The notes under the pieces were generated by a model that worked only from the letters and a program-made list of their open reading frames with translations, ran no database searches and had not been told where the DNA came from. Below are positions 1-64,000 of a stretch of 64,000 bases of DNA, in pieces (within the stretch, counting starts at the first letter, position 1; each line of letters starts with the position of its first letter). The translations under genes were made by a program, and so were the position numbers. Source of the stretch: Phytoactinopolyspora mesophila (GTDB lineage: Bacteria; Actinomycetota; Actinomycetes; Jiangellales; Jiangellaceae); NCBI RefSeq assembly GCF_010122465.1, contig NZ_WLZY01000003.1, forward strand, positions 372,001-436,000. The letters run 5' to 3'.

Positions 1-2
1 TG

Positions 3-443
3 TGTGACCTCACGCTGGCAAGTGCCGAACATGCGCGCTTCAAGCAGACCGACGCCGACGTCGGCTCGTTCGATGCCGGATACGGCTCGGCCTATCTCGC
101 CCGGCAGGTCGGACAGAAGTTCGCCCGCGAGATCTTCTTCCTGGGAGACGAATACTCCGCCGAGGACGCTTTCCGGATGGGCATGGTCAACGCGGTGGTC
201 CCGCATGCCGAGCTGGAGAACGTCGCGCTCGATTGGGCTGCCAAGATCAATGGCAAGAGCCCCACCGCCCAGCGAATGCTCAAGTTCGCATTCAACGCCG
301 TCGACGACGGCATGGTCGGGCAGCAGGTATTCGCAGGTGAGGCGACCCGGCTGGCGTATATGACCGACGAAGCAGTGGAAGGCCGCAACGCTTTCCTCGA
401 GAAGCGGGACCCCGACTGGTCCCCCTTCCCTTGGTATTTCTGA
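3..443 (+). CDS. menB: 1,4-dihydroxy-2-naphthoyl-CoA synthase MenB, 3' part only
   Basis: The C-terminal 146 residues of MenB, a crotonase-fold enzyme that closes the second ring of the menaquinone head group by converting o-succinylbenzoyl-CoA to 1,4-dihydroxy-2-naphthoyl-CoA. The window edge removes the N-terminus, so the start is not visible. Recognition rests on the MenB-specific stretch VGSFDAGYGSAYLARQVGQ, which carries the active-site Asp and Tyr region, and on the C-terminal ending RDPDWSPFPWYF, a hallmark of MenB as against other enoyl-CoA hydratases. The next genes on the same strand are menE and menA, which fits a menaquinone cluster. There is no frame disruption in the visible part. 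Confidence 0.95.
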   Translation, partial: CDLTLASAEHARFKQTDADVGSFDAGYGSAYLARQVGQKFAREIFFLGDEYSAEDAFRMGMVNAVVPHAELENVALDWAAKINGKSPTAQRMLKFAFNAVDDGMVGQQVFAGEATRLAYMTDEAVEGRNAFLEKRDPDWSPFPWYF

Positions 444-474
444 TCAAGATCGCGACTGGACATGATGCGGCCGT

Positions 475-578
475 GGGAAAATGGGTCTCTCCATGGTGTG
501 GCGGGCATCAGCGAGGGAGGTCGATGGCGAAGCCTCTCCCCGACCGAGTCTGCTGGGCGAGGAGAGACCCATTTTTCC
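475..578. repeat. Long inverted repeat between menB and menE
   Basis: Two 18-base arms (475-492 and 561-578) are inverted copies with 17 of 18 positions matching; each contains ATGGGTCTCTCC or its complement. The 68-base centre can form a second smaller hairpin (GGGAGG pairing near CCTCTCCC). It could act as a menB terminator or be a palindromic repetitive element. No second copy was seen in this window. It is not coding: the frame through it is only an upstream extension of menE. Confidence 0.7.
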
Positions 579-605
579 GGGGCCCCGGCTAAACTTGGAG
601 GCGCG

Positions 606-1832
606 ATGGAAACGCCAGCCACGACAACGACGTCGGCGGCTACCCGCTCGCTCCAGGCGATCGAGGTGCCGCTGTCGCCTGCTGTGCTTCCTCGCCTCTA
701 TCCCGCGGTCGTCGCCGCATTGAGCGGCGGTCCCGCGCTGTTGCCGGTGCCTGACCACCCAGCACCCGTTCGCGAGGACCTGCTGGCCACCCTCCAGCCG
801 GACACACCACTCGAAGACACCGAGACAGCCTTCGTCGTCCCGACGTCGGGCTCCACCGGTGAACCCAAGGGGGTGTTGCTCAGCGCGAAGGCCGTACAAG
901 CCTCTGCCGCGGCCACGCTCCGGCGCCTCGGTGGCCCCGGCCGGTGGCTGCTGGCACTGCCGGCTACCCATGTTGCCGGACTGATGGTGCTGGCCCGCTC
1001 GTTCGTCGCCGAGACCGAGCCCGTGGCGCTCGACCTCTCCGGCGGGTTCGATCCCGAACTCTTCGCGGCGGCCAGCGTTCGCTTGTTCGCCTCTGGCCCG
1101 CACCGCCGCTACACCGCACTCGTGCCGCGCCAGCTGGCAGCGCTGCTCGACGCCGGCGAAGCCGCCGTGGCAGCCCTCACCGGGTATCACGCCGTGCTCA
1201 TCGGCGGCTCCGCGGTCAGCCCCGAAATCTTGGAACGCGCGCGGGCCGCCGGGGTTTCCGTGGTCACCACCTACGGCGCGACTGAGACATGCGGTGGGTG
1301 TGTGTACGACGGCTTGCCCCTGGACGACGTCGAGGTGCAGCTCGCCCCCGATGGCAAGATCCGGCTTCGCGGACCGATGCTGGCCAGCGGATACCGGCTG
1401 CGGCCACAGCTGAGCGCGGATGTGCTCGGCGACGGCTGGTACACCACCGCTGATATCGGCCAGGTCGGGCCTGACGGCCGGCTCAGCGTGATCGGGCGAA
1501 GCGACGACGTCGCCGTGTCCGGCGGGGTCAACGTGCCGCTGGTGGCTGTCGACCATCTTGTTGCCGCGCATCCTGCCGTCCGAGAGGCCCTGGCCGTGGC
1601 CTTGCCGGACCCGGAGTGGGGGCAGCGGGTGGTCGCGGCCGTCGTCGCCCAAGACCCTGAGCAGCCGCCCCGCCTGGAGTCGGTGCGCGCGCACGTCATG
1701 CGCCGCGCCCCCGCGGCGTACGCACCCAAGGAGCTGATCATCGTCGACACACTGCCTGTACTGGCAAATGGCAAGGTGGATCGCCTCGGTCTCACACAGG
1801 GCCTCAGCGAGTCCCGGGCCGCCGTCAGCTGA
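606..1832 (+). CDS. menE: o-succinylbenzoate--CoA ligase MenE
   Basis: ANL-superfamily adenylating enzyme (408 residues) that activates o-succinylbenzoate as its CoA thioester, the step just before MenB. The P-loop TSGSTGEPKG lies at residues 80-89, the adenylate-binding YGATET at 223-228, and the C-terminal catalytic lysine is in NGKVDR (about Lys390). The protein is shorter than typical acyl-CoA synthetases, as usual for actinobacterial MenE. The ATG at 606 was chosen because GGAG lies seven bases upstream and because a longer in-frame start at 462 would translate through the inverted repeat. The stop overlaps the menA ATG by one base, so the two are translationally coupled. Confidence 0.93.
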   Translation: METPATTTTSAATRSLQAIEVPLSPAVLPRLYPAVVAALSGGPALLPVPDHPAPVREDLLATLQPDTPLEDTETAFVVPTSGSTGEPKGVLLSAKAVQASAAATLRRLGGPGRWLLALPATHVAGLMVLARSFVAETEPVALDLSGGFDPELFAAASVRLFASGPHRRYTALVPRQLAALLDAGEAAVAALTGYHAVLIGGSAVSPEILERARAAGVSVVTTYGATETCGGCVYDGLPLDDVEVQLAPDGKIRLRGPMLASGYRLRPQLSADVLGDGWYTTADIGQVGPDGRLSVIGRSDDVAVSGGVNVPLVAVDHLVAAHPAVREALAVALPDPEWGQRVVAAVVAQDPEQPPRLESVRAHVMRRAPAAYAPKELIIVDTLPVLANGKVDRLGLTQGLSESRAAVS

Positions 1833-2707
1833 TGGCCACTTCCACCGAGTGGGTGCAAGGCGCCCGCCCTCGAACCCTGCCCGCGGCTGTGTCACCCGTG
1901 CTGGTCGGCACCGGTGCCGCCGCGGCGGTTGACGCCGTACACCTGGGCCGGGCCCTGCTTGCCTTGATCGTCGCGGTGGCTCTGCAAGTCGGAGTGAACT
2001 TCGCCAACGACTACTCCGACGGCATCCGGGGCACCGACGACGACCGGGTGGGCCCCTTCCGGCTGGTCGGCTCCGGTTCGGCTGCCGCTCAGCGGGTGAA
2101 GCTGGCAGCATGGCTGAGCTTCGCCGTGGCCGGCGTGACCGGCCTGACCCTGATCACGCTGACCGAACAGTGGTGGCTTCTGGGCGTCGGCGGACTCGCG
2201 GTGGCAGCCGCCTGGTTCTACACCGGTGGCACCCGGCCGTACGGCTACCGAGGGCTCGGAGAGATCGCGGTCTTTGTCTTCTTCGGCCTCGTGGCCGTCA
2301 TGGGAACGACCTACGTCCAGGCGGAGCGTCTCACGGCGTCGTCGTTCGTGGCGGCCGTCGCGGTCGGCAGCCTCGCGTGCGCGCTCCTGCTGGTCAACAA
2401 CATCCGGGATGCTCCCCAGGACGCGGCCGCCGGCAAACGCACCCTGGCGGTCTTCCTCGGAGAACAACGCAGCCGCGTGCTGTTCGCCGCTCTGATGTCG
2501 GTGCCGTTCGTGCTGGTCCTGGCATTGACCGTCACCAAGGGTCCGTGGCTTGCGATCGCTCTGCTGGCGCTTCCCCTCGCGTGGCGCACGGTGGCGCCGG
2601 TGCTGCGCGGCGAACGCGGTGTCTTGCTGATCCCGGTGCTTCAGAAAACCGGCCTGACGGGACTCGTCTTCGCGATTCTGCTGACCATCGGGCTCAGCCT
2701 GAGCTGA
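1832..2707 (+). CDS. menA: 1,4-dihydroxy-2-naphthoate polyprenyltransferase MenA
   Basis: Integral membrane UbiA-family prenyltransferase (291 residues) that attaches the polyprenyl tail to 1,4-dihydroxy-2-naphthoate to form demethylmenaquinone. The first Asp-rich metal and diphosphate site is NFANDYSDGIRGTD starting at residue 55, and the second is NNIRDAPQDAAAGKRTLA near residues 188-205. About eight or nine hydrophobic helices are visible. The start ATG shares its first base with the menE TGA. The 3' end overlaps the opposite-strand DUF4229 gene by 14 bases. The assignment as MenA rather than another UbiA member rests on both motifs and on the menB-menE context. Confidence 0.95.
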   Translation: MATSTEWVQGARPRTLPAAVSPVLVGTGAAAAVDAVHLGRALLALIVAVALQVGVNFANDYSDGIRGTDDDRVGPFRLVGSGSAAAQRVKLAAWLSFAVAGVTGLTLITLTEQWWLLGVGGLAVAAAWFYTGGTRPYGYRGLGEIAVFVFFGLVAVMGTTYVQAERLTASSFVAAVAVGSLACALLLVNNIRDAPQDAAAGKRTLAVFLGEQRSRVLFAALMSVPFVLVLALTVTKGPWLAIALLALPLAWRTVAPVLRGERGVLLIPVLQKTGLTGLVFAILLTIGLSLS

Positions 2708-3011
2708 CCTGCCCGCCTCCGGGCGGGCCGCTGGGCTCCTCCGGCTCAGGCTCGCGGCTGCGCTGGACGTCGTTCCAGGCGTTCTCTTCGGCAGTGCGCT
2801 GCTCCAGCCGGGTCTTGATGGTTGAGACCCGTTTGTCCAGAACCATTGACACGTCGTCGCGGCTGCGACGCAACACGAAGATACTGACGATTCCCGACGC
2901 GAAGAACGCGGCCAGCAGCAATCCGAAGCCGCGGAAGCCGACGAGCCAGAGCAACGCGCCGATCACAGCCAAGATCAGGACGCGCAACATGGTGTATCGC
3001 AGGATGGCCAT
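2694..3011 (-). CDS. DUF4229 family small membrane protein
   Basis: A 105-residue protein with two N-terminal transmembrane segments (about residues 5-24 and 27-47), then a charged, Arg/Glu-rich cytoplasmic tail ending in a Pro/Gly-rich segment. The layout fits the actinobacterial DUF4229 family, which from memory is repeatedly found convergent to menA. Function is unknown; an accessory role at the quinone-synthesis membrane site is only a guess from context. The gene is convergent with menA and their 3' ends overlap by 14 bases, so there is no room for a separate terminator. Confidence 0.8.
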   Translation of the reverse strand: MAILRYTMLRVLILAVIGALLWLVGFRGFGLLLAAFFASGIVSIFVLRRSRDDVSMVLDKRVSTIKTRLEQRTAEENAWNDVQRSREPEPEEPSGPPGGGQVSSG

Positions 3012-3111
3012 AACGTCACCAGCCTACGACGCGAGTGGCCGCGCCCGCGTAGGGGCGGTGCGCAACCGTGGCCTGCCTCCGGGAGCAAATCCCGGTCTGT
3101 ACGGTTGATGC

Positions 3112-4146
3112 ATGACTGATCGTATGCGTTTCGGAATGTTCATCCCACAGGGCTGGCGGCTCGACTTGGTCGATATCCCTCCGGAGGAGCAATGGAACAC
3201 GATGCTCGGCATCGCCAAACGCGCCGACCAAGGCACCGCCTTCGAGACCGTATTCGTTTATGACCATTTCCACACCGTCCCGGAACCGACCAGCGAAGCC
3301 ACCCATGAGGCATGGACGCTGATGGCCGCCTTCGCGGCCGCCACGGAGCGGGTGCGGCTGGGCCAGATGTGCACGTGTATGGCGTACCGCAACCCGGCCT
3401 ACCTGGCCAAAGTCGCAGCCACCGTGGACATCATCTCAGGCGGACGCGCCGAGATGGGGATCGGCGCCGGCTGGTACGAGCACGAATGGCGCGCCTACGG
3501 CTACGGATTCCCGCGAGCCGGCGAGCGGCTGGCAATGCTCGATGAGGGCGTCCAGATCATGCGGCAGCTGTGGACCCATGGCACGGCCACGCTGAAGGGG
3601 GAACACTATTCCGTCGACGGCGCCATCTGCCGGCCGCTCCCCCTCCAGGAGGGCGGCATCCCACTGTGGATCGCCGGTGGCGGCGAGAAGGTGACGCTCA
3701 GAATCGCCGCGAAGAACGCCCGTGGCGGCGAGCTCGACGCCGAGAGCTACACCGGTTACACCAACTTCGGCGGAGACCTCGACACGTTCGTCCGGAAGTC
3801 GGAGATTCTCGCGCAACACTGCCGCGACCTCGGCACCGATTTCGACTCCATCACTCGAACGTCCAGCTTCAACATCGTCATCGGTGAGACCGAGGCCGAG
3901 GTCGAGGACAAACTGTCGAAATTCGCCGATGTGGCGCGCCGGTTCCTACCGGCTGACCGCGTCGAGGAAGCGCTCAAGAACTACCGCACGAGCCCCACGA
4001 CAGGCACGCCGGAACAGATCACCGAGCACCTCGAGGCGATGCGGGACGCCGGCATGAAGTACGCCATTTTCTATGTGCAGGGTGCCGCGTACGAGTCGGA
4101 CAGCCTCGATCTCGTAGAGCAGAAAGTCATACCGGCACTTCAGTAA
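3112..4146 (+). CDS. LLM-class (luciferase-like) F420- or flavin-dependent oxidoreductase
   Basis: A 344-residue TIM-barrel protein of the bacterial luciferase superfamily. Family hallmarks are the N-terminal RFGMFIPQGW strand, the FVYDHFHTVPE segment where F420-dependent members carry the DH motif, the SGGRAEMGIGAGWYEHEWRA block, and a C-terminal thioredoxin-unrelated barrel tail. Actinomycete members with this pattern usually use coenzyme F420, but the substrate cannot be read from sequence. The ATG at 3112 directly precedes the conserved barrel start. It stands alone between DUF4229 (opposite strand) and a strong hairpin terminator. Confidence 0.85.
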   Translation: MTDRMRFGMFIPQGWRLDLVDIPPEEQWNTMLGIAKRADQGTAFETVFVYDHFHTVPEPTSEATHEAWTLMAAFAAATERVRLGQMCTCMAYRNPAYLAKVAATVDIISGGRAEMGIGAGWYEHEWRAYGYGFPRAGERLAMLDEGVQIMRQLWTHGTATLKGEHYSVDGAICRPLPLQEGGIPLWIAGGGEKVTLRIAAKNARGGELDAESYTGYTNFGGDLDTFVRKSEILAQHCRDLGTDFDSITRTSSFNIVIGETEAEVEDKLSKFADVARRFLPADRVEEALKNYRTSPTTGTPEQITEHLEAMRDAGMKYAIFYVQGAAYESDSLDLVEQKVIPALQ

Positions 4147-4165
4147 CCCCGCACCATATGCCTGT

Positions 4166-4199
4166 GGCCAGGACGTAAACCGGTGTTCACGTCCTGGCC
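4166..4199 (+). terminator. Hairpin terminator after the LLM oxidoreductase gene
   Basis: A perfect 11-base-pair stem (GGCCAGGACGT pairing with ACGTCCTGGCC) with a 12-base loop, beginning 20 bases after the stop codon. There is no U-tract, which is common for high-GC actinomycete terminators. Confidence 0.6.
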
Positions 4200-4321
4200 G
4201 AGGTGGTTTCGCCGCCGTTTGTCGTGCTCGTCACGGGTGATGAACGCAGGGTGTTGTGGGCGTGGCGGCACATCTGGCTTAGGCTGGAGCATAGAGATTC
4301 ATCCAATGAGGAGGTCCCGCA

Positions 4322-4759
4322 GTGGCCCGCGTGTTGCCGGTGGTGGTAGCGCTCATCCTGACGGTCTATGCGCTGATCGACTGCCTGCAGACCGACTCGG
4401 CCAGGATCCGGATGCTGAACAAGGCTGTCTGGGTGGCCCTCATCGTGTTGATACCGGTGATCGGCCCCGTCCTCTGGCTCGCCGCGGCCAAGCACCGTGC
4501 CGGCCCTCGGCCGGCTAAGCCGGTGACGCCGCCGCGCGCTCCTGATGACGATCCTGAGTTTCTCCGCCAGCTCCGTAATCTCGATGACGAGCATGAGCAG
4601 TTGCTGAACGACTGGGAAGCCAGCCTCCGGCGCAGAGAGGAAGAACTGCGCAAGGACGACGACGGCGACAACCCGCCGGAGCCTCCGCAGCGCCCGGACA
4701 GCAGCAGTGAGGAAGAGCTGGGCAAACGCTCAGACAGCGGTGATGACGACGTCCGCTGA
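4322..4759 (+). CDS. PLDc_N domain small membrane protein
   Basis: A 145-residue protein with two hydrophobic segments (about residues 3-20 and 33-53) typical of the PLDc_N (phospholipase D-nuclease N-terminal) family, including the YALIDCLQTDSARIR loop and the NKAVWVALIVLIPVIGPVLWL helix. The rest is a long, highly charged tail with Glu/Arg-rich coiled-coil-like sequence followed by an Asp/Ser/Pro-rich end. Family members are membrane anchors without the phospholipase catalytic domain, and function is unknown. The GTG start is supported by GAGGAGG eight bases upstream. Confidence 0.8.
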   Translation: MARVLPVVVALILTVYALIDCLQTDSARIRMLNKAVWVALIVLIPVIGPVLWLAAAKHRAGPRPAKPVTPPRAPDDDPEFLRQLRNLDDEHEQLLNDWEASLRRREEELRKDDDGDNPPEPPQRPDSSSEEELGKRSDSGDDDVR

Positions 4760-4889
4760 GGCGTAGCTGACGCCCCCTTTGTGTCAGTTGGCCAGGCTCT
4801 GAAGCCCGTTCTCATACCTCCACCGGCTGGTTTGGCGCCAGCGATGGATCGGGAAGCGATGTTGTGGACAGACACTCGGCCGGCGAGGG

Positions 4890-5945
4890 TCACAACCCGC
4901 CGTACGAGTGCAGCCCTTCGAAGAAGATGTTGACGCCGAAGTAGCTGAACATCGCGGTGGCGAACCCGACAAGACCGACCACTGAGGCTTTGGAGCCCTT
5001 CCAGCCGGCGGTGGCACGCGCGTGCAGGTAGGCCGCGTACACAAGCCATGTGATCAGCGCCCACACTTCTTTCGGGTCCCATCCCCAATACCGGCCCCAC
5101 GAGACCTCGGCCCAGATCGCGCCGAGGATGAGCGGGCCGATCGTCCACAGTGGGAACCCGATCGCGATCAACCGGTAACCCAGGCGGTCCAGAACCGACG
5201 ACTCCGGCAGCGAGGCGGTGATCCTTCCCGGCCGGCCGCGTCGCTCAGCGCGCTGAGCCGCGATCTGCAAGGCGCCGATCGCCGCTGCCACTGTGAACAG
5301 CGCAAACGCGATCACCGTCAGCCCGACGTGGATGACCAGCCAGTACGAGCGCAATGCCGGGACGAGTGGGCCAGGCGGCACATACAGCACGGTGACAGCA
5401 AGCCCGAGGGTGATGAACACGAACAAGACAACCCAGCCGGCGACAGCTCGGCCGGGAGCGGTACGCGACATGACCAGGAAGACGATGGAAGCGAGCAGAG
5501 CAGCCGTGATGGAGAACTCATACATGTTGCCCCACGGCGCCCGGCCAGTTCCGACCGCACGCATGGTGACCCCGACGGCGAGTACACCCGTGGCCAGCAC
5601 CAAGAAGGCCTGGCCCAGCCTTCCCTTCAGGTCGGCCTGGTCGCTGAGGTACCCGGTCAGGTCATTGGAGCCGCTGGCCCCACCGTCGGCGGCATTGGCC
5701 TGTCCGGGGCTGTCTGGGCCCTGGCTACCCACGCCGGGCCCGTCGCCAGCGGCGCCACGGCCGCTGTCGGTAGTGGCCACGGCCGCCAACTCAGTATTCC
5801 GGTCCGCGGCGCGCTGCGCGTTCTCCCGCCTGATTCTGCCCCGCAGACCGGCCTCCGAGGCAAACACCAGCCAGGAGGCGAGGTAGGCGATCAACGCGCA
5901 GGTAACGACGTACCTGCTCCACTCAGCAATCGAATCGAGATCCAT
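4890..5945 (-). CDS. ccsB: Cytochrome c biogenesis protein CcsB (ResC/CcsA family)
   Basis: Multi-pass membrane subunit (351 residues) of the system II cytochrome c synthase, which exports heme and presents it for thioether attachment to CXXCH apocytochromes. The heme-handling tryptophan-rich motif WGWDPKEVW is at about residues 287-295, preceded by conserved histidines in the helices. A long hydrophilic loop rich in Gly and Asp separates the first helix from the core. Last gene of the operon with resB, whose TGA overlaps this start. The ATG at 5945 was preferred over the adjacent GTG at 5948 because GGGGAG is five bases upstream. Confidence 0.93.
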   Translation of the reverse strand: MDLDSIAEWSRYVVTCALIAYLASWLVFASEAGLRGRIRRENAQRAADRNTELAAVATTDSGRGAAGDGPGVGSQGPDSPGQANAADGGASGSNDLTGYLSDQADLKGRLGQAFLVLATGVLAVGVTMRAVGTGRAPWGNMYEFSITAALLASIVFLVMSRTAPGRAVAGWVVLFVFITLGLAVTVLYVPPGPLVPALRSYWLVIHVGLTVIAFALFTVAAAIGALQIAAQRAERRGRPGRITASLPESSVLDRLGYRLIAIGFPLWTIGPLILGAIWAEVSWGRYWGWDPKEVWALITWLVYAAYLHARATAGWKGSKASVVGLVGFATAMFSYFGVNIFFEGLHSYGGL

Positions 5946-7636
5946 CACGTCTCCCCGCTCGACCGTTCCGGGTCGAGTCTGCGTTGCACTCCATCGGTGA
6001 TCGCATTGACCTCGTCTTCAAGGTTTCCGCCATCAGAGCGGTGCAATCCCGCGACTTCGACTACGGTACGCCCCTCTGATCCGGGCACCGCACGCACCCA
6101 GACCCGGCGGCGCCGGATGTACAGCGACACGGACAGCCCGGCCACCGCCAGCAATGCGCCGATGAGTGCGATCTCTTTCCCGGAGTTCCGGCTGACCTGC
6201 AAGTTGACCCACGTGACGTATCCGTCGAAGGTGATGAAGCCAGCCTCATCAGGAAGCTCGACCGTCTCGCCCACACCAAGCCCCGCCCGGAACGGCTCGT
6301 CATCCACTTCGAACTGCTCGAGTCCGTCCTGGTTCAACCGGTAGATCGATTGTGGAGTGCCGTCGTTGAGGCCGAGGTCGCCGTAGTAGGCGGTCAGGTA
6401 GAGCTCCGGGAGCCGCGGCTCGGGAAAGATCGAGCGCATACCCAGCTCATCGATGTAGGCCGTGGGCAAGAAGATTCCTTCGATGCCGATGTCTGGCCCG
6501 GTGTCGGCGGCCACCGGCACCTTGACCACGCCGGTTGAGGTGAAGTTGTCGTCTTGCGGAAGGAACGGCACCGGCCCCTCGGCCAGGATGTCGCCGTCGG
6601 CCGAGCGGACAGTGATGGCCGGCGCGTATCCGGGGTTGAGGATGTGCACGAGTGTGCCGTCCACGTTCAGCGGTTCATTCACCCGGATGGTGCGCGGTTC
6701 CGGCTCGGCACCAGGTTCGGGCACGAAACTGACTGTCGCCTCGTAATTGTCCGGCAGGCCGAGGTGCGGACCGGAGTCGATGAATTCCATCGCGAACTGC
6801 TCAACTTCAAGAGAGAACGGCGGGAGATCACTCGGTTCGAACATGGGCCCGGAGGAGAGGTTGTCGTATTGGACCACCGAGTTGGCGAAGCCCGTACCCT
6901 CCGGCACCAAAACCGTGCCCCGGTATCCGAACAAGCCACCCAGCGCCACAGCGAGCAGAACCACCACAAGCGACAGGTGAAACACCAGATTCCCGGTCTC
7001 ACGAAGGTGACCCGCCTCACCGTCGACCGAGTCGGAGCCGTCGCGTCGCGACACGCGGAACCGGCGGCCACGTAGCTCCGCGCGTGCTGCCTCCAGAACC
7101 TCCTCCGGGTCGTGCTCGACGACGATGCTGCGGTGCACGGGCATTCGGGAGAGCCGGCGCGGCGCCCGGGGCGGACGCGCCCGCATGGCCTTCCAATGCT
7201 GCCAAGAGCGGGGCAAGATGCAACCGACCAGCGAGATCAGCAGCGCCAGGTAGATCGCCGCGAACCACGGCGCGGCGAAGACGTCGAACATGCTGAGCCG
7301 GTCGAGCCACTCGGACAGTTCCGGATGGCGTGCGCGGAAATCACGGACCTGCAGGGGGTCGACCCCGGTCTGCGGGATGATCGAGCCTGGTATCGCGGCG
7401 ATGGCCAGCAAGAACAGCAGGATCAGCGCGACCCGCATCGAGGTGAACTGACGCCAGGCCCATCGAGCGAACTCGACGGTATTGAGGGCGGGCGGGCGGC
7501 TACGCGGCTCACGGACCGGCTCGGACCCACCGGGGCTCGCCCCCCACGGCTGCTGATCGTGCGGATAACTCCCGCGCTGCCGTTCGGCGTCCGGTTCAGG
7601 GCCGCCAGGAGCAGCGATATCGCTGCGCTCGGTCAT
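5945..7636 (-). CDS. resB: Cytochrome c biogenesis protein ResB (Ccs1)
   Basis: Partner of CcsB in the system II cytochrome c synthase (563 residues). It has a disordered N-terminus, then the ResB pattern: a membrane helix with VALILLFLLAIAAIPGSIIPQ, a second helix before residue 150, a third near 215-240 (LVFHLSLVVVLLAVALGGLFGYRG), a large extracytoplasmic domain, and a last helix near residue 500 followed by a basic tail. The start at 7636 is an ATG overlapping the ccdA stop in an ATGA arrangement. A frame continuing upstream is only the antisense of ccdA and was discarded. Confidence 0.93.
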   Translation of the reverse strand: MTERSDIAAPGGPEPDAERQRGSYPHDQQPWGASPGGSEPVREPRSRPPALNTVEFARWAWRQFTSMRVALILLFLLAIAAIPGSIIPQTGVDPLQVRDFRARHPELSEWLDRLSMFDVFAAPWFAAIYLALLISLVGCILPRSWQHWKAMRARPPRAPRRLSRMPVHRSIVVEHDPEEVLEAARAELRGRRFRVSRRDGSDSVDGEAGHLRETGNLVFHLSLVVVLLAVALGGLFGYRGTVLVPEGTGFANSVVQYDNLSSGPMFEPSDLPPFSLEVEQFAMEFIDSGPHLGLPDNYEATVSFVPEPGAEPEPRTIRVNEPLNVDGTLVHILNPGYAPAITVRSADGDILAEGPVPFLPQDDNFTSTGVVKVPVAADTGPDIGIEGIFLPTAYIDELGMRSIFPEPRLPELYLTAYYGDLGLNDGTPQSIYRLNQDGLEQFEVDDEPFRAGLGVGETVELPDEAGFITFDGYVTWVNLQVSRNSGKEIALIGALLAVAGLSVSLYIRRRRVWVRAVPGSEGRTVVEVAGLHRSDGGNLEDEVNAITDGVQRRLDPERSSGET

Positions 7637-8379
7637 ACAACCACCTCGAAACCGGATATCCACCCTTGCATCTGCACCATGATTTCGTTCCACAGCCCGG
7701 TGACCAGCAAGATCCCGAGGACCACCAGCATCGCGCCACCAAAGCGCACCAGCGCCAGCTGATGCCGCCGGAGCCAGCCGAACATACGCAGCGAGCGACG
7801 GTACGCCAGCGCCGCGAGGAGAAACGGCAGCCCGAGACCCAGCGTGTACACGAACGACAGCAACGCACCCCGCGCCGCATTGGCCTCGTCGAATGCGAGG
7901 AACTGCACCGCGGCCAGCGTCGGGCCCATACATGGTGTCCAACCCAAGCCGAAAACAACCCCGAGCGCCGGGGCACCGGCCAGGCCCACGGCGGGTTGGG
8001 CCTGCGCCTTCCATTGCCGCGTCAGCCCAGGAATCCATCCGGCGAACATGAGTCCAAGGGCGATGGTCACCACCCCCATCACCCGGGTGATCACATCGAC
8101 ATGTTCACGCAGCGTGCTGCCCAATCCACCGAAGAGCAGGCCGTAGGAAACGAAGACCAGGCCGAACCCGAAGATGAACAGACTGACGCCCGCCACCATC
8201 CGTCCGCGGTTGGCGGCGTCCAGGTCCGTGCCCGAGAGCCCGGTCACGTACCCGAGATATCCGGGCACCAGGGGCAGGACACACGGTGACAGGAAAGACA
8301 CCAGGCCAGCCAGCATCGCGACCGGGATCGCCAGAAGCAGCGATCCGGTTAGGACCGTGTCGCCGAACGTGCTACCCAT
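7633..8379 (-). CDS. ccdA: Cytochrome c biogenesis protein CcdA (DsbD-like thiol transporter)
   Basis: Six-helix membrane protein (248 residues) that carries reducing equivalents from cytoplasmic thioredoxin across the membrane to an extracytoplasmic thioredoxin-like partner, keeping CXXCH cysteines reduced for heme attachment. The two redox cysteines are in SFLSPCVLPLVPGY (Cys33) and GLGWTPCMGPTLAA (Cys150), the classic pseudo-symmetric pair. The upstream gene encodes the likely thioredoxin-like partner three bases away, and the downstream gene resB overlaps by four bases. Confidence 0.94.
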   Translation of the reverse strand: MGSTFGDTVLTGSLLLAIPVAMLAGLVSFLSPCVLPLVPGYLGYVTGLSGTDLDAANRGRMVAGVSLFIFGFGLVFVSYGLLFGGLGSTLREHVDVITRVMGVVTIALGLMFAGWIPGLTRQWKAQAQPAVGLAGAPALGVVFGLGWTPCMGPTLAAVQFLAFDEANAARGALLSFVYTLGLGLPFLLAALAYRRSLRMFGWLRRHQLALVRFGGAMLVVLGILLVTGLWNEIMVQMQGWISGFEVVV

Positions 8380-8382
8380 GAC

Positions 8383-8991
8383 TCATGTGCCGGACTCGTC
8401 CTCGCCGAGGACATCCGCGACCATGTCCCCCAGCGATGTCCGGCCGATTGGCCCCAGGACACGTGCCGCGAGCTGCCCTTCCCGGTCGATGATCAATGTG
8501 CTGGGGATCGCCGCCGGCGGCAGTGTAGACCGGAACGCGAGCAGCGCTTCCCCGTGCGGATCGACGACGCTCGGATAGGTGATCCCGAACTCTTCCTCGA
8601 AGGCCAGGGCCGCGGTCTCGGATTGGCCGTCCCGCGTGTTCACGCCGATGAACCGCACGCCGTCGTCGGCGTACTCTTCGTATACAGCTTGCAGGTCGGG
8701 CGCCTCTTTCCGGCATGGTGGGCACCACGAGCCCCACACATTGAGAACCACGACGTCGCCCAGGGCATCGGCGAGATCGAACTCGCCCTCGCCACCGAGC
8801 AGTGGACCTCCGAACTCCGGGGCCGGTTCCCGGTTCTCCGGCGCGATCAGGCTGACCACCCCGTCACCCTCGATGTAGCCGATGTTCTCGGTATCGGCGT
8901 CACGGGTGACCTGCCCGTCAGAACATCCAGCCAGCACCACCAGCGCCAGCGTCGCGACGACCGCCCTCAACATGGCACTAATGCCCAGCAT
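8383..8991 (-). CDS. TlpA/ResA-family thiol-disulfide oxidoreductase lipoprotein
   Basis: A 202-residue lipoprotein with an N-terminal signal ending in the lipobox LAGC (Cys23) and a thioredoxin-like fold bearing the active site WCPPC (Cys90, Cys93). The cis-Pro region is PPAAIPSTLII. It probably reduces apocytochrome c disulfides outside the membrane using electrons from CcdA, the role of ResA in Bacillus. The start codon overlaps the stop of the phosphatase gene (ATGA); an internal ATG at 8973 would also give a lipoprotein signal. All five genes from 9629 to 4890 form one tightly packed operon. Confidence 0.9.
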   Translation of the reverse strand: MLGISAMLRAVVATLALVVLAGCSDGQVTRDADTENIGYIEGDGVVSLIAPENREPAPEFGGPLLGGEGEFDLADALGDVVVLNVWGSWCPPCRKEAPDLQAVYEEYADDGVRFIGVNTRDGQSETAALAFEEEFGITYPSVVDPHGEALLAFRSTLPPAAIPSTLIIDREGQLAARVLGPIGRTSLGDMVADVLGEDESGT

Positions 8992-9629
8992 CAGGCACCC
9001 GCGGCGAAGGTCTTACCGGCACCAGGCAGCAGGTCTGCCGCCGGCTCGCTGTAAGCGATCGAGACGATGGCGTCGTCTTTGTAGGTGAACGTCGTGAGAC
9101 TGGCCAGCGAGCATTCGCGCTTACGCGGATCGTGCCAGAGCCGGCGGCCCTCGATGGCCGAACGGACCGTCCAGATGGGCAGCTGATGCGACACCAGCAG
9201 CGCCTCGTGCCCGTCAGCAGCTTGCCTCGCTCGCTCCATCGCCAGCCGCATCCGCGCGGCGATCTCGGTGTACGGCTCGCCCCATGACGGCCGGAACGGG
9301 TTGCGCAGGTGCTTCCAGTGTCTGGGTTTGCGCAGCGAGCCGTCGCCCACTCCGAAGGTCAAGCCCTCGAAGATGTTCCCGGCCTCGATGAGGTCGTCGT
9401 CGGTGGTCGGGTCCAGACCAAGTTTCTCGGCCACGGGCGCGCCTGTCTCCACGGCACGTTCCAACGGTGAGGTCACCAGGACGACGATGTCGCGATCGGC
9501 AACCGTCTCCGCCACCCTCTCGGCCATGGCACGGCCACGTTCCGACAGCCTGTATCCCGGCAGGCGGCCGTACAGGACGCCTGCCGGGTTGTGAACCTCA
9601 CCATGTCGCAGCAGGTGAATCTTCGTCAC
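8991..9629 (-). CDS. Histidine phosphatase family protein
   Basis: A 212-residue phosphoglycerate-mutase-like phosphatase. The catalytic motif RHGE with the phosphorylated histidine is at residues 8-11 (LLRHGEVHNP), the second Arg is in VTSPLERAVET, and the second catalytic His is in LLVSHQLPIW. The substrate is unknown. In many actinomycetes a phosphatase of this family leads the ccdA-resB-ccsB operon, as here. The GTG at 9629 was chosen because AAGGAAG lies about ten bases upstream; the only longer start is a TTG at 9662. Confidence 0.88.
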   Translation of the reverse strand: MTKIHLLRHGEVHNPAGVLYGRLPGYRLSERGRAMAERVAETVADRDIVVLVTSPLERAVETGAPVAEKLGLDPTTDDDLIEAGNIFEGLTFGVGDGSLRKPRHWKHLRNPFRPSWGEPYTEIAARMRLAMERARQAADGHEALLVSHQLPIWTVRSAIEGRRLWHDPRKRECSLASLTTFTYKDDAIVSIAYSEPAADLLPGAGKTFAAGA

Positions 9630-9699
9630 CGTGGTCTCACTTCCTTGCCAGTGATCGGTCAAAGCTCAAGGTTGACGCCCGCATGGTCCTCAGCGGTCA

Positions 9700-11016
9700 T
9701 CACTGACGACGTCCCGATACGCCCGCGGCGGCAGCGGCAGCCGCGGGCAGAGCATCGGCGATGCGCTCCACCGCTTGGTCGTCGTGCGCCGCGCTGACAA
9801 ACCACGCTTCGAAGGCCGAGGGCGGCAGGTACACGCCGCGCTCGAGCATCGCGTGGAAGAACGCGCCGAACTGGTCGACGTCGGTGCGCCGTGCCCCAGC
9901 GAAATCAGTGACAGCCTCGCTGGGATCGACGAAGAACACCGTGAACAAGTTCCCGGCGAACTGTGCGATATGTGGCACACCGGCCGCGTCGAGTGCCTCG
10001 CCCACCAGCCGGCCGATGGTCTGCGCGGTGTTATCGAGATGGGCGTATACGCCGGCGTCGGTCAATCGGAGGGTCGTCAATCCAGCGGTGGTGGCGACTG
10101 GATTCCCGGCCAGCGTGCCCGCCTGGTAGACCGGGCCGGCCGGTGCGAGCTTCTCCATGACGTCTGCCCGGCCCCCGAAGGCCGCGGCCGGGAACCCGCC
10201 ACCCATGACCTTGCCGAACGTCGTCAGGTCGGCTGCTACGCCGTCGAGGCCGTACCAGCCCGAACGTGAGACCCGGAATCCGGTCATCACCTCGTCGAGC
10301 ACCAGCAGAGCGCCATGGGCGTGAGCGATCTCCTGGAGGAAGGCGTTGAAGCCATCGGCAGGCGGAACCGCACCCATGTTCCCGGCAGCGGCCTCGGCGA
10401 TGACACACGCGATAGAGTCGCCGTGCTCGGCGAAGGTGGCTTTGACCGCCCCGGTGTCGTTGTACGGCAGCACGATCGTGTCGGCGGCTGTCGGCTCGGT
10501 CACTCCGGGCGTCCCTGGCAACCCGAACGTCGCCACTCCGCTTCCGGCCGAGGCGAGCAGGGAGTCCACGTGCCCGTGATAATGCCCGGCAAATTTCACG
10601 ATCTTGCTGCGCTCCGTGTAGCCGCGCGCGAGCCGGATCGCACTCATGGTCGCTTCAGTTCCGCTGGTCACCAGGCGGATTCGATCGACGCTGGTACGGG
10701 CGATGATCTCTTCGGCGAGTTCGACCTCCGGCTCGGTGGGGGTGCCATAAGAGACACCGCGCGACACCTGAGCCTGCACGGCCTCAACCACGGCAGGGTG
10801 GGCGTGCCCGAGGATCATCGGTCCCCACGAGCACACCAGGTCGACATACTCACGGCCGTCGGCGTCGTACAGATACGCACCCTCGGCCCGCTGGATGAAT
10901 CTAGGTGTGCCGCCGACAGCCCGGAAAGCCCGGACCGGCGAGTTCACGCCGCCCGGTGTGACCGACTGTGCACGTTGGAACAGTTCCGCGCTGCGGGGAG
11001 CGTCATCATTGCTCAC
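9700..11016 (-). CDS. hemL: Glutamate-1-semialdehyde 2,1-aminomutase HemL
   Basis: PLP-dependent aminomutase (438 residues) converting glutamate-1-semialdehyde to 5-aminolevulinate, the step after HemA in the C5 heme pathway. Class III aminotransferase features are visible: the [15 protein letters not shown] phosphate-binding region near residue 118, the cofactor Asp in LDEVMTGFR (Asp241), and the Schiff-base lysine in [10 protein letters not shown] (Lys269). The N-terminal [14 protein letters not shown] is specific to HemL. The GTG at 11016 gives the family length; a longer open frame runs into repeats and was rejected. The other early heme genes lie 8-13 kb downstream in sequence. Confidence 0.94.
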
Positions 11017-11170
11017 TGAGCCATTCTCGCAACTGCCTCCCCGTAGCCCGCACTCCCCCCATCGCTTACGCAGCTGATCCCAGACGCACCGAGCGAGCAG
11101 AGCAACAACAAGGAAGCCTACTGTCGCCAGAGCCACCACAAGGAAGCTCGTTGTCGTAGCGCTGCGCACC

Positions 11171-11280
11171 CCTCCTGCCGTGAACGACGCTCCAGCGGAA
11201 CATACGCAAGGTGGGACGCTGATCGGATCATCGACCGACCGTCCACACCCTCCCGCCGTGAACGACGCTCCAGCGGGAAC
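11171..11280. repeat. Direct repeat pair in the hemL-catalase gap
   Basis: Two copies of a roughly 31-base sequence (11171-11201 and 11249-11280) sharing GTGAACGACGCTCCAGCGG and differing at only a few positions, 78 bases apart. They sit in the 386-base gap between the hemL start and the catalase stop (11017-11402), next to a long inverted repeat. No gene was found in this gap; the remaining bases upstream of hemL show two CAAGGAAGC copies but no clear promoter. Confidence 0.65.
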
Positions 11281-11286
11281 GAGAAC

Positions 11287-11392
11287 GAAGGCTGACGATG
11301 GCTTTGGCCGACCGTCCGGAGGCGAAGGCATGAGTGCCAAGCACGAATGCCGCCGCCGGAGGCCAGGGAGGCCAGAGCCATCGTCAGCCTTC
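11287..11392. repeat. Long imperfect palindrome downstream of the catalase gene
   Basis: Arms of 23 bases (11287-11309 and 11370-11392) match at 22 of 23 positions as inverted copies, each containing GGCTGACGATGGCT or its complement. The 60-base centre holds smaller nested complementarity. Because the catalase gene reads toward it and ends ten bases away, it may be its transcription terminator, though its length also fits a palindromic repetitive element. Confidence 0.7.
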
Positions 11393-11402
11393 ACACCTAC
11401 GA

Positions 11403-12851
11403 TCAGCTGGCGAGCGTCTCCTCCACGCGCCTGCCCAGCTTCTCGTCGACGCTGCGCCAGTAGGCGAACACGCGCTGGCGCAGTTCGTCCGAGGTGACCT
11501 TGCTGACGTGTCCGGCGATGTTGCCTACCAGCCGGTCCCGGGCGGCGTCGTCGAGCACCTCGCGTACCAATGTGCCCGCCTGGATGAAGTCGTCGTCATC
11601 GCGGTGCAGGCTGGCTGCTGCTCGCACGAGTTCGCCATCCGACTCCCAGCCCGCGTCACCGACCAGCGACGGGTCGGCCTCCGGGCCGCCGTGGCTGTTC
11701 GGAGCGTAGACCGGGCGGTCGGGCGAGGCCCACGAGTACCGCATAGCGCCGTCCTTCGAGTACGAGTTGACCTCGGCCTTCGGCGCGTTGACGGGGAGCT
11801 GGGCGTAGTTGGTGCCGATCCGGTAGCGATGTGCGTCGGCGTAAGAGAAGATGCGGCCCAGAAGCATCTTGTCCGGACTGGCCGCGATACCGGGAACGAA
11901 GTTGCTCGGCTCGAAGGCGGCCTGCTCGATCTGGGCGAAGTAGTTCTCCGGATTGCGGTCGAGGCGCAGATTGCCGACCTTGATCAGCGGGTAGTCGCCC
12001 TTCGGCCACACCTTGGTGAGGTCGAAGGGGTTGAAGCGGTAGTCCGCGGCGTCCGCGTACGGCATCACCTGGACGTACACCGTCCAGCTCGGGGCGTCAC
12101 CGCGCTCGATCGCGGTATACAGGTCGCGGATGTGGTAGTCGGCATCCTCGCCCGCGATCTGATCGGCGTCGGCCTGAGTGAGGAACTCATGGCCCTGGTC
12201 GGTGCGGAAGTGGTATTTCACCCAGAACCGCTCACCCGCGGCGTTGATCCACTGGTACGTGTGCGAGCCGAATCCGTCCATGTTCCGCCAGCTGCGCGGT
12301 AGGCCACGGTCACCCATGAGCCAGGTCACCTGGTGCGCGCTCTCCGGGGAGAGGGTCCAGAAGTCCCACTGCATGTCGTGGTCGCGCAGGTTCGTGGCCG
12401 GCAGCCGCTTCTGCGACCGGATGAAGTCCGGGAACTTGATGGTGTCGCGGATGAAGAAGACCGGCGTGTTGTTGCCCACCAGGTCGTAGTTGCCCTCGCT
12501 GGTGTAGAACTTCAGCGCGAACCCGCGGGGGTCACGCCACGTGTCCGGGCTGCCCTGCTCTCCCGCGACGGACGAGAACCGGGCCAGCGCCTCGGTGCGC
12601 GCTCCGGGCTGGAAAAGCGCCGCCTTGGTGAATTGACTGACGTCCTCGGTGACTTCGAGGACACCGAAGGCGCCGCCGCCCTTGGCGTGAACCACGCGCT
12701 CGGGAACCCGCTCGCGGTTGAACTGTGCGAGCTTCTCGACGAGGTAGTGGTCGTGCAGGACGATGGGGCCGTTCTGCCCGACGGTGAGCGAATGGGCATC
12801 GCTGCCTACGGGGGCACCGAAGTTGGTGGTGGTCGGTGGGTTGTTGCTCAC
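11403..12851 (-). CDS. Monofunctional heme catalase (clade 3)
   Basis: A 482-residue small-subunit heme catalase that dismutates hydrogen peroxide in the cytoplasm. The distal histidine is in [12 protein letters not shown] (His55), the distal asparagine in [12 protein letters not shown] (Asn128), and the proximal heme-ligand tyrosine in [12 protein letters not shown] (Tyr337). The length matches clade 3 catalases. The GTG at 12851 overlaps the stop of the upstream Fur-family gene, with AAGGAG five bases before it; a longer upstream frame would overlap that gene and was rejected. The pair is probably co-transcribed and peroxide-controlled. Confidence 0.95.
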
Positions 12852-13306
12852 ACGTACTCCTTGGTTTCGCTGGTGCAGGTGGGGCACAGACCCCAGAACG
12901 TGACCTCTGCCTCGTCGACGACGAAGCCATGGGCGGGTTCTGGCGTCAGACATGGGACCGCGTCGCCGGAACATTCGACGTCGACGACGACGCCGCAGGA
13001 ACGGCAGACCAGATGGTGATGGTTGTCTCCGACCCGCGTCTCGTAGCGGGCAGCTGAGCCGGCCGGCTCGATGCGACGGAGCAGGCCCGCTTCGGTCAGA
13101 GCATGCAGGACGTCGTACACCGCTTGCGTCGAAACTGACCCCAGTGACGCCCGGACCTGCCGGGCGACGGTGTCGGCGTCGGCGTGCGGGTGTTCTTCGA
13201 GCGCGGACAGCACGCCGAGGCGCGGCGCCGTGACCCGAAGACCGGTAGCGCGCAGACGTTCCTCCGGGGAGTTTTCCCCAGGGGGCGTTGGTGCGTCGGT
13301 GGCCAT
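12848..13306 (-). CDS. Fur-family peroxide/metal regulator (FurA/CatR/PerR-like)
   Basis: A 152-residue Fur-family repressor. A winged helix occupies about residues 15-85, followed by a metal-binding dimerisation domain with the regulatory HHH at 96-98 and two structural zinc pairs, Cys101/Cys104 and Cys141/Cys144. Immediate, overlapping linkage to a catalase gene indicates the peroxide-sensing FurA/CatR group rather than iron-sensing Fur, but the sequence alone does not settle which metal it senses. An operator-like palindrome lies 22 bases upstream of its ATG, so autoregulation is likely. Confidence 0.9.
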
Positions 13307-13327
13307 GTCTCGATCTTGATGCCTTTT

Positions 13328-13359
13328 CTGGAATTAGTCAAGTTAACGAGCTAATCCAG
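13328..13359 (-). promoter_or_regulatory. Operator and promoter region of the fur-catalase operon
   Basis: Inverted arms CTGGAATTAG and CTAATCCAG flank a centre with the palindrome GTTAAC. On the coding strand it reads TTGACTAATTCCAGAAAAGG, closely resembling, from memory, the AT-rich conserved sequence before mycobacterial and Streptomyces furA, with TTGACT as a possible -35. It is the only AT-rich island in the neighbourhood. Confidence 0.6.
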
Positions 13360-13389
13360 GATCTCGCTGACCCGGCCGGCGCGTCGGCG

Positions 13390-14196
13390 CTATGAGTTCG
13401 TTGGTGTGCGACGGCGCAGCCAACCGATCACTCCACCGCCCGCGACGAGCACAAAGATGCCGAGCATCACCGGGAGCATCAGCGAAACGGAAACGAACCG
13501 AGCACTCAGCCACCCGATGAGTGCGCCCAATACAGCTCCCACCGGCAAGGTGGCCGACACCGGAATCACCCATCGAGGCATGGCGACCAGCAGCCCGGTC
13601 GGGCTGGTGCGATTCCAGCCGTACTGCGCCATCCGCCGGATCAGATAGACGCCGAGCACCAGCCCGAACGCGGCAAAGGCCATCGTCATGGCGAACATGC
13701 CCGCTGCCCGCTCAACCGGAGTCTCCTCGACCGCGCTGGACGTGCCGTTCGGACCGGTGATCTCCACGGCGCGGCCGCCGAACAGCATCACCGTAACGTC
13801 GTGACCCGCTCCGCTGATGCCGAGACGATCGGCCTGCCCCGGCGAGATCTGTACCACCACGTTGCCTTGGAAGAGCACGGTGTCCGGCGGAGCGTCTGGA
13901 ACGGAGACGTGGATCACCGCCGTGGAAGTGCTCCCGCCGTGTTGGGGCGCTGAGGTGCTCCGCCGATCTATCCGGGCCGTCGTCTGGCCAGGCAGTTCGG
14001 CGAGACAGTCGGACGACGGCTGGCCTTCGGCACACGGCGAGGCATAGGCATAGCGCGACACTGTCGACAGGTCTCCGGGCAACGACGCGGCGGCCAGGCC
14101 GGACAGCACGACGGCAGCCGCAAAGAACAATGCGAGAACCCAGGGCGGCACGATACCCAACGATTCAAGGGTTCCACTACGCCGCGCACGAGCCAT
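13390..14196 (-). CDS. Membrane protein of unknown function with extracytoplasmic domain
   Basis: A 268-residue protein I do not recognise. One transmembrane segment lies at about residues 20-42, an external domain of about 120 residues follows with two Cys (SPCAEG and SSDCLAEL, possibly a disulfide) and a beta-rich part (VIHVSVPDAPPDTVLFQGNV), then three C-terminal membrane helices (about 165-187, 207-229, 235-257) separated by an NRTSPTG loop. It ends in a short basic tail. It is divergent from the large membrane hydrolase gene with a 164-base shared upstream region. Codon use matches neighbouring genes. Confidence 0.75.
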   Translation of the reverse strand: MARARRSGTLESLGIVPPWVLALFFAAAVVLSGLAAASLPGDLSTVSRYAYASPCAEGQPSSDCLAELPGQTTARIDRRSTSAPQHGGSTSTAVIHVSVPDAPPDTVLFQGNVVVQISPGQADRLGISGAGHDVTVMLFGGRAVEITGPNGTSSAVEETPVERAAGMFAMTMAFAAFGLVLGVYLIRRMAQYGWNRTSPTGLLVAMPRWVIPVSATLPVGAVLGALIGWLSARFVSVSLMLPVMLGIFVLVAGGGVIGWLRRRTPTNS

Positions 14197-14360
14197 CGTC
14201 TTCCCTTCGCCAAGACGTGTTGTGCCGATCGGCGGCCTCGGTCCTTGGCTCCGCGCCGCGCCGCGCCCTGTGATTGTTGCAGGAACAATTAGGTGTGTGA
14301 AGTGCTCGCGAAGATCCCCGCATCCTCTTACGCTGATCTAGGTGTAAAAGGGGGTGGGGC

Positions 14361-16742
14361 ATGACCACGGAACGCAACACCGACTACACCGACGAAAGCC
14401 TCGACACGGGCATGGCTGGCCGCACGGAGCTCCGGATTCACGGCGTCAGCGGAACGCCGCCCGAGGCGATACTCGACCACCCCCTGCTGAAACAGGTAGC
14501 AGGCGACGACAAAGCCGGCTTCCACCGGCGCTGGTATCCCGGAGGACGCTCGGCCGACATCACCAGCGGACACCGCCTCGAGGCCTACCACTGGGGCAAC
14601 CTCACCTCCGGCTCGGCTGCTCGGGCGGCATGGTTGATGCTGTTGCCGTTCATGCTGGCGAACCTGGCGCACTGGATGTTGCCACCAGTGCGGGCGGAAG
14701 CGCGCCGCGCCCGTGCCGCCGCCGGACACGCCGCCGCCATGCTCCTCCGGCTTTTCGGCCTGGCGCTCACTTTCACGCTGGTCCTCACGGCGGTCCAGGC
14801 CGCAATGGACGTAGCCGCCTGGCAATGCGCCGGGAACTGGCGCTGCGGGTCGTCGTCGCCTTTGACCACGATGCTCGTCGACGGCTGGATGTCCGAGCCC
14901 GGAACGCGCATCGTCATCTCCGCACTGGTGCCGTTGGCGGTCGTCGGTGGAATCGCCGTGCTGGGCCGCAAACCGCTACGCCGCACGTCGCCGGAGCCCG
15001 ACGTGTCCGTGGCCAGAGAAGGCGACCGGCCACTGTCCCGGCGCAGTTTCTGGCGCGGCAATCCGGGTATGCCCGCGCTGCGCTCGGCCCACGTTGCCGG
15101 GTCCGCCGCCCTCCTGGCGGCCACGATCGCCTGGCCGGCCACGACCCTCGCGGCCTCCGGGGCGATGGCGATCGCCGGTGCCGTTGTGTGCGTCACCTCG
15201 CTCGCTGTCGTGGGGGTCGCAGCCGGCTTGGTCGCCACGGAAGGGATAGCCGGGCGTTCGGCATATCGCTCCACTGCCGTCGCCGCCACTCGCCGGCTCG
15301 CATTCGTGCTCTTGGTGTCTGCCACGATCTTCTCGGTGTGGGACCACGGCCGCTGGGAGGCGGCCGGTCGCCTTCCCGGATTGCGCCCCGCTATCCTGAT
15401 CCTGTTCGGCGCCGGATTCGTTCTCCTGCTGCTGCTCACGGCCGCCGTTCTAGTTCAGCAGCCGTGGCGGCACGACACCGGCGGATTCCGGCCCACCATG
15501 CGCGGACTCGGCACGCCGGCCGTCGCCACGATCGCCTACCTCATTGCCGGTGGCTTATCCGCTGGGCTTGCCTACCGGGTGAGCGACCTGCTCGGCTTTC
15601 CCGTCCTCAGCCAGTCCTCCGCGGATGCCCTTCGCGGGGCCACCAACCGGATCATCGCCGACGAGTCGCTGCCGTTCGCCACTCGCCAGGCCGCGTGGAC
15701 CAGCGACTGGCCGATCGTCATACCGCCGTCGTTCGCCTGGGCCGGTGCGGCGGCCGCCGTCATCGTCGCCGCCGTGTTGCTGATCGCCGCCTGGATCGGT
15801 GTAGGCATGTTCCGCCGGGTCGGTCCCCTGGCCGAGCAGATCGCCGCCGAACACAACAGCGCCCTGACACGCCGTTCGGACAACGGCGCGAACACACCGC
15901 CTTCGTCAACGGTTCGCCGGGAGGCTTCGGACCCCGAGATCCGGCGAATTGCCCGCGTGGTGGCCGCAGCCTCACTCACCGAAGGTTCGGGGCGATTCGT
16001 GGGCAGGGTGGTTCTGGTAGCCGGGGCCGTGCTGGTGGCCGGACTCGGCGTCTACGCGGCTGGGGTGGACAACTGGCGACTCGTCGAGGAACCACCGTTG
16101 TCCAGCCTCACCGCATTCGGGACGTGGCTGGTGGGCGCCTTCGCGCTCGGACTGGTGGCGCTGGTCTGGCGCTCGGTTCACAGTCCGGCCCTGCGTCGCG
16201 TGGTGGGGATCCTGTGGGACGTCGGTAGCTTCTGGCCGCGAGCAGCCCATCCGCTCGCCCCTCCCTCATACGGAGAACGCGCCGTTCCCGACCTAGTGGA
16301 CCGCGTAAAGGAACTGGCAGCCGCACCGGGTTCCAGCGTCTTGCTGTCTGGGCATTCTCAAGGCTCGGTACTGGCCGCCGCCACAGTAATGCAGTTGCCG
16401 GAGGAGGTCGCCGGACGTGTCGACCTGATCACCCACGGTTCACCGCTGCGCCGTCTGTACTGCCGCCACTTCCCCGCATACCTCGATCGATCGGCCCTCC
16501 ACTCGGTGGCCGGCACCGTCAACTACGGCTGGAAGAACTTCTACCGGGACACCGACCCGATCGGTTCTTGGGTGTTTCGTCCCGACGACGGACCTCCCGA
16601 CGACGCTCACGCCCCTGCGGACCGAATCGGCGACATCGACCACCGACTTCTCGACCCCCCGACACTGGACGATCCGATCGCCGGGCATGCCGACTATTGG
16701 CACGACACCGCTTACGCCTCGCACGTACGTTCCCGGCATTGA
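14361..16742 (+). CDS. Large membrane protein with a split alpha/beta-hydrolase domain
   Basis: A 793-residue protein. The N-terminus (about residues 20-80) contains ELRIHGVSGTPPE, like the first strand and oxyanion loop of a lipase/esterase fold. About ten membrane helices follow from residue 88 to 605. The C-terminus then carries a nucleophile elbow GHSQGS (Ser666), a candidate acid in RDTDPIG (Asp730 or Asp732) and a candidate histidine in DYWHD (His781). I infer a serine hydrolase assembled from both termini with a membrane domain inserted; a lipid or lipid-linked substrate is possible but not shown. The ATG has GGGGGTGGGG just upstream. Confidence 0.75.
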   Translation: MTTERNTDYTDESLDTGMAGRTELRIHGVSGTPPEAILDHPLLKQVAGDDKAGFHRRWYPGGRSADITSGHRLEAYHWGNLTSGSAARAAWLMLLPFMLANLAHWMLPPVRAEARRARAAAGHAAAMLLRLFGLALTFTLVLTAVQAAMDVAAWQCAGNWRCGSSSPLTTMLVDGWMSEPGTRIVISALVPLAVVGGIAVLGRKPLRRTSPEPDVSVAREGDRPLSRRSFWRGNPGMPALRSAHVAGSAALLAATIAWPATTLAASGAMAIAGAVVCVTSLAVVGVAAGLVATEGIAGRSAYRSTAVAATRRLAFVLLVSATIFSVWDHGRWEAAGRLPGLRPAILILFGAGFVLLLLLTAAVLVQQPWRHDTGGFRPTMRGLGTPAVATIAYLIAGGLSAGLAYRVSDLLGFPVLSQSSADALRGATNRIIADESLPFATRQAAWTSDWPIVIPPSFAWAGAAAAVIVAAVLLIAAWIGVGMFRRVGPLAEQIAAEHNSALTRRSDNGANTPPSSTVRREASDPEIRRIARVVAAASLTEGSGRFVGRVVLVAGAVLVAGLGVYAAGVDNWRLVEEPPLSSLTAFGTWLVGAFALGLVALVWRSVHSPALRRVVGILWDVGSFWPRAAHPLAPPSYGERAVPDLVDRVKELAAAPGSSVLLSGHSQGSVLAAATVMQLPEEVAGRVDLITHGSPLRRLYCRHFPAYLDRSALHSVAGTVNYGWKNFYRDTDPIGSWVFRPDDGPPDDAHAPADRIGDIDHRLLDPPTLDDPIAGHADYWHDTAYASHVRSRH

Positions 16743-16859
16743 TCCGCGCCGAATGTGCGGATGTTCGCCAGAGCAACTCGACGATACGGTCGTCCTCACC
16801 GCTGGCCAAGGCCAGGAGGGGCGTTATGTCCGCTGAACCCGTGCGCCCGGCCCGGCGGC

Positions 16860-16976
16860 TCAGTTCTCGTCGCCGGGCTCGTCCGGGTGCCGCCTGAGAT
16901 AGACGATGCCGGCGGCCAGCCCGCCCCACACGACCACGATCGATACCACGAGCATGGCAACGGCTCCGCCGGACAT
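16860..16976 (-). CDS. metS: MetS-type small subunit of an NSS transporter
   Basis: A 38-residue single-helix protein (MSGGAVAMLVVSIVVVWGGL is the first half) ending in RRHPDEPGDEN. Size, helix, the conserved WGGL segment and position match MetS, the small partner that Corynebacterium MetP needs for methionine and alanine uptake. Its ATG overlaps the metP stop in an ATGA arrangement, so the two are translationally coupled. It is below the length most gene callers accept. Confidence 0.85.
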   Translation of the reverse strand: MSGGAVAMLVVSIVVVWGGLAAGIVYLRRHPDEPGDEN

Positions 16977-18538
16977 CAGTCGCTCCCTTCCTCGTCGGTG
17001 ACACTGACGAACCGATCGGCACGCCGCGACGGCAGATACGCCAGCGCGATACCGACCACCAGAACACCCACAGCCACCCCCCACCCGGCTACGAGCAGGA
17101 AACCGACGGGATAGTCCTCATATGGTGCCTCGAACTCCGTGCGCAGGCTGTCCACCATCATCCACCCGAGCACAACCGGCGTCACAACACCCAGAGTCAA
17201 CAGCCACCACCAGCCCAGACGCAGCGCCGAGGTCTCGTTCGCGTGCGCCTGCAATGTGGGAAGCCGGCGCAGCACCCACGCTACGACGACAACGGAGACC
17301 AGCGCAGCCATAGCGATGCCGTAGTGGTTGACGAAGTGGTCGGCCGCGTCGAGGATGAACAGTCCTTCCGGGGTGGGGAACAGCACGAGCGACGCCAGTG
17401 CGATAGCACCGCCGACCACCAGCACCGTCGGGACCCGCGACCACCCGGTACGGTCCTGTACAGCCGAGACGACCACCTGGACGATGCTGATCAGTGACGA
17501 GAGCCCGGCGATGACCAAGGCGCCGAAGAAGAGGATTCCGAACAGCCCGCTACCGGCCGGCATGCTGGAGATGATCGTCGGGAAAGCGATGAACGCCAGG
17601 CCGATCCCGCCTTCGTCGAGTACCTCACCGACGCCCACACCGGCGTTCGCCGCCATGAACCCGATGGCGGCGAACACACCGATGCCCGCAAGAATCTCGA
17701 ACGAGCTGTTCGCGAATCCGGCCACCATGGCCGAACCGGTCAGGTCAGCGCGCCGGCGTAGGTACGACGCATAGGTGATCATGATGCCGAACCCGACGGA
17801 GAGCGAGAAGAAGATCTGGCCGTAGACGGCGACCCACACGCTCCCGTCCGTAATGGCGCTCCAGTCCGGGGAGAAGAAGGCGTCCAGCCCATCGGCCGCG
17901 CCGTCCAGCGTCAGCGACTGGACCACCAGGATGGCGAAGACCACCACGAGCAGCGGTATGAAGATCTTGTTCGCCCGCTCGATGCCGCGTCGCACCCCGA
18001 GCGCCAACACTCCCAGCGTGATCACCCACACCGCCACGAGAGGCCACGCCACTCCGGCGACGTACGACGAGATCATGCCCGGCTGGTCCGCACGTTGCAG
18101 GAAATCGCTGATGAGGAAGGATTCTGGATCCGTACCCCAGTCCTGGCCGACCGAGAACCCGGTGTAGCGCATGGCCCAGGCGATGATCACCGCGTAATAG
18201 GTGGCGATCACCAGACAGATGGCTACCTGCCACCACCCGATCGTCTCAGCTCGCCGGGACAGTGACCGATAGGCCAGCGGCGGCGAGCGACGGGCTCTGC
18301 GGCCGATCGTGTACTCCATGATCAGTAGCGGGATGCCGGCCGTCAACAGGGCGATCAGGTATGGCAGCAGGAACGCGCCCCCGCCGCTCTCGTAGGCGAC
18401 GTACGGAAACCGCCAGATGTTGCCCAGCCCGATGGCCGAGCCGACAGCTGCCAAGATGAACCCGGCTCGGGTTCCCCATTGCTCACGTTCCCGGGACAAC
18501 GCAGCCTCCGTCAGCCGACTGATGCCTTCCGAGGGCAC
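16976..18538 (-). CDS. metP: Sodium-dependent NSS-family transporter MetP
   Basis: A 520-residue neurotransmitter:sodium-symporter-family protein with about twelve helices. The first helix carries the sodium and substrate signature AAVGSAIGLGNIWRFPY (about residues 30-46) with the unwound Gly-containing centre, as in LeuT. Linkage to the small subunit points to the bacterial methionine/alanine importer MetPS. The start is uncertain: the longest frame begins with a GTG at 18538 lacking an obvious ribosome binding site, while a TTG at 18499 has GGAGG five bases upstream and begins just before the conserved EQWGTRAGFIL segment. Confidence 0.88.
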   Translation of the reverse strand: MPSEGISRLTEAALSREREQWGTRAGFILAAVGSAIGLGNIWRFPYVAYESGGGAFLLPYLIALLTAGIPLLIMEYTIGRRARRSPPLAYRSLSRRAETIGWWQVAICLVIATYYAVIIAWAMRYTGFSVGQDWGTDPESFLISDFLQRADQPGMISSYVAGVAWPLVAVWVITLGVLALGVRRGIERANKIFIPLLVVVFAILVVQSLTLDGAADGLDAFFSPDWSAITDGSVWVAVYGQIFFSLSVGFGIMITYASYLRRRADLTGSAMVAGFANSSFEILAGIGVFAAIGFMAANAGVGVGEVLDEGGIGLAFIAFPTIISSMPAGSGLFGILFFGALVIAGLSSLISIVQVVVSAVQDRTGWSRVPTVLVVGGAIALASLVLFPTPEGLFILDAADHFVNHYGIAMAALVSVVVVAWVLRRLPTLQAHANETSALRLGWWWLLTLGVVTPVVLGWMMVDSLRTEFEAPYEDYPVGFLLVAGWGVAVGVLVVGIALAYLPSRRADRFVSVTDEEGSD

Positions 18539-18595
18539 GGTAACCCGTTGTCGCTCACCACACCACCGCGATCGCCGGATCCCGCCGCCCCGCCC

Positions 18596-18682
18596 CTAGA
18601 TGATCATGTTTGGTGGGTTTTCTCTTGCGTCGACAGGCCTGCAGGCATGATGAGGCACAGGAAGTGCTTGTGATGTATCAGC
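18596..18682 (+). repeat. Palindromic dispersed element, copy 1 (right arm decayed)
   Basis: The left arm is intact (CTAGATGATCATGTTTGGTG, then the GGGTTTTCTC stretch), followed by a centre with CCTGCAGG. The right arm is recognisable only as scattered matches (GCAC, GGAA, TATCA). It lies between the metP start region and the hemB stop. Other copies: 25856, 39191, 47750, 49784 and 60969. Confidence 0.75.
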
Positions 18683-18694
18683 GAGTGACGGAAG

Positions 18695-19675
18695 TCAGCG
18701 CTGGTGAAGCCACTGGGCGGCTTCGACAGCCCAGTACGTCAAGATGATGTCCGCGCCGGCCCGCCGGATGGACGTCAGCGATTCGAGGACGGCGCGGTCC
18801 CGTTCGATCCAGCCGTTGGCCGCCGCTGCTTCGATCATCGCGAACTCACCGGACACCTGATAGGCGGCGACCGGCACATCGGCGATCTCCCGGGCCTTGG
18901 CCACCACGTCCAGATAAGACATCGCCGGCTTGACGATCACCATGTCGGCGCCTTCGTCGACGTCGAGGCGGACCTCTCGCATGGCCTCGATGATGTTCGC
19001 CGGGTCTTGCTGGTAGGTGCGGCGATCACCGATCAGCGACGATTCGACCGCATCCCGGAACGGGCCGTAGAACGCCGACGCGTATTTCGCGGCGTAGGCA
19101 ATGATCGCGACATCGGTGTAGCCCGCGCTGTCGAGCGCTGCACGCACCGCCCCCACCTGGCCGTCCATCATGCCGCTGGGGCCGACGACGTCAACGCCGG
19201 CTTCGGCCTGCGCCAGGGCCATCTGCTCGTAGGCGCGCAGCGTGGCGTCATTATCGACCACGCCGTCCGGCGTCAGCAGCCCGCAATGACCGTGGTCGGT
19301 GAACTCGTCGAGGCAGAGGTCAGCCATCACGACGGTGGCGTCTCCGACCTCACTCACCACCTCGTGGATGGTCGCGTTCAGCGCCCCATGGGGGTCGTGT
19401 GCGCCACTTCCCTGTGCGTCCTTGTGCTCCGGTATGGCGAACAGCATCAGGCCGCCGACGCCGGCCTCGACAGCCTCGACGGCGGCCTTGCGGACGGTCT
19501 CGGCGGTGTGCTGGACCACGCCGGGCATCGAGGGCACCGGCCGTGGCTCGGCAGCGCCTTCGCGAATGAACATGGGCAACACCAGATGCCGCGGCTCGAT
19601 GGACGTCTCGCCCACCAGCCGGCGCATGGCAGGCGTCCGGCGCAGTCGCCTCGGGCGCTCGTTCGGATACGGCAT
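18695..19675 (-). CDS. hemB: Porphobilinogen synthase (5-aminolevulinate dehydratase) HemB
   Basis: A 326-residue TIM-barrel enzyme condensing two 5-aminolevulinate molecules to porphobilinogen. The Schiff-base lysine is in VIVKPAMSYLDVV and the second active-site lysine in AYAAKYASAFYGPFRDA. The metal-site segment VMADLCLDEFTDHGHCG has two Cys and an Asp; the reduced cysteine pattern suggests partial or Mg-type use, not tested here. The ATG at 19675 was chosen over one at 19690 because GGGAGA lies seven bases upstream of it. It follows hemD by 72 bases on the same strand. Confidence 0.94.
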   Translation of the reverse strand: MPYPNERPRRLRRTPAMRRLVGETSIEPRHLVLPMFIREGAAEPRPVPSMPGVVQHTAETVRKAAVEAVEAGVGGLMLFAIPEHKDAQGSGAHDPHGALNATIHEVVSEVGDATVVMADLCLDEFTDHGHCGLLTPDGVVDNDATLRAYEQMALAQAEAGVDVVGPSGMMDGQVGAVRAALDSAGYTDVAIIAYAAKYASAFYGPFRDAVESSLIGDRRTYQQDPANIIEAMREVRLDVDEGADMVIVKPAMSYLDVVAKAREIADVPVAAYQVSGEFAMIEAAAANGWIERDRAVLESLTSIRRAGADIILTYWAVEAAQWLHQR

Positions 19676-19747
19676 GGTGCTCTCCCTCATGTTGCGTCCT
19701 GCACGGTGTGGCCCGGGGCCCTCAGGGTGCAGGACGCAACCGACAGG

Positions 19748-21358
19748 TTACTGCGCGCTCTTCCTCCGTGACATCGCGCGCCGGCGCTGCGAAGGCCGCA
19801 GCAGCGGCTCGCCTGCCTCCAGCAACGACATCCGGCGGGAAGCACCGAACTCGGCCAGGGCCGATGCGAGCAACTCCGCCGACGGTTCCGGCGCCATGAC
19901 GTCTACCCGCAGCCCGTGCTCCTCCGCGGTCTTGGCAGTGGCCGGCCCGATACAGGCGATCACCGTATTGGCGTGTGGCTTGCCCGCGATGCCGACCAGG
20001 TTCCGGACCGTGGACGAGGACGTGAACAGCACGGCGTCGAATTTGCCGGTCTTGATCGCCTCGCGGGTCTTGGCCGGCGGCGGAGCCGCGCGCACCGTGC
20101 GGTACGCCGTGACGTCATCGACCTCCCAGCCCATGTCCATCAGCCCAGCGGCCAGTGTCTCGGTCGCGATGTCCGCCCTCGGCAGGAAGACGCGGTTGAT
20201 GGGATCGAGGACCTCGTCATACGGGGGCCAGTCAGCCAGCAGCCCCAGCGCCGACTGCTCTCCGGAGGGCACAAGATCAGGCTCGATGCCCCATTCGCGC
20301 AGCGCCTCGGCGGTCTTCTCACCAACGGCCGCCACCTTCAGCCCGGAAAGGGCACGCGCGTCGAGCCCGTAGCCGACCAGCTTCTCCTTCACCGCACGCA
20401 GCGCGTTGTATGACGTGAAGGCAATCCACTCGTAGCGTCCTTCGACCATTCCGCGGACGGCTTTGTCGATCTGCTGCGGGTTGCGTGGCGGCTCGACGGA
20501 GATGGTGGGGACCTCTTCAGGCACCGCACCGGAGCGACGCAACGCCGTGGACAACGATGCGGCCTGTTCCTTGGTTCGCGGCACCAGGACGCGCCAGCCG
20601 AACAGGGGCTTGGTCTCGAACCAGGACAATGAATCCCGGTTACCGACCGCATCGCCGACGATCAGCACGTACGGACCCTCGAGTTTCGCAGCCTTGACCG
20701 CCGCGGCGACGTGATCCAGCGTGGACACGACCGTCTGCTGTTCTACCGTGCTGCCCGCTGTCACAACTGCAACCGGAGTGCTGGGAACGCGGTCGGATTC
20801 GATGATGCTCTGTGCCAAGTCCGCCAGCTGTTCGTTGACACCGGTGAAGACCAGCGTGTCCGCCGTGCAGGACTGCAGGTCGATCTTTCCACCGATGTCA
20901 AAGATCTGAGTGGTTCGGCGCCGGCCGGCCACCAGCGGCACGCCGGCGTGCACCGGGATGGCTGTGCCGGTGGCTACACCCGCCACGACCTCGAACGGTA
21001 TTCCGGCCTTCACGCAGGCCAGCGCCTCGTCGGCGCCGGTGGCGTGGCTGAACGGATCGCCCTCGACCAGCCGGACAACCCGTCGGCCGGTCTTGGCGGC
21101 CTGGACAACGCGACGGCCACGCGCCGCGGCGGTCAACGCCACACCTGCGTCGTCGACGCTGAGATCCACGACCTCGACGAGATCCGGTGCGTGCTCGAGC
21201 ATTCGATGATGGACGGTCTCGTCGAGAACGACGACATCGGCCTCCCGGAGCGCTTCCACAGCCCGGAGGGTAAGCAGCCCCGGATCACCGGGGCCGGCGC
21301 CGACAAATGCGACGCCACCTTGATCAGTGCGCACGTGCGCGTTGAGCGGAGTGGTCAC
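19748..21358 (-). CDS. hemD: Fused uroporphyrinogen-III C-methyltransferase / uroporphyrinogen-III synthase
   Basis: A 536-residue fusion. Residues about 14-250 are a SUMT/CobA-like tetrapyrrole methylase with GAGPGDPGLLTLRA at the SAM site; residues about 265-510 are HemD, which cyclises hydroxymethylbilane with D-ring inversion (motifs LVPRTKEQAASL and VLFTSSSTVRNLVG). The usual second SUMT block (KGGDPxxFGRG) is altered to VEGDPFSHATG, losing the lysine and arginine, so methylase activity is less certain than the synthase. From memory this fused form is usual in Streptomyces and relatives. The ATG overlaps the hemC stop by four bases. Confidence 0.9.
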   Translation of the reverse strand: MTTPLNAHVRTDQGGVAFVGAGPGDPGLLTLRAVEALREADVVVLDETVHHRMLEHAPDLVEVVDLSVDDAGVALTAAARGRRVVQAAKTGRRVVRLVEGDPFSHATGADEALACVKAGIPFEVVAGVATGTAIPVHAGVPLVAGRRRTTQIFDIGGKIDLQSCTADTLVFTGVNEQLADLAQSIIESDRVPSTPVAVVTAGSTVEQQTVVSTLDHVAAAVKAAKLEGPYVLIVGDAVGNRDSLSWFETKPLFGWRVLVPRTKEQAASLSTALRRSGAVPEEVPTISVEPPRNPQQIDKAVRGMVEGRYEWIAFTSYNALRAVKEKLVGYGLDARALSGLKVAAVGEKTAEALREWGIEPDLVPSGEQSALGLLADWPPYDEVLDPINRVFLPRADIATETLAAGLMDMGWEVDDVTAYRTVRAAPPPAKTREAIKTGKFDAVLFTSSSTVRNLVGIAGKPHANTVIACIGPATAKTAEEHGLRVDVMAPEPSAELLASALAEFGASRRMSLLEAGEPLLRPSQRRRAMSRRKSAQ

Positions 21359-22380
21359 GAGACGTTCTCCTTCTTCGGTGCCGGCATCTCGGCACCGACG
21401 ACTGTCCCGGCCCCGTCGTCGAGCATCTCTTGAGCTAGCGCTCTTCCGAGCTGCTCAGCTTCGCCGACAGGTCCGGTGACGGACTTGCGGATAGTCACGG
21501 CGCCGTCGTCACTGACCACGGCGCCTCTTATATACAGCTCCATGAACACAGCCGAACCAGCCGTCTCGCTCGTTGCTCGACTGGCTTCGGGTGTTCCCGA
21601 GAGCTCTTCATCCTGAGTGTCTTCACCTTCTGCCGTAACAGCGTACGCACCCACGGGTGCGCTGCAACCGGCTTCGAGACGGGCCAGGACCACCCGCTCG
21701 GCAGTGACAGCAAGCCGCGTCATGGGATCATCCAGGACAGCGATCTTGTCGATCAGCTCAGTATCGGTGGAACGGCATTCCACCGCGAGCGCTCCCTGCC
21801 CGGGGGCTGGCAGCACCTGAATCGGGTCGAGCACCTCGGTGACGGCATCGAGCAGCCCTAGGCGGGACAGCCCCGCGTGGGCCAGAACCACACCATCGAG
21901 AATGCCATCGGCCACCTTGGACAACCGGGTGTCGACGTTGCCACGTACCGGAACGACTTCCAAGTCCAGGCCAAGCGCCCTGAGCTGCGCCGCCCGACGA
22001 GGTGAGCCGGTGCCGATCTTGGACCCAGGCGGCAGTTCACCCAGCGTCAAGTGGTCCCGGGCGCACAGCACGTCACGTGGATCAGCCCGTGGTGGCACGG
22101 CCGCGAGTGTAAGCCCTTCAGCCGCGCCGGTTGGCAGGTCTTTCAGCGAGTGCACAGCAAAGTCGACCTCACCCGCCAGCAATGCTTCCCGCAAGGCGCT
22201 GACGAACACGCCGGTACCACCGATGGTGGCCAAAGGTTCGTCCGACGTATCGCCAAACGTGGTGATCTCGACCAGATCCACCTCGAGCCCGCTCGCCGCG
22301 GTCAGCGCCTCCGCCACGCTGCGCGACTGAGCGAGAGCGAGCCGGCTCCCTCGAGTACCAAGGCGAAGTGCCGGGCTCAT
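21355..22380 (-). CDS. hemC: Hydroxymethylbilane synthase HemC
   Basis: A 341-residue porphobilinogen deaminase that builds the linear tetrapyrrole on a dipyrromethane cofactor. N-terminal RLGTRGSRLALAQ, catalytic Asp in AVHSLKDLPT, Arg cluster GTGSPRRAAQLRAL, and the cofactor-anchoring cysteine in LEAGCSAPVGAY (Cys239) are all present. After that, an acidic Ser/Thr/Glu-rich stretch at about residues 251-278 is an insertion longer than in many homologues. The start ATG overlaps the hemA stop (ATGA). Confidence 0.95.
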   Translation of the reverse strand: MSPALRLGTRGSRLALAQSRSVAEALTAASGLEVDLVEITTFGDTSDEPLATIGGTGVFVSALREALLAGEVDFAVHSLKDLPTGAAEGLTLAAVPPRADPRDVLCARDHLTLGELPPGSKIGTGSPRRAAQLRALGLDLEVVPVRGNVDTRLSKVADGILDGVVLAHAGLSRLGLLDAVTEVLDPIQVLPAPGQGALAVECRSTDTELIDKIAVLDDPMTRLAVTAERVVLARLEAGCSAPVGAYAVTAEGEDTQDEELSGTPEASRATSETAGSAVFMELYIRGAVVSDDGAVTIRKSVTGPVGEAEQLGRALAQEMLDDGAGTVVGAEMPAPKKENVS

Positions 22381-23750
22381 GCCCGCTCACCCCACTCCAG
22401 GTCGATGGTGACGTCAGGTTTCGCGACAGCATCGATCGACCGATGGTCGAGTGAGAACAGTTCGCGCAGCGCGTCCTCATAAGAAGCGCCGTCGGGCTGC
22501 GAGGCGAGTTCCTTGACCCGCACGGTCGGCGAATGCAGAAGTTTGTCGACGACGCGGCGTACCGTGGCCGCGACTTCCGCGCGGGTACGCTCGTCGAGCC
22601 CCGGCAGGCGCCCTTCCATCCGGCCCAGTTCGGCCTCGACAACGTCAGCGGCCATCGTGCGCAGGGCGATGACAGTCGGCGCCACCCGGTCGACACGCCT
22701 AGCCGCAGAGAAGGCCGAGACCTCGTCGACGACGATAGACCGCACCGCATCGACATCGACGGTGACCGCTCCGCCGTCGGCATCGTTCGCATCCGCGAGT
22801 GTGGCCAGATCCGTGAGCACCACGCCTGGCAACTGCGCGACAGTTGAATCGACGTCGTGCGGCATCGCCAGGTCCAGAATGCCCAGGGGCCGGCCGGCCC
22901 GCCGCTGAATGACTGTCTCGATCATGTCGTGGGCGATGACGATCCCGGCTGCCCCCGTGCACGAGACCAGGAGGTCGGCGTCATGTAGCAGGTCTGGGAT
23001 GGCGCTGATGGGCGCGGCGGTTCCACCGATCGAATCGGCCAGCCGCTGGGCGTGATCCAGCGTGCGGTTGACCACCACGACGTCGGCACCGGTCTCGGCG
23101 AGCGTGGTCGCGGCCAGCGCGGACATGGACCCGGCGCCGACGACCACTACCCGGAAATCAGCAACGAGCTCGCGCCACGAGGTACCGTCCATCCGGCCGA
23201 CGGACCAGCCGTCCGGCGCCACCGACGGCGCCAACGTGGCGAGCCCTACCGTGACCAGTGACCGGCCGGCGTCGTCGATGTTCGTCTCTGCGTGCGCCCG
23301 CTTGCCGACCCGCAGCGCGGATTGGAACAGTTCGCTGAGCACCCGCCCGGTGGTGCCTGATGTCTGGGCGAACCGGAACGCCTCGCGCACCTGGCCGAGA
23401 ATCTGCGTCTCGCCCACCACCATCGAATCCAGCCCGCTGGCGACATGGAACAGGTGAGAGACCGCGCGCTCCGCATAGTGCACGTAGAGGTAGGGAGTCA
23501 GGAGTTCCAGCGGCACGCCAGTGTGAACCGAAAGGATCCGGCCGGCTTCCTCGACACCGCCGTGGAAGGTCGCGACATCGGCGTACAGCTCCAGGCGATT
23601 GCACGTCGAGATGACAACGGCCTCGGACAGATGCTCGGCGGAGTGCACTTCCTCGAGGACCTTGACCACCGAGTCGCGGCTCAGGGCCACGTCCTCGAGA
23701 GCCTCGACCGTAGCGCTGCGGTGCGAAAGTCCCACCACGAGCACGCTCAT
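22377..23750 (-). CDS. hemA: Glutamyl-tRNA reductase HemA
   Basis: A 457-residue NADPH-dependent reductase of glutamyl-tRNA(Glu) to glutamate-1-semialdehyde, the first committed step of C5 heme synthesis. The catalytic cysteine is in VISTCNRLELY (Cys50), the substrate-binding block is SGLDSMVVGETQILGQVREA, and the nucleotide-binding loop VVVGAGSMSALAA is in the middle domain; a helical dimerisation domain follows. The protein has a short linker insertion (WSVGRMDGTSWRELV) typical of Streptomyces forms. It sits directly behind rex with a four-base overlap, so it is co-regulated with redox state. Confidence 0.95.
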   Translation of the reverse strand: MSVLVVGLSHRSATVEALEDVALSRDSVVKVLEEVHSAEHLSEAVVISTCNRLELYADVATFHGGVEEAGRILSVHTGVPLELLTPYLYVHYAERAVSHLFHVASGLDSMVVGETQILGQVREAFRFAQTSGTTGRVLSELFQSALRVGKRAHAETNIDDAGRSLVTVGLATLAPSVAPDGWSVGRMDGTSWRELVADFRVVVVGAGSMSALAATTLAETGADVVVVNRTLDHAQRLADSIGGTAAPISAIPDLLHDADLLVSCTGAAGIVIAHDMIETVIQRRAGRPLGILDLAMPHDVDSTVAQLPGVVLTDLATLADANDADGGAVTVDVDAVRSIVVDEVSAFSAARRVDRVAPTVIALRTMAADVVEAELGRMEGRLPGLDERTRAEVAATVRRVVDKLLHSPTVRVKELASQPDGASYEDALRELFSLDHRSIDAVAKPDVTIDLEWGERA

Positions 23751-24478
23751 CCGCGCACCGCCTTCGCCAGTTCGACGGCTTGTTCGGCTGTCAGAGCCAA
23801 CGCCGAGCCGTTCTTCCGTTGTTCGTGATACGCCAGAATCTGCAGCTCAGTGGAGAGATCCACCTTACGCAGGTCAACACCCGGCGGCACCTGGACGACC
23901 GCGGGCGCAAAGTTCAGGATGCTGGTGATGCCAGCCGCCACCAAGCGCTCACACACCGCCTGTGCCGCGCGGGCGGGCGTCGCGATGACGCCGATGGCGA
24001 TGTTGAGCTCCGACACGACCTTCTCGAGTTCGTCGGAATGACGCACCTTGAGACCAGCCACCTCTTCCCCGGCACGGTTCGGATCAGCGTCGATCAACGC
24101 CGCGATCCGGAACCCGCGTGAGGCGAATCCGCCGTAGTTGGCCAGCGCATGCCCGAGGTTTCCGATCCCGATGATGACCACGGCCCAGTCCTGCGTCAGC
24201 CCGATCTCGCGGGAGATCTGATGCCGGAGGAAGTCGACCTCGTAGCCGACACCGCGGGTACCGTAAGAACCGAGGTAAGAGAGGTCTTTTCGCAACTTCG
24301 CGGAATTGACCCCCGCGGTCTCGGCCAGCTCCTCCGAGGACACGGTAGCCACGCCGCGTTCGGCGAGCGTCGTCAACGCGCGCAGGTAGAGAGGCAGCCG
24401 CGCCACCGTTGCCTCGGGAACGCCACGAGGAACCGATGATTGCGCAGCTTGCGTGAGCGAGCGGCTGTGTCGGGTCAC
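23747..24478 (-). CDS. rex: Redox-sensing transcriptional repressor Rex
   Basis: A 243-residue NADH/NAD+-ratio sensor. The N-terminal winged helix includes TVSSEELAETAGVNSAKLRK and DLSYLGSYGTRGVGY; the Rossmann domain has GIGNLGHALANYGGF with the glycine motif at about 104-109, and a C-terminal domain-swap helix. Rex releases DNA when NADH is high and so couples respiration state to gene expression. The GTG at 24478 was chosen because GGGGAG lies four bases upstream; upstream in-frame sequence runs through the promoter. It leads rex-hemA-hemC-hemD, the order known in Streptomyces coelicolor. Confidence 0.95.
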   Translation of the reverse strand: MTRHSRSLTQAAQSSVPRGVPEATVARLPLYLRALTTLAERGVATVSSEELAETAGVNSAKLRKDLSYLGSYGTRGVGYEVDFLRHQISREIGLTQDWAVVIIGIGNLGHALANYGGFASRGFRIAALIDADPNRAGEEVAGLKVRHSDELEKVVSELNIAIGVIATPARAAQAVCERLVAAGITSILNFAPAVVQVPPGVDLRKVDLSTELQILAYHEQRKNGSALALTAEQAVELAKAVRG

Positions 24479-24573
24479 AATACTCCCCGGTCGGCCGGAG
24501 CCGGATACGACAAGGTGGGGGTGGTGTCGTCCCCGAATCCGGTGGAACGTACTATGACCTAACCCTAGGCCAC

Positions 24574-24591
24574 TTGTGAAGCGACGCACAA
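24574..24591 (-). promoter_or_regulatory. Rex operator (ROP) and promoter of rex-hemACD
   Basis: TTGTGA, six bases, GCACAA: one mismatch from the Rex consensus TTGTGA-N6-TCACAA. On the transcribed strand the site supplies TTGTGC as a possible -35, with TAGGGT 18 bases further on as a possible -10, so bound Rex would block the promoter. It lies 96 bases upstream of the rex GTG. Confidence 0.8.
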
Positions 24592-24726
24592 AGTTGCGAT
24601 CTTGGCGAACGTCGACTATGAGCCGTTCCCCGCGACGAAGCCCCCGGGCGGCACCATCGTCGTGAGCGACAAAACGAACTGCGGCGCCGGCCTGCGCCTT
24701 CCCACCGACGCAGCCGCGGCGCGCGC

Positions 24727-24975
24727 CTAACTCAGAGCCTTGCGCAGCCGGTTCTCGTCAACCCACCAGTAGTCGTGCTGCTCACCATCAACGAAGATCA
24801 CCGGTATCTGGTCGCTGTACCGCCCTTCGAGTTCGGCGTCACCGACAATGCTGCGCTCTTCCCATCCAACGCCCAAGTCCGCGCACACTCGCTCGATGAT
24901 GATGCGAGCATCGTCACACAGGTGACACCCCGGCCGGCCCAGCATCAGGACCCGGGGACTCTCGTTGCCAACCAT
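24727..24975 (-). CDS. Glutaredoxin-like (DUF836) thiol protein
   Basis: An 82-residue thioredoxin-fold protein with a redox pair in RPGCHLCDDA (Cys17, Cys20) and the cis-proline in DQIPVIFVDGEQHDYWWVDE. It matches the small actinobacterial glutaredoxin-like family next to rex and hemA. Its physiological partner is unknown. The ATG at 24975 avoids overlap with the divergent HAD gene; an alternative ATG at 25002, with GAAGG upstream, would add nine residues and overlap it by two bases. The 100 bases between this gene's stop and the Rex operator hold only short open frames. Confidence 0.85.
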   Translation of the reverse strand: MVGNESPRVLMLGRPGCHLCDDARIIIERVCADLGVGWEERSIVGDAELEGRYSDQIPVIFVDGEQHDYWWVDENRLRKALS

Positions 24976-25000
24976 TGGACTCACACTACTCTTGATACCC

Positions 25001-25846
25001 ATGCGCCTTCGCCGGGATCAGTACCGAAGTGTCGGCCGTGCGGCGGCCGAGACCGCGGAGGCGATAGCCGGCATCGAGCTACCGTCCGACTCCCGCGCGG
25101 CGGCGTTCTTCGACCTGGACAACACCCTGCTCCACGGTGCGTCGCTCTTCTATCTGGCGCGTGGCTTGCATGAGCGCGACTTCTTCCGGACGAGCGACAT
25201 TCTCCGCTTCGGGTACCAGCAAATCCGTTTCGCCGCCGGCGCCGAACATGCCGTGCATATGAGCGAAGCCCGGAACACCGCGTTGTCGTTCATCGCCGGG
25301 AGGTCGGTCGCCGAGCTCTCCCGGATCGGCGAGGAGATCTTCGAGGAGCGCATGGCCAGCAAGATCTGGCCAGGCACCCAGGCGATCGCGCACCTGCACA
25401 TGGACCAGGGCCAACGCGTGTGGCTGGTGACCGCGGCGCCCGCCGAGATCGCTGCGATCATCGCCAAGCGCCTGGGCCTGACCGGCGCGTTAGGCACCGT
25501 GGCCGAGCACACCAACGGCGAGTACACCGGCCGGCTCGTCGGCGACCTGCTACATGGCGACGCCAAAGCGGCCGCGGTAGAGGCGCTGGCCGCGCGCGAG
25601 GGTCTCGACCTGAGCCTCTGCTCCGCATACAGCGACTCGGCGAATGACATCCCCATGCTGTCGCTCGTGGGCCACCCGTGTGCGGTCAACCCGGATCGCA
25701 AACTGCGTAAACATGCCAAGCAGCACGGCTGGCGAATCCGCGATTACCGGGGCCGCCGGCGTAACACCACCCTCGGCGTGGCAGCGGGCAGTGGAGCGGT
25801 GGCCGGCACGGCGGCCGGCATACTGATCGCCCGCCACCGCCGCTGA
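25001..25846 (+). CDS. HAD-IB family hydrolase (SerB-like)
   Basis: A 281-residue haloacid dehalogenase phosphatase. The nucleophile motif is FFDLDNTLLHG (Asp38, Asp40), motif II is WLVTAAPAEI, the motif III lysine is in GDAKAAAVEALA, and motif IV is YSDSANDIPML. The cap lies between motifs I and II, as in subfamily IB phosphoserine-phosphatase relatives. A hydrophobic Gly/Ala-rich segment at the end (VAAGSGAVAGTAAGILIA) may anchor it in the membrane. The start at 25001 lies eight bases after a TACTCT hexamer, suggesting a leaderless mRNA. The substrate is not determinable. Confidence 0.88.
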   Translation: MRLRRDQYRSVGRAAAETAEAIAGIELPSDSRAAAFFDLDNTLLHGASLFYLARGLHERDFFRTSDILRFGYQQIRFAAGAEHAVHMSEARNTALSFIAGRSVAELSRIGEEIFEERMASKIWPGTQAIAHLHMDQGQRVWLVTAAPAEIAAIIAKRLGLTGALGTVAEHTNGEYTGRLVGDLLHGDAKAAAVEALAAREGLDLSLCSAYSDSANDIPMLSLVGHPCAVNPDRKLRKHAKQHGWRIRDYRGRRRNTTLGVAAGSGAVAGTAAGILIARHRR

Positions 25847-25855
25847 CCGCTCTCC

Positions 25856-25945
25856 CTAAATGATCATGTTTGGTGGGTTCTCTCGTGCCTCACCATGCCT
25901 GCAGGCATGGTGAGGCACGAGGAGACCTACCGAACGTGTTCGTAC
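25856..25945 (+). repeat. Palindromic dispersed element, copy 2 (perfect inner hairpin)
   Basis: Begins CTAAATGATCATGTTTGGTG ten bases after the HAD stop. Its centre, 25883-25920, is a perfect 38-base palindrome built around CTGCAG. The right arm has drifted (GACCTACCGAACGTGTTCGT instead of AACCCACCAAACATGATCAT) but still pairs partly with the left. It may serve as a terminator for the HAD gene. Confidence 0.8.
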
Positions 25946-26043
25946 GGGGCTCTGATGAGCGCGTGGGTGGGTGGGTTCGTGAATGGATTATTGGACTGGT
26001 TCATGCGGGGCTGACGCGTCGGGCACAGGGGTTGGCAGTTTCT

Positions 26044-26377
26044 GGCACGACGATCTTCACGCCCCGCCCCCCCATACTGCCCCCTGGGTGGGCACCCGTC
26101 GTGGTTCACACGACGATCTTCACGACCACTGCCCCACACCTGGCGGCATGGCCGTGGTGTTGGTGCCACCGGTTGTGAAGATCACCGGGTGACGCCACGC
26201 GGGCGCATCGGCGTTCGCGCGCGGGTCGTGAAGATCGTCGTGTGAACATGGACCGCCCGCCGGGCCAGTACGGGCGTCGTGAAGATCGTCGTGCCAAGAA
26301 ACGCCGCTGGAGGCCGTCAGGAGTCACACGAGCGGGCACACACCGGTCGTGAAGATCGTCGTGTGAACCACGACGGG
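26044..26377. repeat. Cluster of six GTGAAGATCGTCGTG units with crossed inverted repeats
   Basis: Within the 697-base gap 25847-26543 there are two units on the minus strand (26044-26061, 26095-26127) and four on the plus strand (diverged 26172-26190, then 26225-26247, 26275-26295, 26345-26377). Units 26095-26127 and 26345-26377 are perfect 33-base inverted copies; 26044-26061 pairs with 26278-26295, so the arms cross rather than nest. Spacing is 50-70 bases. The gap otherwise holds copy 2 of the palindromic element, no gene I can support, and GC-rich sequence with no recognisable RNA. Confidence 0.8.
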
Positions 26378-26543
26378 CCGCCACCAGCTTCGGGCAGCCG
26401 AGCACGTCCGGCACTCACACCACCCCACGCCCAACAGGGGCCAGGACGCGGACACGTCACTGCACCCCACCGACCCACGGACACACAACGCGGCAATGCG
26501 CGACCACCCACGGAACAGTCAGAAACGCCCCATTTAGGAGGGC

Positions 26544-27401
26544 TTAAGAGAAGGCGCCGCCACGCTGTTCGAGTAGCGAGTCCAGGGTCCGCTGGATCAC
26601 GTCACGCACATGGTCGGTGAGCTCGAAGACCACCATCGGGTCCTCCGCGGCCCCGTCGCCGTAGCTGTCGGTGGTGATCGGCTCACCGAACTCGATCATC
26701 CACTTGGACGGCAGGGGCACCATGCCCAGTGGCCCCAGCCACGGGAAGGTCGGAGTGATCGGCACATACGGCAGCCGCAACAAGCGGGCAAGGAAATCCG
26801 CGTTCGCGATCATCGGGTAGATCTCCTCGGCTCCGACGATGGAGCACGGGATGATCGGCACGCCGGCTCTCAGCGCCGCGGCCACGAAACCACCGCGCCC
26901 GAACCTCTGCAGCTTGTAGCGCTCCGAGAACGGCTTACCAACACCTTTGAAGCCTTCCGGCCATACACCCACGAGTTCACCGGACGCCAGCAACGCGCCG
27001 ATGTCGTCGTTGCACGCCAAGGTTGATCCACTCTTGCGCGCAAGGTCGGAGACGACGGGCAGCTGAAAGACGAGGGTGGCGGCCAAGGTCCGCAGATGGC
27101 GCCGCGCCGGATGTTCGTCGTGGACCGCCAACTGGGTCATGAGGGAGTCGACCGGGATGGTGCCGGAGTGATTCGCGACGATCAGGGCCGCGCCGTCGGC
27201 CGGCAGGTTGTCGATGCCGCGGACCTCCGTGCGGAACCAGTTGCGATACAGCGGCCGAAGTAGCGGCAACAGCACCGATTCGGTGAGTTCTTCGTCGAAC
27301 CCGAAGGCGTCGACGGTGAAATCTCCCGTCAGCCGCCTCTTGGCGAATGAAAGCAGGCGCTCGAGCCGTTCAGCAGCCATATCACCGATGGTTTCGCTCA
27401 T
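26544..27401 (-). CDS. Lysophospholipid acyltransferase (PlsC-like) family protein
   Basis: A 285-residue glycerolipid acyltransferase-like protein. The acceptor motif is VANHSGTIPVD (His78, Asp85), which is His-x6-Asp rather than the PlsC His-x4-Asp; this NHSG form recurs in an actinobacterial subgroup. The substrate-binding VGVWPEGFKG block and the later GVPIIPCSIVGAEE strand are present. It likely transfers fatty acyl groups at the inner membrane face, acceptor unknown. Four bases separate it from the upstream SDR gene, and the pair is probably one transcription unit, with bS22 and the HTH gene further upstream. Confidence 0.85.
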   Translation of the reverse strand: MSETIGDMAAERLERLLSFAKRRLTGDFTVDAFGFDEELTESVLLPLLRPLYRNWFRTEVRGIDNLPADGAALIVANHSGTIPVDSLMTQLAVHDEHPARRHLRTLAATLVFQLPVVSDLARKSGSTLACNDDIGALLASGELVGVWPEGFKGVGKPFSERYKLQRFGRGGFVAAALRAGVPIIPCSIVGAEEIYPMIANADFLARLLRLPYVPITPTFPWLGPLGMVPLPSKWMIEFGEPITTDSYGDGAAEDPMVVFELTDHVRDVIQRTLDSLLEQRGGAFS

Positions 27402-27405
27402 GCGC

Positions 27406-28431
27406 TCACCTCGTCCCGTCCCGGCCGATCAAGGACTGCAGCACCTGCTCGACTCCGGCGACGCGATCCCGGTCGAGGATGCCGCCGCGCGCACGGGCGT
27501 CGACGAAGGAATCGAACGTCTCGACAGTGCTGTGCCGAGGCGTGAATCCGAGAACGTCGCGCATCCGAGTGGTGTCCACGCCGCGGCCGAACGTCAGGAA
27601 CCGAGTTTGCACGGAATCCATATCCGCGATGCCGGAGCTACGCATCAAGCCGCGGACGAACGGGGTGCCCAGAGTCGGCAACGGCACCGGCACTCGCCCC
27701 GCCCGCCGTAACGCCTGACTCAACACCATGAAGCCGTCGCCTGCGACGTTGAAGATCCCCGGATGCTCCTCGACCGTGGCCAGCCTCAGCACGTCCAGGC
27801 AGTCTTCTTCGTGAACGAGCTGGAAACGAGGGTCCCGGCCGAATACCACGGGCACAACGGGCAACACGAAGTACTCAGACAGCGCCGAGCGGATCCCGGG
27901 GCCGAGCACGTTCGCCAATCGCAAGATGGTGACGCTGACGTCTGGGCGGCGCCGGGAGAAGCCCCGCACGTACCCCTCGACTTCACTTGCGTCCTTCTCG
28001 TAACCGCGCCGTGTGTTGGCACCCTGGGCCATGTCTTCGGCGAACAGAGCGGGCGCAGCGGGATGCGCTCCATAGACGGCGGTAGACGACTTGACGACCA
28101 GCTTTCGCACGGTGTCCGAGCGTTGACATGCAGCCAGCAGCTGCATGGTGCCGATGACGTTGATCTCCTTCTGCGGAGCTCGGCCGCCGGCATCGGAGCG
28201 AGTGGCGAGGATGTTCATGTGGACGACGACGTCGGGACCGCACCGGGCGATGACCCGATTGATGGCCGACGTGGTGATATCCGCCTCGACGAACTCCGCG
28301 GCGCCGATGTCTTCCTTGGGAGGCATGACATCGACGCCGATCACCCGGATACCGGGTTCCTTGGACAGCAGATGTGCCAGCTGGGCACCCAAGTACCGGG
28401 CGACCCCGACGACCATCACGATCCCGGACAC
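27406..28431 (-). CDS. NAD-dependent epimerase/dehydratase (extended SDR)
   Basis: A 341-residue extended short-chain dehydrogenase. The dinucleotide loop is VVGVARYLGAQLA at residues 7-19, the acidic residue that selects NAD is in VIGVDVMP, and VKSSTAVYG plus YEKDASE form the active-site region, where YxxxK is replaced by Tyr-Glu-Lys spacing. NVAGDGFMVLSQALRRAG is the usual C-terminal pattern. The reaction is unknown; close linkage to the acyltransferase suggests a joint role in lipid or envelope chemistry, which is inference only. Confidence 0.85.
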   Translation of the reverse strand: MSGIVMVVGVARYLGAQLAHLLSKEPGIRVIGVDVMPPKEDIGAAEFVEADITTSAINRVIARCGPDVVVHMNILATRSDAGGRAPQKEINVIGTMQLLAACQRSDTVRKLVVKSSTAVYGAHPAAPALFAEDMAQGANTRRGYEKDASEVEGYVRGFSRRRPDVSVTILRLANVLGPGIRSALSEYFVLPVVPVVFGRDPRFQLVHEEDCLDVLRLATVEEHPGIFNVAGDGFMVLSQALRRAGRVPVPLPTLGTPFVRGLMRSSGIADMDSVQTRFLTFGRGVDTTRMRDVLGFTPRHSTVETFDSFVDARARGGILDRDRVAGVEQVLQSLIGRDGTR

Positions 28432-28544
28432 CGCTGGCCCTACCTTCCCCTGCGATTGCGGTCAGCGTATAGCGCGCATGTCATGCCGCGACACTGCTCC
28501 CAGGCTCCGCCGTTGGTCGTCCGTGCAACCTTCGATGTGCTGCG

Positions 28545-28646
28545 CTACTTGCCTTGGCGACGACGCTGCACTCGAGTTCGGCGCAGCAGCTTCCGATGCT
28601 TCTTCTTCGCCATGCGCTTACGGCGTTTCTTGACCACAGAGCCCAC
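28545..28646 (-). CDS. Small ribosomal protein bS22 (AURKAIP1/COX24 domain)
   Basis: A 33-residue, extremely basic protein starting [19 protein letters not shown] and ending RVQRRRQGK. It matches the actinobacterial AURKAIP1/COX24-domain peptide found in mycobacterial 30S subunits and named bS22. The GTG start has GAGGG upstream. It is easily missed by length cut-offs. It lies between the SDR gene and a BldC-like HTH gene, an arrangement I recall in other actinomycetes. Confidence 0.92.
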
Positions 28647-28800
28647 AGGGCACCCTCACTAGATTCGGACTGACACGACTGGTTTGCCCGCCGACACTAC
28701 CCGATCACGGGCATCCTGCACCGAGTCAGCGTGCGATCACCACACAGGGTACCCGCATGCCATCCAAACCGTGTCACGCGAGGGGTCGTCAGGAAGGTGG

Positions 28801-29031
28801 TCAGCCCGCCTCCATGCCCTGAACGTAGGACTTGTCCAAGTACTCATGTACGGCGCTCTCGGGTATCCGGAATGACCTGCCTACCTGCACGGCCGGCAGC
28901 GTGCCAGCATGCACGAGCCGATAGACCGTCATCTTGGACACCCGCATGGCGGTCGCGACCTCGGCAACCGTCAGGAACCGCACCTCGCCCAGGGGCTGTC
29001 CTTGGGGCGCTTCCGGTCCGCTCGTCGTCAT
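28801..29031 (-). CDS. BldC-like/excisionase-family HTH DNA-binding protein
   Basis: A 76-residue protein with a MerR/excisionase-type winged helix: FLTVAEVATAMRVSKMTVYR, then LVHAGTLPAVQVGRSFRIPE and a short helix. It is related to BldC but with different specificity residues. With no recombinase nearby, a chromosomal regulatory role is more likely than excision. Upstream, 29138-29180 is an unusually AT-rich stretch that probably contains its promoter. The gene precedes bS22 on the same strand by about 155 bases. Confidence 0.85.
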   Translation of the reverse strand: MTTSGPEAPQGQPLGEVRFLTVAEVATAMRVSKMTVYRLVHAGTLPAVQVGRSFRIPESAVHEYLDKSYVQGMEAG

Positions 29032-29206
29032 CGCTCCTCCACCACAGTGCCGGCGGCGCGTCTCTCGCGCATCGTCCTCGGCAGCGTGTTACCTGATCGT
29101 AGTGGCTGATGTGACGGATGGGAAAGGGGAGTAGCCAAACTGATCTTTTTCTTATTACAAGCGATACAAAACCCTAGGCGCTCCGCCACGGACGCCGGCC
29201 GCGGGC

Positions 29207-30397
29207 TCACATCATCGGATCCAGGCCGTGCAGGGGGAACACTGCCGATCTAGTGGCAAGTATTGCCTGGTCAAGCCAGTCCGCGGGATCGTAGCCATCC
29301 TCCCAGTCACTGAAGTCACCGCGTGCACCGTCGGTCATCCGGCGAGGAGCGACACCATAATCGCTGGTACGTACGAACTCCCGCCAACTCTCGGGGACCA
29401 GGGCTTCCGGTTCGATCGGCGCGCCCGCCGCGATGGCGAGCAGATGTGTCCAAGCCCTGGGCACGACGTCGACCAGGGCGTACCCGCCGCCGCCGGTGGC
29501 CAGCCACCGCTTTCCACACAGCTCGTGCGCCAGTGCTCGCAACGCCAGGTACGACGCCCGCTGCCCGTCGACAGTCAGCGTCAGATGCGCGAGTGGATCC
29601 TCAGCGTGGCTGTCGCAGCCGTGTTGAGACACCAGGACCTGCGGCTTCCATGTGCGCAGGATCGGCGGGACGACGGCATGGAACGCGCGCAGCCACCCGG
29701 TGTCGCCCGTGCCGGGAGGCAGTGCCACGTTGACGGCCGTGCCCTGGGCGTCAGGCCCACCGACCTCGTCAGGAAAGCCGGTTCCAGGAAAGAGCGTCCG
29801 CGGCGTTTCGTGCAGGCTGATCGTCAGCACCCGGGGATCGTTGTAGAAAATCGCCTGGACACCGTCGCCATGATGCACGTCGACGTCGACATAGGCCACT
29901 CGTTCCGCGCCGGCGTCGAGCATCGCCTGAATGCCTACCGCGACGTCGTTGTAGACACAGAAACCGGAGGCCGCATCCGCCATCGCGTGGTGCAGGCCGC
30001 CGGTGAAGTTCACCCCGTGGGTGACGCTACGGCCCCAGACCGCGCGCGCCGCGGCCACGGTTCCACCGACGATCAAAGCGCTCACCTCGTGCATACCTGC
30101 GAAGCACGGGACGTCGTCGGTACCGAGACCGTGCGCGACATCAGCCTGCATCGGGTCGGCCCCGGCCGACCGCACCGCGTCGATGAACTCCGGAGTGTGC
30201 ACAGTCGCCAGCAGCTCGTCGTCGGCCATCTCGGGGGCGATGACCTCGACACCACGTCGATCGAGGACGCCCATGTCTCGGGCGAGCCGGAACGTCAAGG
30301 CCAGCCGCAGTGGATTCATCGGATGGCCGGGCCCGAAGTCATATCGGGTCAGCGCGTCGTCCCATGCCACATGCAGGGTGGTGCCGGCGTCATCCAT
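29207..30397 (-). CDS. acuC: Acetoin utilization protein AcuC (class I histone deacetylase fold)
   Basis: A 396-residue arginase/deacetylase-fold enzyme. The catalytic histidines are in FTGGLHHAMADAASGFC (His136, His137), zinc ligands are Asp173 and His175 in DVDVHHGDGV and Asp262 in QHGCDSH, and the late GGGGYALVDVVPRAW loop holds the usual Gly-Tyr. In Bacillus, AcuC deacetylates and activates acetyl-CoA synthetase; an acs gene is in this window at 58797, though not linked. No acuA or acuB homologue is adjacent. Confidence 0.9.
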   Translation of the reverse strand: MDDAGTTLHVAWDDALTRYDFGPGHPMNPLRLALTFRLARDMGVLDRRGVEVIAPEMADDELLATVHTPEFIDAVRSAGADPMQADVAHGLGTDDVPCFAGMHEVSALIVGGTVAAARAVWGRSVTHGVNFTGGLHHAMADAASGFCVYNDVAVGIQAMLDAGAERVAYVDVDVHHGDGVQAIFYNDPRVLTISLHETPRTLFPGTGFPDEVGGPDAQGTAVNVALPPGTGDTGWLRAFHAVVPPILRTWKPQVLVSQHGCDSHAEDPLAHLTLTVDGQRASYLALRALAHELCGKRWLATGGGGYALVDVVPRAWTHLLAIAAGAPIEPEALVPESWREFVRTSDYGVAPRRMTDGARGDFSDWEDGYDPADWLDQAILATRSAVFPLHGLDPMM

Positions 30398-30453
30398 AGA
30401 CCACGACCCTAATGCCCTTCACTGGGCACTCAGCGCCCCAGTGCCGGGGACCT

Positions 30454-31257
30454 TCAGACCTGGCCGGAGGACAATGCCCTCGAGCGATCGCGGGCCGCCT
30501 CGATGGCACCGAGGAAATCAGCGCGGACGCGGCCCTCCTCCAACAACCTGAGCGCCGCCGCCGTGGTGCCGCCGGGCGAGGTGACACCCTCTCGCAACAC
30601 GGTTGGATGTTCGCCGGTCTCGCGCAGCAGCTTGGCCGACCCGACCAGCGTCTGCACGACCAGCTCAGTGGCGGTGACCCGGGGCAACCCCATGTGTACC
30701 CCAGCCTCGATCATCGCTTCAACCACATAGAACACGTAGGCGGGCCCGGAGCCGGAAATGGCTGTGACGACGTCGAGCTGCTTCTCCGGGACACGGATGA
30801 CCTTGCCGGTGGGCTTGAGCAGTGCCTCCGCCTCACGCAAGTGGGCGTCGTCGCAATGCGACCCCGGAGAGATCGCCGCCATTCCCTCGTCCACCAACGC
30901 TGGCGTGTTCGGCATGACGCGGACGACGGCGGTACCGGCCGGCAGCCGCGACTCGATGAACGCGGTGGTGATGCCCGCCGCCAGGCTCACGATCAGCTGC
31001 CCCGGCCGCACAGAGGTAGCGACCTCGTCCAGCAAGCTACCCATGTCTTGCGGTTTGACGACGATCACGACCGTTTCAGCACGCTTGACGGCCGCCGGAT
31101 TGTCTACTGCTTCGACCCCGTACCGGTCGGTCAGTTCCCTGACCCGCTCCGGCCTGCGTTCGGTGACCAGCAGCTCATCAACCCGTTTGCCGGCTCGGAC
31201 CAAGCCGGAGAGAAGGGCTTCACCCATCACCCCGGCCCCGAGGATCGCGACTGTCAT
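30454..31257 (-). CDS. proC: Pyrroline-5-carboxylate reductase ProC
   Basis: A 267-residue enzyme reducing 1-pyrroline-5-carboxylate to proline with NAD(P)H. The Rossmann loop ILGAGVMGEALLSG starts at residue 5; VVIVVKPQDM and RVMPNTPALVDEGM form the nucleotide and substrate sites; the C-terminal signature AISGSGPAYVFYVVEAM and TSPGGTTAAALRLLE are intact. Its ATG overlaps the stop of the proline dehydrogenase gene by four bases, so the synthetic and degradative enzymes are translationally coupled. Confidence 0.94.
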   Translation of the reverse strand: MTVAILGAGVMGEALLSGLVRAGKRVDELLVTERRPERVRELTDRYGVEAVDNPAAVKRAETVVIVVKPQDMGSLLDEVATSVRPGQLIVSLAAGITTAFIESRLPAGTAVVRVMPNTPALVDEGMAAISPGSHCDDAHLREAEALLKPTGKVIRVPEKQLDVVTAISGSGPAYVFYVVEAMIEAGVHMGLPRVTATELVVQTLVGSAKLLRETGEHPTVLREGVTSPGGTTAAALRLLEEGRVRADFLGAIEAARDRSRALSSGQV

Positions 31258-32195
31258 CGTTTACTCGCCACCGATCGCAGGAATAGGAACATGTTCGCCG
31301 GCCGTTCGGCCAGACGCCGGACCAGGTACCCGTACCAGTCTTCACCGTAAGGCACATACACCCGCATACGCTCGCCTGCGCGCACCAACCGCCTCTGCTC
31401 TTCGGGCCGGACACCGTAGAGCATCTGATACTCGTAGCTACGCTGTTCCCTTCTGAACTTCGCCGCCAGCGATCCGGTGATCTCGACCAGCCGCGGATCG
31501 TGGGTAGCCAGCATCGGATACCCGGGGCCACCGAGCAGGATCTTCGCGCACCGCACATATGCGCGGTCGACGTCGTGCGGATCGAGGTAGGCGACGCTGG
31601 CGGGCTCGTTGTACGCGCCTTTGCACAACCGGACCCGGGAGCCCTCATAGGCGAGATCCCGGCAGTCTGCTTCCGTGCGCCGCAGATATGCCTGCAGCAC
31701 CGCGCCGGTCTCAGGAAAATCTAAGCGAAGTTGCTGGAGGATGCCCAACGTGGAATCGGTTGTGGTGTGGTCTTCCATGTCGAGGGTGACGGTGGTGCCC
31801 GCATTACGCGCCGCCTGGCACACCCGCCGCGCGTTGTCGAGCGCGATCTTGGCACCGTCGCCGGGCAATGCCTGCCCCACCGCGGAGAGCTTGATCGAAA
31901 CTTCTACGTCCGAGGCCAGGCCGGCTTGATTCACCGCGTTGAGCAGCGAGATGTAGGCGTCGGCCACCTGTTTGGCCTGGTCCCGGTCATGGGTGTCCTC
32001 GCCGAGCAGGTCGATGGTGACGGTCAGATCGTCGGCGACGAGTTCGTCCGCCGCTCGGATCGCGTCACCCTCCTTGGTACCGGCGACATAGCGCGAGACG
32101 AGACGCCGCGTGACCGGCACCTGCTCAACCGCGCCTCTGAGGCGCGAACTCCGGGCTGCCTTCAACAACAGCGACCGAAACAAGGATCCTGGCAA
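31254..32195 (-). CDS. Proline dehydrogenase (PRODH)
   Basis: A 313-residue monofunctional FAD-dependent proline dehydrogenase oxidising proline to pyrroline-5-carboxylate. The beta8-alpha8 barrel motifs are visible: VSIKLSAVGQ, TLDMEDHTTTD, QAYLRRTEAD, RLCKGAYNEP with the flavin-site lysine, and the Arg pair region YEYQMLYGVRPEEQRRL. No P5C dehydrogenase domain is attached. The TTG at 32195 was chosen because GGAAGGGG lies about eight bases upstream and no earlier ATG or GTG fits. It is directly coupled to proC. Confidence 0.93.
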   Translation of the reverse strand: MPGSLFRSLLLKAARSSRLRGAVEQVPVTRRLVSRYVAGTKEGDAIRAADELVADDLTVTIDLLGEDTHDRDQAKQVADAYISLLNAVNQAGLASDVEVSIKLSAVGQALPGDGAKIALDNARRVCQAARNAGTTVTLDMEDHTTTDSTLGILQQLRLDFPETGAVLQAYLRRTEADCRDLAYEGSRVRLCKGAYNEPASVAYLDPHDVDRAYVRCAKILLGGPGYPMLATHDPRLVEITGSLAAKFRREQRSYEYQMLYGVRPEEQRRLVRAGERMRVYVPYGEDWYGYLVRRLAERPANMFLFLRSVASKR

Positions 32196-32300
32196 CGCCG
32201 CCGCCCCTTCCGTTCGTTCGAAGCCCCCGCTGGGGACGAGGACAGGCTACGGCACAACGTCTGTGTGCCGCCCGCCGACGGGTGGACCACCGGTGGCGAG

Positions 32301-32870
32301 CTAGTGCCCGACGCCGTCCAAGCCGAGTGCGCCGCGGGCCGCTTCGAGGACAAGGGGCCGGAGTTCGTCACTCGGCACCTCCGACATGGTGAGGATCGCC
32401 ATCACAGCGCCCAGCGCCGCCAGGGTGCGAACCTGCTCCGGCAACGACAGATCCCCTTGCGACAACAGAGTCATCAACTGGCGGTCGTGGCGCTGCAGCC
32501 GTGGAACCATCCGGGAATTGCTCGCACCGACGATGTCGCTGACGATATAGCCGGTGAGCTCGCGATATTTGAGAACGAGGTCCAGATAGCGCTCGATGAG
32601 GCCCAGACGCCCCTCGACGCTGTCGAGCACGATCCGGGAAGCGTCGGCCAGAATCTTCTCTTCTTCGTCGGCGATCGGCCGCAGCAAATCATCGAGGATG
32701 TCGACCTTACTGCGGTAGTGGTAGTAGACGGCAGCCTTCGTGATCCCGAGGACTTCGGCGATCTCGCGCAGAGAAGTCTTCTCGTAACCATTGCGGCTGA
32801 AGAGGTCCAGCGCCACCTCACGGATACGGCTAGCGGTATCCGGGGCAACATCTTTCGCCTCATCGCCCAT
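32301..32870 (-). CDS. TetR-family transcriptional regulator
   Basis: A 189-residue regulator with an N-terminal HTH (TSLREIAEVLGITKAAVYYH and following residues, about 30-53) and an all-helical ligand domain of unknown specificity. The ATG at 32870 has GAGGG a few bases upstream; a longer frame runs through the divergent promoter region and was rejected. It is divergent from the PAP2 gene, and a perfect 8-base-arm palindrome lies between them, so it may control itself and the PAP2 gene. Confidence 0.9.
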   Translation of the reverse strand: MGDEAKDVAPDTASRIREVALDLFSRNGYEKTSLREIAEVLGITKAAVYYHYRSKVDILDDLLRPIADEEEKILADASRIVLDSVEGRLGLIERYLDLVLKYRELTGYIVSDIVGASNSRMVPRLQRHDRQLMTLLSQGDLSLPEQVRTLAALGAVMAILTMSEVPSDELRPLVLEAARGALGLDGVGH

Positions 32871-32963
32871 CTGCACCCTCACTTTGTGGCCTGTGGTCGG
32901 AATCACGAAACAATCCCGAGATCTAGGCGGAAATGAACCGGCGAACAGTACTAGTATCAACCT

Positions 32964-32983
32964 TACTTGCCGGCTGGCAAGTA
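32964..32983. promoter_or_regulatory. Candidate TetR operator between regulator and PAP2 genes
   Basis: TACTTGCC, four bases, GGCAAGTA: perfect 8-base inverted arms, 94 bases upstream of the TetR start and 30 bases upstream of the PAP2 start. A neighbouring AGTACTAGTAT stretch may be part of the same promoter. Confidence 0.55.
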
Positions 32984-33012
32984 CGCGAACCAAAGTGGGA
33001 GGTCCGGATGTC

Positions 33013-33897
33013 ATGGGAGCCCGGGTACTCGATCATGTAAGCCGGGCAGCTCGGAGTCCACGAGCACAGCGCGGAGTCCGTGAAGTTGTGCTGATTCTCA
33101 CTGCTGCCTTGCTTTATTCACTGGTCAGAGGGCTTACGGACGACCGCGTCGACGTCGCCTTCGAGAACGCTGAACGCGTTATGTCCTTCCAGGACTCGCT
33201 CGGATTCTTCATCGAACCCGACCTTCAGGACCGGATCGTCGGCAACGACGCCGCCATCAACGTGATCAATGCCATCTACATCGGTGGCTACTGGCCGGTG
33301 CTCGTCGGCACGTTGCTATGGCTGCTGATCCGCCACCCGGCCCGTTATCCCCTGTTCCGCAACGCGCTGCTGGCCTCCGGCGCCATCACCCTGGTGATCT
33401 TCGCGTTGTTCCCGCTGGCTCCGCCGAGGTTCCTTCCCGAGCATGGTTTCACCGACACCGTGTCGCAGAACTCCGAAGCGTACCGGGACTTCAACGCTTC
33501 CCCCTTGGTGAACGAGTACGCCGCGATGCCGAGCCTGCACTTCGGCTGGATCCTGCTGCTCGCGATCGCGTGGATCATCGTCGGGCGCAACACGCTGGCC
33601 CGGATAGCCGGTGTGCTCATGCCCACGTTCATGTTCATAGCGATCGTCCTGACCGGAAACCACTACATCCTCGACGGAATCGTGGGCGGGGCCGTTGTGC
33701 TGGCCGGCCTCGCGATCGCTGCCGCGATCGAGCACCGAAAAGAAGGCCGGGAGCCGACCGACCACAGCGACGTTCCTCGCGACCGCATACGGGATCACAA
33801 TGGCGACGGTTCCAACGACCACGAGCCTGCCCCGATCGACCAGGGCGCCGCCGGCCCCCAAGCGGACCGACGTGAGAAGGTCACACTCAAGCCCTGA
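33013..33897 (+). CDS. PAP2-superfamily membrane phosphatase/phosphotransferase
   Basis: A 294-residue six-helix membrane protein. The catalytic segments of the inositol-phosphotransferase-like PAP2 group are YAAMPSLHFGWILLL (His176) and LTGNHYILDGIVGG (His217, Asp221). An Arg-containing loop (FPLAPPRFLPEHGF) precedes them. Members act on lipid phosphates or transfer head groups; substrate is unknown. A charged C-terminal tail of about 60 residues follows the last helix. The ATG at 33013 was chosen because GGGAGG is ten bases upstream; upstream in-frame sequence overlaps the TetR gene. Confidence 0.87.
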   Translation: MGARVLDHVSRAARSPRAQRGVREVVLILTAALLYSLVRGLTDDRVDVAFENAERVMSFQDSLGFFIEPDLQDRIVGNDAAINVINAIYIGGYWPVLVGTLLWLLIRHPARYPLFRNALLASGAITLVIFALFPLAPPRFLPEHGFTDTVSQNSEAYRDFNASPLVNEYAAMPSLHFGWILLLAIAWIIVGRNTLARIAGVLMPTFMFIAIVLTGNHYILDGIVGGAVVLAGLAIAAAIEHRKEGREPTDHSDVPRDRIRDHNGDGSNDHEPAPIDQGAAGPQADRREKVTLKP

Positions 33898-33999
33898 CCG
33901 AACGGCGTACGGCCGCGGAGCGGGGCCGCGCCGCGGCCAGGATGTCGGCACGGCCATTGGTCCCGCCGGGCCGACGACCGCGCTTGCGGTCACCACCGG

Positions 34000-34860
34000 T
34001 CACGGCTGAATCCTGCGGGCCACCTGCTCCGCCGTACCGTCGGCGCCGACGGCGAACGCCGTCTCGACCGCGGCAGCAAGATTCAATCGGGTGAAGGCCA
34101 GCGCCTCGTCGAGATCAGCCTCGCGCTCGGCCACGCTACGCGCCCGCCGGGTAGTGATCTCCAGGATCACCGCTCCGGACCATTCCTTCAGCGCGAGCCA
34201 TTCGAGCAGCGCGGCACATGGCTGGCTGCCGCGGCCGGGCACCAGGTGCTCGTCTCGTGCCGAGGAGGTTCCGTCGGTCATGTGGACGTGCACCAGCCGG
34301 TCGCCCATCTCCTTGGCCATCGCCAGCGAATCACCCCCGGCCACCGCGGCATGGGAGAGGTCGAGGGTGATGTGCTCGTACGGGCCCTGGGTGGGGTCCC
34401 AATGCGGCGTGTACGCGGCCATTTCCCGACCAGCGGCGCGCCACGGGTACATGTTCTCGACGGCGATGACGACCCCACTCTCGGCCTCCAGCTCGGCGAT
34501 GCGCTCGGCGAAGCCGCGGGCATACTCACGCTGCCACCTAAACGGCGGATGAACGACGACGGTCGAGGCCTCCAGCTCCTGAGCCGCCTCGACGGACCGG
34601 GTCAAACGGATCCACGGGTCCGGGGACCAGACACGCTGGGTGATCAGGAGGCACGGAGCATGCACGGACAGCACCGGCATGCTGAATTGCTTAGACAGCC
34701 GGGCGATCTCGCCGATGTCCTGGCTGACGGGATCGGTCCAGACCATGAGCTCCACACCGTCGTATCCGAGCGACGCCGCCATCTGGAACGCCGCAGCGGT
34801 ACCTTGCGGGTATACCGACGTCGTCGAGAGCCCGATCGGCGCATCGGGCACTCGCAACAT
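34000..34860 (-). CDS. Sugar phosphate isomerase/epimerase (xylose-isomerase-like TIM barrel)
   Basis: A 286-residue AP-endonuclease-2/xylose-isomerase-like barrel. Metal-ligand segments are [47 protein letters not shown] and [10 protein letters not shown]. The sequence matches an actinomycete-conserved family of unknown substrate. The start at [18 protein letters not shown] agrees with remembered homologue N-termini; an upstream TTG at 34983 would add 41 residues. The ribosome binding site does not decide between them. Confidence 0.82.
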
Positions 34861-34992
34861 CCCTTGTGCGCTCTGCCGCAGCTCTGACACATCCTCAAGC
34901 GTAGGAGGTTCGTGGGCGAAGACCGACGTTCGGCTCACAAACGCGGCTCGGTCCGGGTCATACGACACTGGGCGCAGCGACAACTGCCGTCG

Positions 34993-35871
34993 TCAGCTCA
35001 GCAAATCAGCCTCGAACTCCCAGTGCCAAGGCTCGGGCCTCGAGCCACCCTGCTGCGCCCACGGCGGGTTGACCCATCCGAATTCTTCGCCATGATCGCT
35101 CAGCCAAGCATAGAACGAACTGTCGTAGGAATCGGCTCCACACTCGAAATCGATCGCCAGACCCCAGCCGTGTTCGCTTGTCCCCGGCCGCGCCGCGAGG
35201 TTCGGCTTCTCTTGGAAGAGGTTCGCCTGCGCCTCATAGCTGCGGTAGGTGTTGCCCACGCAGCTCAGAAGCGATTCGCCGCGACTGGACTCGTATGCCT
35301 CGGCCAGTGCGAGAAAAGCGGCAGCGGCATCGGGCCGCAGCAGATGGCCGTCGCCGACGTCGCACAAATGCGCGTCACCGAGCTCACCGTTGCCGACGCT
35401 ACCCTTCGCCGGCACCTCGGCGTCGCAGCCGGCAACCGGAGCAAACCCGCCGGGCAGGCTGCTCCGCGACGCTGCCCGCTGGCTTTCGGCAGTGGACTCG
35501 TCTTCCGCGGGCTCGCCCGCATCGTCGTCAGTGGCTTCCTCCGGGGTCTCGTCGGCCGAACCGGACTCGGGAACAGACGGCTCGAGAGTAGGGGTCGCCT
35601 GCGCGGGCTCCTCCTCCGGCATTGAACGTGGTTCCGGGGATCGATCCGCAGCGCGCGAAGCATCGTCGACCGCTTCCCGGCGAAGGTCCTCGATATCAGC
35701 TAGACCGGGTTCACCGACCGCACTGAGCGAAGACACGTCCGTCGCACCGCTGCCGGGCAGAGCAATCACGGCAGCGGCCAGCAACGACATCACCAGCACG
35801 GTCGGAAGCGTTCGGCCTTGACGTTTGCAGTGCCGGCTACCTCGGTCGACAGCATGGCTCACACGTCGCAA
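34993..35871 (-). CDS. Membrane-anchored D-alanyl-D-alanine carboxypeptidase (VanY family)
   Basis: A 292-residue extracytoplasmic metallopeptidase acting on peptidoglycan stem peptides. A signal or anchor helix lies at about residues 22-42, then an acidic Pro/Glu/Ser-rich linker to about 140. The VanY domain shows GNTYRSYEAQANLF, the zinc motif SEHGWGLAID (His234, Asp241) and the catalytic ExxH in PEPWHWEF (Glu280, His283). Five cysteines are external. The start is either a TTG at 35871 or a GTG at 35862; neither has a convincing ribosome binding site. Confidence 0.88.
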   Translation of the reverse strand: MRRVSHAVDRGSRHCKRQGRTLPTVLVMSLLAAAVIALPGSGATDVSSLSAVGEPGLADIEDLRREAVDDASRAADRSPEPRSMPEEEPAQATPTLEPSVPESGSADETPEEATDDDAGEPAEDESTAESQRAASRSSLPGGFAPVAGCDAEVPAKGSVGNGELGDAHLCDVGDGHLLRPDAAAAFLALAEAYESSRGESLLSCVGNTYRSYEAQANLFQEKPNLAARPGTSEHGWGLAIDFECGADSYDSSFYAWLSDHGEEFGWVNPPWAQQGGSRPEPWHWEFEADLLS

Positions 35872-35968
35872 AAGATGGCCCCCGAAAGATCACGAAACGA
35901 TAACAACCCGGGGAACCCTACCCGATTGTCCGAGTTGTTTCGAATCTCGCGTTCTCGATCGAGAGTTT

Positions 35969-37915
35969 CTACTCCGCGGCGACGTCCGTGCGTGGATCGA
36001 GACCGAGTGCGTCCATCAGGACAAAGAAGACCTCGGTGTTGTCCAGGTAGGCATTGACCCGCGCCGCGCCAGGACCGGAGGCCACGATAGAAACGTCGTC
36101 AACGGTATGAACACAGTTGGTCTGGTTGAACGGCAGGTTTCCGATCTGCAGTTCTGCGTCCGGATCGCGATCAGGATTGTCGACGGCGCGACCGTCGTCA
36201 TCCAGCAATGCGGGCTGGCTGAATACGGAATTGTGCTGGAAATCGTCGGTATGATCAGGGTGGCTGGACCAGCCGAAGAACAGCTGCACATCCGGATCCG
36301 GGTCGTCCGGGAAGCCGTCTCCGTCGTCGTCGACGTAGGTGGGGTAGGTCGCGCCGCCGTACACGCCGTTGGCTGCGCGGCCCTCGTCGCTGCCGCGTCG
36401 GTCGTGGGTGCCGACGATGCTCATCGAGTGGTTGTGGTCGGCGGTCACCACGATGAGGGTGTCGTCACGGTCCTGCGCCCATTGCTTCGCGACACCGATG
36501 GCCTGATCGAATTCAATCGTGTCGTAGACAACACGAGGGCCGTCCATCGGATGCTCCATCTTGTCGATGGAAGCGCCTTCGACCATGAGGAAGAAGCCGT
36601 TCTCGTTCCGCTCCAGTATCCGCAGTGCCGCCGTCGTCATCTCCATCAGATTCGGCTGGTCGTTCCACTCCCCGAGCACATCGTCCTGCTTGTCGTGCTG
36701 CCGGTCGAGATAGACGTTCAGATTGCCCGTGTGGAACAGGCCCAACAGACGCTCAGGGATCTCACCAGCCATCACCGCGTTCAACTGCTCCCTCGTCTGC
36801 GCGTAGGCGAAGCCCAGGTCGGCGAACTCCTTGACCAGGTCGCGATCATCTTCACGGCGCGACTCCTCCTCCGATTGGGGCAGAAGTGACGCCAGGCCGC
36901 CACCCATCAGCACGTCCGGTGTCTGCTCGGGCTCCAGAGCCTGATCCATGATCTCGATGTACTCCCGGCGTTGCCGGGTATGTGCCCACACGGCGGCGGG
37001 CGTCGCGTCCTGGATCTCTGCCGTTGTCACCACGCCGATCGACATACCGCGAGCGCGTTTCAGCACCTCGGCCATGGTCTCGACCCTGGGATGATCGTTG
37101 GGGTCGGGGTTGTTGCCCTCGTAGACGCCCATGGCGTTGACCGATGATTTGTGCCCCGTCATGTAGGCCGCCATCGTGTGCGCGGAATCCGGCGACAACG
37201 CGTCCACACCGGATGTTCCGACGATGCCACGGAACTCCATCTGGTCCATCTCCAGCAGTCCGTGGTACTTGCCCTCCGTGATGCCCTTGGAGAGCACACG
37301 AGCCGCGGTAATCGCGGCCGCCCCCATGCCGTCTCCCAGGAAGAAGATCACGTTCTTAGCCCGCTGGCCGCCAGCATCGGCGGTGACAACCTCGTGGTGT
37401 ACCTCGGCCTCGACCCGGCCGCTGCCGCGCGCTCGTACGATCGCCTTGATGGTGAAATGGCCGGGATTCGCGTACGCAAGCTCGGTGTAGGTCACCTCCA
37501 GGCTGTCCTCGACCGAACTCGTCCGCTCCGGATCGCCGATGAGTAGCGGTTCCGGCCCGTCTTCGCCGTGAACCTGAATGTCGATGCGAGTGGTTTCGGG
37601 GTCCACGCCGGTGGCTTCGACACGCAGGTCGAACCGGGCCCCGGCGAGAAACTTCGCGCGGTCGATCGGCAGGATCCGCACCTGTGGCCGATCCGGACGG
37701 CCGCTTGGTTGGTCTGGACGTGCCGTGAACGCATGAGGATCGACTTCGGTCAGGTTCTCCGGCGTTGCCGGCTGCTCCGGCTCATCACTCGCGGAGGCAG
37801 GCCGAACCCCTAGCCCGACGATCGCCGCCGCCGCCACACCCCCTCCGCTGGCCTGCAGCAGCGCCCGCCGCGAGAAGCCGTCTCGTGTGCCCTGGCCCGA
37901 CCTGGTACGTCCCAT
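35969..37915 (-). CDS. Tat-exported alkaline phosphatase (PhoA-type)
   Basis: A 648-residue secreted alkaline phosphatase. The Tat signal SRRALLQASGGG (residues 15-26) is followed by an extra N-terminal beta-sandwich domain (about 85-180), then the phosphatase fold with FFLGDGMGAAA (metal Asp195) and the nucleophile in SPDSAHTMAAYMTG (Ser244). Further metal ligands lie in MVEGASIDKMEHP and TADHNHSMS. An EF-hand-like YVDDDGDGFPDDPD loop probably binds calcium. The ATG at 37915 has GAGAGGTGG upstream. A PHO box lies about 93 bases upstream, pointing to PhoP control under phosphate starvation. Confidence 0.92.
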   Translation of the reverse strand: MGRTRSGQGTRDGFSRRALLQASGGGVAAAAIVGLGVRPASASDEPEQPATPENLTEVDPHAFTARPDQPSGRPDRPQVRILPIDRAKFLAGARFDLRVEATGVDPETTRIDIQVHGEDGPEPLLIGDPERTSSVEDSLEVTYTELAYANPGHFTIKAIVRARGSGRVEAEVHHEVVTADAGGQRAKNVIFFLGDGMGAAAITAARVLSKGITEGKYHGLLEMDQMEFRGIVGTSGVDALSPDSAHTMAAYMTGHKSSVNAMGVYEGNNPDPNDHPRVETMAEVLKRARGMSIGVVTTAEIQDATPAAVWAHTRQRREYIEIMDQALEPEQTPDVLMGGGLASLLPQSEEESRREDDRDLVKEFADLGFAYAQTREQLNAVMAGEIPERLLGLFHTGNLNVYLDRQHDKQDDVLGEWNDQPNLMEMTTAALRILERNENGFFLMVEGASIDKMEHPMDGPRVVYDTIEFDQAIGVAKQWAQDRDDTLIVVTADHNHSMSIVGTHDRRGSDEGRAANGVYGGATYPTYVDDDGDGFPDDPDPDVQLFFGWSSHPDHTDDFQHNSVFSQPALLDDDGRAVDNPDRDPDAELQIGNLPFNQTNCVHTVDDVSIVASGPGAARVNAYLDNTEVFFVLMDALGLDPRTDVAAE

Positions 37916-38007
37916 GCCTACCACCTCTCGCCGGGCACCGAGGTCTACCGGCGCCCTCACCGTCACTCGTGCGTGCTCCCGGACGTCGCTGGACAGCGAA
38001 CTGGTAC

Positions 38008-38040
38008 CGCGAGTGAACACCAGTTGTCCAGAAGGTGAAC
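38008..38040 (-). promoter_or_regulatory. PHO box (three 11-base PhoP direct repeats)
   Basis: Read toward the phosphatase gene: GTTCACCTTCT, then a degenerate GGACAACTGGT, then GTTCACTCGCG. The 11-base period and GTTCACC cores match the actinomycete PhoP consensus. Position is about 93-125 bases upstream of the phosphatase ATG. Confidence 0.75.
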
Positions 38041-38165
38041 ACAAAGTAATCGATGAAGGCGACGATGTGTCAACCCTTAGGTCATGGGCGAGTTAGGCGC
38101 CAACGCTCCCGCATGGACTCATGCTGATGCCGGCTCAGTGACCAGCGCCGGCACAAAAGGGGTGG

Positions 38166-39125
38166 TTACTCCGTCGCCTGACCGGCGTCGAACTCCACAC
38201 CATCTAGCTGGTCGAGCCGGCGCAGAATAAGACCTTCCCGCAACGCCCACGGACAGATCTCCACCGAAGGGACGCCGAACAGATCTATCGCGGCATCCGC
38301 CACAATCGCACCGGCAAGCAGTTGCTCAGCACGACTCTTCGCCACGCCGGGCAGCTTTGCCCGCTCCGCTGCCGACATCGCGGCGAGTTGCTCCAGCAAC
38401 TCCTGGATGTCGCCACCCTTCAGTGTCCGGCGCACGTAGGGACCCTCGGCCGACGGCGCGGCCCCCGCAACCCGCGCAAGCGAACGGAACGTCTTGCTCG
38501 AGGCCACCGCCTGATCGGGCACGCCGAAACGGCTCACCTTGCCCACGACCTCAGCGATCTCGGCCCGAACGTGCCGGCGCAACGCCCGGATTTCGTCCTC
38601 GGACGGCGGATCCGAGGAGAACCAATCCCGGGTGAGCCGGGCCGCACCCAACGGCAACGAGATCGCGACATCCGGGTCCTCGTCGATTCCGGCCGAGATC
38701 TCCAGTGAGCCCCCGCCGATGTCGAAGCACAGCAGCCGCCCGCTCGACCACCCGTACCAACGCCGTACGGCCAGGAACGTCAGCCGAGCCTCGTCCTCGC
38801 CGGAGAGCACCCGGAGATCTATTCCAGCTTCTCGCCGGACGCGCTCGAGCACCGCTGCGCCATTACGGGAGTCGCGCAGGGCCGACGTGGCGAACGCCAG
38901 CATTGACGTCGCCCCCTTGTCCTCGGCGATCTGGACGGCTTTGACACAGCATTCGACCAGCTGATCGGCGCCGCGCCCCTTCACCTTGCCATTGCCGTCG
39001 AGCATCTCGGCGAGGCGCAGCTCGGTCTTCTCCTTGTACGCAGGAAGCGGCTTCGCACCGGGGTGCGCGTCCACGAGAAGCAGGTGAACGGTGTTCGATC
39101 CCACGTCCAGGACTCCGATGCGCAT
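38166..39125 (-). CDS. Ppx/GppA-family exopolyphosphatase
   Basis: A 319-residue ASKHA-fold phosphatase of the short actinobacterial Ppx type, which hydrolyses polyphosphate or (p)ppGpp-related substrates. Phosphate-1 motif [15 protein letters not shown] at residues 5-19, adenosine/phosphate-2 motif [12 protein letters not shown] near 137, and the linker [13 protein letters not shown] are clear. Only the two N-terminal domains are present. It follows the alkaline phosphatase on the same strand in genomic order but is upstream in transcription, with its own region. Specificity between Ppx1 and Ppx2 types is not decidable. Confidence 0.88.
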
Positions 39126-39190
39126 AGCCCCAGGCTACCGGCATCCGACCTCGACCGATGCACGAAGCTCATCCGACCTACGCACACCGC

Positions 39191-39282
39191 CTAGATGATC
39201 ATGTTTGGTGGGCTTTCTCGTGCGTCACCATGCCTACAGTCCTGTCGGAGCACGAGGAAACCCACCAAACATGATCATCTAG
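39191..39282. repeat. Palindromic dispersed element, copy 3 (complete reference copy)
   Basis: Both 33-base arms (39191-39223 and 39250-39282) are present and match at 31 of 33 positions as inverted copies. Each ends in CTAGATGATCATG or its complement; the core shared by all copies is TGATCATGTTTGGTGGG. The 26-base loop contains GTCACCATGCC. It lies between the divergent ppx and Cys-rich protein genes, so it is not simply a terminator. Confidence 0.9.
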
Positions 39283-39338
39283 GTGGCGCGAGAGCGCCTC
39301 ACCTGGCAGTGCCATGCGGCGGCGTCTACGCTCGGGGC

Positions 39339-40112
39339 GTGGGCACAACGCGGGACCAACTGCCGGTCGATGTGGCGCGATCCTGGGTCGAATTCCCCGA
39401 TCCAGACAATCCGAATCAAATCCTGCGCTGCGACCTGACCTGGCTGACCTCCCGCTGGACGTGCATCTTCGGACAAGGTTGCCCCGGCATCTATGCGTCT
39501 CGCCCCGACGACGGCTGCTGCACTCACGGCGCGCATTTCTCCGACGAGGACGACGAGAAACGCGTGAGCGAGTTCGCCGCCCACCTCAGCCCAGAGGTCT
39601 GGCAGATGCACGCCGAAGGCACCCAAGGCGGCGTTGTCGAGACCGACGAAGAAGGCGAGCGAAAGACGCGGGTCGTGGACGGAGCCTGTGTGTTCCACAA
39701 CCGGCCAGGCTTTTCCGGCGGCGCGGGCTGCGCGTTGCACTCGTACGCACTGCGCGAAGGTCTCCACCCGCTTCAGACGAAACCGGACGTGTGCTGGCAG
39801 CTCCCGATTCGCCGGGCGTACCGCGACGTGACTCGCGCAGACGGCAGCACCTACCTCGAGCTCACCATCACCGAGTACCGAGCCCGCGACTGGGGCGCCG
39901 GCGGCCACGACATGGACTGGTACTGCACCAACACCCCCGAGGCACATGTCGGCCCCGAACCCGTTTACCGGTCGAACCAGGCCGAGCTACGTGAACTCGT
40001 CGGCGATGCCGCCTACGAGGAACTAGTTCGCCACTGCGAGGCATTCATCGCGGCCCGGCTTCCACTGGTGACCCACCCTGCCACCGCGGCAGCGCCCACC
40101 AACCGGCGCTAG
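39339..40112 (+). CDS. Cysteine-rich conserved protein, possible metal or Fe-S binder
   Basis: A 257-residue protein with clustered cysteines: [53 protein letters not shown] and DWYCTN. The pattern resembles the DUF3109/YkgJ-like group of putative metal or Fe-S proteins, which is a guess by motif only. The segment [19 protein letters not shown] and following KPDVCWQLP is typical of that group. The GTG at 39339 is preceded by TACGCT at six bases, suggesting a leaderless mRNA. In-frame sequence further upstream runs into the palindromic element. Confidence 0.75.
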
Positions 40113-40157
40113 CACTCACCCGGGCTGCTCCCCCATAACGACGAATAGGCACCTATC

Positions 40158-40859
40158 GTGTGGGGGGTGCCACGTGACGTGATCCCGAGTCCCAACATCT
40201 GGAAGTACCCGGATATCTACGAGATCGAGAATCGCGGAGTGGACCCCGATGGCCTGATCGAAGAGACGATGCGCGGCATCCACGACTGGTCGGGCCAAAC
40301 CGTCCTTGACATCGGCTGCGGCACCGGTTTCCACCTGCCGCGATTCGCGGCGGACGCGGCCCGGGTGATCGGCGTCGAACCCCATCCGCCGTTGCTGCGC
40401 CAAGCACGTCAGCGTGTCTCGGAACTCGCCGGACCGATCGAGGTGCTGCGTGGAACGGCCCAGGCTCTGCCGCTCCCGCCGTCGTCGGTCGATGTTGTAC
40501 ACGCACGCTGGGCCTACTTCTTCGGGCCGGGATGTGAGTCGGGCCTGACCGAGCTGGCACGAGTGCTGCGTCGCGGCGGCACCGCATTCGTCATCGACAA
40601 CGACGCCACCAGGTCCACGTTCGGCTCCTGGTTCCGGCGGGCGTTGCCGGCCTACGACCCGGCCGCGGTAGAGCGGTTCTGGGCCCGGCAAGGCTGGCAC
40701 CACGTGCCGCTCGACATCCGCTGGGAACATCCGGACCGCGAATCGTTCGAGTCCGTGGTGCGCATCGAGTTCGCGCCGGAGGTCGCCGAAGCCGCTCTGG
40801 CCGAGCACCCTGGTAACAGCGTGGACTACGCGGTCAATCTGCTCTGGCGCACGTACTGA
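40158..40859 (+). CDS. Class I SAM-dependent methyltransferase
   Basis: A 233-residue methyltransferase with motif I VLDIGCGTGFHLPRFA near residues 50-65, motif II VIGVEPHPPLL, and post-motif LARVLRRGGTAFVID. The substrate is unknown; the aromatic C-terminal part (FWARQGWHHVPLDIRWEHPD) may form the substrate lid. The start is the GTG at 40158 or, perhaps better, the GTG at 40167, which lies seven bases after a TATCGT hexamer. It follows the Cys-rich protein gene on the same strand by 45 bases. Confidence 0.85.
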   Translation: MWGVPRDVIPSPNIWKYPDIYEIENRGVDPDGLIEETMRGIHDWSGQTVLDIGCGTGFHLPRFAADAARVIGVEPHPPLLRQARQRVSELAGPIEVLRGTAQALPLPPSSVDVVHARWAYFFGPGCESGLTELARVLRRGGTAFVIDNDATRSTFGSWFRRALPAYDPAAVERFWARQGWHHVPLDIRWEHPDRESFESVVRIEFAPEVAEAALAEHPGNSVDYAVNLLWRTY

Positions 40860-40953
40860 CCCCGACGACGCCCGCAGCCGGTCCCCGCGCGGCCCGGACA
40901 GCGGCGATCGGGATCACACGACGGTTGTCAGTCCCGGCCTCTACGGTGTGACC

Positions 40954-42324
40954 ATGGCAAAAGCAACACAGACCTTCCGGTGTGCCGAGTGCGGCTGGAC
41001 CACCTCCAAGTGGGTCGGCCGGTGCGGCGAGTGCCAGGCGTGGGGCACGGTCGACGAAGCGGCCGCGCCGCGGGCCGGCGCCACCCAGGCCGGACCGGTC
41101 AGCCGGGTCGCGCAGCCGATCGGAGCGGTTGGCCTCGAGGTCGCTCGCACCCGGCCCACCGGCGTCGAGGAATTCGACCGAGCACTCGGCGGTGGCCTGG
41201 TCCAAGGCGCCGTCATCCTGCTGGCGGGTGAACCGGGGGTCGGCAAGTCGACCCTCCTGCTCGACGTCACGGCCAAGTGGGCGAAGGATGCCGGCCGCAC
41301 GTTGTACGTGACAGGCGAGGAGTCGACCGCCCAGGTTCGGCTGCGTGCCGAGCGCACCGGTGCACTCGCTGATGATCTCTTCCTGACCGCCGAGACGGAC
41401 CTCTCCGCGGTTCTCACCCACATCGACGAGGTCAAACCCTCACTGGTGGTACTCGATTCGGTGCAGACGGTGTCCAGCCCGTCGCTAGAAAGCCCGGTGG
41501 GTGGGGTCAACCAGGTCCGCGAGGTCGCCAGCAGCCTGATCCGGGTGGCCAAAGAGCGTGGCATCGCCACTGTGCTGGTCGGGCATGTCACCAAGGACGG
41601 TTCCATCGCCGGTCCCCGCGTCCTGGAACATCTCGTGGACGTCGTCCTCCAGTTCGAGGGAGACCGGAACTCCCGGTTGCGCACGGTCCGCACGGTCAAG
41701 AATCGCTACGGCCCGGCCGACGAAGTCGGGTGCTTCGATCTGACCGACGCCGGAATCACGTCGCTTCCGGATCCCACGGGGCTCTTCCTCTCGCGGCACG
41801 CCGCCCCGGTCCCAGGGACGTGCATCACGGTTACCGTCGAGGGGCGACGTCCACTTCTGGGCGAGGTCCAGGCGCTGGTGGCCCCGTCGGCACTGAACAC
41901 CCCACGCAGAGCGAACAGCGGCCTGGATTCGGCTCGGGTCGCCATGGTGCTCGCTGTGCTCGAGCGACGCGGCCGGGTGCAGCTGAGCACGCGGGACGTC
42001 TACACCTCCACGGTCGGCGGCGCTCGGCTGTCGGAGCCGGCCACCGATCTCGCGGTGCTGATCTCAGTGGCGAGCGCTGCCGCGCAAGAGCCCACCCCGA
42101 TGGGCATGATCGCACTGGGCGAGGTCGGCCTGGCCGGTGAGATCCGAGGCGTCACCGGCTTGCAGCGACGTCTCGCGGAGGCAGAACGGATGGGATTCAC
42201 GACGGCCCTCGTCCCGCCTGATCCCGGTCCGGTCCCGCCCGGAATCCGCGTCGTCGAAGTCGACCATGTCGGTTCAGCACTTGCCATCGTGGCCGATCCC
42301 GCGTCGGCGTTTCCGTTGACGTGA
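40954..42324 (+). CDS. radA: DNA repair protein RadA (Sms)
   Basis: A 456-residue RecA-like helicase that helps process recombination branch intermediates. The four-cysteine zinc motif is Cys10, Cys13, Cys24 and Cys27; Walker A is AGEPGVGKST; Walker B lies in SLVVLDSVQT; the RadA-specific KNRYG (usual KNRFG) is present; and a Lon-protease-like domain occupies the C-terminus (GMIALGEVGLAGEIRGV). The ATG at 40954 lies six bases after TACGGT, suggesting a leaderless message; an in-frame GTG at 40948 is the alternative. In many actinomycetes disA follows radA; here it does not. Confidence 0.94.
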   Translation: MAKATQTFRCAECGWTTSKWVGRCGECQAWGTVDEAAAPRAGATQAGPVSRVAQPIGAVGLEVARTRPTGVEEFDRALGGGLVQGAVILLAGEPGVGKSTLLLDVTAKWAKDAGRTLYVTGEESTAQVRLRAERTGALADDLFLTAETDLSAVLTHIDEVKPSLVVLDSVQTVSSPSLESPVGGVNQVREVASSLIRVAKERGIATVLVGHVTKDGSIAGPRVLEHLVDVVLQFEGDRNSRLRTVRTVKNRYGPADEVGCFDLTDAGITSLPDPTGLFLSRHAAPVPGTCITVTVEGRRPLLGEVQALVAPSALNTPRRANSGLDSARVAMVLAVLERRGRVQLSTRDVYTSTVGGARLSEPATDLAVLISVASAAAQEPTPMGMIALGEVGLAGEIRGVTGLQRRLAEAERMGFTTALVPPDPGPVPPGIRVVEVDHVGSALAIVADPASAFPLT

Positions 42325-42428
42325 GCCAAGCGGGCGAGACCCCCTCCGCCGCACCGCGGCTCACGCCGACCGTCTTACCGCCCCGGCCACCGGGCCGCAT
42401 GTCATGAGGCGGACATTAGGGTGGCGGC

Positions 42429-43838
42429 GTGAGCAACCTGCCCCGTGAAGCCGTCGCCGATGCCGTCACATACTTCGAGTCCTGGCTGGAGTTCCGCCAG
42501 CGTTATTCCCGGATTCCCGGTGTGCAGGCCGCCGTCTGGTTCGATGACGATCTACTGCTCTCCCGCGCTTACGGGTACGCCGACACCGAAGCCGGCATAT
42601 CCCTGACTCCGCGGCACCTGTTCCGGATCGCGTCGCACTCGAAGACATTCACCGCCACCGCTGTCCTTCAGTTGACGGAGAAGGGCGTACTGCGCCTCGA
42701 CGACACCCTCGAACAGTGGCTGCCGTGGCTGACGGGCCAGCCACTGAGCGGCATAACCGTCCGGGAACTGCTCGGCCACAGCGCGGGAGTGATACGCGAC
42801 GGCCACGACAGCGACTTCTGGCAACTCGCCGACGAGTTCCCTGACGAGGCGGCATTGCGAAAGATCGCCTCAGACCGTGCCGAGGTCGTGCCGGCCAACG
42901 AGCGCTTCAAGTACTCCAACATCGGATACTCGTTGCTGGGACTCGTCATCGCCGCCGCTTCCGGACAGGATTACCAGGCGTACGTACGTGAGCACATCAT
43001 CGACCAGCTCGGCCTGCCCAACACCGGCCCCGAGTACGACCCCGCGCGCGCCACCGAATATGCCTGCGGCTACAGCGCACTGGCCTACGCCGATCACCGT
43101 GTGCGCATCGATCATGTCGACACCGCCGCCATGGCCCCGGCCACCGGCTTCTACAGCACCGCCGAGGACGTCGTCCGTTATGCCGCGGCTCATTTCCACG
43201 GCGACGTTCGCCTCCTCACCGACGCATCTAAACGGCTGATGCAACGGGCCGAATGGAAGGTCGAGGGCACGGACGGCGAGTACGGTCTCGGCCTGTCGCG
43301 GGCCGAGATCGGCGGACGCCTGGTGTTCGGTCACGGCGGCGGCTATCCCGGTCACATCACGCGGACGTTCTTCGACCCGGAGGACCGGCTCGCCGTGTCG
43401 GTCCTGACCAACGCCATCGACGGGCCGGCAGAAGAGCTCGCGGTCACGCTGCTGCGCCTGGTGAATCTGGCGGAAAGCGGAGCGCACGACACGGATGCTG
43501 GCTCCGACCACGCCGGGCTCCACCGTTTCACCGGACGTTTCGCCAACCTCTGGCGAGCGGCCGACGTCGTACTTCTCGGCGGTCAGCTCTACCTGCTCGC
43601 ACCCACCGCCGCTGACCCCACCCACGCGCCGGCCAAACTGTCCGTCATCGACGACCACACGCTACGCATGACCGGTGGGGTCGGGTACGCCTCGTACGGC
43701 GAGACACTCTCTTATGAGTTCTCCGGCGACACCGTCATGTCGATTCGCGGGGCGACCGGAACGTCGTACCCGATCGAACGGGTACGCGGGGCGGCTGCCA
43801 CGCTAGGCCACGTCTCCCCTGGCAAACCCCTACGTTGA
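42429..43838 (+). CDS. Serine hydrolase of the class C beta-lactamase / DD-peptidase family
   Basis: A 469-residue serine hydrolase. SxxK is SHSK (Ser69 to Lys72), the YxN motif is YSN (162-164), and the third box is HGGG in FGHGGGYPGH. A C-terminal domain of about 110 residues (RFTGRFANLWRAADVVLLGG onward) is a lipocalin-like DUF3471-type beta domain. No signal peptide is visible, so a cytoplasmic esterase or peptidase role is likely rather than cell-wall action. Preceded by 104 bases after radA with no clear terminator. Confidence 0.88.
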   Translation: MSNLPREAVADAVTYFESWLEFRQRYSRIPGVQAAVWFDDDLLLSRAYGYADTEAGISLTPRHLFRIASHSKTFTATAVLQLTEKGVLRLDDTLEQWLPWLTGQPLSGITVRELLGHSAGVIRDGHDSDFWQLADEFPDEAALRKIASDRAEVVPANERFKYSNIGYSLLGLVIAAASGQDYQAYVREHIIDQLGLPNTGPEYDPARATEYACGYSALAYADHRVRIDHVDTAAMAPATGFYSTAEDVVRYAAAHFHGDVRLLTDASKRLMQRAEWKVEGTDGEYGLGLSRAEIGGRLVFGHGGGYPGHITRTFFDPEDRLAVSVLTNAIDGPAEELAVTLLRLVNLAESGAHDTDAGSDHAGLHRFTGRFANLWRAADVVLLGGQLYLLAPTAADPTHAPAKLSVIDDHTLRMTGGVGYASYGETLSYEFSGDTVMSIRGATGTSYPIERVRGAAATLGHVSPGKPLR

Positions 43839-43898
43839 TCGCCCGCACCGGGGCCGGTGTTCAGGGGAGCGCACGCGGGGCACGGAGCTGGGCTCGTT

Positions 43899-44651
43899 AT
43901 GCTGCCCAGCGTGGCTGAGACGCATACACCGAACGGCCTGCTTCGGCTCATAGACTCCGAGCGGGTCACGCCCACGATGCTGCGGCTGGCCTTCGTCGTC
44001 GATTCCCCGCACCTCCCCTTCGAGCTCAGCTGCCCTAACCAGGTCCTTCGGCTCTCGCCCCCGGCGGAGCTTCCCGACGGCGCCACCAGCGGGGCTCGCC
44101 CACCAAGCCGGACCTACACCATTCGCAGGTACGACGCCGTGTCCGGCCGGCTCGAGGTCGACGTCGTTCTGCATGGTGAAGGACCGTTCGTTCGATGGGC
44201 GCTGGCGGCGGACAAACATGACACCATCGCCTTCACCGGCCCGCGTCCGCATGCCGTGCCGTCGTTCGACGCCGACGCGCTGATCATGGTCAGCGACGAG
44301 ACCGGGCTGCCCGCAGCTGCCTCGCTCCTGGAAGCTGCTCCGGCAGGACTACCTGTTCACGCGTTCATCGAGATCGCTGACGCAGCAGAGGAACAGCAGC
44401 TGACCACCGCGGCTGAGCTGTCGCTGCGGTGGCTCCACCGCGACGGGGCACCAGCCGGCACCACGGTTTCGCTGGAGAACGCGGTCCGATCGATGGACTG
44501 GCCCGCCGGCCGCGTCGAGCTCTGGGTAGCAGGGGAGACGACGGAGGTTCGAGCGGTCCGCCGGTTCGCCGCATCCGAACGTGGCGTAGCGCGTCCGGAC
44601 ATCCACGCCTACGGCTACTGGCGGCGCGGCCGCGCCGGCTCCCCCGGCTAA
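43899..44651 (+). CDS. Siderophore-interacting protein (ferric-siderophore reductase)
   Basis: A 250-residue flavin reductase of the ViuB/YqjH type that releases iron from ferric siderophores using NAD(P)H. The FAD motif RTYTIRRYD, the loop FVRWALAAD, VSDETGLPAAASLLE at the nicotinamide site and the C-terminal GYWRRGRAG tail are visible. A TATGCT hexamer covers the ATG at 43899, so translation may really start at the GTG at 43911 on a leaderless message. A ferritin gene lies elsewhere in the window at 55691; no siderophore synthesis genes are present. Confidence 0.87.
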   Translation: MLPSVAETHTPNGLLRLIDSERVTPTMLRLAFVVDSPHLPFELSCPNQVLRLSPPAELPDGATSGARPPSRTYTIRRYDAVSGRLEVDVVLHGEGPFVRWALAADKHDTIAFTGPRPHAVPSFDADALIMVSDETGLPAAASLLEAAPAGLPVHAFIEIADAAEEQQLTTAAELSLRWLHRDGAPAGTTVSLENAVRSMDWPAGRVELWVAGETTEVRAVRRFAASERGVARPDIHAYGYWRRGRAGSPG

Positions 44652-44665
44652 CGGGTGTCTGGCGC

Positions 44666-47248
44666 TCACGCCCGCCGAACGGTGAGCTGGTCAGCGCCTT
44701 CGTCGAGCTCGACGGCCACGGTGTCGCCGTCGCGGATGTCGCCGGCCAGGATCGAGCGCGCCAGCTGGTCGCCGATGGCCGTCTGCACCAGCCGCCGCAA
44801 CGGCCGCGCGCCGTACACGGGGTCGTATCCGGTCAATGCCAGCCATTCCTTCGCACTCTCGCTGACCTGAAGGCTCAGCCGGCGATCGGCCAGCCGCTCA
44901 GCGAGACGCACGACCTGGAGGTCGACGATGCGAGCCAGCTCACCCGTACCCAGAGGCTGGAACATCACGACGTCGTCCAGGCGGTTCAGGAACTCCGGCT
45001 TGAACGAGGTCCGCACCACATCCATGACCGCCTTCTCCTTGGCGGCGTCGTCCAGGGCTGGATCGGCGAGGAACGTCGAGCCGAGGTTCGAGGTCAGGAT
45101 CAGGATGGTGTTGCGGAAATCGACTGTGCGTCCCTGGCCATCGGTCAACCGTCCGTCGTCGAATACCTGCAGCAGGATGTCGAAGACCTCCGGGTGCGCC
45201 TTCTCTACCTCATCGAGCAGGATCACCGAGTACGGCCGGCGTCGCACGGTTTCAGTGAGCTGGCCGCCCTCCTCGTAACCGACGTATCCCGGTGGCGCGC
45301 CGACGAGCCGCGCCACGCTGTGCTTCTCGCTGTACTCGCTCATGTCGATGCGGACCATGGCTCGCTCGTCGTCGAACAGGAAGTCCGCCAGCGCCTTGGC
45401 CAGCTCGGTCTTGCCGACGCCCGTAGGTCCGAGGAACAGGAACGTACCTGTGGGGCGGTCAGGGTCGGACACGCCCGCACGGGCCCGCCGGACCGCGTCC
45501 GAGACAGCCGCCACGGCTTTGGCCTGACCCACCACGCGTCGCCCTAGCTCGTCCTCCATGCGCAGCAACTTGCCCGTCTCGCCTTCCAGCAGCCGGCCCG
45601 CGGGTATGCCGGTCCAGGCGGCGACGACATCGGCGATGTCGTCCGGGCCGACCTCCTCCTTGACCATGGTCTCGGCGGTCGGGCTCTCGAGGACCTCGGA
45701 AGCGGCGAGCTCCTTCTCCAGCTCCGGAATCCGGCCATAGAGGAGTTCGCTCGCGCCGGCGAGATCACCTTCGCGCTGAGCACGTTCGGCCTGGCCACGG
45801 AGTTCGTCGATCTGCTCCTTCAAGGAACCGACCCGGTTCAGGTTGGATTTCTCTTGCTCCCACCGGGTTTCCAGGCCAAGCAGTTCTTCCTCGCGATCAG
45901 CGAGCTCAGCACGGAGCGCGGCGAGGCGTTCGCGGGACGGCTCGTCTTGCTCCTTGTCGAGCGCGAGCTCCTCCATCTTCAACCGATCCACCTGACGGCG
46001 AAGGGAGTCGATCTCGACGGGCGACGAATCGATCTCCATGCGCAATCGCGAGGCGGCCTCATCAACCAGGTCGATCGCCTTGTCAGGCAGCTGCCGTCCG
46101 GTGATGTACCGGTTCGAGAGCGCAGCGGCCGCGACCAACCCGGCGTCGGAGATCTGAACCTTGTGGTGAGCTTCGTAGCGCTCCTTCAATCCGCGCAGAA
46201 TCGCGACGGTGTCCTCGACGCTGGGCTCGCCGACGAACACCTGCTGGAACCGTCGCTCGAGCGCGGGGTCTTTCTCGATGCGCTCTCGGTACTCATCGAG
46301 CGTGGTGGCGCCGACCATCCGCAGCTCACCGCGGGCCAGCATGGGCTTGAGCATGTTGCCCGCGTCCATGGCGGAATCACCGCTGGCGCCGGCGCCGACC
46401 ACGGTGTGCAGTTCGTCGATGAAAGTGACGACCTGACCTTCGCTGTTCTTGATCTCGTCGAGCACGGCCTTCAGCCGTTCCTCGAACTCACCGCGGTACT
46501 TGGCTCCGGCCAGCATGGCGCCTATGTCGAGAGCGACAAGCCGCTTGCCACGCAATGACTCCGGGACGTCGCCGGTGACGATCCGCTGTGCCAGCCCTTC
46601 GACCACCGCGGTCTTCCCGACACCGGGCTCACCGATGAGTACTGGGTTGTTCTTGGTGCGCCTGGACAATACCTGGACGACGCGACGGATCTCGGAATCG
46701 CGCCCGATGACAGGATCGATCTTGCTTTCACGGGCGCGTTCGGTGAGGTCCACGCCGTACTTGTTCAGCGCGTCATATGTGCCTTCCGGGTCAGGACTAG
46801 TGACCCGGCCGGAGCCCCGCACCTCGCTGAAGGCTGCGCGAATCTTCTCAGCGGTGGCGCCGTACTTGGCCAGTAAGTCCTTCACCGGCGAATCGACATG
46901 CGCAAGTCCGACCAAGAGGTGCTCGGTGGAGACATACTGGTCGTCGAGCTCGCGGGCCACTTCGCCGGCGTGCGAGAGCACCGCATAGGTGGGGCGCGCC
47001 AGGTTTGGCGCCGCGACAGTGGATCCGGCCGCTGACGGCAAGGCGGCGAACGCGGCGTCGACATCGCGGCGAACAGCAGCGACGTCGGCTCCGGTGGCTT
47101 CCAGAAGGGGTGCGGTCAATCCGTCGGCCTGGATGAGCAGCGACCGCAACACGTGAATCGGCTCTACGGCAGGATTACCCGAGGTGGCGGCGTTGCGCAC
47201 CGCAACCGACAGCGCCTCCTGCGCCTTGGTGGTCAGCTGGTCGTTCAT
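44666..47248 (-). CDS. clpB: ATP-dependent disaggregase ClpB
   Basis: An 860-residue AAA+ unfoldase that rescues aggregated proteins together with DnaK. It has a Clp N-domain, a first AAA module (Walker [14 protein letters not shown] near residue 208), a long coiled-coil M-domain (about 400-530), and a second AAA module ([19 protein letters not shown] near 607). There is no ClpP-docking loop, as expected. The ATG at 47248 has TGGAGA four bases upstream; a longer frame passes through the HAIR element. HspR control is shown by the HAIR box 60 bases upstream. Confidence 0.96.
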
Positions 47249-47307
47249 CAGTCTCCAGTGTCTCCTCACAGTGTGTCGAGTGGGGGCGTTATGAACAACG
47301 TATCCAA

Positions 47308-47330
47308 AGTTGAGTCTATTCCACTCAACT
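47308..47330 (-). promoter_or_regulatory. HAIR element (HspR operator) upstream of clpB
   Basis: AGTTGAGT, seven bases, ACTCAACT: perfect 8-base arms matching the HspR consensus CTTGAGT-N7-ACTCAAG except for the outermost base on each side. It lies 60-82 bases upstream of the clpB ATG. Confidence 0.88.
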
Positions 47331-47518
47331 CTACTCTGAACCAGGCCCACGCCGTTTCCCGCCGACGGAAGTGGGTAGAGCCGGGCACGTACGACACGTG
47401 AGGCTGGCCCCACTGCTCGGGGGCACACCGCGGTCTCGTCGAATGTACGCGCCGCGCACGCCGGCGATGCGGGCAGACTGGAGGTTCGCACCGACGGCAG
47501 AACAAGGCTCAGGGGGTC

Positions 47519-47713
47519 GTGGCTCTCGGCAGCTCCCTGAGCCTGTTCTCGATCGCCTCAGCCATCGCCGCCAGCTGGCTACTGGCAACGCTCCTACCCG
47601 GCACGCTCAGCTGGCTGGCCTGCCCGTTCGCCGCTGCCACGATCTACGTCGTCGTACTCGGCGCCGAGATGAGCCTTGCGCGCCGGATCGAGGAGTCCCG
47701 CAACATCGAGTGA
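47519..47713 (+). CDS. Small hydrophobic membrane protein, unknown function
   Basis: A 64-residue frame with GTG start and two hydrophobic segments (about residues 5-27 and 30-50), ending in EMSLARRIEESRNIE. Third-position GC is high through the whole frame, as in neighbouring genes, which supports coding. An AGGGGG lies close upstream of the GTG. No family recognised. It follows the divergent clpB promoter region. Confidence 0.55.
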   Translation: MALGSSLSLFSIASAIAASWLLATLLPGTLSWLACPFAAATIYVVVLGAEMSLARRIEESRNIE

Positions 47714-47749
47714 CTGCGCTGCATCGTGGACGCCCCCAGATCGCGCGCG

Positions 47750-47822
47750 ACCTTCTCATGCTGCCACGAAGGAAGCAGGCATAGTAGGCACGAGAAGAGC
47801 GTGGCGAACATGATCATTGAGG
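47750..47822 (+). repeat. Palindromic dispersed element, degenerate copy 6
   Basis: GCACGAGAAG then GCGAACATGATCATTGAGG aligns with the right arm of the reference copy (GCACGAGAAA, CAAACATGATCATTTAGG); the left side keeps only CCTTCTC. It abuts the pepE start region, ending 18 bases before the GTG. Confidence 0.55.
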
Positions 47823-47839
47823 CCTCGAGGGAGAGCACC

Positions 47840-48559
47840 GTGAACCTGCTACTGATGTCAAACTCCACCGCGCCCGGCCGGGGTCTCCTCGAACACGCCC
47901 ACAGCGTGCTGGCGGATGTGCTCTCAGGAGTACGGACCGTGACGTTCGTGCCATTCGCGCTCGCCGATCATGACGCCTACACCCAGATATTCACCAACGC
48001 ATTGAAGCCTCTAGGGCTCGACGTGGTGGGAGCCCACACAGGGGATCCCGCGAGGCTTGTATCCGACGCCGAGGCGGTCTTCGTCGGGGGCGGAAACACG
48101 TTCCGCCTGGTCAAGGCGGTACACGAGCACGGCTTGATCGACATAATCAGACAACGAACCGACCAGGGCATGCCTTACATCGGCTCCAGCGCCGGCACCA
48201 ACATCGCAGCACCCACCATGCGCACCACGAACGACATGCCAATCGTGCAACCGACCACCTTCGACACTCTGGGGTTGATCCCTTTCCAGATCAACCCGCA
48301 CTACGTCGACCCGGCGCCCGGCGACAGCCACATGGGCGAGACCCGAGAGCAGCGCATCCTCCAGTTCCTCGAGGAGAACGACGTAGCGGTGGTGGGACTG
48401 CGAGAAGGCACCTGGCTACGGCGCGAGGACGGGACACTGAGGCTAGGTGGCGTGGAAGCAGGCGGACGGTTGTTCCGCCGAGGCGCTGAGCCGGCCGATC
48501 TAGCGCCAGGAGCCGATCTCAGCGATCTCCTGGAGTTCGCGCCGCGATTCGACAGCTAG
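47840..48559 (+). CDS. pepE: Dipeptidase E (alpha-aspartyl dipeptidase), peptidase family S51
   Basis: A 239-residue cytoplasmic serine peptidase cleaving Asp-X dipeptides. The nucleophile is in YIGSSAGTNIA (Ser117), the preceding FVGGGNTFRLVK strand and the downstream INPHYVDPAPGDSHMGETREQ with the candidate His are characteristic. Length is close to E. coli PepE. The GTG at 47840 was chosen because GGGAGAG is a few bases upstream; an in-frame ATG at 47809 lies inside the degenerate palindromic element and would add unrelated residues. Confidence 0.9.
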   Translation: MNLLLMSNSTAPGRGLLEHAHSVLADVLSGVRTVTFVPFALADHDAYTQIFTNALKPLGLDVVGAHTGDPARLVSDAEAVFVGGGNTFRLVKAVHEHGLIDIIRQRTDQGMPYIGSSAGTNIAAPTMRTTNDMPIVQPTTFDTLGLIPFQINPHYVDPAPGDSHMGETREQRILQFLEENDVAVVGLREGTWLRREDGTLRLGGVEAGGRLFRRGAEPADLAPGADLSDLLEFAPRFDS

Positions 48560-48662
48560 CTTCTCGGTACGGCGCGACGATGGCCGCGTCGAGCTCTTCA
48601 CGCGACTTTCCCTTGGTGCGGGCGCCGCCTAGAAGGTGCCGCTGCCCGGGAGCACGGGGCAC

Positions 48663-49268
48663 TCAGGCCGCGGTCACGCACCAGCCGATGACGGCTGCGC
48701 GCACCGCGGCTTCGAATACCCGCGCCGGATCTCCCGCCTGCGGCGGTGTGAAATGGCCAAGCTCCAACGAGACAAGGCCGTGGACGTTGCCCCACAACGC
48801 GGTGGCGATGGATGCCGCCGGCGGATCCGATGGATATCGGCCCATCGCCACCGCGCGCTCGACAGCACTCAACAACGGGTCGAACGTGCGGGCGCCCAGC
48901 TTGACCGTCTCCGCGTCAAGGTCCGCGGGACGGACCTCGTCGCCGAACATAATGCGGTACCCGTGCGGGTCAGCAATCGCGACTTGCCGATACGACAATC
49001 CGAGCCGCACCAGGTCGTCCAGTGGATCGTCACTCGCGCCAACGGCGATCTGCGCCTGCCACAAGCGCGCGAAGACCTTCTTGTACAGGGCCGCCAGCAA
49101 GCCGGGTTTGCCACCGAAGAGCGAGTACACAGCCGTCGTCGAGGTACTCGCCTCCTTGGCCAGTCTGCGTAGGCTCAGCGCGCGAACCCCATCTGATGCG
49201 ACGATCTGAGTCGCTCGGTCGAGCAACTGATCGGCCACCGCCTGGTCATGTATTCGTGGCCTGCCCAT
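48663..49268 (-). CDS. TetR-family regulator (WHG-type C-terminal domain)
   Basis: A 201-residue regulator: HTH at about residues 30-53 (SLRRLAKEASTSTTAVYSLFG) and a C-terminal domain with LWGNVHGLVSLELGHF, typical of the TetR_C_33/WHG group. The ATG at 49268 is preceded by AAGGCGAG; an ATG further upstream would run through the operator. It is divergent from a four-helix membrane protein gene, and a 10-base-arm palindrome lies between them. Confidence 0.9.
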   Translation of the reverse strand: MGRPRIHDQAVADQLLDRATQIVASDGVRALSLRRLAKEASTSTTAVYSLFGGKPGLLAALYKKVFARLWQAQIAVGASDDPLDDLVRLGLSYRQVAIADPHGYRIMFGDEVRPADLDAETVKLGARTFDPLLSAVERAVAMGRYPSDPPAASIATALWGNVHGLVSLELGHFTPPQAGDPARVFEAAVRAAVIGWCVTAA

Positions 49269-49314
49269 CTCGCCTTGTCCCTCCGCCGGCCCGAGTAGCT
49301 TGACAAGAATAACC

Positions 49315-49338
49315 CAACAGTGTTTTATAACACTGTTG
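49315..49338. promoter_or_regulatory. Candidate TetR operator of the regulator/membrane protein pair
   Basis: CAACAGTGTT, TTAT, AACACTGTTG: perfect 10-base inverted arms, 26 bases upstream of the membrane protein ATG and 47 bases from the regulator ATG. Its AT-rich composition stands out in a GC-rich context. Confidence 0.7.
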
Positions 49339-49363
49339 TTAATCATTCTGCCTGGAGGATGCC

Positions 49364-49774
49364 ATGTTGGAGCTCAGCTCGGAGGCCAGCCGCCTGATCG
49401 GCATTCTGCTGCTTGCGCTGGTCACAGTTGAGTCCGGCGGCTGGTATCTCACCCGCCTGATCCGTGGACAGATGCCCGCGACGGACTTCCAGCGCGCGTT
49501 TGCCCGGGCTGGACATGGCCATGCCGGCATGTTTCTGGTTCTCGGCATCTTGGCTGCGGTGCTCACCGATGCCACTAACCTTGAGGGAGCCGCCGCATGG
49601 ATCGCGCGAAGCGGCGTGGCCATCGCCGCCATCCTCATGCCGGCCGGCTTCTTCTTTTCGTCGATGGGTGCCGGGCGCACTAAACCCAACGGCCTCATGG
49701 TGCTCGTGTGGGCCGGCGCACTCATGCTTGCCGCGGGCCTGATCACCCTGGCCGTCGGGCTACTCACGGTATAG
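49364..49774 (+). CDS. Four-helix membrane protein, probable target of adjacent TetR regulator
   Basis: A 136-residue protein with four hydrophobic helices (about residues 10-28, 52-70, 80-100, 110-133) and a His-containing ARAGHGHAGMFLVLG segment at the second helix. No known function. The AGGATGCC just before the ATG and close proximity to the TetR palindrome suggest direct repression by the divergent regulator. Confidence 0.8.
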   Translation: MLELSSEASRLIGILLLALVTVESGGWYLTRLIRGQMPATDFQRAFARAGHGHAGMFLVLGILAAVLTDATNLEGAAAWIARSGVAIAAILMPAGFFFSSMGAGRTKPNGLMVLVWAGALMLAAGLITLAVGLLTV

Positions 49775-49783
49775 CCGGAGCCA

Positions 49784-49864
49784 GCATCACCAGGACTTCT
49801 CGCGCGTCACGATGTCTGCAGACTTGTTGACGGACGAGAAAACCCACCAAACATGATCATTTAG
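49784..49864 (-). repeat. Palindromic dispersed element, copy 4 (left arm partial)
   Basis: The right arm is intact (GAAAACCCACCAAACATGAT then CATTTAG); the centre contains TCTGCAGA; the left arm is degenerate beyond CTTCTCGCGCGTCAC. It lies between two convergent genes and could terminate either. Confidence 0.8.
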
Positions 49865-49877
49865 GCGGGGTAGGAGG

Positions 49878-50288
49878 TCAGCGAGGGTGTGGCGAGCGGT
49901 AGATCGCGAGTGCGCTGCCACCAAACGTCTGGGCCGGCAGGTACTGCGTTTGACGATGCTGCTCGAGCAAGGCCTCCAACTGAGCCCGCAAATGCTCGAC
50001 CTCGGTCTCAAGCTCGAGAATCCGCTTGATTCCGACCAGGTTGACGCCCTCTTCCTGGGATAGCCGCTGCACCTCGCGCAACTGGTCAACGTCGCGCAAA
50101 GAGTAGCGACGGCCCCCACCGCCGGTGCGCCGTGGCGACACCAACCCGAGCCGGTCATACTGGCGCAGCGTCTGCGGATGCATGCCGGCCATCTCAGCCG
50201 CTACCGAGATGACATACAGCGGCTCATCATCACGAACCCGCCTCGCTGCGCCAGACATCGCCACCACGAATCTGGTACGTGCGTCCAT
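49878..50288 (-). CDS. hspR: Heat-shock repressor HspR (MerR family)
   Basis: A 136-residue MerR-type repressor that binds HAIR elements and uses DnaK as co-repressor. The winged HTH reads YVISVAAEMAGMHPQTLRQY, then DRLGLVSPRRTGGGGRRYS, followed by a coiled coil (LELETEVEHLRAQLEALLEQ) and a C-terminal tail ending in AIYRSPHPR. Start at 50288, since GGGAGG is five bases upstream; an internal ATG at 50258 is less well served. It is the last gene of the dnaK-grpE-dnaJ-hspR operon, one base from dnaJ. Confidence 0.94.
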   Translation of the reverse strand: MDARTRFVVAMSGAARRVRDDEPLYVISVAAEMAGMHPQTLRQYDRLGLVSPRRTGGGGRRYSLRDVDQLREVQRLSQEEGVNLVGIKRILELETEVEHLRAQLEALLEQHRQTQYLPAQTFGGSALAIYRSPHPR

Positions 50289-50289
50289 G

Positions 50290-51444
50290 TCAGCCTCCCT
50301 CCGCAGCCTTTCGCATCAGCTCAGCGCGGATGTCATCCCCCGACATTTCGGTCTGGTAATCCTCCAAAGCCTTCCGAGCCGAGGCACTGACCTGATCGGG
50401 CACCTCGACCTGAACGGTGACCAGCAAGTCACCGCGAGTGCCGTCCCGCCGAGTGGCGCCGCGGCCACGCACCCGGAACGTTTGCCCGTTAGGCGTACCG
50501 GCCGGAAGCTTGAGCGTCACCGGGGCACCGTTCAAGGTGGGTACCTTGATTTCTGCCCCCAAAGTGGCCTCCGGAAACGTCACCGGCACAGTGACGGTCA
50601 GGTGCTCGCCCTTGCGGCCGAACACCGGGTGCGATCCAACGTGCACCGTGACATAAAGGTCGCCGGCCCGGCCGCCTCGTTCGCCGGGCGCCCCCTTGGC
50701 ACGCAGCCGGATCCGCTGACCGTCGACAACGCCGGCCGGAATCCGGACATGCATGACTTTGCTGGTCGCACCCCTGCCGGACCCGCTGCACGCCGGGCAC
50801 GGGTCGTCAACCACCAGCCCCCGGCCTTTGCAGTCCCGGCACGGCTCAGTCATGCCGAACCCGCCGGAGTCGGTGCTGGTGTAGCCGGTGCCGGTACAGG
50901 CGGCACAGACTCGCGGAACGGTCCCCGCCCGGGCACCAGTCCCCGCGCAAGAGGTACACGCCGAGGAACTGGTCATCCGCAACGGCACGGTCTTGCCGTC
51001 AACCGCTTCCGCGAAACTGATCGACACGTCGGTCTCGACGTCTGCCCCCCGGCGGGCGCTGGCGCTTCTACTGCGGCTCCGCTGCCCGAACAGGCCACCG
51101 AAGACGTCGCCCAGGCCTCCCTCGCCACCTCCGCCTCCCGGGAAGATGTCACCGAGGTCGAACCCGAACGAGCCGCCGCCAGGGCCGCCCGGCGTACGGA
51201 CACCGCCACCGAACAGGGTCCGGGCTTCGTCGTACTGCTTGCGCTTCTCCGGATCGGACAGCACCGAGTAGGCCTCCGACACGTCCTTGAAACGCGTCTC
51301 GGCCGATTTGTCGTCCTTGTTGCGGTCGGGGTGCAGCTCGCGAGCAAGATTTCGATAGGCCTTCTTCACCTCGGCCGCGTCAGCGTCCTTCGACACTCCG
51401 AGGATCTTGTAATAGTCCTTCTCGATCCAGTCCTTGGTACTCAC
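50290..51444 (-). CDS. dnaJ: Co-chaperone DnaJ (DnaJ1)
   Basis: A 384-residue type I J-protein. The J-domain with HPD is at about residues 10-75, a Gly/Phe-rich stretch follows (GGPGGGSFGFDLGDIFPGGG), then four zinc-finger repeats CTSCAGTG, CAACTGTG, CRDCKGRG and CPACSGSG, and two C-terminal substrate domains. It stimulates DnaK ATP hydrolysis and delivers clients. Position within the dnaK-hspR operon identifies it as the DnaJ1 type of actinomycetes that carry two copies. Confidence 0.95.
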   Translation of the reverse strand: MSTKDWIEKDYYKILGVSKDADAAEVKKAYRNLARELHPDRNKDDKSAETRFKDVSEAYSVLSDPEKRKQYDEARTLFGGGVRTPGGPGGGSFGFDLGDIFPGGGGGEGGLGDVFGGLFGQRSRSRSASARRGADVETDVSISFAEAVDGKTVPLRMTSSSACTSCAGTGARAGTVPRVCAACTGTGYTSTDSGGFGMTEPCRDCKGRGLVVDDPCPACSGSGRGATSKVMHVRIPAGVVDGQRIRLRAKGAPGERGGRAGDLYVTVHVGSHPVFGRKGEHLTVTVPVTFPEATLGAEIKVPTLNGAPVTLKLPAGTPNGQTFRVRGRGATRRDGTRGDLLVTVQVEVPDQVSASARKALEDYQTEMSGDDIRAELMRKAAEGG

Positions 51445-51477
51445 AGGCTGCTCCCCTCCCTTCTGCGATGTAACGGC

Positions 51478-52218
51478 CTAGTTGTCTCCGGTGCCGGGGT
51501 GATCGGCGTCGCCGGCCGATTCTGGTGCGGCGATACCGCCATTATCGTCCGGCTCTGCACCATTCTCGTCCTGTTCGTCGTGGCCTTCCGGCTCCACCAG
51601 TGCCTCGGTCGGATCGGCCACGGCTACCCGGGCCGGACGGATGACCCGTTCACCCACGCGGTACCCGGGTTGCAGGATCTGCGTGCAGGTCGTCACCTTC
51701 ACATCGTCGGCATAGCCGTGCATAAGAGCCTCGTGAATAGTGGGGTCGAACTCGTCTCCCACCTCACCGAACTGCTCCAGCCCAGCCTTCGCGACGGCCG
51801 CTTCCAGCGCTTCTCCTACCGCCCGGAACGCGCCGGTCAGATCACCGTGCTCGCGTGCCCGGCCGACGTCGTCCAGAACACCGAGGAAACCCCCGAGCAC
51901 TTCGGCCTTCGCCGCCTCGCGGACCGCGACGCGGTCTCGCTCGACGCGTCGACGATAGTTCTGGTACTCCGCTTGCAACCGCTTCAGATCGTCGAGCCGC
52001 TCGGTGGCCTCCGCGCGAGCCTGCGCCAGAGCGTCGGACTCGCCGTCGGACGCGGCCGACGGCTGAGTCGCTTCGTCTGGCAACGGCGCGTCGGAACTCT
52101 CGACGGGAGTGGGATTCTGATCCGGCTCCCGCCGCAGGCCCGTTTCCGGATCGATCCGCCGACGGTCACGTACCACCGGTGTCTCACCCTCTTCCGGAAC
52201 GTGCTGCTCGTCGGTCAC
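51478..52218 (-). CDS. grpE: Nucleotide exchange factor GrpE
   Basis: A 246-residue protein with a disordered acidic N-terminus, a long coiled coil ([20 protein letters not shown] near residue 80), the conserved [17 protein letters not shown] and the C-terminal [16 protein letters not shown] beta domain, followed by an extra acidic tail of about 45 residues. It exchanges ADP for ATP on DnaK. Its ATG overlaps the dnaK stop by four bases. Confidence 0.94.
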
Positions 52219-54086
52219 TTGTCGTCCTTCTCCTCGTCCACGATCTCGGCCTCGACGACATCTTCCTCTGCCGCGGCGTCCGTGTCAGCCCCTGCCTCGC
52301 CGCCGGCATCGGCACCAGGCTCACCCGACGGCGGCTGGGCGTTCGCGTAGATCGCGGCGCCAAGCGCCTGGAATGCGGTCTGCAGCCGCTCCGAGCTGGA
52401 CTTGATCGCGGCGTCGTCGGCACCCTCGAGAGCCTTCTTCGCCTCCTCGAGGGAGGAGTTGACGTCGTCACGGACCTCGGCCGACAAGGTGTCGACCTTT
52501 TCCTGGTTGTCCGCAAGGAACTTCTCAGTCTGGTAGACGAGAGACTCGGCCTGGTTGCGGTTCTCGGCGGCCTCGCGACGCTTGCGGTCCTCCTCCGCGT
52601 ACTGCTCGGCATCCTTGACCATCTGCTCGATGTCTTCCTTGGCCAAGCCTGAACCACCTGTGATGGTCATCGACTGCTCGCGGCCGGTGCCGAGATCCTT
52701 GGCGGATACGTGCACGATCCCGTTGGCGTCGATGTCGAAGGTGACCTCGATCTGCGGAACGCCGCGGGGAGCAGGCGGCAGTCCGGTCAGATCGAACGTG
52801 CCGAGCTTCTTGTTGTAAGCGGCGATCTCACGCTCACCCTGGTACACCTGGATGCCCACCGTCGGCTGGTTGTCTTCGGCGGTGGTGAAGATCTCCGAGC
52901 GCTTGGTGGGGATAGTGGTGTTGCGCTCGATCAGCTTGGTCATGACGCCGCCCTTGGTCTCGATGCCGAGGGACAGCGGGGTCACGTCGAGCAGCAGGAC
53001 GTCCTTGACCTCGCCGCGCAGCACGCCGGCTTGCAGCCCGGCGCCGACGGCGACGACCTCATCCGGGTTGACGCCCTTGTGCGGCTCCTTGCCGCCGGCC
53101 AGTTCCTTGACCAGGTTCACCACGGCCGGCATCCGGGTGGAGCCCCCGACCAGCACAACGTGGTCGATCTGGTCGACCGAGATGCCCGCATCGCGAATGA
53201 CCGCTTCGAACGGAGACTTGGTGCGGTCCAGCAGGTCGCTGGTCATCTGCTCGAACTGGGCACGCGACAGGCTCTCGTCGACATGCACCGGGTTCTTCTC
53301 GGCGTCCTGTGCGATGTAGGGCAGCGAGATGGAGGTCTGGGTGCTGGACGACAGCTCGATCTTCGCCCGCTCGGCGGCTTCCCGGACACGCTGCATGGCG
53401 ATCTTGTCCTTGGACAGGTCGAGGCCGTGCGTGGCCTTGATCCGGTCCACCAGCCAGTCGACGACCTTCTGGTCCCAGTCGTCCCCGCCGAGGTGGTTGT
53501 CGCCACTGGTCGCCTTCACCTCGACGACGCCCTCGCCGATCTCGAGCAGCGACACGTCGAAGGTTCCGCCACCGAGGTCGAAGACGAGAATGGTCTGGTC
53601 CTGCTCACCCTTGTCCAGCCCGTAAGCCAGAGCCGCCGCGGTGGGCTCATTGACGATCCGCAGCACATTCAGACCGGCGATCTCACCGGCTTCCTTGGTC
53701 GCCTGCCGCTGGGCGTCGCTGAAGTACGCGGGCGTGGTGATGACCGCGTCGGTGATGGTCTCACCGAGGTACGCCTCCGCGTCACGCTTCAGCTTCTGCA
53801 GCACGAACGCGGAGATCTGTTGCGGCGTGAAGGTTTTGTCATCGATCTCGGTCTTCCAGTCCGAACCCATATGCCGCTTGACGGAGCGGATAGTGCGATC
53901 GACGTTGGTCACAGCCTGTCGCTTGGCAACCTCGCCGACCAAGACCTCGCCGTTCTTGGCGAACGCGACCACCGACGGGGTGGTCCGCGCACCCTCGGCG
54001 TTCGCGATGACCGCGGGCTCACCGCCTTCAAGGACGGCGACGACGGAGTTGGTAGTACCGAGGTCAATGCCGACAGCTCGTGCCAT
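52215..54086 (-). CDS. dnaK: Molecular chaperone DnaK (Hsp70)
   Basis: A 623-residue Hsp70. The nucleotide-binding domain begins [36 protein letters not shown] and [16 protein letters not shown] are further ATPase signatures; the linker [16 protein letters not shown] leads to the substrate domain and a lid with an acidic tail ending [12 protein letters not shown]. The ATG at 54086 has GGAGG five bases upstream. Two HAIR boxes and a TTGACA -35 lie upstream, so heat-shock control by HspR is clear; DnaK itself is the HspR co-repressor. Confidence 0.97.
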
Positions 54087-54123
54087 GGCTTTCCTCCAAC
54101 ATTTCGTATCGAATGCTTTAACT

Positions 54124-54144
54124 GTTGAGTCAGACTGACTCAAG
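54124..54144 (-). promoter_or_regulatory. HAIR element 1 upstream of dnaK
   Basis: GTTGAGT, seven bases, ACTCAAG: one base off the HspR consensus CTTGAGT-N7-ACTCAAG. It overlaps the likely -10/+1 region of the dnaK promoter, 38 bases upstream of the ATG. Confidence 0.9.
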
Positions 54145-54146
54145 TA

Positions 54147-54170
54147 TGCTTCTACTCTAACGCTTGTCAA
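54147..54170 (-). promoter_or_regulatory. Probable dnaK promoter core
   Basis: Consensus -35 TTGACA (54170-54165) with a weak -10 ATACTT after 17 bases (or CATACT after 16). The hexamers lie between the two HAIR elements, so HspR would cover both edges. Confidence 0.5.
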
Positions 54171-54176
54171 TCTGGG

Positions 54177-54197
54177 ATTGAGCCTACTTGACTCAAC
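54177..54197 (-). promoter_or_regulatory. HAIR element 2 upstream of dnaK
   Basis: ATTGAGC, seven bases, ACTCAAC: five of seven arm positions pair. Located just upstream of the -35 and 32 bases from HAIR element 1, similar to the multiple HAIR arrangement known for Streptomyces dnaK. Confidence 0.75.
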
Positions 54198-54313
54198 TTC
54201 GCCTTTACGGACAACGCCCGGACGCTCCCTGATGTTCCCGACGTCGCCACAACCATGCTTTGCCGAGTGCGGACAGGCGTTGCGACGCGAGGAACACCAC
54301 GTAAGGTAGAGCC

Positions 54314-54433
54314 ATGCGTGAGACCGATGACACTCCGCGCCGGACGGACCCCAAGAAGCGAATGGTCGCGATCGTCTTGGTGTTCTGCCTAGTCCTGACC
54401 GTTGCGCCGTTCCTCGCTTCGCTGATCTTCTAG
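54314..54433 (+). CDS. 39-residue single-helix membrane protein
   Basis: Begins [19 protein letters not shown], then a single hydrophobic helix ([20 protein letters not shown]) to the end. The basic segment before the helix predicts N-terminus inside. Too short for standard gene calling. Third positions are largely G or C. It is 15 bases before the next gene on the same strand and divergent from dnaK. Confidence 0.65.
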
Positions 54434-54448
54434 TCGCCACCCCCGGCC

Positions 54449-55630
54449 ATGCCTCGCCACGCGACGCAGAACCGTCCGCGTCTGCACGGCGTGGACGCCG
54501 CGCGCGGCATCGCTCTGCTCGGCATGATCGCCGTGCATGTCACTCCGTCGGTGAGGGACGACGGCGCGACGAGCATCGCGCATCTACTCGCCAGCGGCCG
54601 CGCCTCGGCCCTGTTCGCCCTATTAGCAGGTGTGGGACTGGCCCTCGCCAGCGGTGGAACCGCACCGCCACGAGGGGTCCGGCTACGCCAAGCATGGGCT
54701 GGGACGATCACTCGGGCAGCACTGCTGATCGCGGTGGGACTGATCCTCGGACAACTGGACTCCGGGGTCGCGGTCATCCTGGTGTACTACGGCCTGCTGT
54801 TCCTCGCCGCCATGCCCTTCCTCGGCCTGCGAGCTCGGGTACTCCTACCGCTAGCGGCTCTGTGGGCAATAGCGACGCCGTTCATCAGCCATGCATTGCG
54901 GGTCGACATACCACTCCCCACGCCGGGAGATCCGACGATCGATTCGCTCGCGCGCCCGGCGGAGTTGATTCAACAGCTGCTTTTGACGGGCTACTACCCG
55001 GTGCTGCCCTGGGTCGCCTACATGCTCGCCGGGCTGGGGATCGGCCGGCTGATGCTGTCGTCGTCGCGGGTGGCGCTGAGACTGCTGCTCAGCGGGGCGG
55101 CGCTGGCTGTCAGCTGCTTCGTGCTGTCGTGGCTGTTGCTCCAGCAGGGCGTGATGGAGCACCTCATTGAGGCCGGCACCGGAATGCACCCCGTCAGCCG
55201 GCCATTCACCGACGGGGTGCTGAACACCTCGTTCTACGGCACCAGCCCAACCACCAGCTGGTGGTGGCTCACGATCGCCTCACCACACACAGCCACGCCG
55301 TTCGACCTGCTGCACACGATCGGCACGGCGGCAGCCGTCCTCGGGCTGATGTTGTTGCTGGAGCATCGGGCGCGGGCGGTCATGCTGCCGATGGCGGCCA
55401 TCGGCAGCATGACGTTCACGCTGTACTCGCTACATGTAGTGCTGCTGGCCACACTGCTGCCGCGCGATCACGAACATGCTCTGCTGTTGCACGTGGTGGT
55501 CGCGTTCGCGGTGGCCGTCCCATGGCGGCACTACGTCGGCCGGGGACCGCTGGAAGCCGCGGCCGCGGCGCTCTCCAGAGCCGGCCAGTCAGCCGTGGCC
55601 GAACGCACAACCGACCGCCGCAGCCCCTAA
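54449..55630 (+). CDS. Heparan-alpha-glucosaminide N-acetyltransferase-like membrane protein (DUF1624/DUF418)
   Basis: A 393-residue polytopic membrane protein. The N-terminal [20 protein letters not shown] with a conserved Asp-Arg and His is the signature of the DUF1624/YeiB-type acyltransferase fold; later come [21 protein letters not shown] and a C-terminal [12 protein letters not shown] helix typical of DUF418. About ten helices. It probably transfers acyl groups across the membrane to a surface glycan or lipid; substrate unknown. Preceded by the 39-residue membrane peptide gene. Confidence 0.82.
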
Positions 55631-55639
55631 GACAGCACC

Positions 55640-55687
55640 ATCCCGGCAGGTGAGGCCAGGTGGTGCGCCGAGAGCCCTGGCCGGGAT
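55640..55687. terminator. Bidirectional hairpin between convergent genes
   Basis: ATCCCGGC (55640-55647) pairs with GCCGGGAT (55680-55687), with further partial pairing inside. It fills the 60-base gap between the convergent acyltransferase and ferritin genes. Confidence 0.5.
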
Positions 55688-55690
55688 CAG

Positions 55691-56194
55691 CTATTCGGCA
55701 TCAGGCTTGCGCGCGCCGAGCTCACCGTCGAGCCGGAGCAGACCAGGGCCGTCGTCGCCGATCATGTGCAGCCTGCCGAGGATCTCCGAAACGGTGGCCT
55801 CTTCTTCGATCTGCTCCTCGATGAACCAGCTGAGCAGCGGCAAGCTGTCGATGTCGCCCTCTGCCTGCGCCAGCCGGTACAGAGCGCGGATCGATTCGGA
55901 GACCTTCTGCTCATGGGACAACGCTGCCTCGAACGCCGTCACTACTTCCGGTCCGGGATCGGAGGGAGCGGTGATGTTGCCGATCTGAGGCCGGTTGCCC
56001 CGAGCCGTGACGTGGTTGATGAACTTTGCGGCGTGGTCTCGTTCCTCGTCGGACTGGATTCGCATCCAGGACGCCATGCCCGGAAGGTCAGCGTCATCGA
56101 GGGCGATAGCCAACTGGAGATATGCGATGGAGGATTCGATCTCCAGGGTGATCTGCTCCGAAAACGCCTTGTCAAGGATGTCATTTAGCTTCAT
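55691..56194 (-). CDS. Ferritin (bacterial non-heme type)
   Basis: A 167-residue four-helix iron-storage protein. Ferroxidase ligands are visible: Glu in TLEIESSIAYLQ, the ExxH in QSDEERDHAAKF, and the later glutamates in FIEEQIEEEATVSEIL. No heme-binding Met typical of bacterioferritin is evident. The ATG at 56194 begins the conserved MKLNDILDKAFSEQI; a longer frame upstream has no family match. There is no strong ribosome binding site. A possible IdeR/DtxR box is upstream. Confidence 0.9.
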   Translation of the reverse strand: MKLNDILDKAFSEQITLEIESSIAYLQLAIALDDADLPGMASWMRIQSDEERDHAAKFINHVTARGNRPQIGNITAPSDPGPEVVTAFEAALSHEQKVSESIRALYRLAQAEGDIDSLPLLSWFIEEQIEEEATVSEILGRLHMIGDDGPGLLRLDGELGARKPDAE

Positions 56195-56251
56195 GTTGAA
56201 GACGTTAATCCAGCTCAGAGGATATTTCCACGAAGCCATGTCTAGCCTTGC

Positions 56252-56270
56252 CAAGGCATGGCGAACCTAA
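56252..56270 (-). promoter_or_regulatory. Possible iron box (IdeR/DtxR-type) upstream of ferritin
   Basis: TTAGGTTCGCCATGCCTTG matches 12 of 19 positions of the remembered consensus, with the first half nearly perfect and the second weak. An adjacent CCTTGCCAAGG palindrome may be part of it. Confidence 0.35.
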
Positions 56271-56379
56271 GCGCACCCGAAGCGGAGTCGCCGGCTCGTG
56301 GGTCAACGACGAGCGTAGAGCGCAGCCTGAATGGACGCGCCGGGCACTGCTTCACCCGCCCAGCCCGGTGAATCCGAGC

Positions 56380-57090
56380 TCACGTGTGTGATGCCCGGAG
56401 TTCCTTGGCGGCCTCAGCGACGTCTTTCGCGGTGTCGATGGCGCGCCAGTACCCCTCGATCGGGAATCCGGCCAACCGGCGTTCTTTGGCCAGCAGGGGG
56501 AATGTGGAGCGCTCGTGGTCGCCGGTATCCGGCAGCATGTCCAGCATCGCGGGTGAGAAGACGTACACGCCACCGTTGATCGGGTAGGGCGACGGCGGCG
56601 CTTCGACGAAGTCGATCACCCGGCCGAATTCGTCGAGATCGACCACACCCCACGGCATCCGCGGACGGGCCAGGCCGATGGTGGCCGCGGCGGAGCGCTC
56701 GACGTGGTAGTCCGCCATCTGTCGCAGGTCGAACCTGGTCCAGATGTCGCCGTTCAGCGCATACCAGGCTGCCGACGGGTCCGGAAGCTGCCTACCCGCA
56801 TACTTGAGCCCGCCACCACGGCCCAGTGGCTCGTCCTCCACCACGGTCTGGATCCGGAGCGGCTGGTCGCTCGACTCGAGGTGCTCGGCCAGGGTCTCGT
56901 GCAAGTGGCCGGCAGAGACCACGACGTCGGCGACTCCAGCTTCGGCCAGCCACTCGATCTGGTGATCGATGATGCATCTGCCGGCGATCTCGACCATCAC
57001 TTTGGGAACAGTGTTTGTCAGCGGCTTGAGCCGCGACCCCTGTCCACCCGCCAGAATGACCGCTTGCCGGACCACCGGTTGACTCCCCAT
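56380..57090 (-). CDS. Nucleotidyltransferase (sugar-1-phosphate NTP transferase family)
   Basis: A 236-residue GT-A-like NTP transferase. The signature AVILAGGQGSRLKPLTNTVPK begins near residue 10; the metal Asp is in ALNGDIWTRFDL; the product-site lysine region and YWRAIDTAKDVAEA close the domain. It makes an NDP-sugar from NTP and a sugar phosphate, specific sugar unknown. No left-handed beta-helix is attached. The ATG at 57090 directly precedes the conserved domain; a longer frame overlaps the divergent lactonase promoter. Confidence 0.87.
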   Translation of the reverse strand: MGSQPVVRQAVILAGGQGSRLKPLTNTVPKVMVEIAGRCIIDHQIEWLAEAGVADVVVSAGHLHETLAEHLESSDQPLRIQTVVEDEPLGRGGGLKYAGRQLPDPSAAWYALNGDIWTRFDLRQMADYHVERSAAATIGLARPRMPWGVVDLDEFGRVIDFVEAPPSPYPINGGVYVFSPAMLDMLPDTGDHERSTFPLLAKERRLAGFPIEGYWRAIDTAKDVAEAAKELRASHT

Positions 57091-57179
57091 GCAGCAGACC
57101 CTACCGCTGACCGAGACCGACGTGGCGGCTGCCCGGTTCGGCGATCGACACCTCGCGGACGTGGGGCAAGATAGGGCAC

Positions 57180-58205
57180 ATGCGTGCATTCCTCGGAGCG
57201 GCGACGAGCACCGGTAAAGGTACCCCCGCTGCTGGCATCACTGTGCTGGACATCGACGGCCCGGACATCACCAGGATCGGAGGTGTCGAAGCGCCGGACC
57301 CGATGTACTTGGCATTGTCCGGCGACGGCCGGGTCCTCTACTCGATTGCCGAAAGAGAGAACGGACAGGTTCGGGCCTGGACCGTCGACGGCGCCAGCTT
57401 GACCCCGCTCGGCGAGCCCCAGTCCACCGGTGGTTCGGGGCCGTGCCACCTGTCGATACACCCGAGCGGCCAGTTCGTGATCAGCGCCTGCTATGGCTCC
57501 GGTACCGTCGCCGCCCACCCGATTCACGACGACGGCTCACTCGGCGCGGCAACCAGTGTGATTCAGCACAAGGGCTCTGGTCCAGACGCGGCTCGCCAAG
57601 AGGGCCCGCACGCCCACATGATCATCACTGACCCCGGCACCGGAGCCGGGCGTGGTCACGTCCTGGCGGCTGACCTGGGGACCGACATCGTCTACCGGTA
57701 CTCCCTCGACCTCACCTCCGGCACACTGCGCCTGGCCGACGAACTCCGCACGCCCCCAGGTGCCGGGCCCCGGCACCTCGTAGTCCACGACCGGTTCGCA
57801 TATGTCGCAAACGAACTGGATTCGACCGTCACCGTGATGGATCTCGACGCCGGGGCTGCCCTCGGAACCGTTTTGACGCGCCCGGAGGGCGCCACGGAGG
57901 CCAGCCACCCGTCGGCCATCCGGCTCTCCAACGACGGCCGATTCCTCTATGTGGCCAATCGCTTCGTCAACGAGATCGCGGTGCTCTCGGTGCACGGAGC
58001 CGAACTCACACTGGTAGCCGGGGTTCCCTGCGGCGACGATCACCCGCGTGACATCGTGCTCTCGCCTGACGGAAGCCATCTGTACTCGGCCAATCAGTTC
58101 GCCGACAGCATCACATCGTTCCGGATCGATCAGGCTAACGGTCTGCCCGAACGGGTCGGGGAACCGTTCGGCGTGCCGAGCCCGTCGTGCATCGTCTGGG
58201 CATAG
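57180..58205 (+). CDS. Lactonase family beta-propeller (6-phosphogluconolactonase-like)
   Basis: A 341-residue seven-bladed propeller of the YbhE/lactonase type (family of 6-phosphogluconolactonase and muconate-cycloisomerase relatives). Blade repeats such as LSGDGRVLYSIAE, IHPSGQFVISACYG, LSNDGRFLYVANRF and LSPDGSHLYSANQF, plus GPHAHMIITDP and GPRHLVVH active-face histidines, are clear. It may hydrolyse 6-phosphogluconolactone, but substrate assignment is by family only. Divergent from the nucleotidyltransferase gene with 89 bases between. Confidence 0.87.
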   Translation: MRAFLGAATSTGKGTPAAGITVLDIDGPDITRIGGVEAPDPMYLALSGDGRVLYSIAERENGQVRAWTVDGASLTPLGEPQSTGGSGPCHLSIHPSGQFVISACYGSGTVAAHPIHDDGSLGAATSVIQHKGSGPDAARQEGPHAHMIITDPGTGAGRGHVLAADLGTDIVYRYSLDLTSGTLRLADELRTPPGAGPRHLVVHDRFAYVANELDSTVTVMDLDAGAALGTVLTRPEGATEASHPSAIRLSNDGRFLYVANRFVNEIAVLSVHGAELTLVAGVPCGDDHPRDIVLSPDGSHLYSANQFADSITSFRIDQANGLPERVGEPFGVPSPSCIVWA

Positions 58206-58256
58206 CGGCGCTGCCGAGCGCCGAGCAGCCTCACTCGACACGAGCGCCTACATGCG

Positions 58257-58285
58257 TTGACCTGAACTAATGTTGAGGTTATAGG
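58257..58285 (+). promoter_or_regulatory. Promoter with MerR/SoxR-like dyad in the spacer, upstream of DUF6506
   Basis: TTGACC, 17 bases, TATAGG forms a near-consensus promoter. The spacer is almost filled by a dyad at 58260-58279, arms ACCTGAAC and GTTGAGGT with one mismatch. Its CCT...TTGAGG ends resemble SoxR boxes (13 of 18 positions to the remembered consensus). MerR-family activators bind exactly there. Confidence 0.55.
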
Positions 58286-58348
58286 TTTGCCATCGAGCAC
58301 TGAACAGTACCGACACACATGCCCACACATGAAGAACGGAGAATGCAC

Positions 58349-58669
58349 GTGACTGCCTGGGCCTTCATCTACGAACACCCGGACACCGATCCCGTCGAGG
58401 ATCGGATCGTGATCGACCGGGCAGGCCAACGTACGTACTTGGTCCCGGTACCGACCCCGGCCGAGGCTCCCGCCACCGCCATCGCGCTGATCGACGAGGG
58501 CATTGGGCTCATCGAGCTGTGCGGAGGTTTCGCGCTGGTGGACGCCGCGCGAGTCGTCGAAGCAGTGGACGGTCGCGTGCCGGTCGGCCACGTGACCTTC
58601 GCCGTCGACTCCGGCCAAGGGTTGGCGGCTTACTCTGCACAGTTCGAGGCCGAGCAGAGCCCGGCCTGA
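58349..58669 (+). CDS. DUF6506-like small protein
   Basis: A 106-residue protein beginning MTAWAFIYEHPDTDPVEDRI, with alternating strands and helices (AIALIDEGIGLIELCGGFAL, then VDGRVPVGHVTFAVD). It fits the DUF6506 family by length and the opening AFIYEHPDTDP, from memory. Function unknown. The GTG at 58349 has GGAGA seven bases upstream; an ATG at 58343 is too close to that site. It has its own strong promoter and ends just before a hairpin facing acs. Confidence 0.72.
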   Translation: MTAWAFIYEHPDTDPVEDRIVIDRAGQRTYLVPVPTPAEAPATAIALIDEGIGLIELCGGFALVDAARVVEAVDGRVPVGHVTFAVDSGQGLAAYSAQFEAEQSPA

Positions 58670-58692
58670 TCAAACGAGCGGCGCCACCTTCC

Positions 58693-58780
58693 GGTGATCG
58701 TGAGCGGATTTCTGCCGCGATTCGGGTGATCGTCAGCGGATCTCGGTGCACATAGCAGCAAGAATCCGCTCACGATCACC
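58693..58780. terminator. Inverted repeat between DUF6506 and acs genes
   Basis: GGTGATCGTGAGCGGATT (58693-58710) has a perfect 18-base inverted partner (58763-58780) 52 bases away. A third, direct, one-off copy (GGTGATCGTCAGCGGAT) lies between at 58725. It sits between convergent genes and probably ends both, but the triplicated unit also suggests a small repeat family. Confidence 0.6.
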
Positions 58781-58796
58781 CAGGTTGGGCGGGGCG

Positions 58797-60761
58797 TCAG
58801 TCGTCGTCCGAGGAGCTCTTCGCCAGCCCGGAGCTGATCAGGTTCATCACTGTCGGGTCGGCGAGCGTCTGGACATCCCCGAGCTCACGGTTCTCGGCCA
58901 CGTCCCGTAGCAACCGGCGCATGATCTTGCCAGAGCGCGTCTTCGGCAGCTCCGCGACCACGAGGATCTGCCGTGGTTTGGCGATCGGCCCGATCTCTTT
59001 GGCCACGTGGGCGCGCAGTTCGGCCACGACATCGGCGCCGCCGTCACCCGCGTCTGCACGCAGGATGACGAAAGCCACGATCCCTTGCCCGGTGGTGGGG
59101 TCGGACGCGCCGACGACGGCCGCCTCGGCGACCTTCGAATGAGACACCAGCGCGGACTCGACCTCCGTGGTAGAGATGCGATGCCCGGACACGTTCATAA
59201 CGTCATCCACCCGGCCCAGCAGCCAGATGTCGCCGTCTTCGTCCTTCTTGGCACCGTCGCCAGCGAAGTATTGCCCTTCGAAACGCGACCAGTAAGTGTC
59301 GATGAACCGTTGATCGTCGCCCCAGATGGTGCGGAGCATCGACGGCCACGGCTCGGTGAGCACCAGGTATCCACCGTGGCCATCGGGCACGACGTTGCCG
59401 GCGTCGTCAACGACATCAGCGGCGATACCCGGCAGTGGCACCTGCGCCGAGCCCGGCTTAGCCGCTGTCACGCCTGGCAACGGGCTGATCATGATGGCGC
59501 CCGTCTCGGTCTGCCACCAGGTATCGACGATGGGCGTCCGGTCTGCGCCGATGACCCTGCGGTACCAGATCCAGGCCTCCGGATTGATCGGCTCGCCGAC
59601 GCTACCGAGAACCCGCAGGGAGGAAAGATCACGGCGGGCCGGGATCTCCTCGCCTTGTTTCATGAACGTGCGGATCGCCGTAGGAGCCGTGTAGAGGATG
59701 GTCACGCCGTATTTCTCGACGATGTCCCACCACCGGCCGGCCTCGGGGAAGTCAGGTGTGCCCTCGTACATGACCTGGGTGGCGCCGTTGGCCAGTGGGC
59801 CGTACACGAGGTAGCTGTGACCGGTGACCCAACCGACGTCGGCGGTGCACCAATACACGTCCGAGTCAGGTTTGAGATCGAAGACGTTGCGATGCGTGTA
59901 GGCGGTCTGAAGAAGGTAACCACCCGCGCTGTGCTGGATGCCCTTCGGCTTCCCGGTGGTGCCGGAGGTGTACAGGATGTAGAGCGTGTCTTCGGCATCG
60001 TGTGCCTCGGGGGTGTGGTCGATCGGCTGGGAACCGACGATGTCGTGCCACCAGACATCGCGGGTGTTGTCCCAGTCGACCTCTTGCTCAGTGCGGCGCA
60101 CAACCAGCACCTTGTCGACCGATGGTGATGCCGCGACCGCCTCGTCGACAGCCGGTTTCAACGATGCCGGCTTCCCCCTCCGGTACCCGCCGTCGGCGGT
60201 GATCACCAGCTTTGCTTGGGCATCTTCGATCCGGCTGCGCAGCGCCTCCGCGGAGAAGCCACCGAAGACGACGGAATGGATAGCGCCGATGCGGGCACAG
60301 GCCAGCATGGCGATGGCGACCTCGGGAATCATCGGCATGTAGATGGCGACCCGGTCGCCGTGCCCCACCCCGAGCGCGATCAGTGCGTTGGCCGCCTGGC
60401 TGACTTCTCGCTGCAGGTCGGCGTAGGTCAGGGTCCGGGAGTCTCCGGGCTCACCCTCCCAGTGGATGGCAACCCGATCGCCGTGACCGGCCTCCACGTG
60501 CCGGTCAACACAGTTGTAGGCGACATTCAGCCGTCCACCGACGAACCACTTCGCGAAGGGTGGGTTGCTCCAGTCGAGCACCTGATTCCACTCTGTATCC
60601 CATGTCAGCAGCTCACGGGCCTGCCGGTCCCAGAACGCCAGCCGATCTTCACGTGCCTCGTCGTAGAGCGCGGCGGTGGCGTTCGCCTGCGCCGCGAAAT
60701 CATCGTCCGGCGGGAATCGGCGATCTTCTTGCAGCAGATTGGAGAGAGCGTCGCTGGTCAC
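58797..60761 (-). CDS. acs: Acetyl-CoA synthetase Acs
   Basis: A 654-residue AMP-forming acetate--CoA ligase. N-terminal [20 protein letters not shown], the P-loop [15 protein letters not shown], the [16 protein letters not shown] adenylate site and the regulatory C-terminal lysine in [15 protein letters not shown] (Lys612) are all canonical. Acetylation of that lysine switches the enzyme off in other bacteria; AcuC at 29207 could reverse it. The GTG start has GAGGAG about nine bases upstream. It is convergent with the DUF6506 gene. Confidence 0.96.
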
Positions 60762-60968
60762 CTTTGTCTGCTCCTCACATCTCGTACTCGTCTGGACCCC
60801 GCGGTCTAGCTCACCATGCGCTCACGTGGACAGCAAGACCCGTCTCTCACCTTCGGCCCGCGGTCCGCGAGGGGGCAGACGAAACCTGTTTGTCATCCGA
60901 TCGTCTCAGGTCCACCTAGTGAGACGAGACCGGCCTCTCGCGTGGGGCGGCCCAGGGGGCGGCGTGAC

Positions 60969-61001
60969 GCAAGGGGAAACCCACCAAACATGATCATTTA
61001 G
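60969..61001 (-). repeat. Palindromic dispersed element, copy 5 (one arm)
   Basis: GGGGAAACCCACCAAACATG then ATCATTTAG is one intact arm; the other side has only scattered similarity (CCTCTCGCGTG). The stop codon of the adjacent methyltransferase gene lies in its outer end (CTAAATGATC). The 236-base gap to acs holds no gene. Confidence 0.75.
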
Positions 61002-61747
61002 GTGCGGTAGGTCCGGAAGCAGTACGTGATGTAGGGCAGCACGATCCCGGCGGCGAGTGCCTCGCGATCATAGATGTCCCGCACCGCATCCAGGAGCGGT
61101 GCGCGTTCCTCGGGTGACTGAACAGCAACGTAGGAGCGGGAAGTCACGAGTTCGACCAACCGCTGCTGGTCCAGATGCTGAGTGTGCTCGAAAGTGACGT
61201 GTTCGACGGAACCGAACAGCGAGCTGTCACCCAGCGGCGAACGCCCCTCGACGTCCGTGAGTTCGATGCGCCTGGGCTCATCCGGATTGATCATGGTCCA
61301 GAGCTCGTCCACCCACGGCACCGACGCGTCGCGAAGGTTCCAGATCAACGCCAGGCGGCCGCCAGGCCGCAGCACCCGCGCGATCTCCGGAACCGCGACC
61401 TCGTGGTCGAACCAGTGGAACGCCTGCGCCACGACCACGACATCCACGCTCGCGTCGGCCACTGGAATCGCCTCCGCGCTGCCGACATGTGCCTCTGCCT
61501 GTGGCATCGCCATCGCCAAGTGCTCCAGCATCGGCTCCGAAGGGTCCACGGCGACAACGTCGTGACCGGCGTCGATCAGGGAAGACGTCAGCTTTCCGGT
61601 TCCGGCACCGAGGTCGAGCACCCTCGCCGGAGCATCACCTGTCATCCACCGCACCGCGGCGTCCGGATAGTCCGGCCTGGAACGCTCGTAGACATCTGCG
61701 ACCGAACTGAACGAGGCCGCCAGTTCACGGTGCCGATCACTTCGCAT
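60998..61747 (-). CDS. Class I SAM-dependent methyltransferase
   Basis: A 249-residue methyltransferase. Motif I VLDLGAGTGKLTSSL near residue 43, acidic loop VVAVDPSEPMLEHLAMAMP, motif with QAFHWFDHEVAVPEIARVL and RPGGRLALIWNLRD are typical of the UbiE/Methyltransf_11 group with an extra C-terminal helical part. The substrate is unknown. The TAA stop falls inside the palindromic element, so the last few residues (CFRTYRT) were probably shaped by its insertion or by sharing the sequence. Confidence 0.87.
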   Translation of the reverse strand: MRSDRHRELAASFSSVADVYERSRPDYPDAAVRWMTGDAPARVLDLGAGTGKLTSSLIDAGHDVVAVDPSEPMLEHLAMAMPQAEAHVGSAEAIPVADASVDVVVVAQAFHWFDHEVAVPEIARVLRPGGRLALIWNLRDASVPWVDELWTMINPDEPRRIELTDVEGRSPLGDSSLFGSVEHVTFEHTQHLDQQRLVELVTSRSYVAVQSPEERAPLLDAVRDIYDREALAAGIVLPYITYCFRTYRT

Positions 61748-61839
61748 ACCGCCAGAATAGCGAAGCTGATCTTCATTGTTGTCCGGCGTTGCCGACGGCG
61801 TCCTGTTCAGAGCCGATGCGAATAGAGCACACTGGGCAG

Positions 61840-62910
61840 ATGGGCCTCTGGAGGCGACGCCCCGACGACGCCCGTTCGATCGAGCACGCAGCGGACGTCA
61901 GCGGACCCCGCACGCACAACCGCTCGGCGGACGACGCCCGGCTTCCACCACTTGACCTGGATCGTGGCGCACCGGGTGCCCCTGGCGAGAGCGATCAGTG
62001 GCCCGGCGAGCCGCCCAGCGTGCGTTCATGGCGGCCATGGGCAGCACTCGGGCTGGCTCTCGTCGTCGGCGCCACCGCCGGCGTTGTGGGGACCAACGCG
62101 CGCCATGATGCCATCCAGCAATCCCGGGTCGAGTTAGTTGGCGGGACGGTCCACATCGACGGGACGGGCACAGCGAACTCGGCCGACACATGGACCGCCG
62201 AGTTCTCCGTCTTCAACGCCGGACAACGCGCTGTCGAAGTGATGGAGCTCGAGATCGAGGGCTGGGTCTTCGTCGGCCACGGCGGCAGCCGGGAAAGCGT
62301 CGTCGCGGAGCCGGCCGACTGGACGACGTGGACGATCCGGATCTCGCCTGAGTGCGACGACCAGCCCACAGCCGGCGAGGCAACCGGCTCCTTGACGACA
62401 ACGGCGCTTGTGCGCTCCGGTGCGCAGGAAACGACGACGTCGGTCGAATTCCCTCAGCAGCGCATTCATCTCCGTGACACCTGGACCTGGGCATGCTCCG
62501 GCGGAGATTCCGGCTACCCGTTCGTGTTCGTGGAGGCCGCCGACGCGCTGCCGCGGGAATCGGGAGATGACGTTCTACACACCGAGTTTCGCCTCTCGAC
62601 CGAGGCTTTCAGCGCCGACGCGGCCGACGACGTAGACGCGGCAGTGGTGCGGCTCTGGGCACACGCACCAGGGTTCGACGTCACCGCCACCAACTTGCCT
62701 GTGGAGTTGACCACCCACAGCACGGTCGCCGTCGACATCCAATGGCAGCTAACCAGCTGTAGCGATGCCGACGAACTCGACTTCATACAGCTCAGCTTGC
62801 ATGTCTCCGCCGATACCAGCGGCGACTCCGCGCGTGTGCAGCAGAACGACGTTCCCGTGCCCGTGCTGATGGAGCTCGGCAGGATGGTCGGCGACGTGTG
62901 CGGTGAATGA
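61840..62910 (+). CDS. Membrane-anchored extracytoplasmic protein of unknown function
   Basis: A 356-residue protein starting MGLWRRRPDDARSIEHA, with a polar N-terminal region, one transmembrane helix (about residues 66-86, AALGLALVVGATAGVVG) and a large external beta-rich domain with repeated acidic and Thr/Val segments (SVFNAGQRAVEVMELEIEGW; HSTVAVDIQWQLTSC). Four external Cys could form disulfides. No family recognised. An earlier in-frame ATG at 61816 is possible; neither start has a strong ribosome binding site. Confidence 0.7.
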   Translation: MGLWRRRPDDARSIEHAADVSGPRTHNRSADDARLPPLDLDRGAPGAPGESDQWPGEPPSVRSWRPWAALGLALVVGATAGVVGTNARHDAIQQSRVELVGGTVHIDGTGTANSADTWTAEFSVFNAGQRAVEVMELEIEGWVFVGHGGSRESVVAEPADWTTWTIRISPECDDQPTAGEATGSLTTTALVRSGAQETTTSVEFPQQRIHLRDTWTWACSGGDSGYPFVFVEAADALPRESGDDVLHTEFRLSTEAFSADAADDVDAAVVRLWAHAPGFDVTATNLPVELTTHSTVAVDIQWQLTSCSDADELDFIQLSLHVSADTSGDSARVQQNDVPVPVLMELGRMVGDVCGE

Positions 62911-63126
62911 CTCGGGCGGCGCCGGCGTGCCGAGTGTAAAGATCTCGGCGTTTCCTTCCCTGAGTGAACGTCCATCGGATATCAATGAAGTAGCGGACCG
63001 AAATGGTCCACAGCACAACCCGCAGGTACCCACGCGGCGATCCGCCCATGTACGGGCAGTCGCTACGGGCCAGCCGAGGCGACAGACGTGAGTGCACGCT
63101 TGGTAGCCCGCGCGGTTGTGTCAGCG

Positions 63127-63150
63127 GCGGCGCTCCGTTCGGGGCGCCGC
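63127..63150. other. Hairpin in the gap before the aldo/keto reductase gene
   Basis: GCGGCGCTCC, GTTC, GGGGCGCCGC: a 10-base-pair stem with one wobble and a four-base loop. It is the only clear structure in the 423-base gap 62911-63333, where no gene, repeat copy or RNA could be supported. Confidence 0.45.
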
Positions 63151-63333
63151 TCGCATGTCGGGGCCACTTCGGGTGGGCCGATCGACACCCAAACCCATTC
63201 CCTCCACTCTGTCCGGGCTGTGCGATTGCGCCTCCGGAGTCCTGATCAGCTCGATGCCTCCTGTGGACAGATGACATCAGGACAGGGAAGTCTGGCAACG
63301 TCCATGTCTCCACCCATCCGGAGGTCACCCACC

Positions 63334-64000
63334 ATGCACTACCGCCGTATCGGCGATACAGACGTCAGCGCGATCGGGCTCGGCGCGATGCCGATGTCCA
63401 TCGAGAACCGTCCGGACGAGACACGCTCGATCGCGACCATCCACGCCGCCTTGGACGCTGGGGTCACGCTGATCGACACGGCCGACGCGTACCACCTTCA
63501 CGCCGGCGAGGTCGGCCACAACGAGGCGCTGATCGCGAAGGCCCTGGCCACCTACAGCCACGACACCGGCCACGTGCTGGTGGCCACCAAGGGCGGTCAC
63601 CTACGTCCCGGCGACGGCACCTGGACCCGCAACGGATCGCCCGAGTACCTGCGACGTGCCTGTGAAGCGTCCTTGAAGCAGCTCGGGGTAGACGCGATCG
63701 GCCTGTACCAATTCCATCGGCCCGACCCCGCGGTGCCGTACGCCGACTCGATCGGCGCCATCCGTGATCTTCTCGATGAAGGCAAGATCCGGATGGCCGG
63801 TATATCGAACGCCGATCCGGAGCAGATTCGCCAGGCCAATGAGATTCTCGGTGGACGTCTTGTGTCGGTCCAGAACCAGTTCTCACCGGCATTCCGCAGC
63901 AGCGAACCCGAGTTGGACCTGTGCGAGAGCATCGGTATCGCGTTCCTGCCGTGGAGTCCGTTGGGTGGCATTTCGCGCGCCCGCGATCTCGGCTCCATCT
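63334..64000 (+). CDS. Aldo/keto reductase, 3' end beyond the window
   Basis: The first 222 residues of an aldo/keto reductase, an NADPH-dependent TIM-barrel oxidoreductase. Catalytic tetrad residues are Asp48 and Tyr53 in LIDTADAYH, Lys86 in VATKGGH and His128 in LYQFHRPDP; GISNADPEQIRQA and LPWSPLGGI are later barrel motifs. The ATG at 63334 has GGAGG about nine bases upstream; an in-frame ATG at 63304 is less likely. The C-terminal cofactor region is outside the window. Confidence 0.92.
   Translation, partial: MHYRRIGDTDVSAIGLGAMPMSIENRPDETRSIATIHAALDAGVTLIDTADAYHLHAGEVGHNEALIAKALATYSHDTGHVLVATKGGHLRPGDGTWTRNGSPEYLRRACEASLKQLGVDAIGLYQFHRPDPAVPYADSIGAIRDLLDEGKIRMAGISNADPEQIRQANEILGGRLVSVQNQFSPAFRSSEPELDLCESIGIAFLPWSPLGGISRARDLGSI

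Follow-up and report, generated by a model that had tools for sequence, protein, structure and literature searches.

The window, a 64-kb stretch of contig C3 of the host genome (C3:372001-436000; host genome G000, 27 contigs, 6.51 Mb), comes from a member of the family Jiangellaceae that GTDB places in Phytoactinopolyspora, together with Phytoactinopolyspora halotolerans. Between a Ppx/GppA-family gene (38166-39125, minus strand) and a divergent gene (39309-40112, plus strand) it contains a 92-bp palindrome at 39191-39282 (profile match 39189-39285), the reference full copy of the element, which can be written as A-B-A'. Its left A arm, CTAGATGATCATGTTTGGTGGG (39191-39212, plus strand), carries the tag TGATCATG at 39196-39203, the right A' arm (39261-39282, minus strand) carries CATGATCA at 39270-39277, and the arms enclose a 48-nt inner hairpin B (39213-39260), which is variable, largely paired and has an asymmetric centre, CACCATG...CCTGT. 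The two 33-nt arms match at 31 positions around 26 nt, exactly as first noted; extended outwards they reach 37 nt with 92% matching. The predicted RNA fold has an energy of -68.6 kcal/mol on the plus strand (z -11.6) and -66.1 kcal/mol on the minus strand (z -12.1), and z-scores ranged from -11 to -14 in five folds.

The sequence-only reading listed six copies in the window, and all six places were matched by a profile built from half copies, four of the window copies being among its building set. Five of the six copies carry exact matches to the core TGATCATGTTTGGTGGG, six in all, where 0.10 occurrences with up to three mismatches were expected in the window and the largest number in 100 shuffles was two. 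A half copy composed of A, B and a C-like arm is at about 18593-18681 (plus strand), between tandem minus-strand genes (start of an SNF symporter gene, end of an ALAD gene). The full copy at 25855-25946 (plus strand; profile match 25855-25935) has a degenerate right arm and begins 9 bp past a HAD-family gene ending at 25846. On the minus strand are a degenerate partial copy, B'-A' (47751-47822; a weak profile match, E 0.004), before or overlapping the start of an S51 peptidase gene; a half copy, C'-B'-A' (49776-49866), after a gene ending at 49774; and a half copy with diverged inner half (60920-61003; E 4e-13), whose outer end holds the stop codon of a methyltransferase-family gene on the same strand. 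The statement that all copies lie between genes held insofar as all are in gene gaps, but the gene at 60998-61621 ends inside its own copy, and the caller starts the gene at 47810 inside the degenerate 47751-47822 copy. Genes were called by a simple codon-usage script trained on the window, thus single gene distances may be wrong. Rfam (release 15) gave no match in the window at gathering score, and 20 fetched loci gave only a tRNA.

Other repeats are found nearby. A hairpin of another GATC-ended family, GGTGATCGTGAGCGGAT..., at 58693-58780, is a possible relative; this family (GGTGATCGTGAGCGGATT...AATCCGCTCACGATCACC) has more copies on contig C3, along with a similar family, GGTGATCGTCAGTGGGTTGTGG. 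On the same contig GATC is present in both outer 18 nt of 32 of 50 intergenic long hairpins, which belong to several families. At about 479-576 of the window, at C3 172314, 230726, 250632 and 491090 in the host and on contigs of G001, G002 and G004 there are hairpins with paired arms that vary between copies and a loop in which CGGGCATCGGCGAGG (frequently together with AACGAGCCGC) or a near form is retained; this looks like an element in its own right, repeated or structured. Non-coding stretches close to hairpin copies are filled by TCGTGAAGATCGTCGTGTGAACCACG units, clustered and in inverted orientation (window 26034-26385; L150, about 6850-7250). A hairpin family ACTTCGATACCGCCAGGTGG...CCACCTGGCGGTATCGAAGT is present at C3 97029, 106633 and 479626, with a similar one in G003 (L145). 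Finally, GGCTCTTGTGACCTTTCCGTGGGTGAGTT or its variants adjoin copies in the host (L028, L089) and in G004 (L108), as another repeat at the element edge, and the same repeat is found in L150 near 6783, after a gene without an adjoining copy.

The relatives compared were four congeners (G001, G002, G003 and G004) and a member of the sister genus (G005), all draft assemblies; the copies studied are samples. G001 contains a letter-identical 8.8 kb stretch of the P. halotolerans record, and G005 likewise matches P. halophila. The whole-genome search suggested in the sequence-only reading gave 123 core matches with at most two mismatches in the host, against one in the reversed control. Tag-bounded places of the form TGATCATG N55-80 CATGATCA numbered 46 in the 6.5 Mb of the host, the reference copy included, 76 in G001, 58 in G004, 27 in G005, nine in G002 and none in G003, and the reversed control had no match in any of the 23 genomes searched; some of these places belong to other families (e.g. 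one in G002 and one in G004). G003 does have tagged hairpins: a 15 kb stretch contains three perfect hairpins, 58-64 nt in length, of which two carry the TGATCATG tag and one TGATCATT, and the shorter pattern TGATCATG N20-50 CATGATCA has 114 places there and 100 in the host.

The shorter pattern matches 71 of 296 genomes of the class Actinomycetes. At least five places were found in 35 of the 296 (17 Jiangellaceae, 18 outside the family) and at least ten in 26, the reversed control giving at most one place per genome. When one such place was examined in each of 30 genomes, 19 were at least 70% paired, and 17 of these were intergenic by prediction, with tandem genes around 10, convergent genes around six and divergent genes around one, while two were inside predicted genes; the other 11 (three inside predicted genes) were set aside as chance or decayed matches. 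Tagged hairpins with unrelated arms recur across many genera of the class. The description of a REP- or MITE-like element of this lineage stands as far as a dispersed palindrome of that kind is concerned, but the type is not private to the lineage. Plasmid and phage records searched with the element gave no match, and no description of TGATCATG-tagged elements was found in the titles and abstract openings of the open PMC papers searched.

Sequence variation was studied in 43 distinct 92-bp copies from the host (46 places by pattern), exactly spaced and with at most three mismatches in the core, 36 of 76 from G001, 20 of 27 from G005 and 9 of 58 from G004; the G001 and G005 copies were mostly fetched as best matches to one copy. 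In the host copies the A-arm letters (columns 5-22 and 71-88) depart from consensus at 1.0%, compared with 13.5% in B, the core-based choice favouring intact arms. Both ends, TGATCATG and CATGATCA, are present in 43 of 43 copies save one base in one copy, the copies having been chosen by the tag-containing core. In 29 of 43 copies, compared with 13.7 expected, the two ends carry identical outer five nucleotides; no copy combines CTAGA with CTAAA. The centre is asymmetric: columns 38/55 and 41/52 are conserved non-pairs, where CACCATG faces CCTGT. Co-change supports pairing at a small number of column pairs, clearly at 4/89 (40 of 43, with 21.7 expected) and 31/62 (28, with 19.9 expected); at other pairs it is lacking or negative, e.g. 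at 34/59 (14, with 18.6 expected). A further 28 entries are halves whose A' has given way to other sequence, frequently an arm similar to GAAGTCCTGGTGATG; the window's degenerate copy (25861) is one of these. A stretch of a hairpin in G020 (L064) is similar to the C arm, and the half copies may be chimaeras.

Near-identical copies (95-99%) at scattered places made up 80 of 595 pairs in G001 and 35 of 190 in G005, both numbers inflated by best-match fetching, and two of 36 in G004. None of the 903 pairs among the 43 host copies exceeded 95% identity (maximum 94.6%), which argues against a recent burst in the host. The arms are largely, not strictly, genome-specific, since G001 and G002 share arm types.

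The search for empty sites proposed in the sequence-only reading was successful at conserved gene gaps. At the reference site G001, G002 and G004 have kept the gene pair, with gaps of 129, 139 and 56 bp and no copy; in G005 its members lie apart. A convergent pair at C3:340650 is conserved in four genomes (G001, G002, G004, G005) and the 92-bp element is in none of them, the gap in G002 holding a different TGATCATG hairpin. The gap of the 18593 copy, between the SNF symporter and ALAD genes (window 18538-18695), is 7.5, 0.6 and 9.9 kb long in G001, G002 and G004, with no copy detected; this gap is an insertion-prone place, which holds a half copy in the host.

Other positions are shared. The gap after the HAD gene (25855) has a copy also in G004 and none in G001, G002 and G003; G005 has one in the matching interval, the HAD gene being missing from the contig, and the G004 and G005 copies have other arms. 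Downstream of the acyltransferase gene adjoining 25855 a hairpin was found in 63 of 80 loci, mostly from Streptomyces, against one of 80 after shuffling, thus a hairpin is common at that position; one of the 63, that of P. halophila, is the tagged hairpin. At the inositol-phosphatase locus half copies are present on both sides in the host; on one side G001 has a full copy and G002 an arm-to-arm remnant of about 40 nt, and on the opposite side a full copy is present in G004 and a further tagged hairpin in G005. In two gaps the tagged family differs from one species to the next. Among 23 copies of other species in the fetched loci, three of eight from G005 and none of 15 from congeners (one ambiguous) were clearly in an interval with a host copy. 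With all tagged families on five contigs counted, two of 17 element-bearing conserved pairs shared positions (Fisher p 0.06). It had been proposed that fixed positions in distant genera, with no empty sites, would indicate a fixed regulatory structure; this was not the pattern observed, but positions are partly shared, as the three sister-genus copies show. The shared sites (the HAD gap, the G005 copies and the inositol-phosphatase side) fit old positions at which the arms changed in place.

The earlier conclusion that the elements are not plain terminators, drawn from their occurrence after genes, before genes and between divergent genes, rested on six copies and needs correction in view of a larger sample. 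Of 108 copies from four genomes (43, 36, 20 and 9), 50 were in convergent, 49 in tandem and six in divergent gaps and three in unresolved ones, i.e. convergent or tandem gaps, the location typical of REPs, hold 99 of the 105 resolved copies. The background on contig C3, for gaps longer than 20 bp, was 51 convergent, 205 tandem and 58 divergent. Among the tandem copies 40 of 49 were closer to the 3' end of the upstream gene (p 9e-6), and at 42 of 149 adjoining 3' ends the stop codon fell inside the outer 9 nt of the element; in G005 a stop inside the element was always the TGA of the tag (11 of 27). With divergent placement so rare and most copies hugging 3' ends, a terminator-like role is again a possibility. 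The hairpin expected of an intrinsic terminator is there, with ends of the TTTAG or TCTAG type; no U-tract follows it in the copies inspected. U-tract terminators are scarce in high-GC bacteria. The wobble bias of tandem copies on the transcribed strand was 39:22 in the host (p 0.04), 23:14 in G001, even in G005 (8:8) and reversed in G004 (2:7), altogether 72:51 (p 0.07), against 47:53 for convergent copies; as evidence for selection at the RNA level this is suggestive in the host alone and not significant over the four genomes. Placement and predicted folding make a putative role in terminating or shielding mRNA plausible, the wobble bias being the one sequence test of it.

Six inverted pairs of half copies, A arms outward, enclose 0.06-1.5 kb of other DNA (L069-L073, L088), whereas in two further neighbouring pairs both copies point in one direction (L150; window 47751 and 49776). 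Between the SpoIIM and DUF58 genes two half copies flank a 1.6 kb unit with TetR and SfLAP genes, which is missing in G001, where SpoIIM and DUF58 are 8 bp apart; this paired unit is a true insertion relative to G001. The two genes are about 100 bp apart in G002 (by alignment ends), about 0.8 kb apart in G004, with a full copy beside DUF58, 4.9 kb apart in G005 and on different contigs in G003. We considered whether half-copy pairs are mobile gene-cassette ends in general. The inositol phosphatase gene, which also lies between half copies, keeps its place in the gene order of G001, G002, G004 and G005 and has the same upstream neighbour in G003, thus the pairs are not always cassettes; the comparison with relatives covered these two of the six pairs. 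A parent transposon was not found among the paired copies either: Pfam detected no transposase among the five genes enclosed by four of the six pairs (SfLAP, TetR, AbiEi_4, inositol phosphatase and one without family).

The Y1/RAYT transposase family (PF01797) had no match in 22 genomes, the host among them and 14 of them Jiangellaceae, in a search whose control matched five of 14 known genomes. The remark that no RAYT gene is in the window was correct, and by PF01797 there is none in the genome either; a RAYT/IS200 origin is unsupported for the host genome. No mobilising enzyme was found, Y1_Tnp being the family searched. No target-site duplication was recognised by eye in the flanks, the species being too diverged to place the junction.

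Presence and absence at conserved gaps, the largely genome-specific consensus and the near-identical scattered copies in G001 and G005 together point to copying. In our opinion the element is probably a REPIN-like non-autonomous palindrome, copied into gene ends by a trans-acting enzyme other than a Y1 transposase; its mobility we infer from these comparisons. Such an enzyme would recognise the tag and the arms, probably on folded single-stranded DNA. Copies at gene ends would be tolerated because the tag supplies a stop codon from either side and the transcript gains a long hairpin, which could end or protect it. Variation of the inner part would be tolerated too, and the arms might be kept either because copying is restricted to intact ones or because they serve the host.

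A different explanation is that these are 3'-end structures of the host, kept by selection as bidirectional terminators or as hairpins protecting mRNA. Their arms would then co-evolve with a binding factor particular to each genome, and their apparent dispersal would reflect terminator turnover. The convergent and 3'-end bias, the strong folding scores, the partly shared positions with different arms, the two gaps occupied by different tagged families and the frequent hairpin downstream of the acyltransferase gene are all consistent with this explanation. It does not readily account for clear empty sites with the gene pair intact, for the position of the reference copy between divergent genes or for the missing U-tract in the inspected copies; moreover, termination needs no sequence likeness among dozens of copies, and the wobble-pair test was not significant over four genomes. 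On balance we think this explanation unlikely, while deserving serious consideration. MITEs are short and non-coding, with inverted repeats at their ends, and show empty sites, and our element resembles them in these respects; the six outward-facing half-copy pairs and the absence of the SpoIIM/DUF58 unit from G001 would also be compatible with a MITE proper, i.e. an ordinary DDE insertion sequence shortened by deletion, which would have the A arms as its ends and be moved by the transposase of the parent. The differences are that neither a parent insertion sequence, the five enclosed genes having been scanned, nor a target duplication was found, that the inositol phosphatase gene is in place in relatives without both copies, and that tagged hairpins with unrelated arms extend over many genera, which together make this origin improbable. 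Still less can be said for a classical GTAG- or CGTC-type REP or REPIN mobilised by a RAYT: the placement rule, stop-codon donation and abundance of hairpin families are the same, but the tag is different and occurs at both ends, and the PF01797 search was negative, so that we regard it as very improbable.

Beyond the REPIN-like copying that we favour, one might speculate that the TGATCATG palindromes are an actinobacterial super-family, the third among REP-like elements, which an enzyme other than Y1 spreads or a host factor co-evolving with them maintains, and that they would act as portable gene endings (a stop codon from either side, a hairpin to end or protect the transcript) with arms rewritten in concert per genome at shared sites; we put this forward tentatively, as a doubtful extension. 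REP-like elements are best known with RAYT enzymes and mostly outside Actinomycetes. Here a widespread actinobacterial set has the placement and stop-codon habits of REPs, with no Y1 enzyme found. This makes it testable whether REP-like behaviour needs a RAYT, whether other enzymes copy hairpins, and whether hairpins set 3' ends in high-GC bacteria.

It is useful to compare the elements with known systems. TRIT, the tuberculosis Rho-independent terminator, was reportedly described by Gardner and co-workers in 2011 as a repeated actinobacterial hairpin motif for annotating 3' ends; our element is likewise a repeated actinobacterial hairpin, the likeness being one of description. TRIT is named in the accessible text of PMC3526491. 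REPINs, as portrayed in the accessible parts of two papers (Bertels and Rainey 2011, PMC3116915; PMC8049555), have conserved inverted ends and a variable middle. The present elements share with them the inverted conserved ends around a variable spacer forming a hairpin, the occurrence of single halves and a population in each genome; they differ in that no RAYT replicating the ends was found, that the ends are outside the REP groups known from these texts, and that the spacer is itself a hairpin with a conserved centre. REPs, according to the accessible text of Di Nocera et al. (2013, PMC3733652), are 20-40 bp long, are defined by the tags of the GTAG and CGTC super-families, lie in convergent or unidirectional gaps, often less than 20 bp from 3' ends, and can supply stop codons with their ends; CGTC-class REPs are also without a known transposase. 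In contrast to the unpaired tag at one end of those REPs, the TGATCATG tag is paired and at both ends, and the length is 92 bp here and about 36-66 bp elsewhere by the pattern used. The present elements are in Actinomycetes, whereas the words actinobac, mycobacter, streptomyces and frankia do not occur in the accessible text of PMC3733652. A RAYT (Y1) in the genome or close relatives, a further mark of the described REPs, was not detected by PF01797. With a different tag and no Y1/RAYT found, the elements are REP-like in behaviour and outside the described tag classes. The likeness consists in many intergenic palindrome families sharing a short tag, the same placement and the same donation of stop codons (PMC3733652, accessible text), and our reading is that these REP-like palindromes form one more tag class, one without a RAYT.
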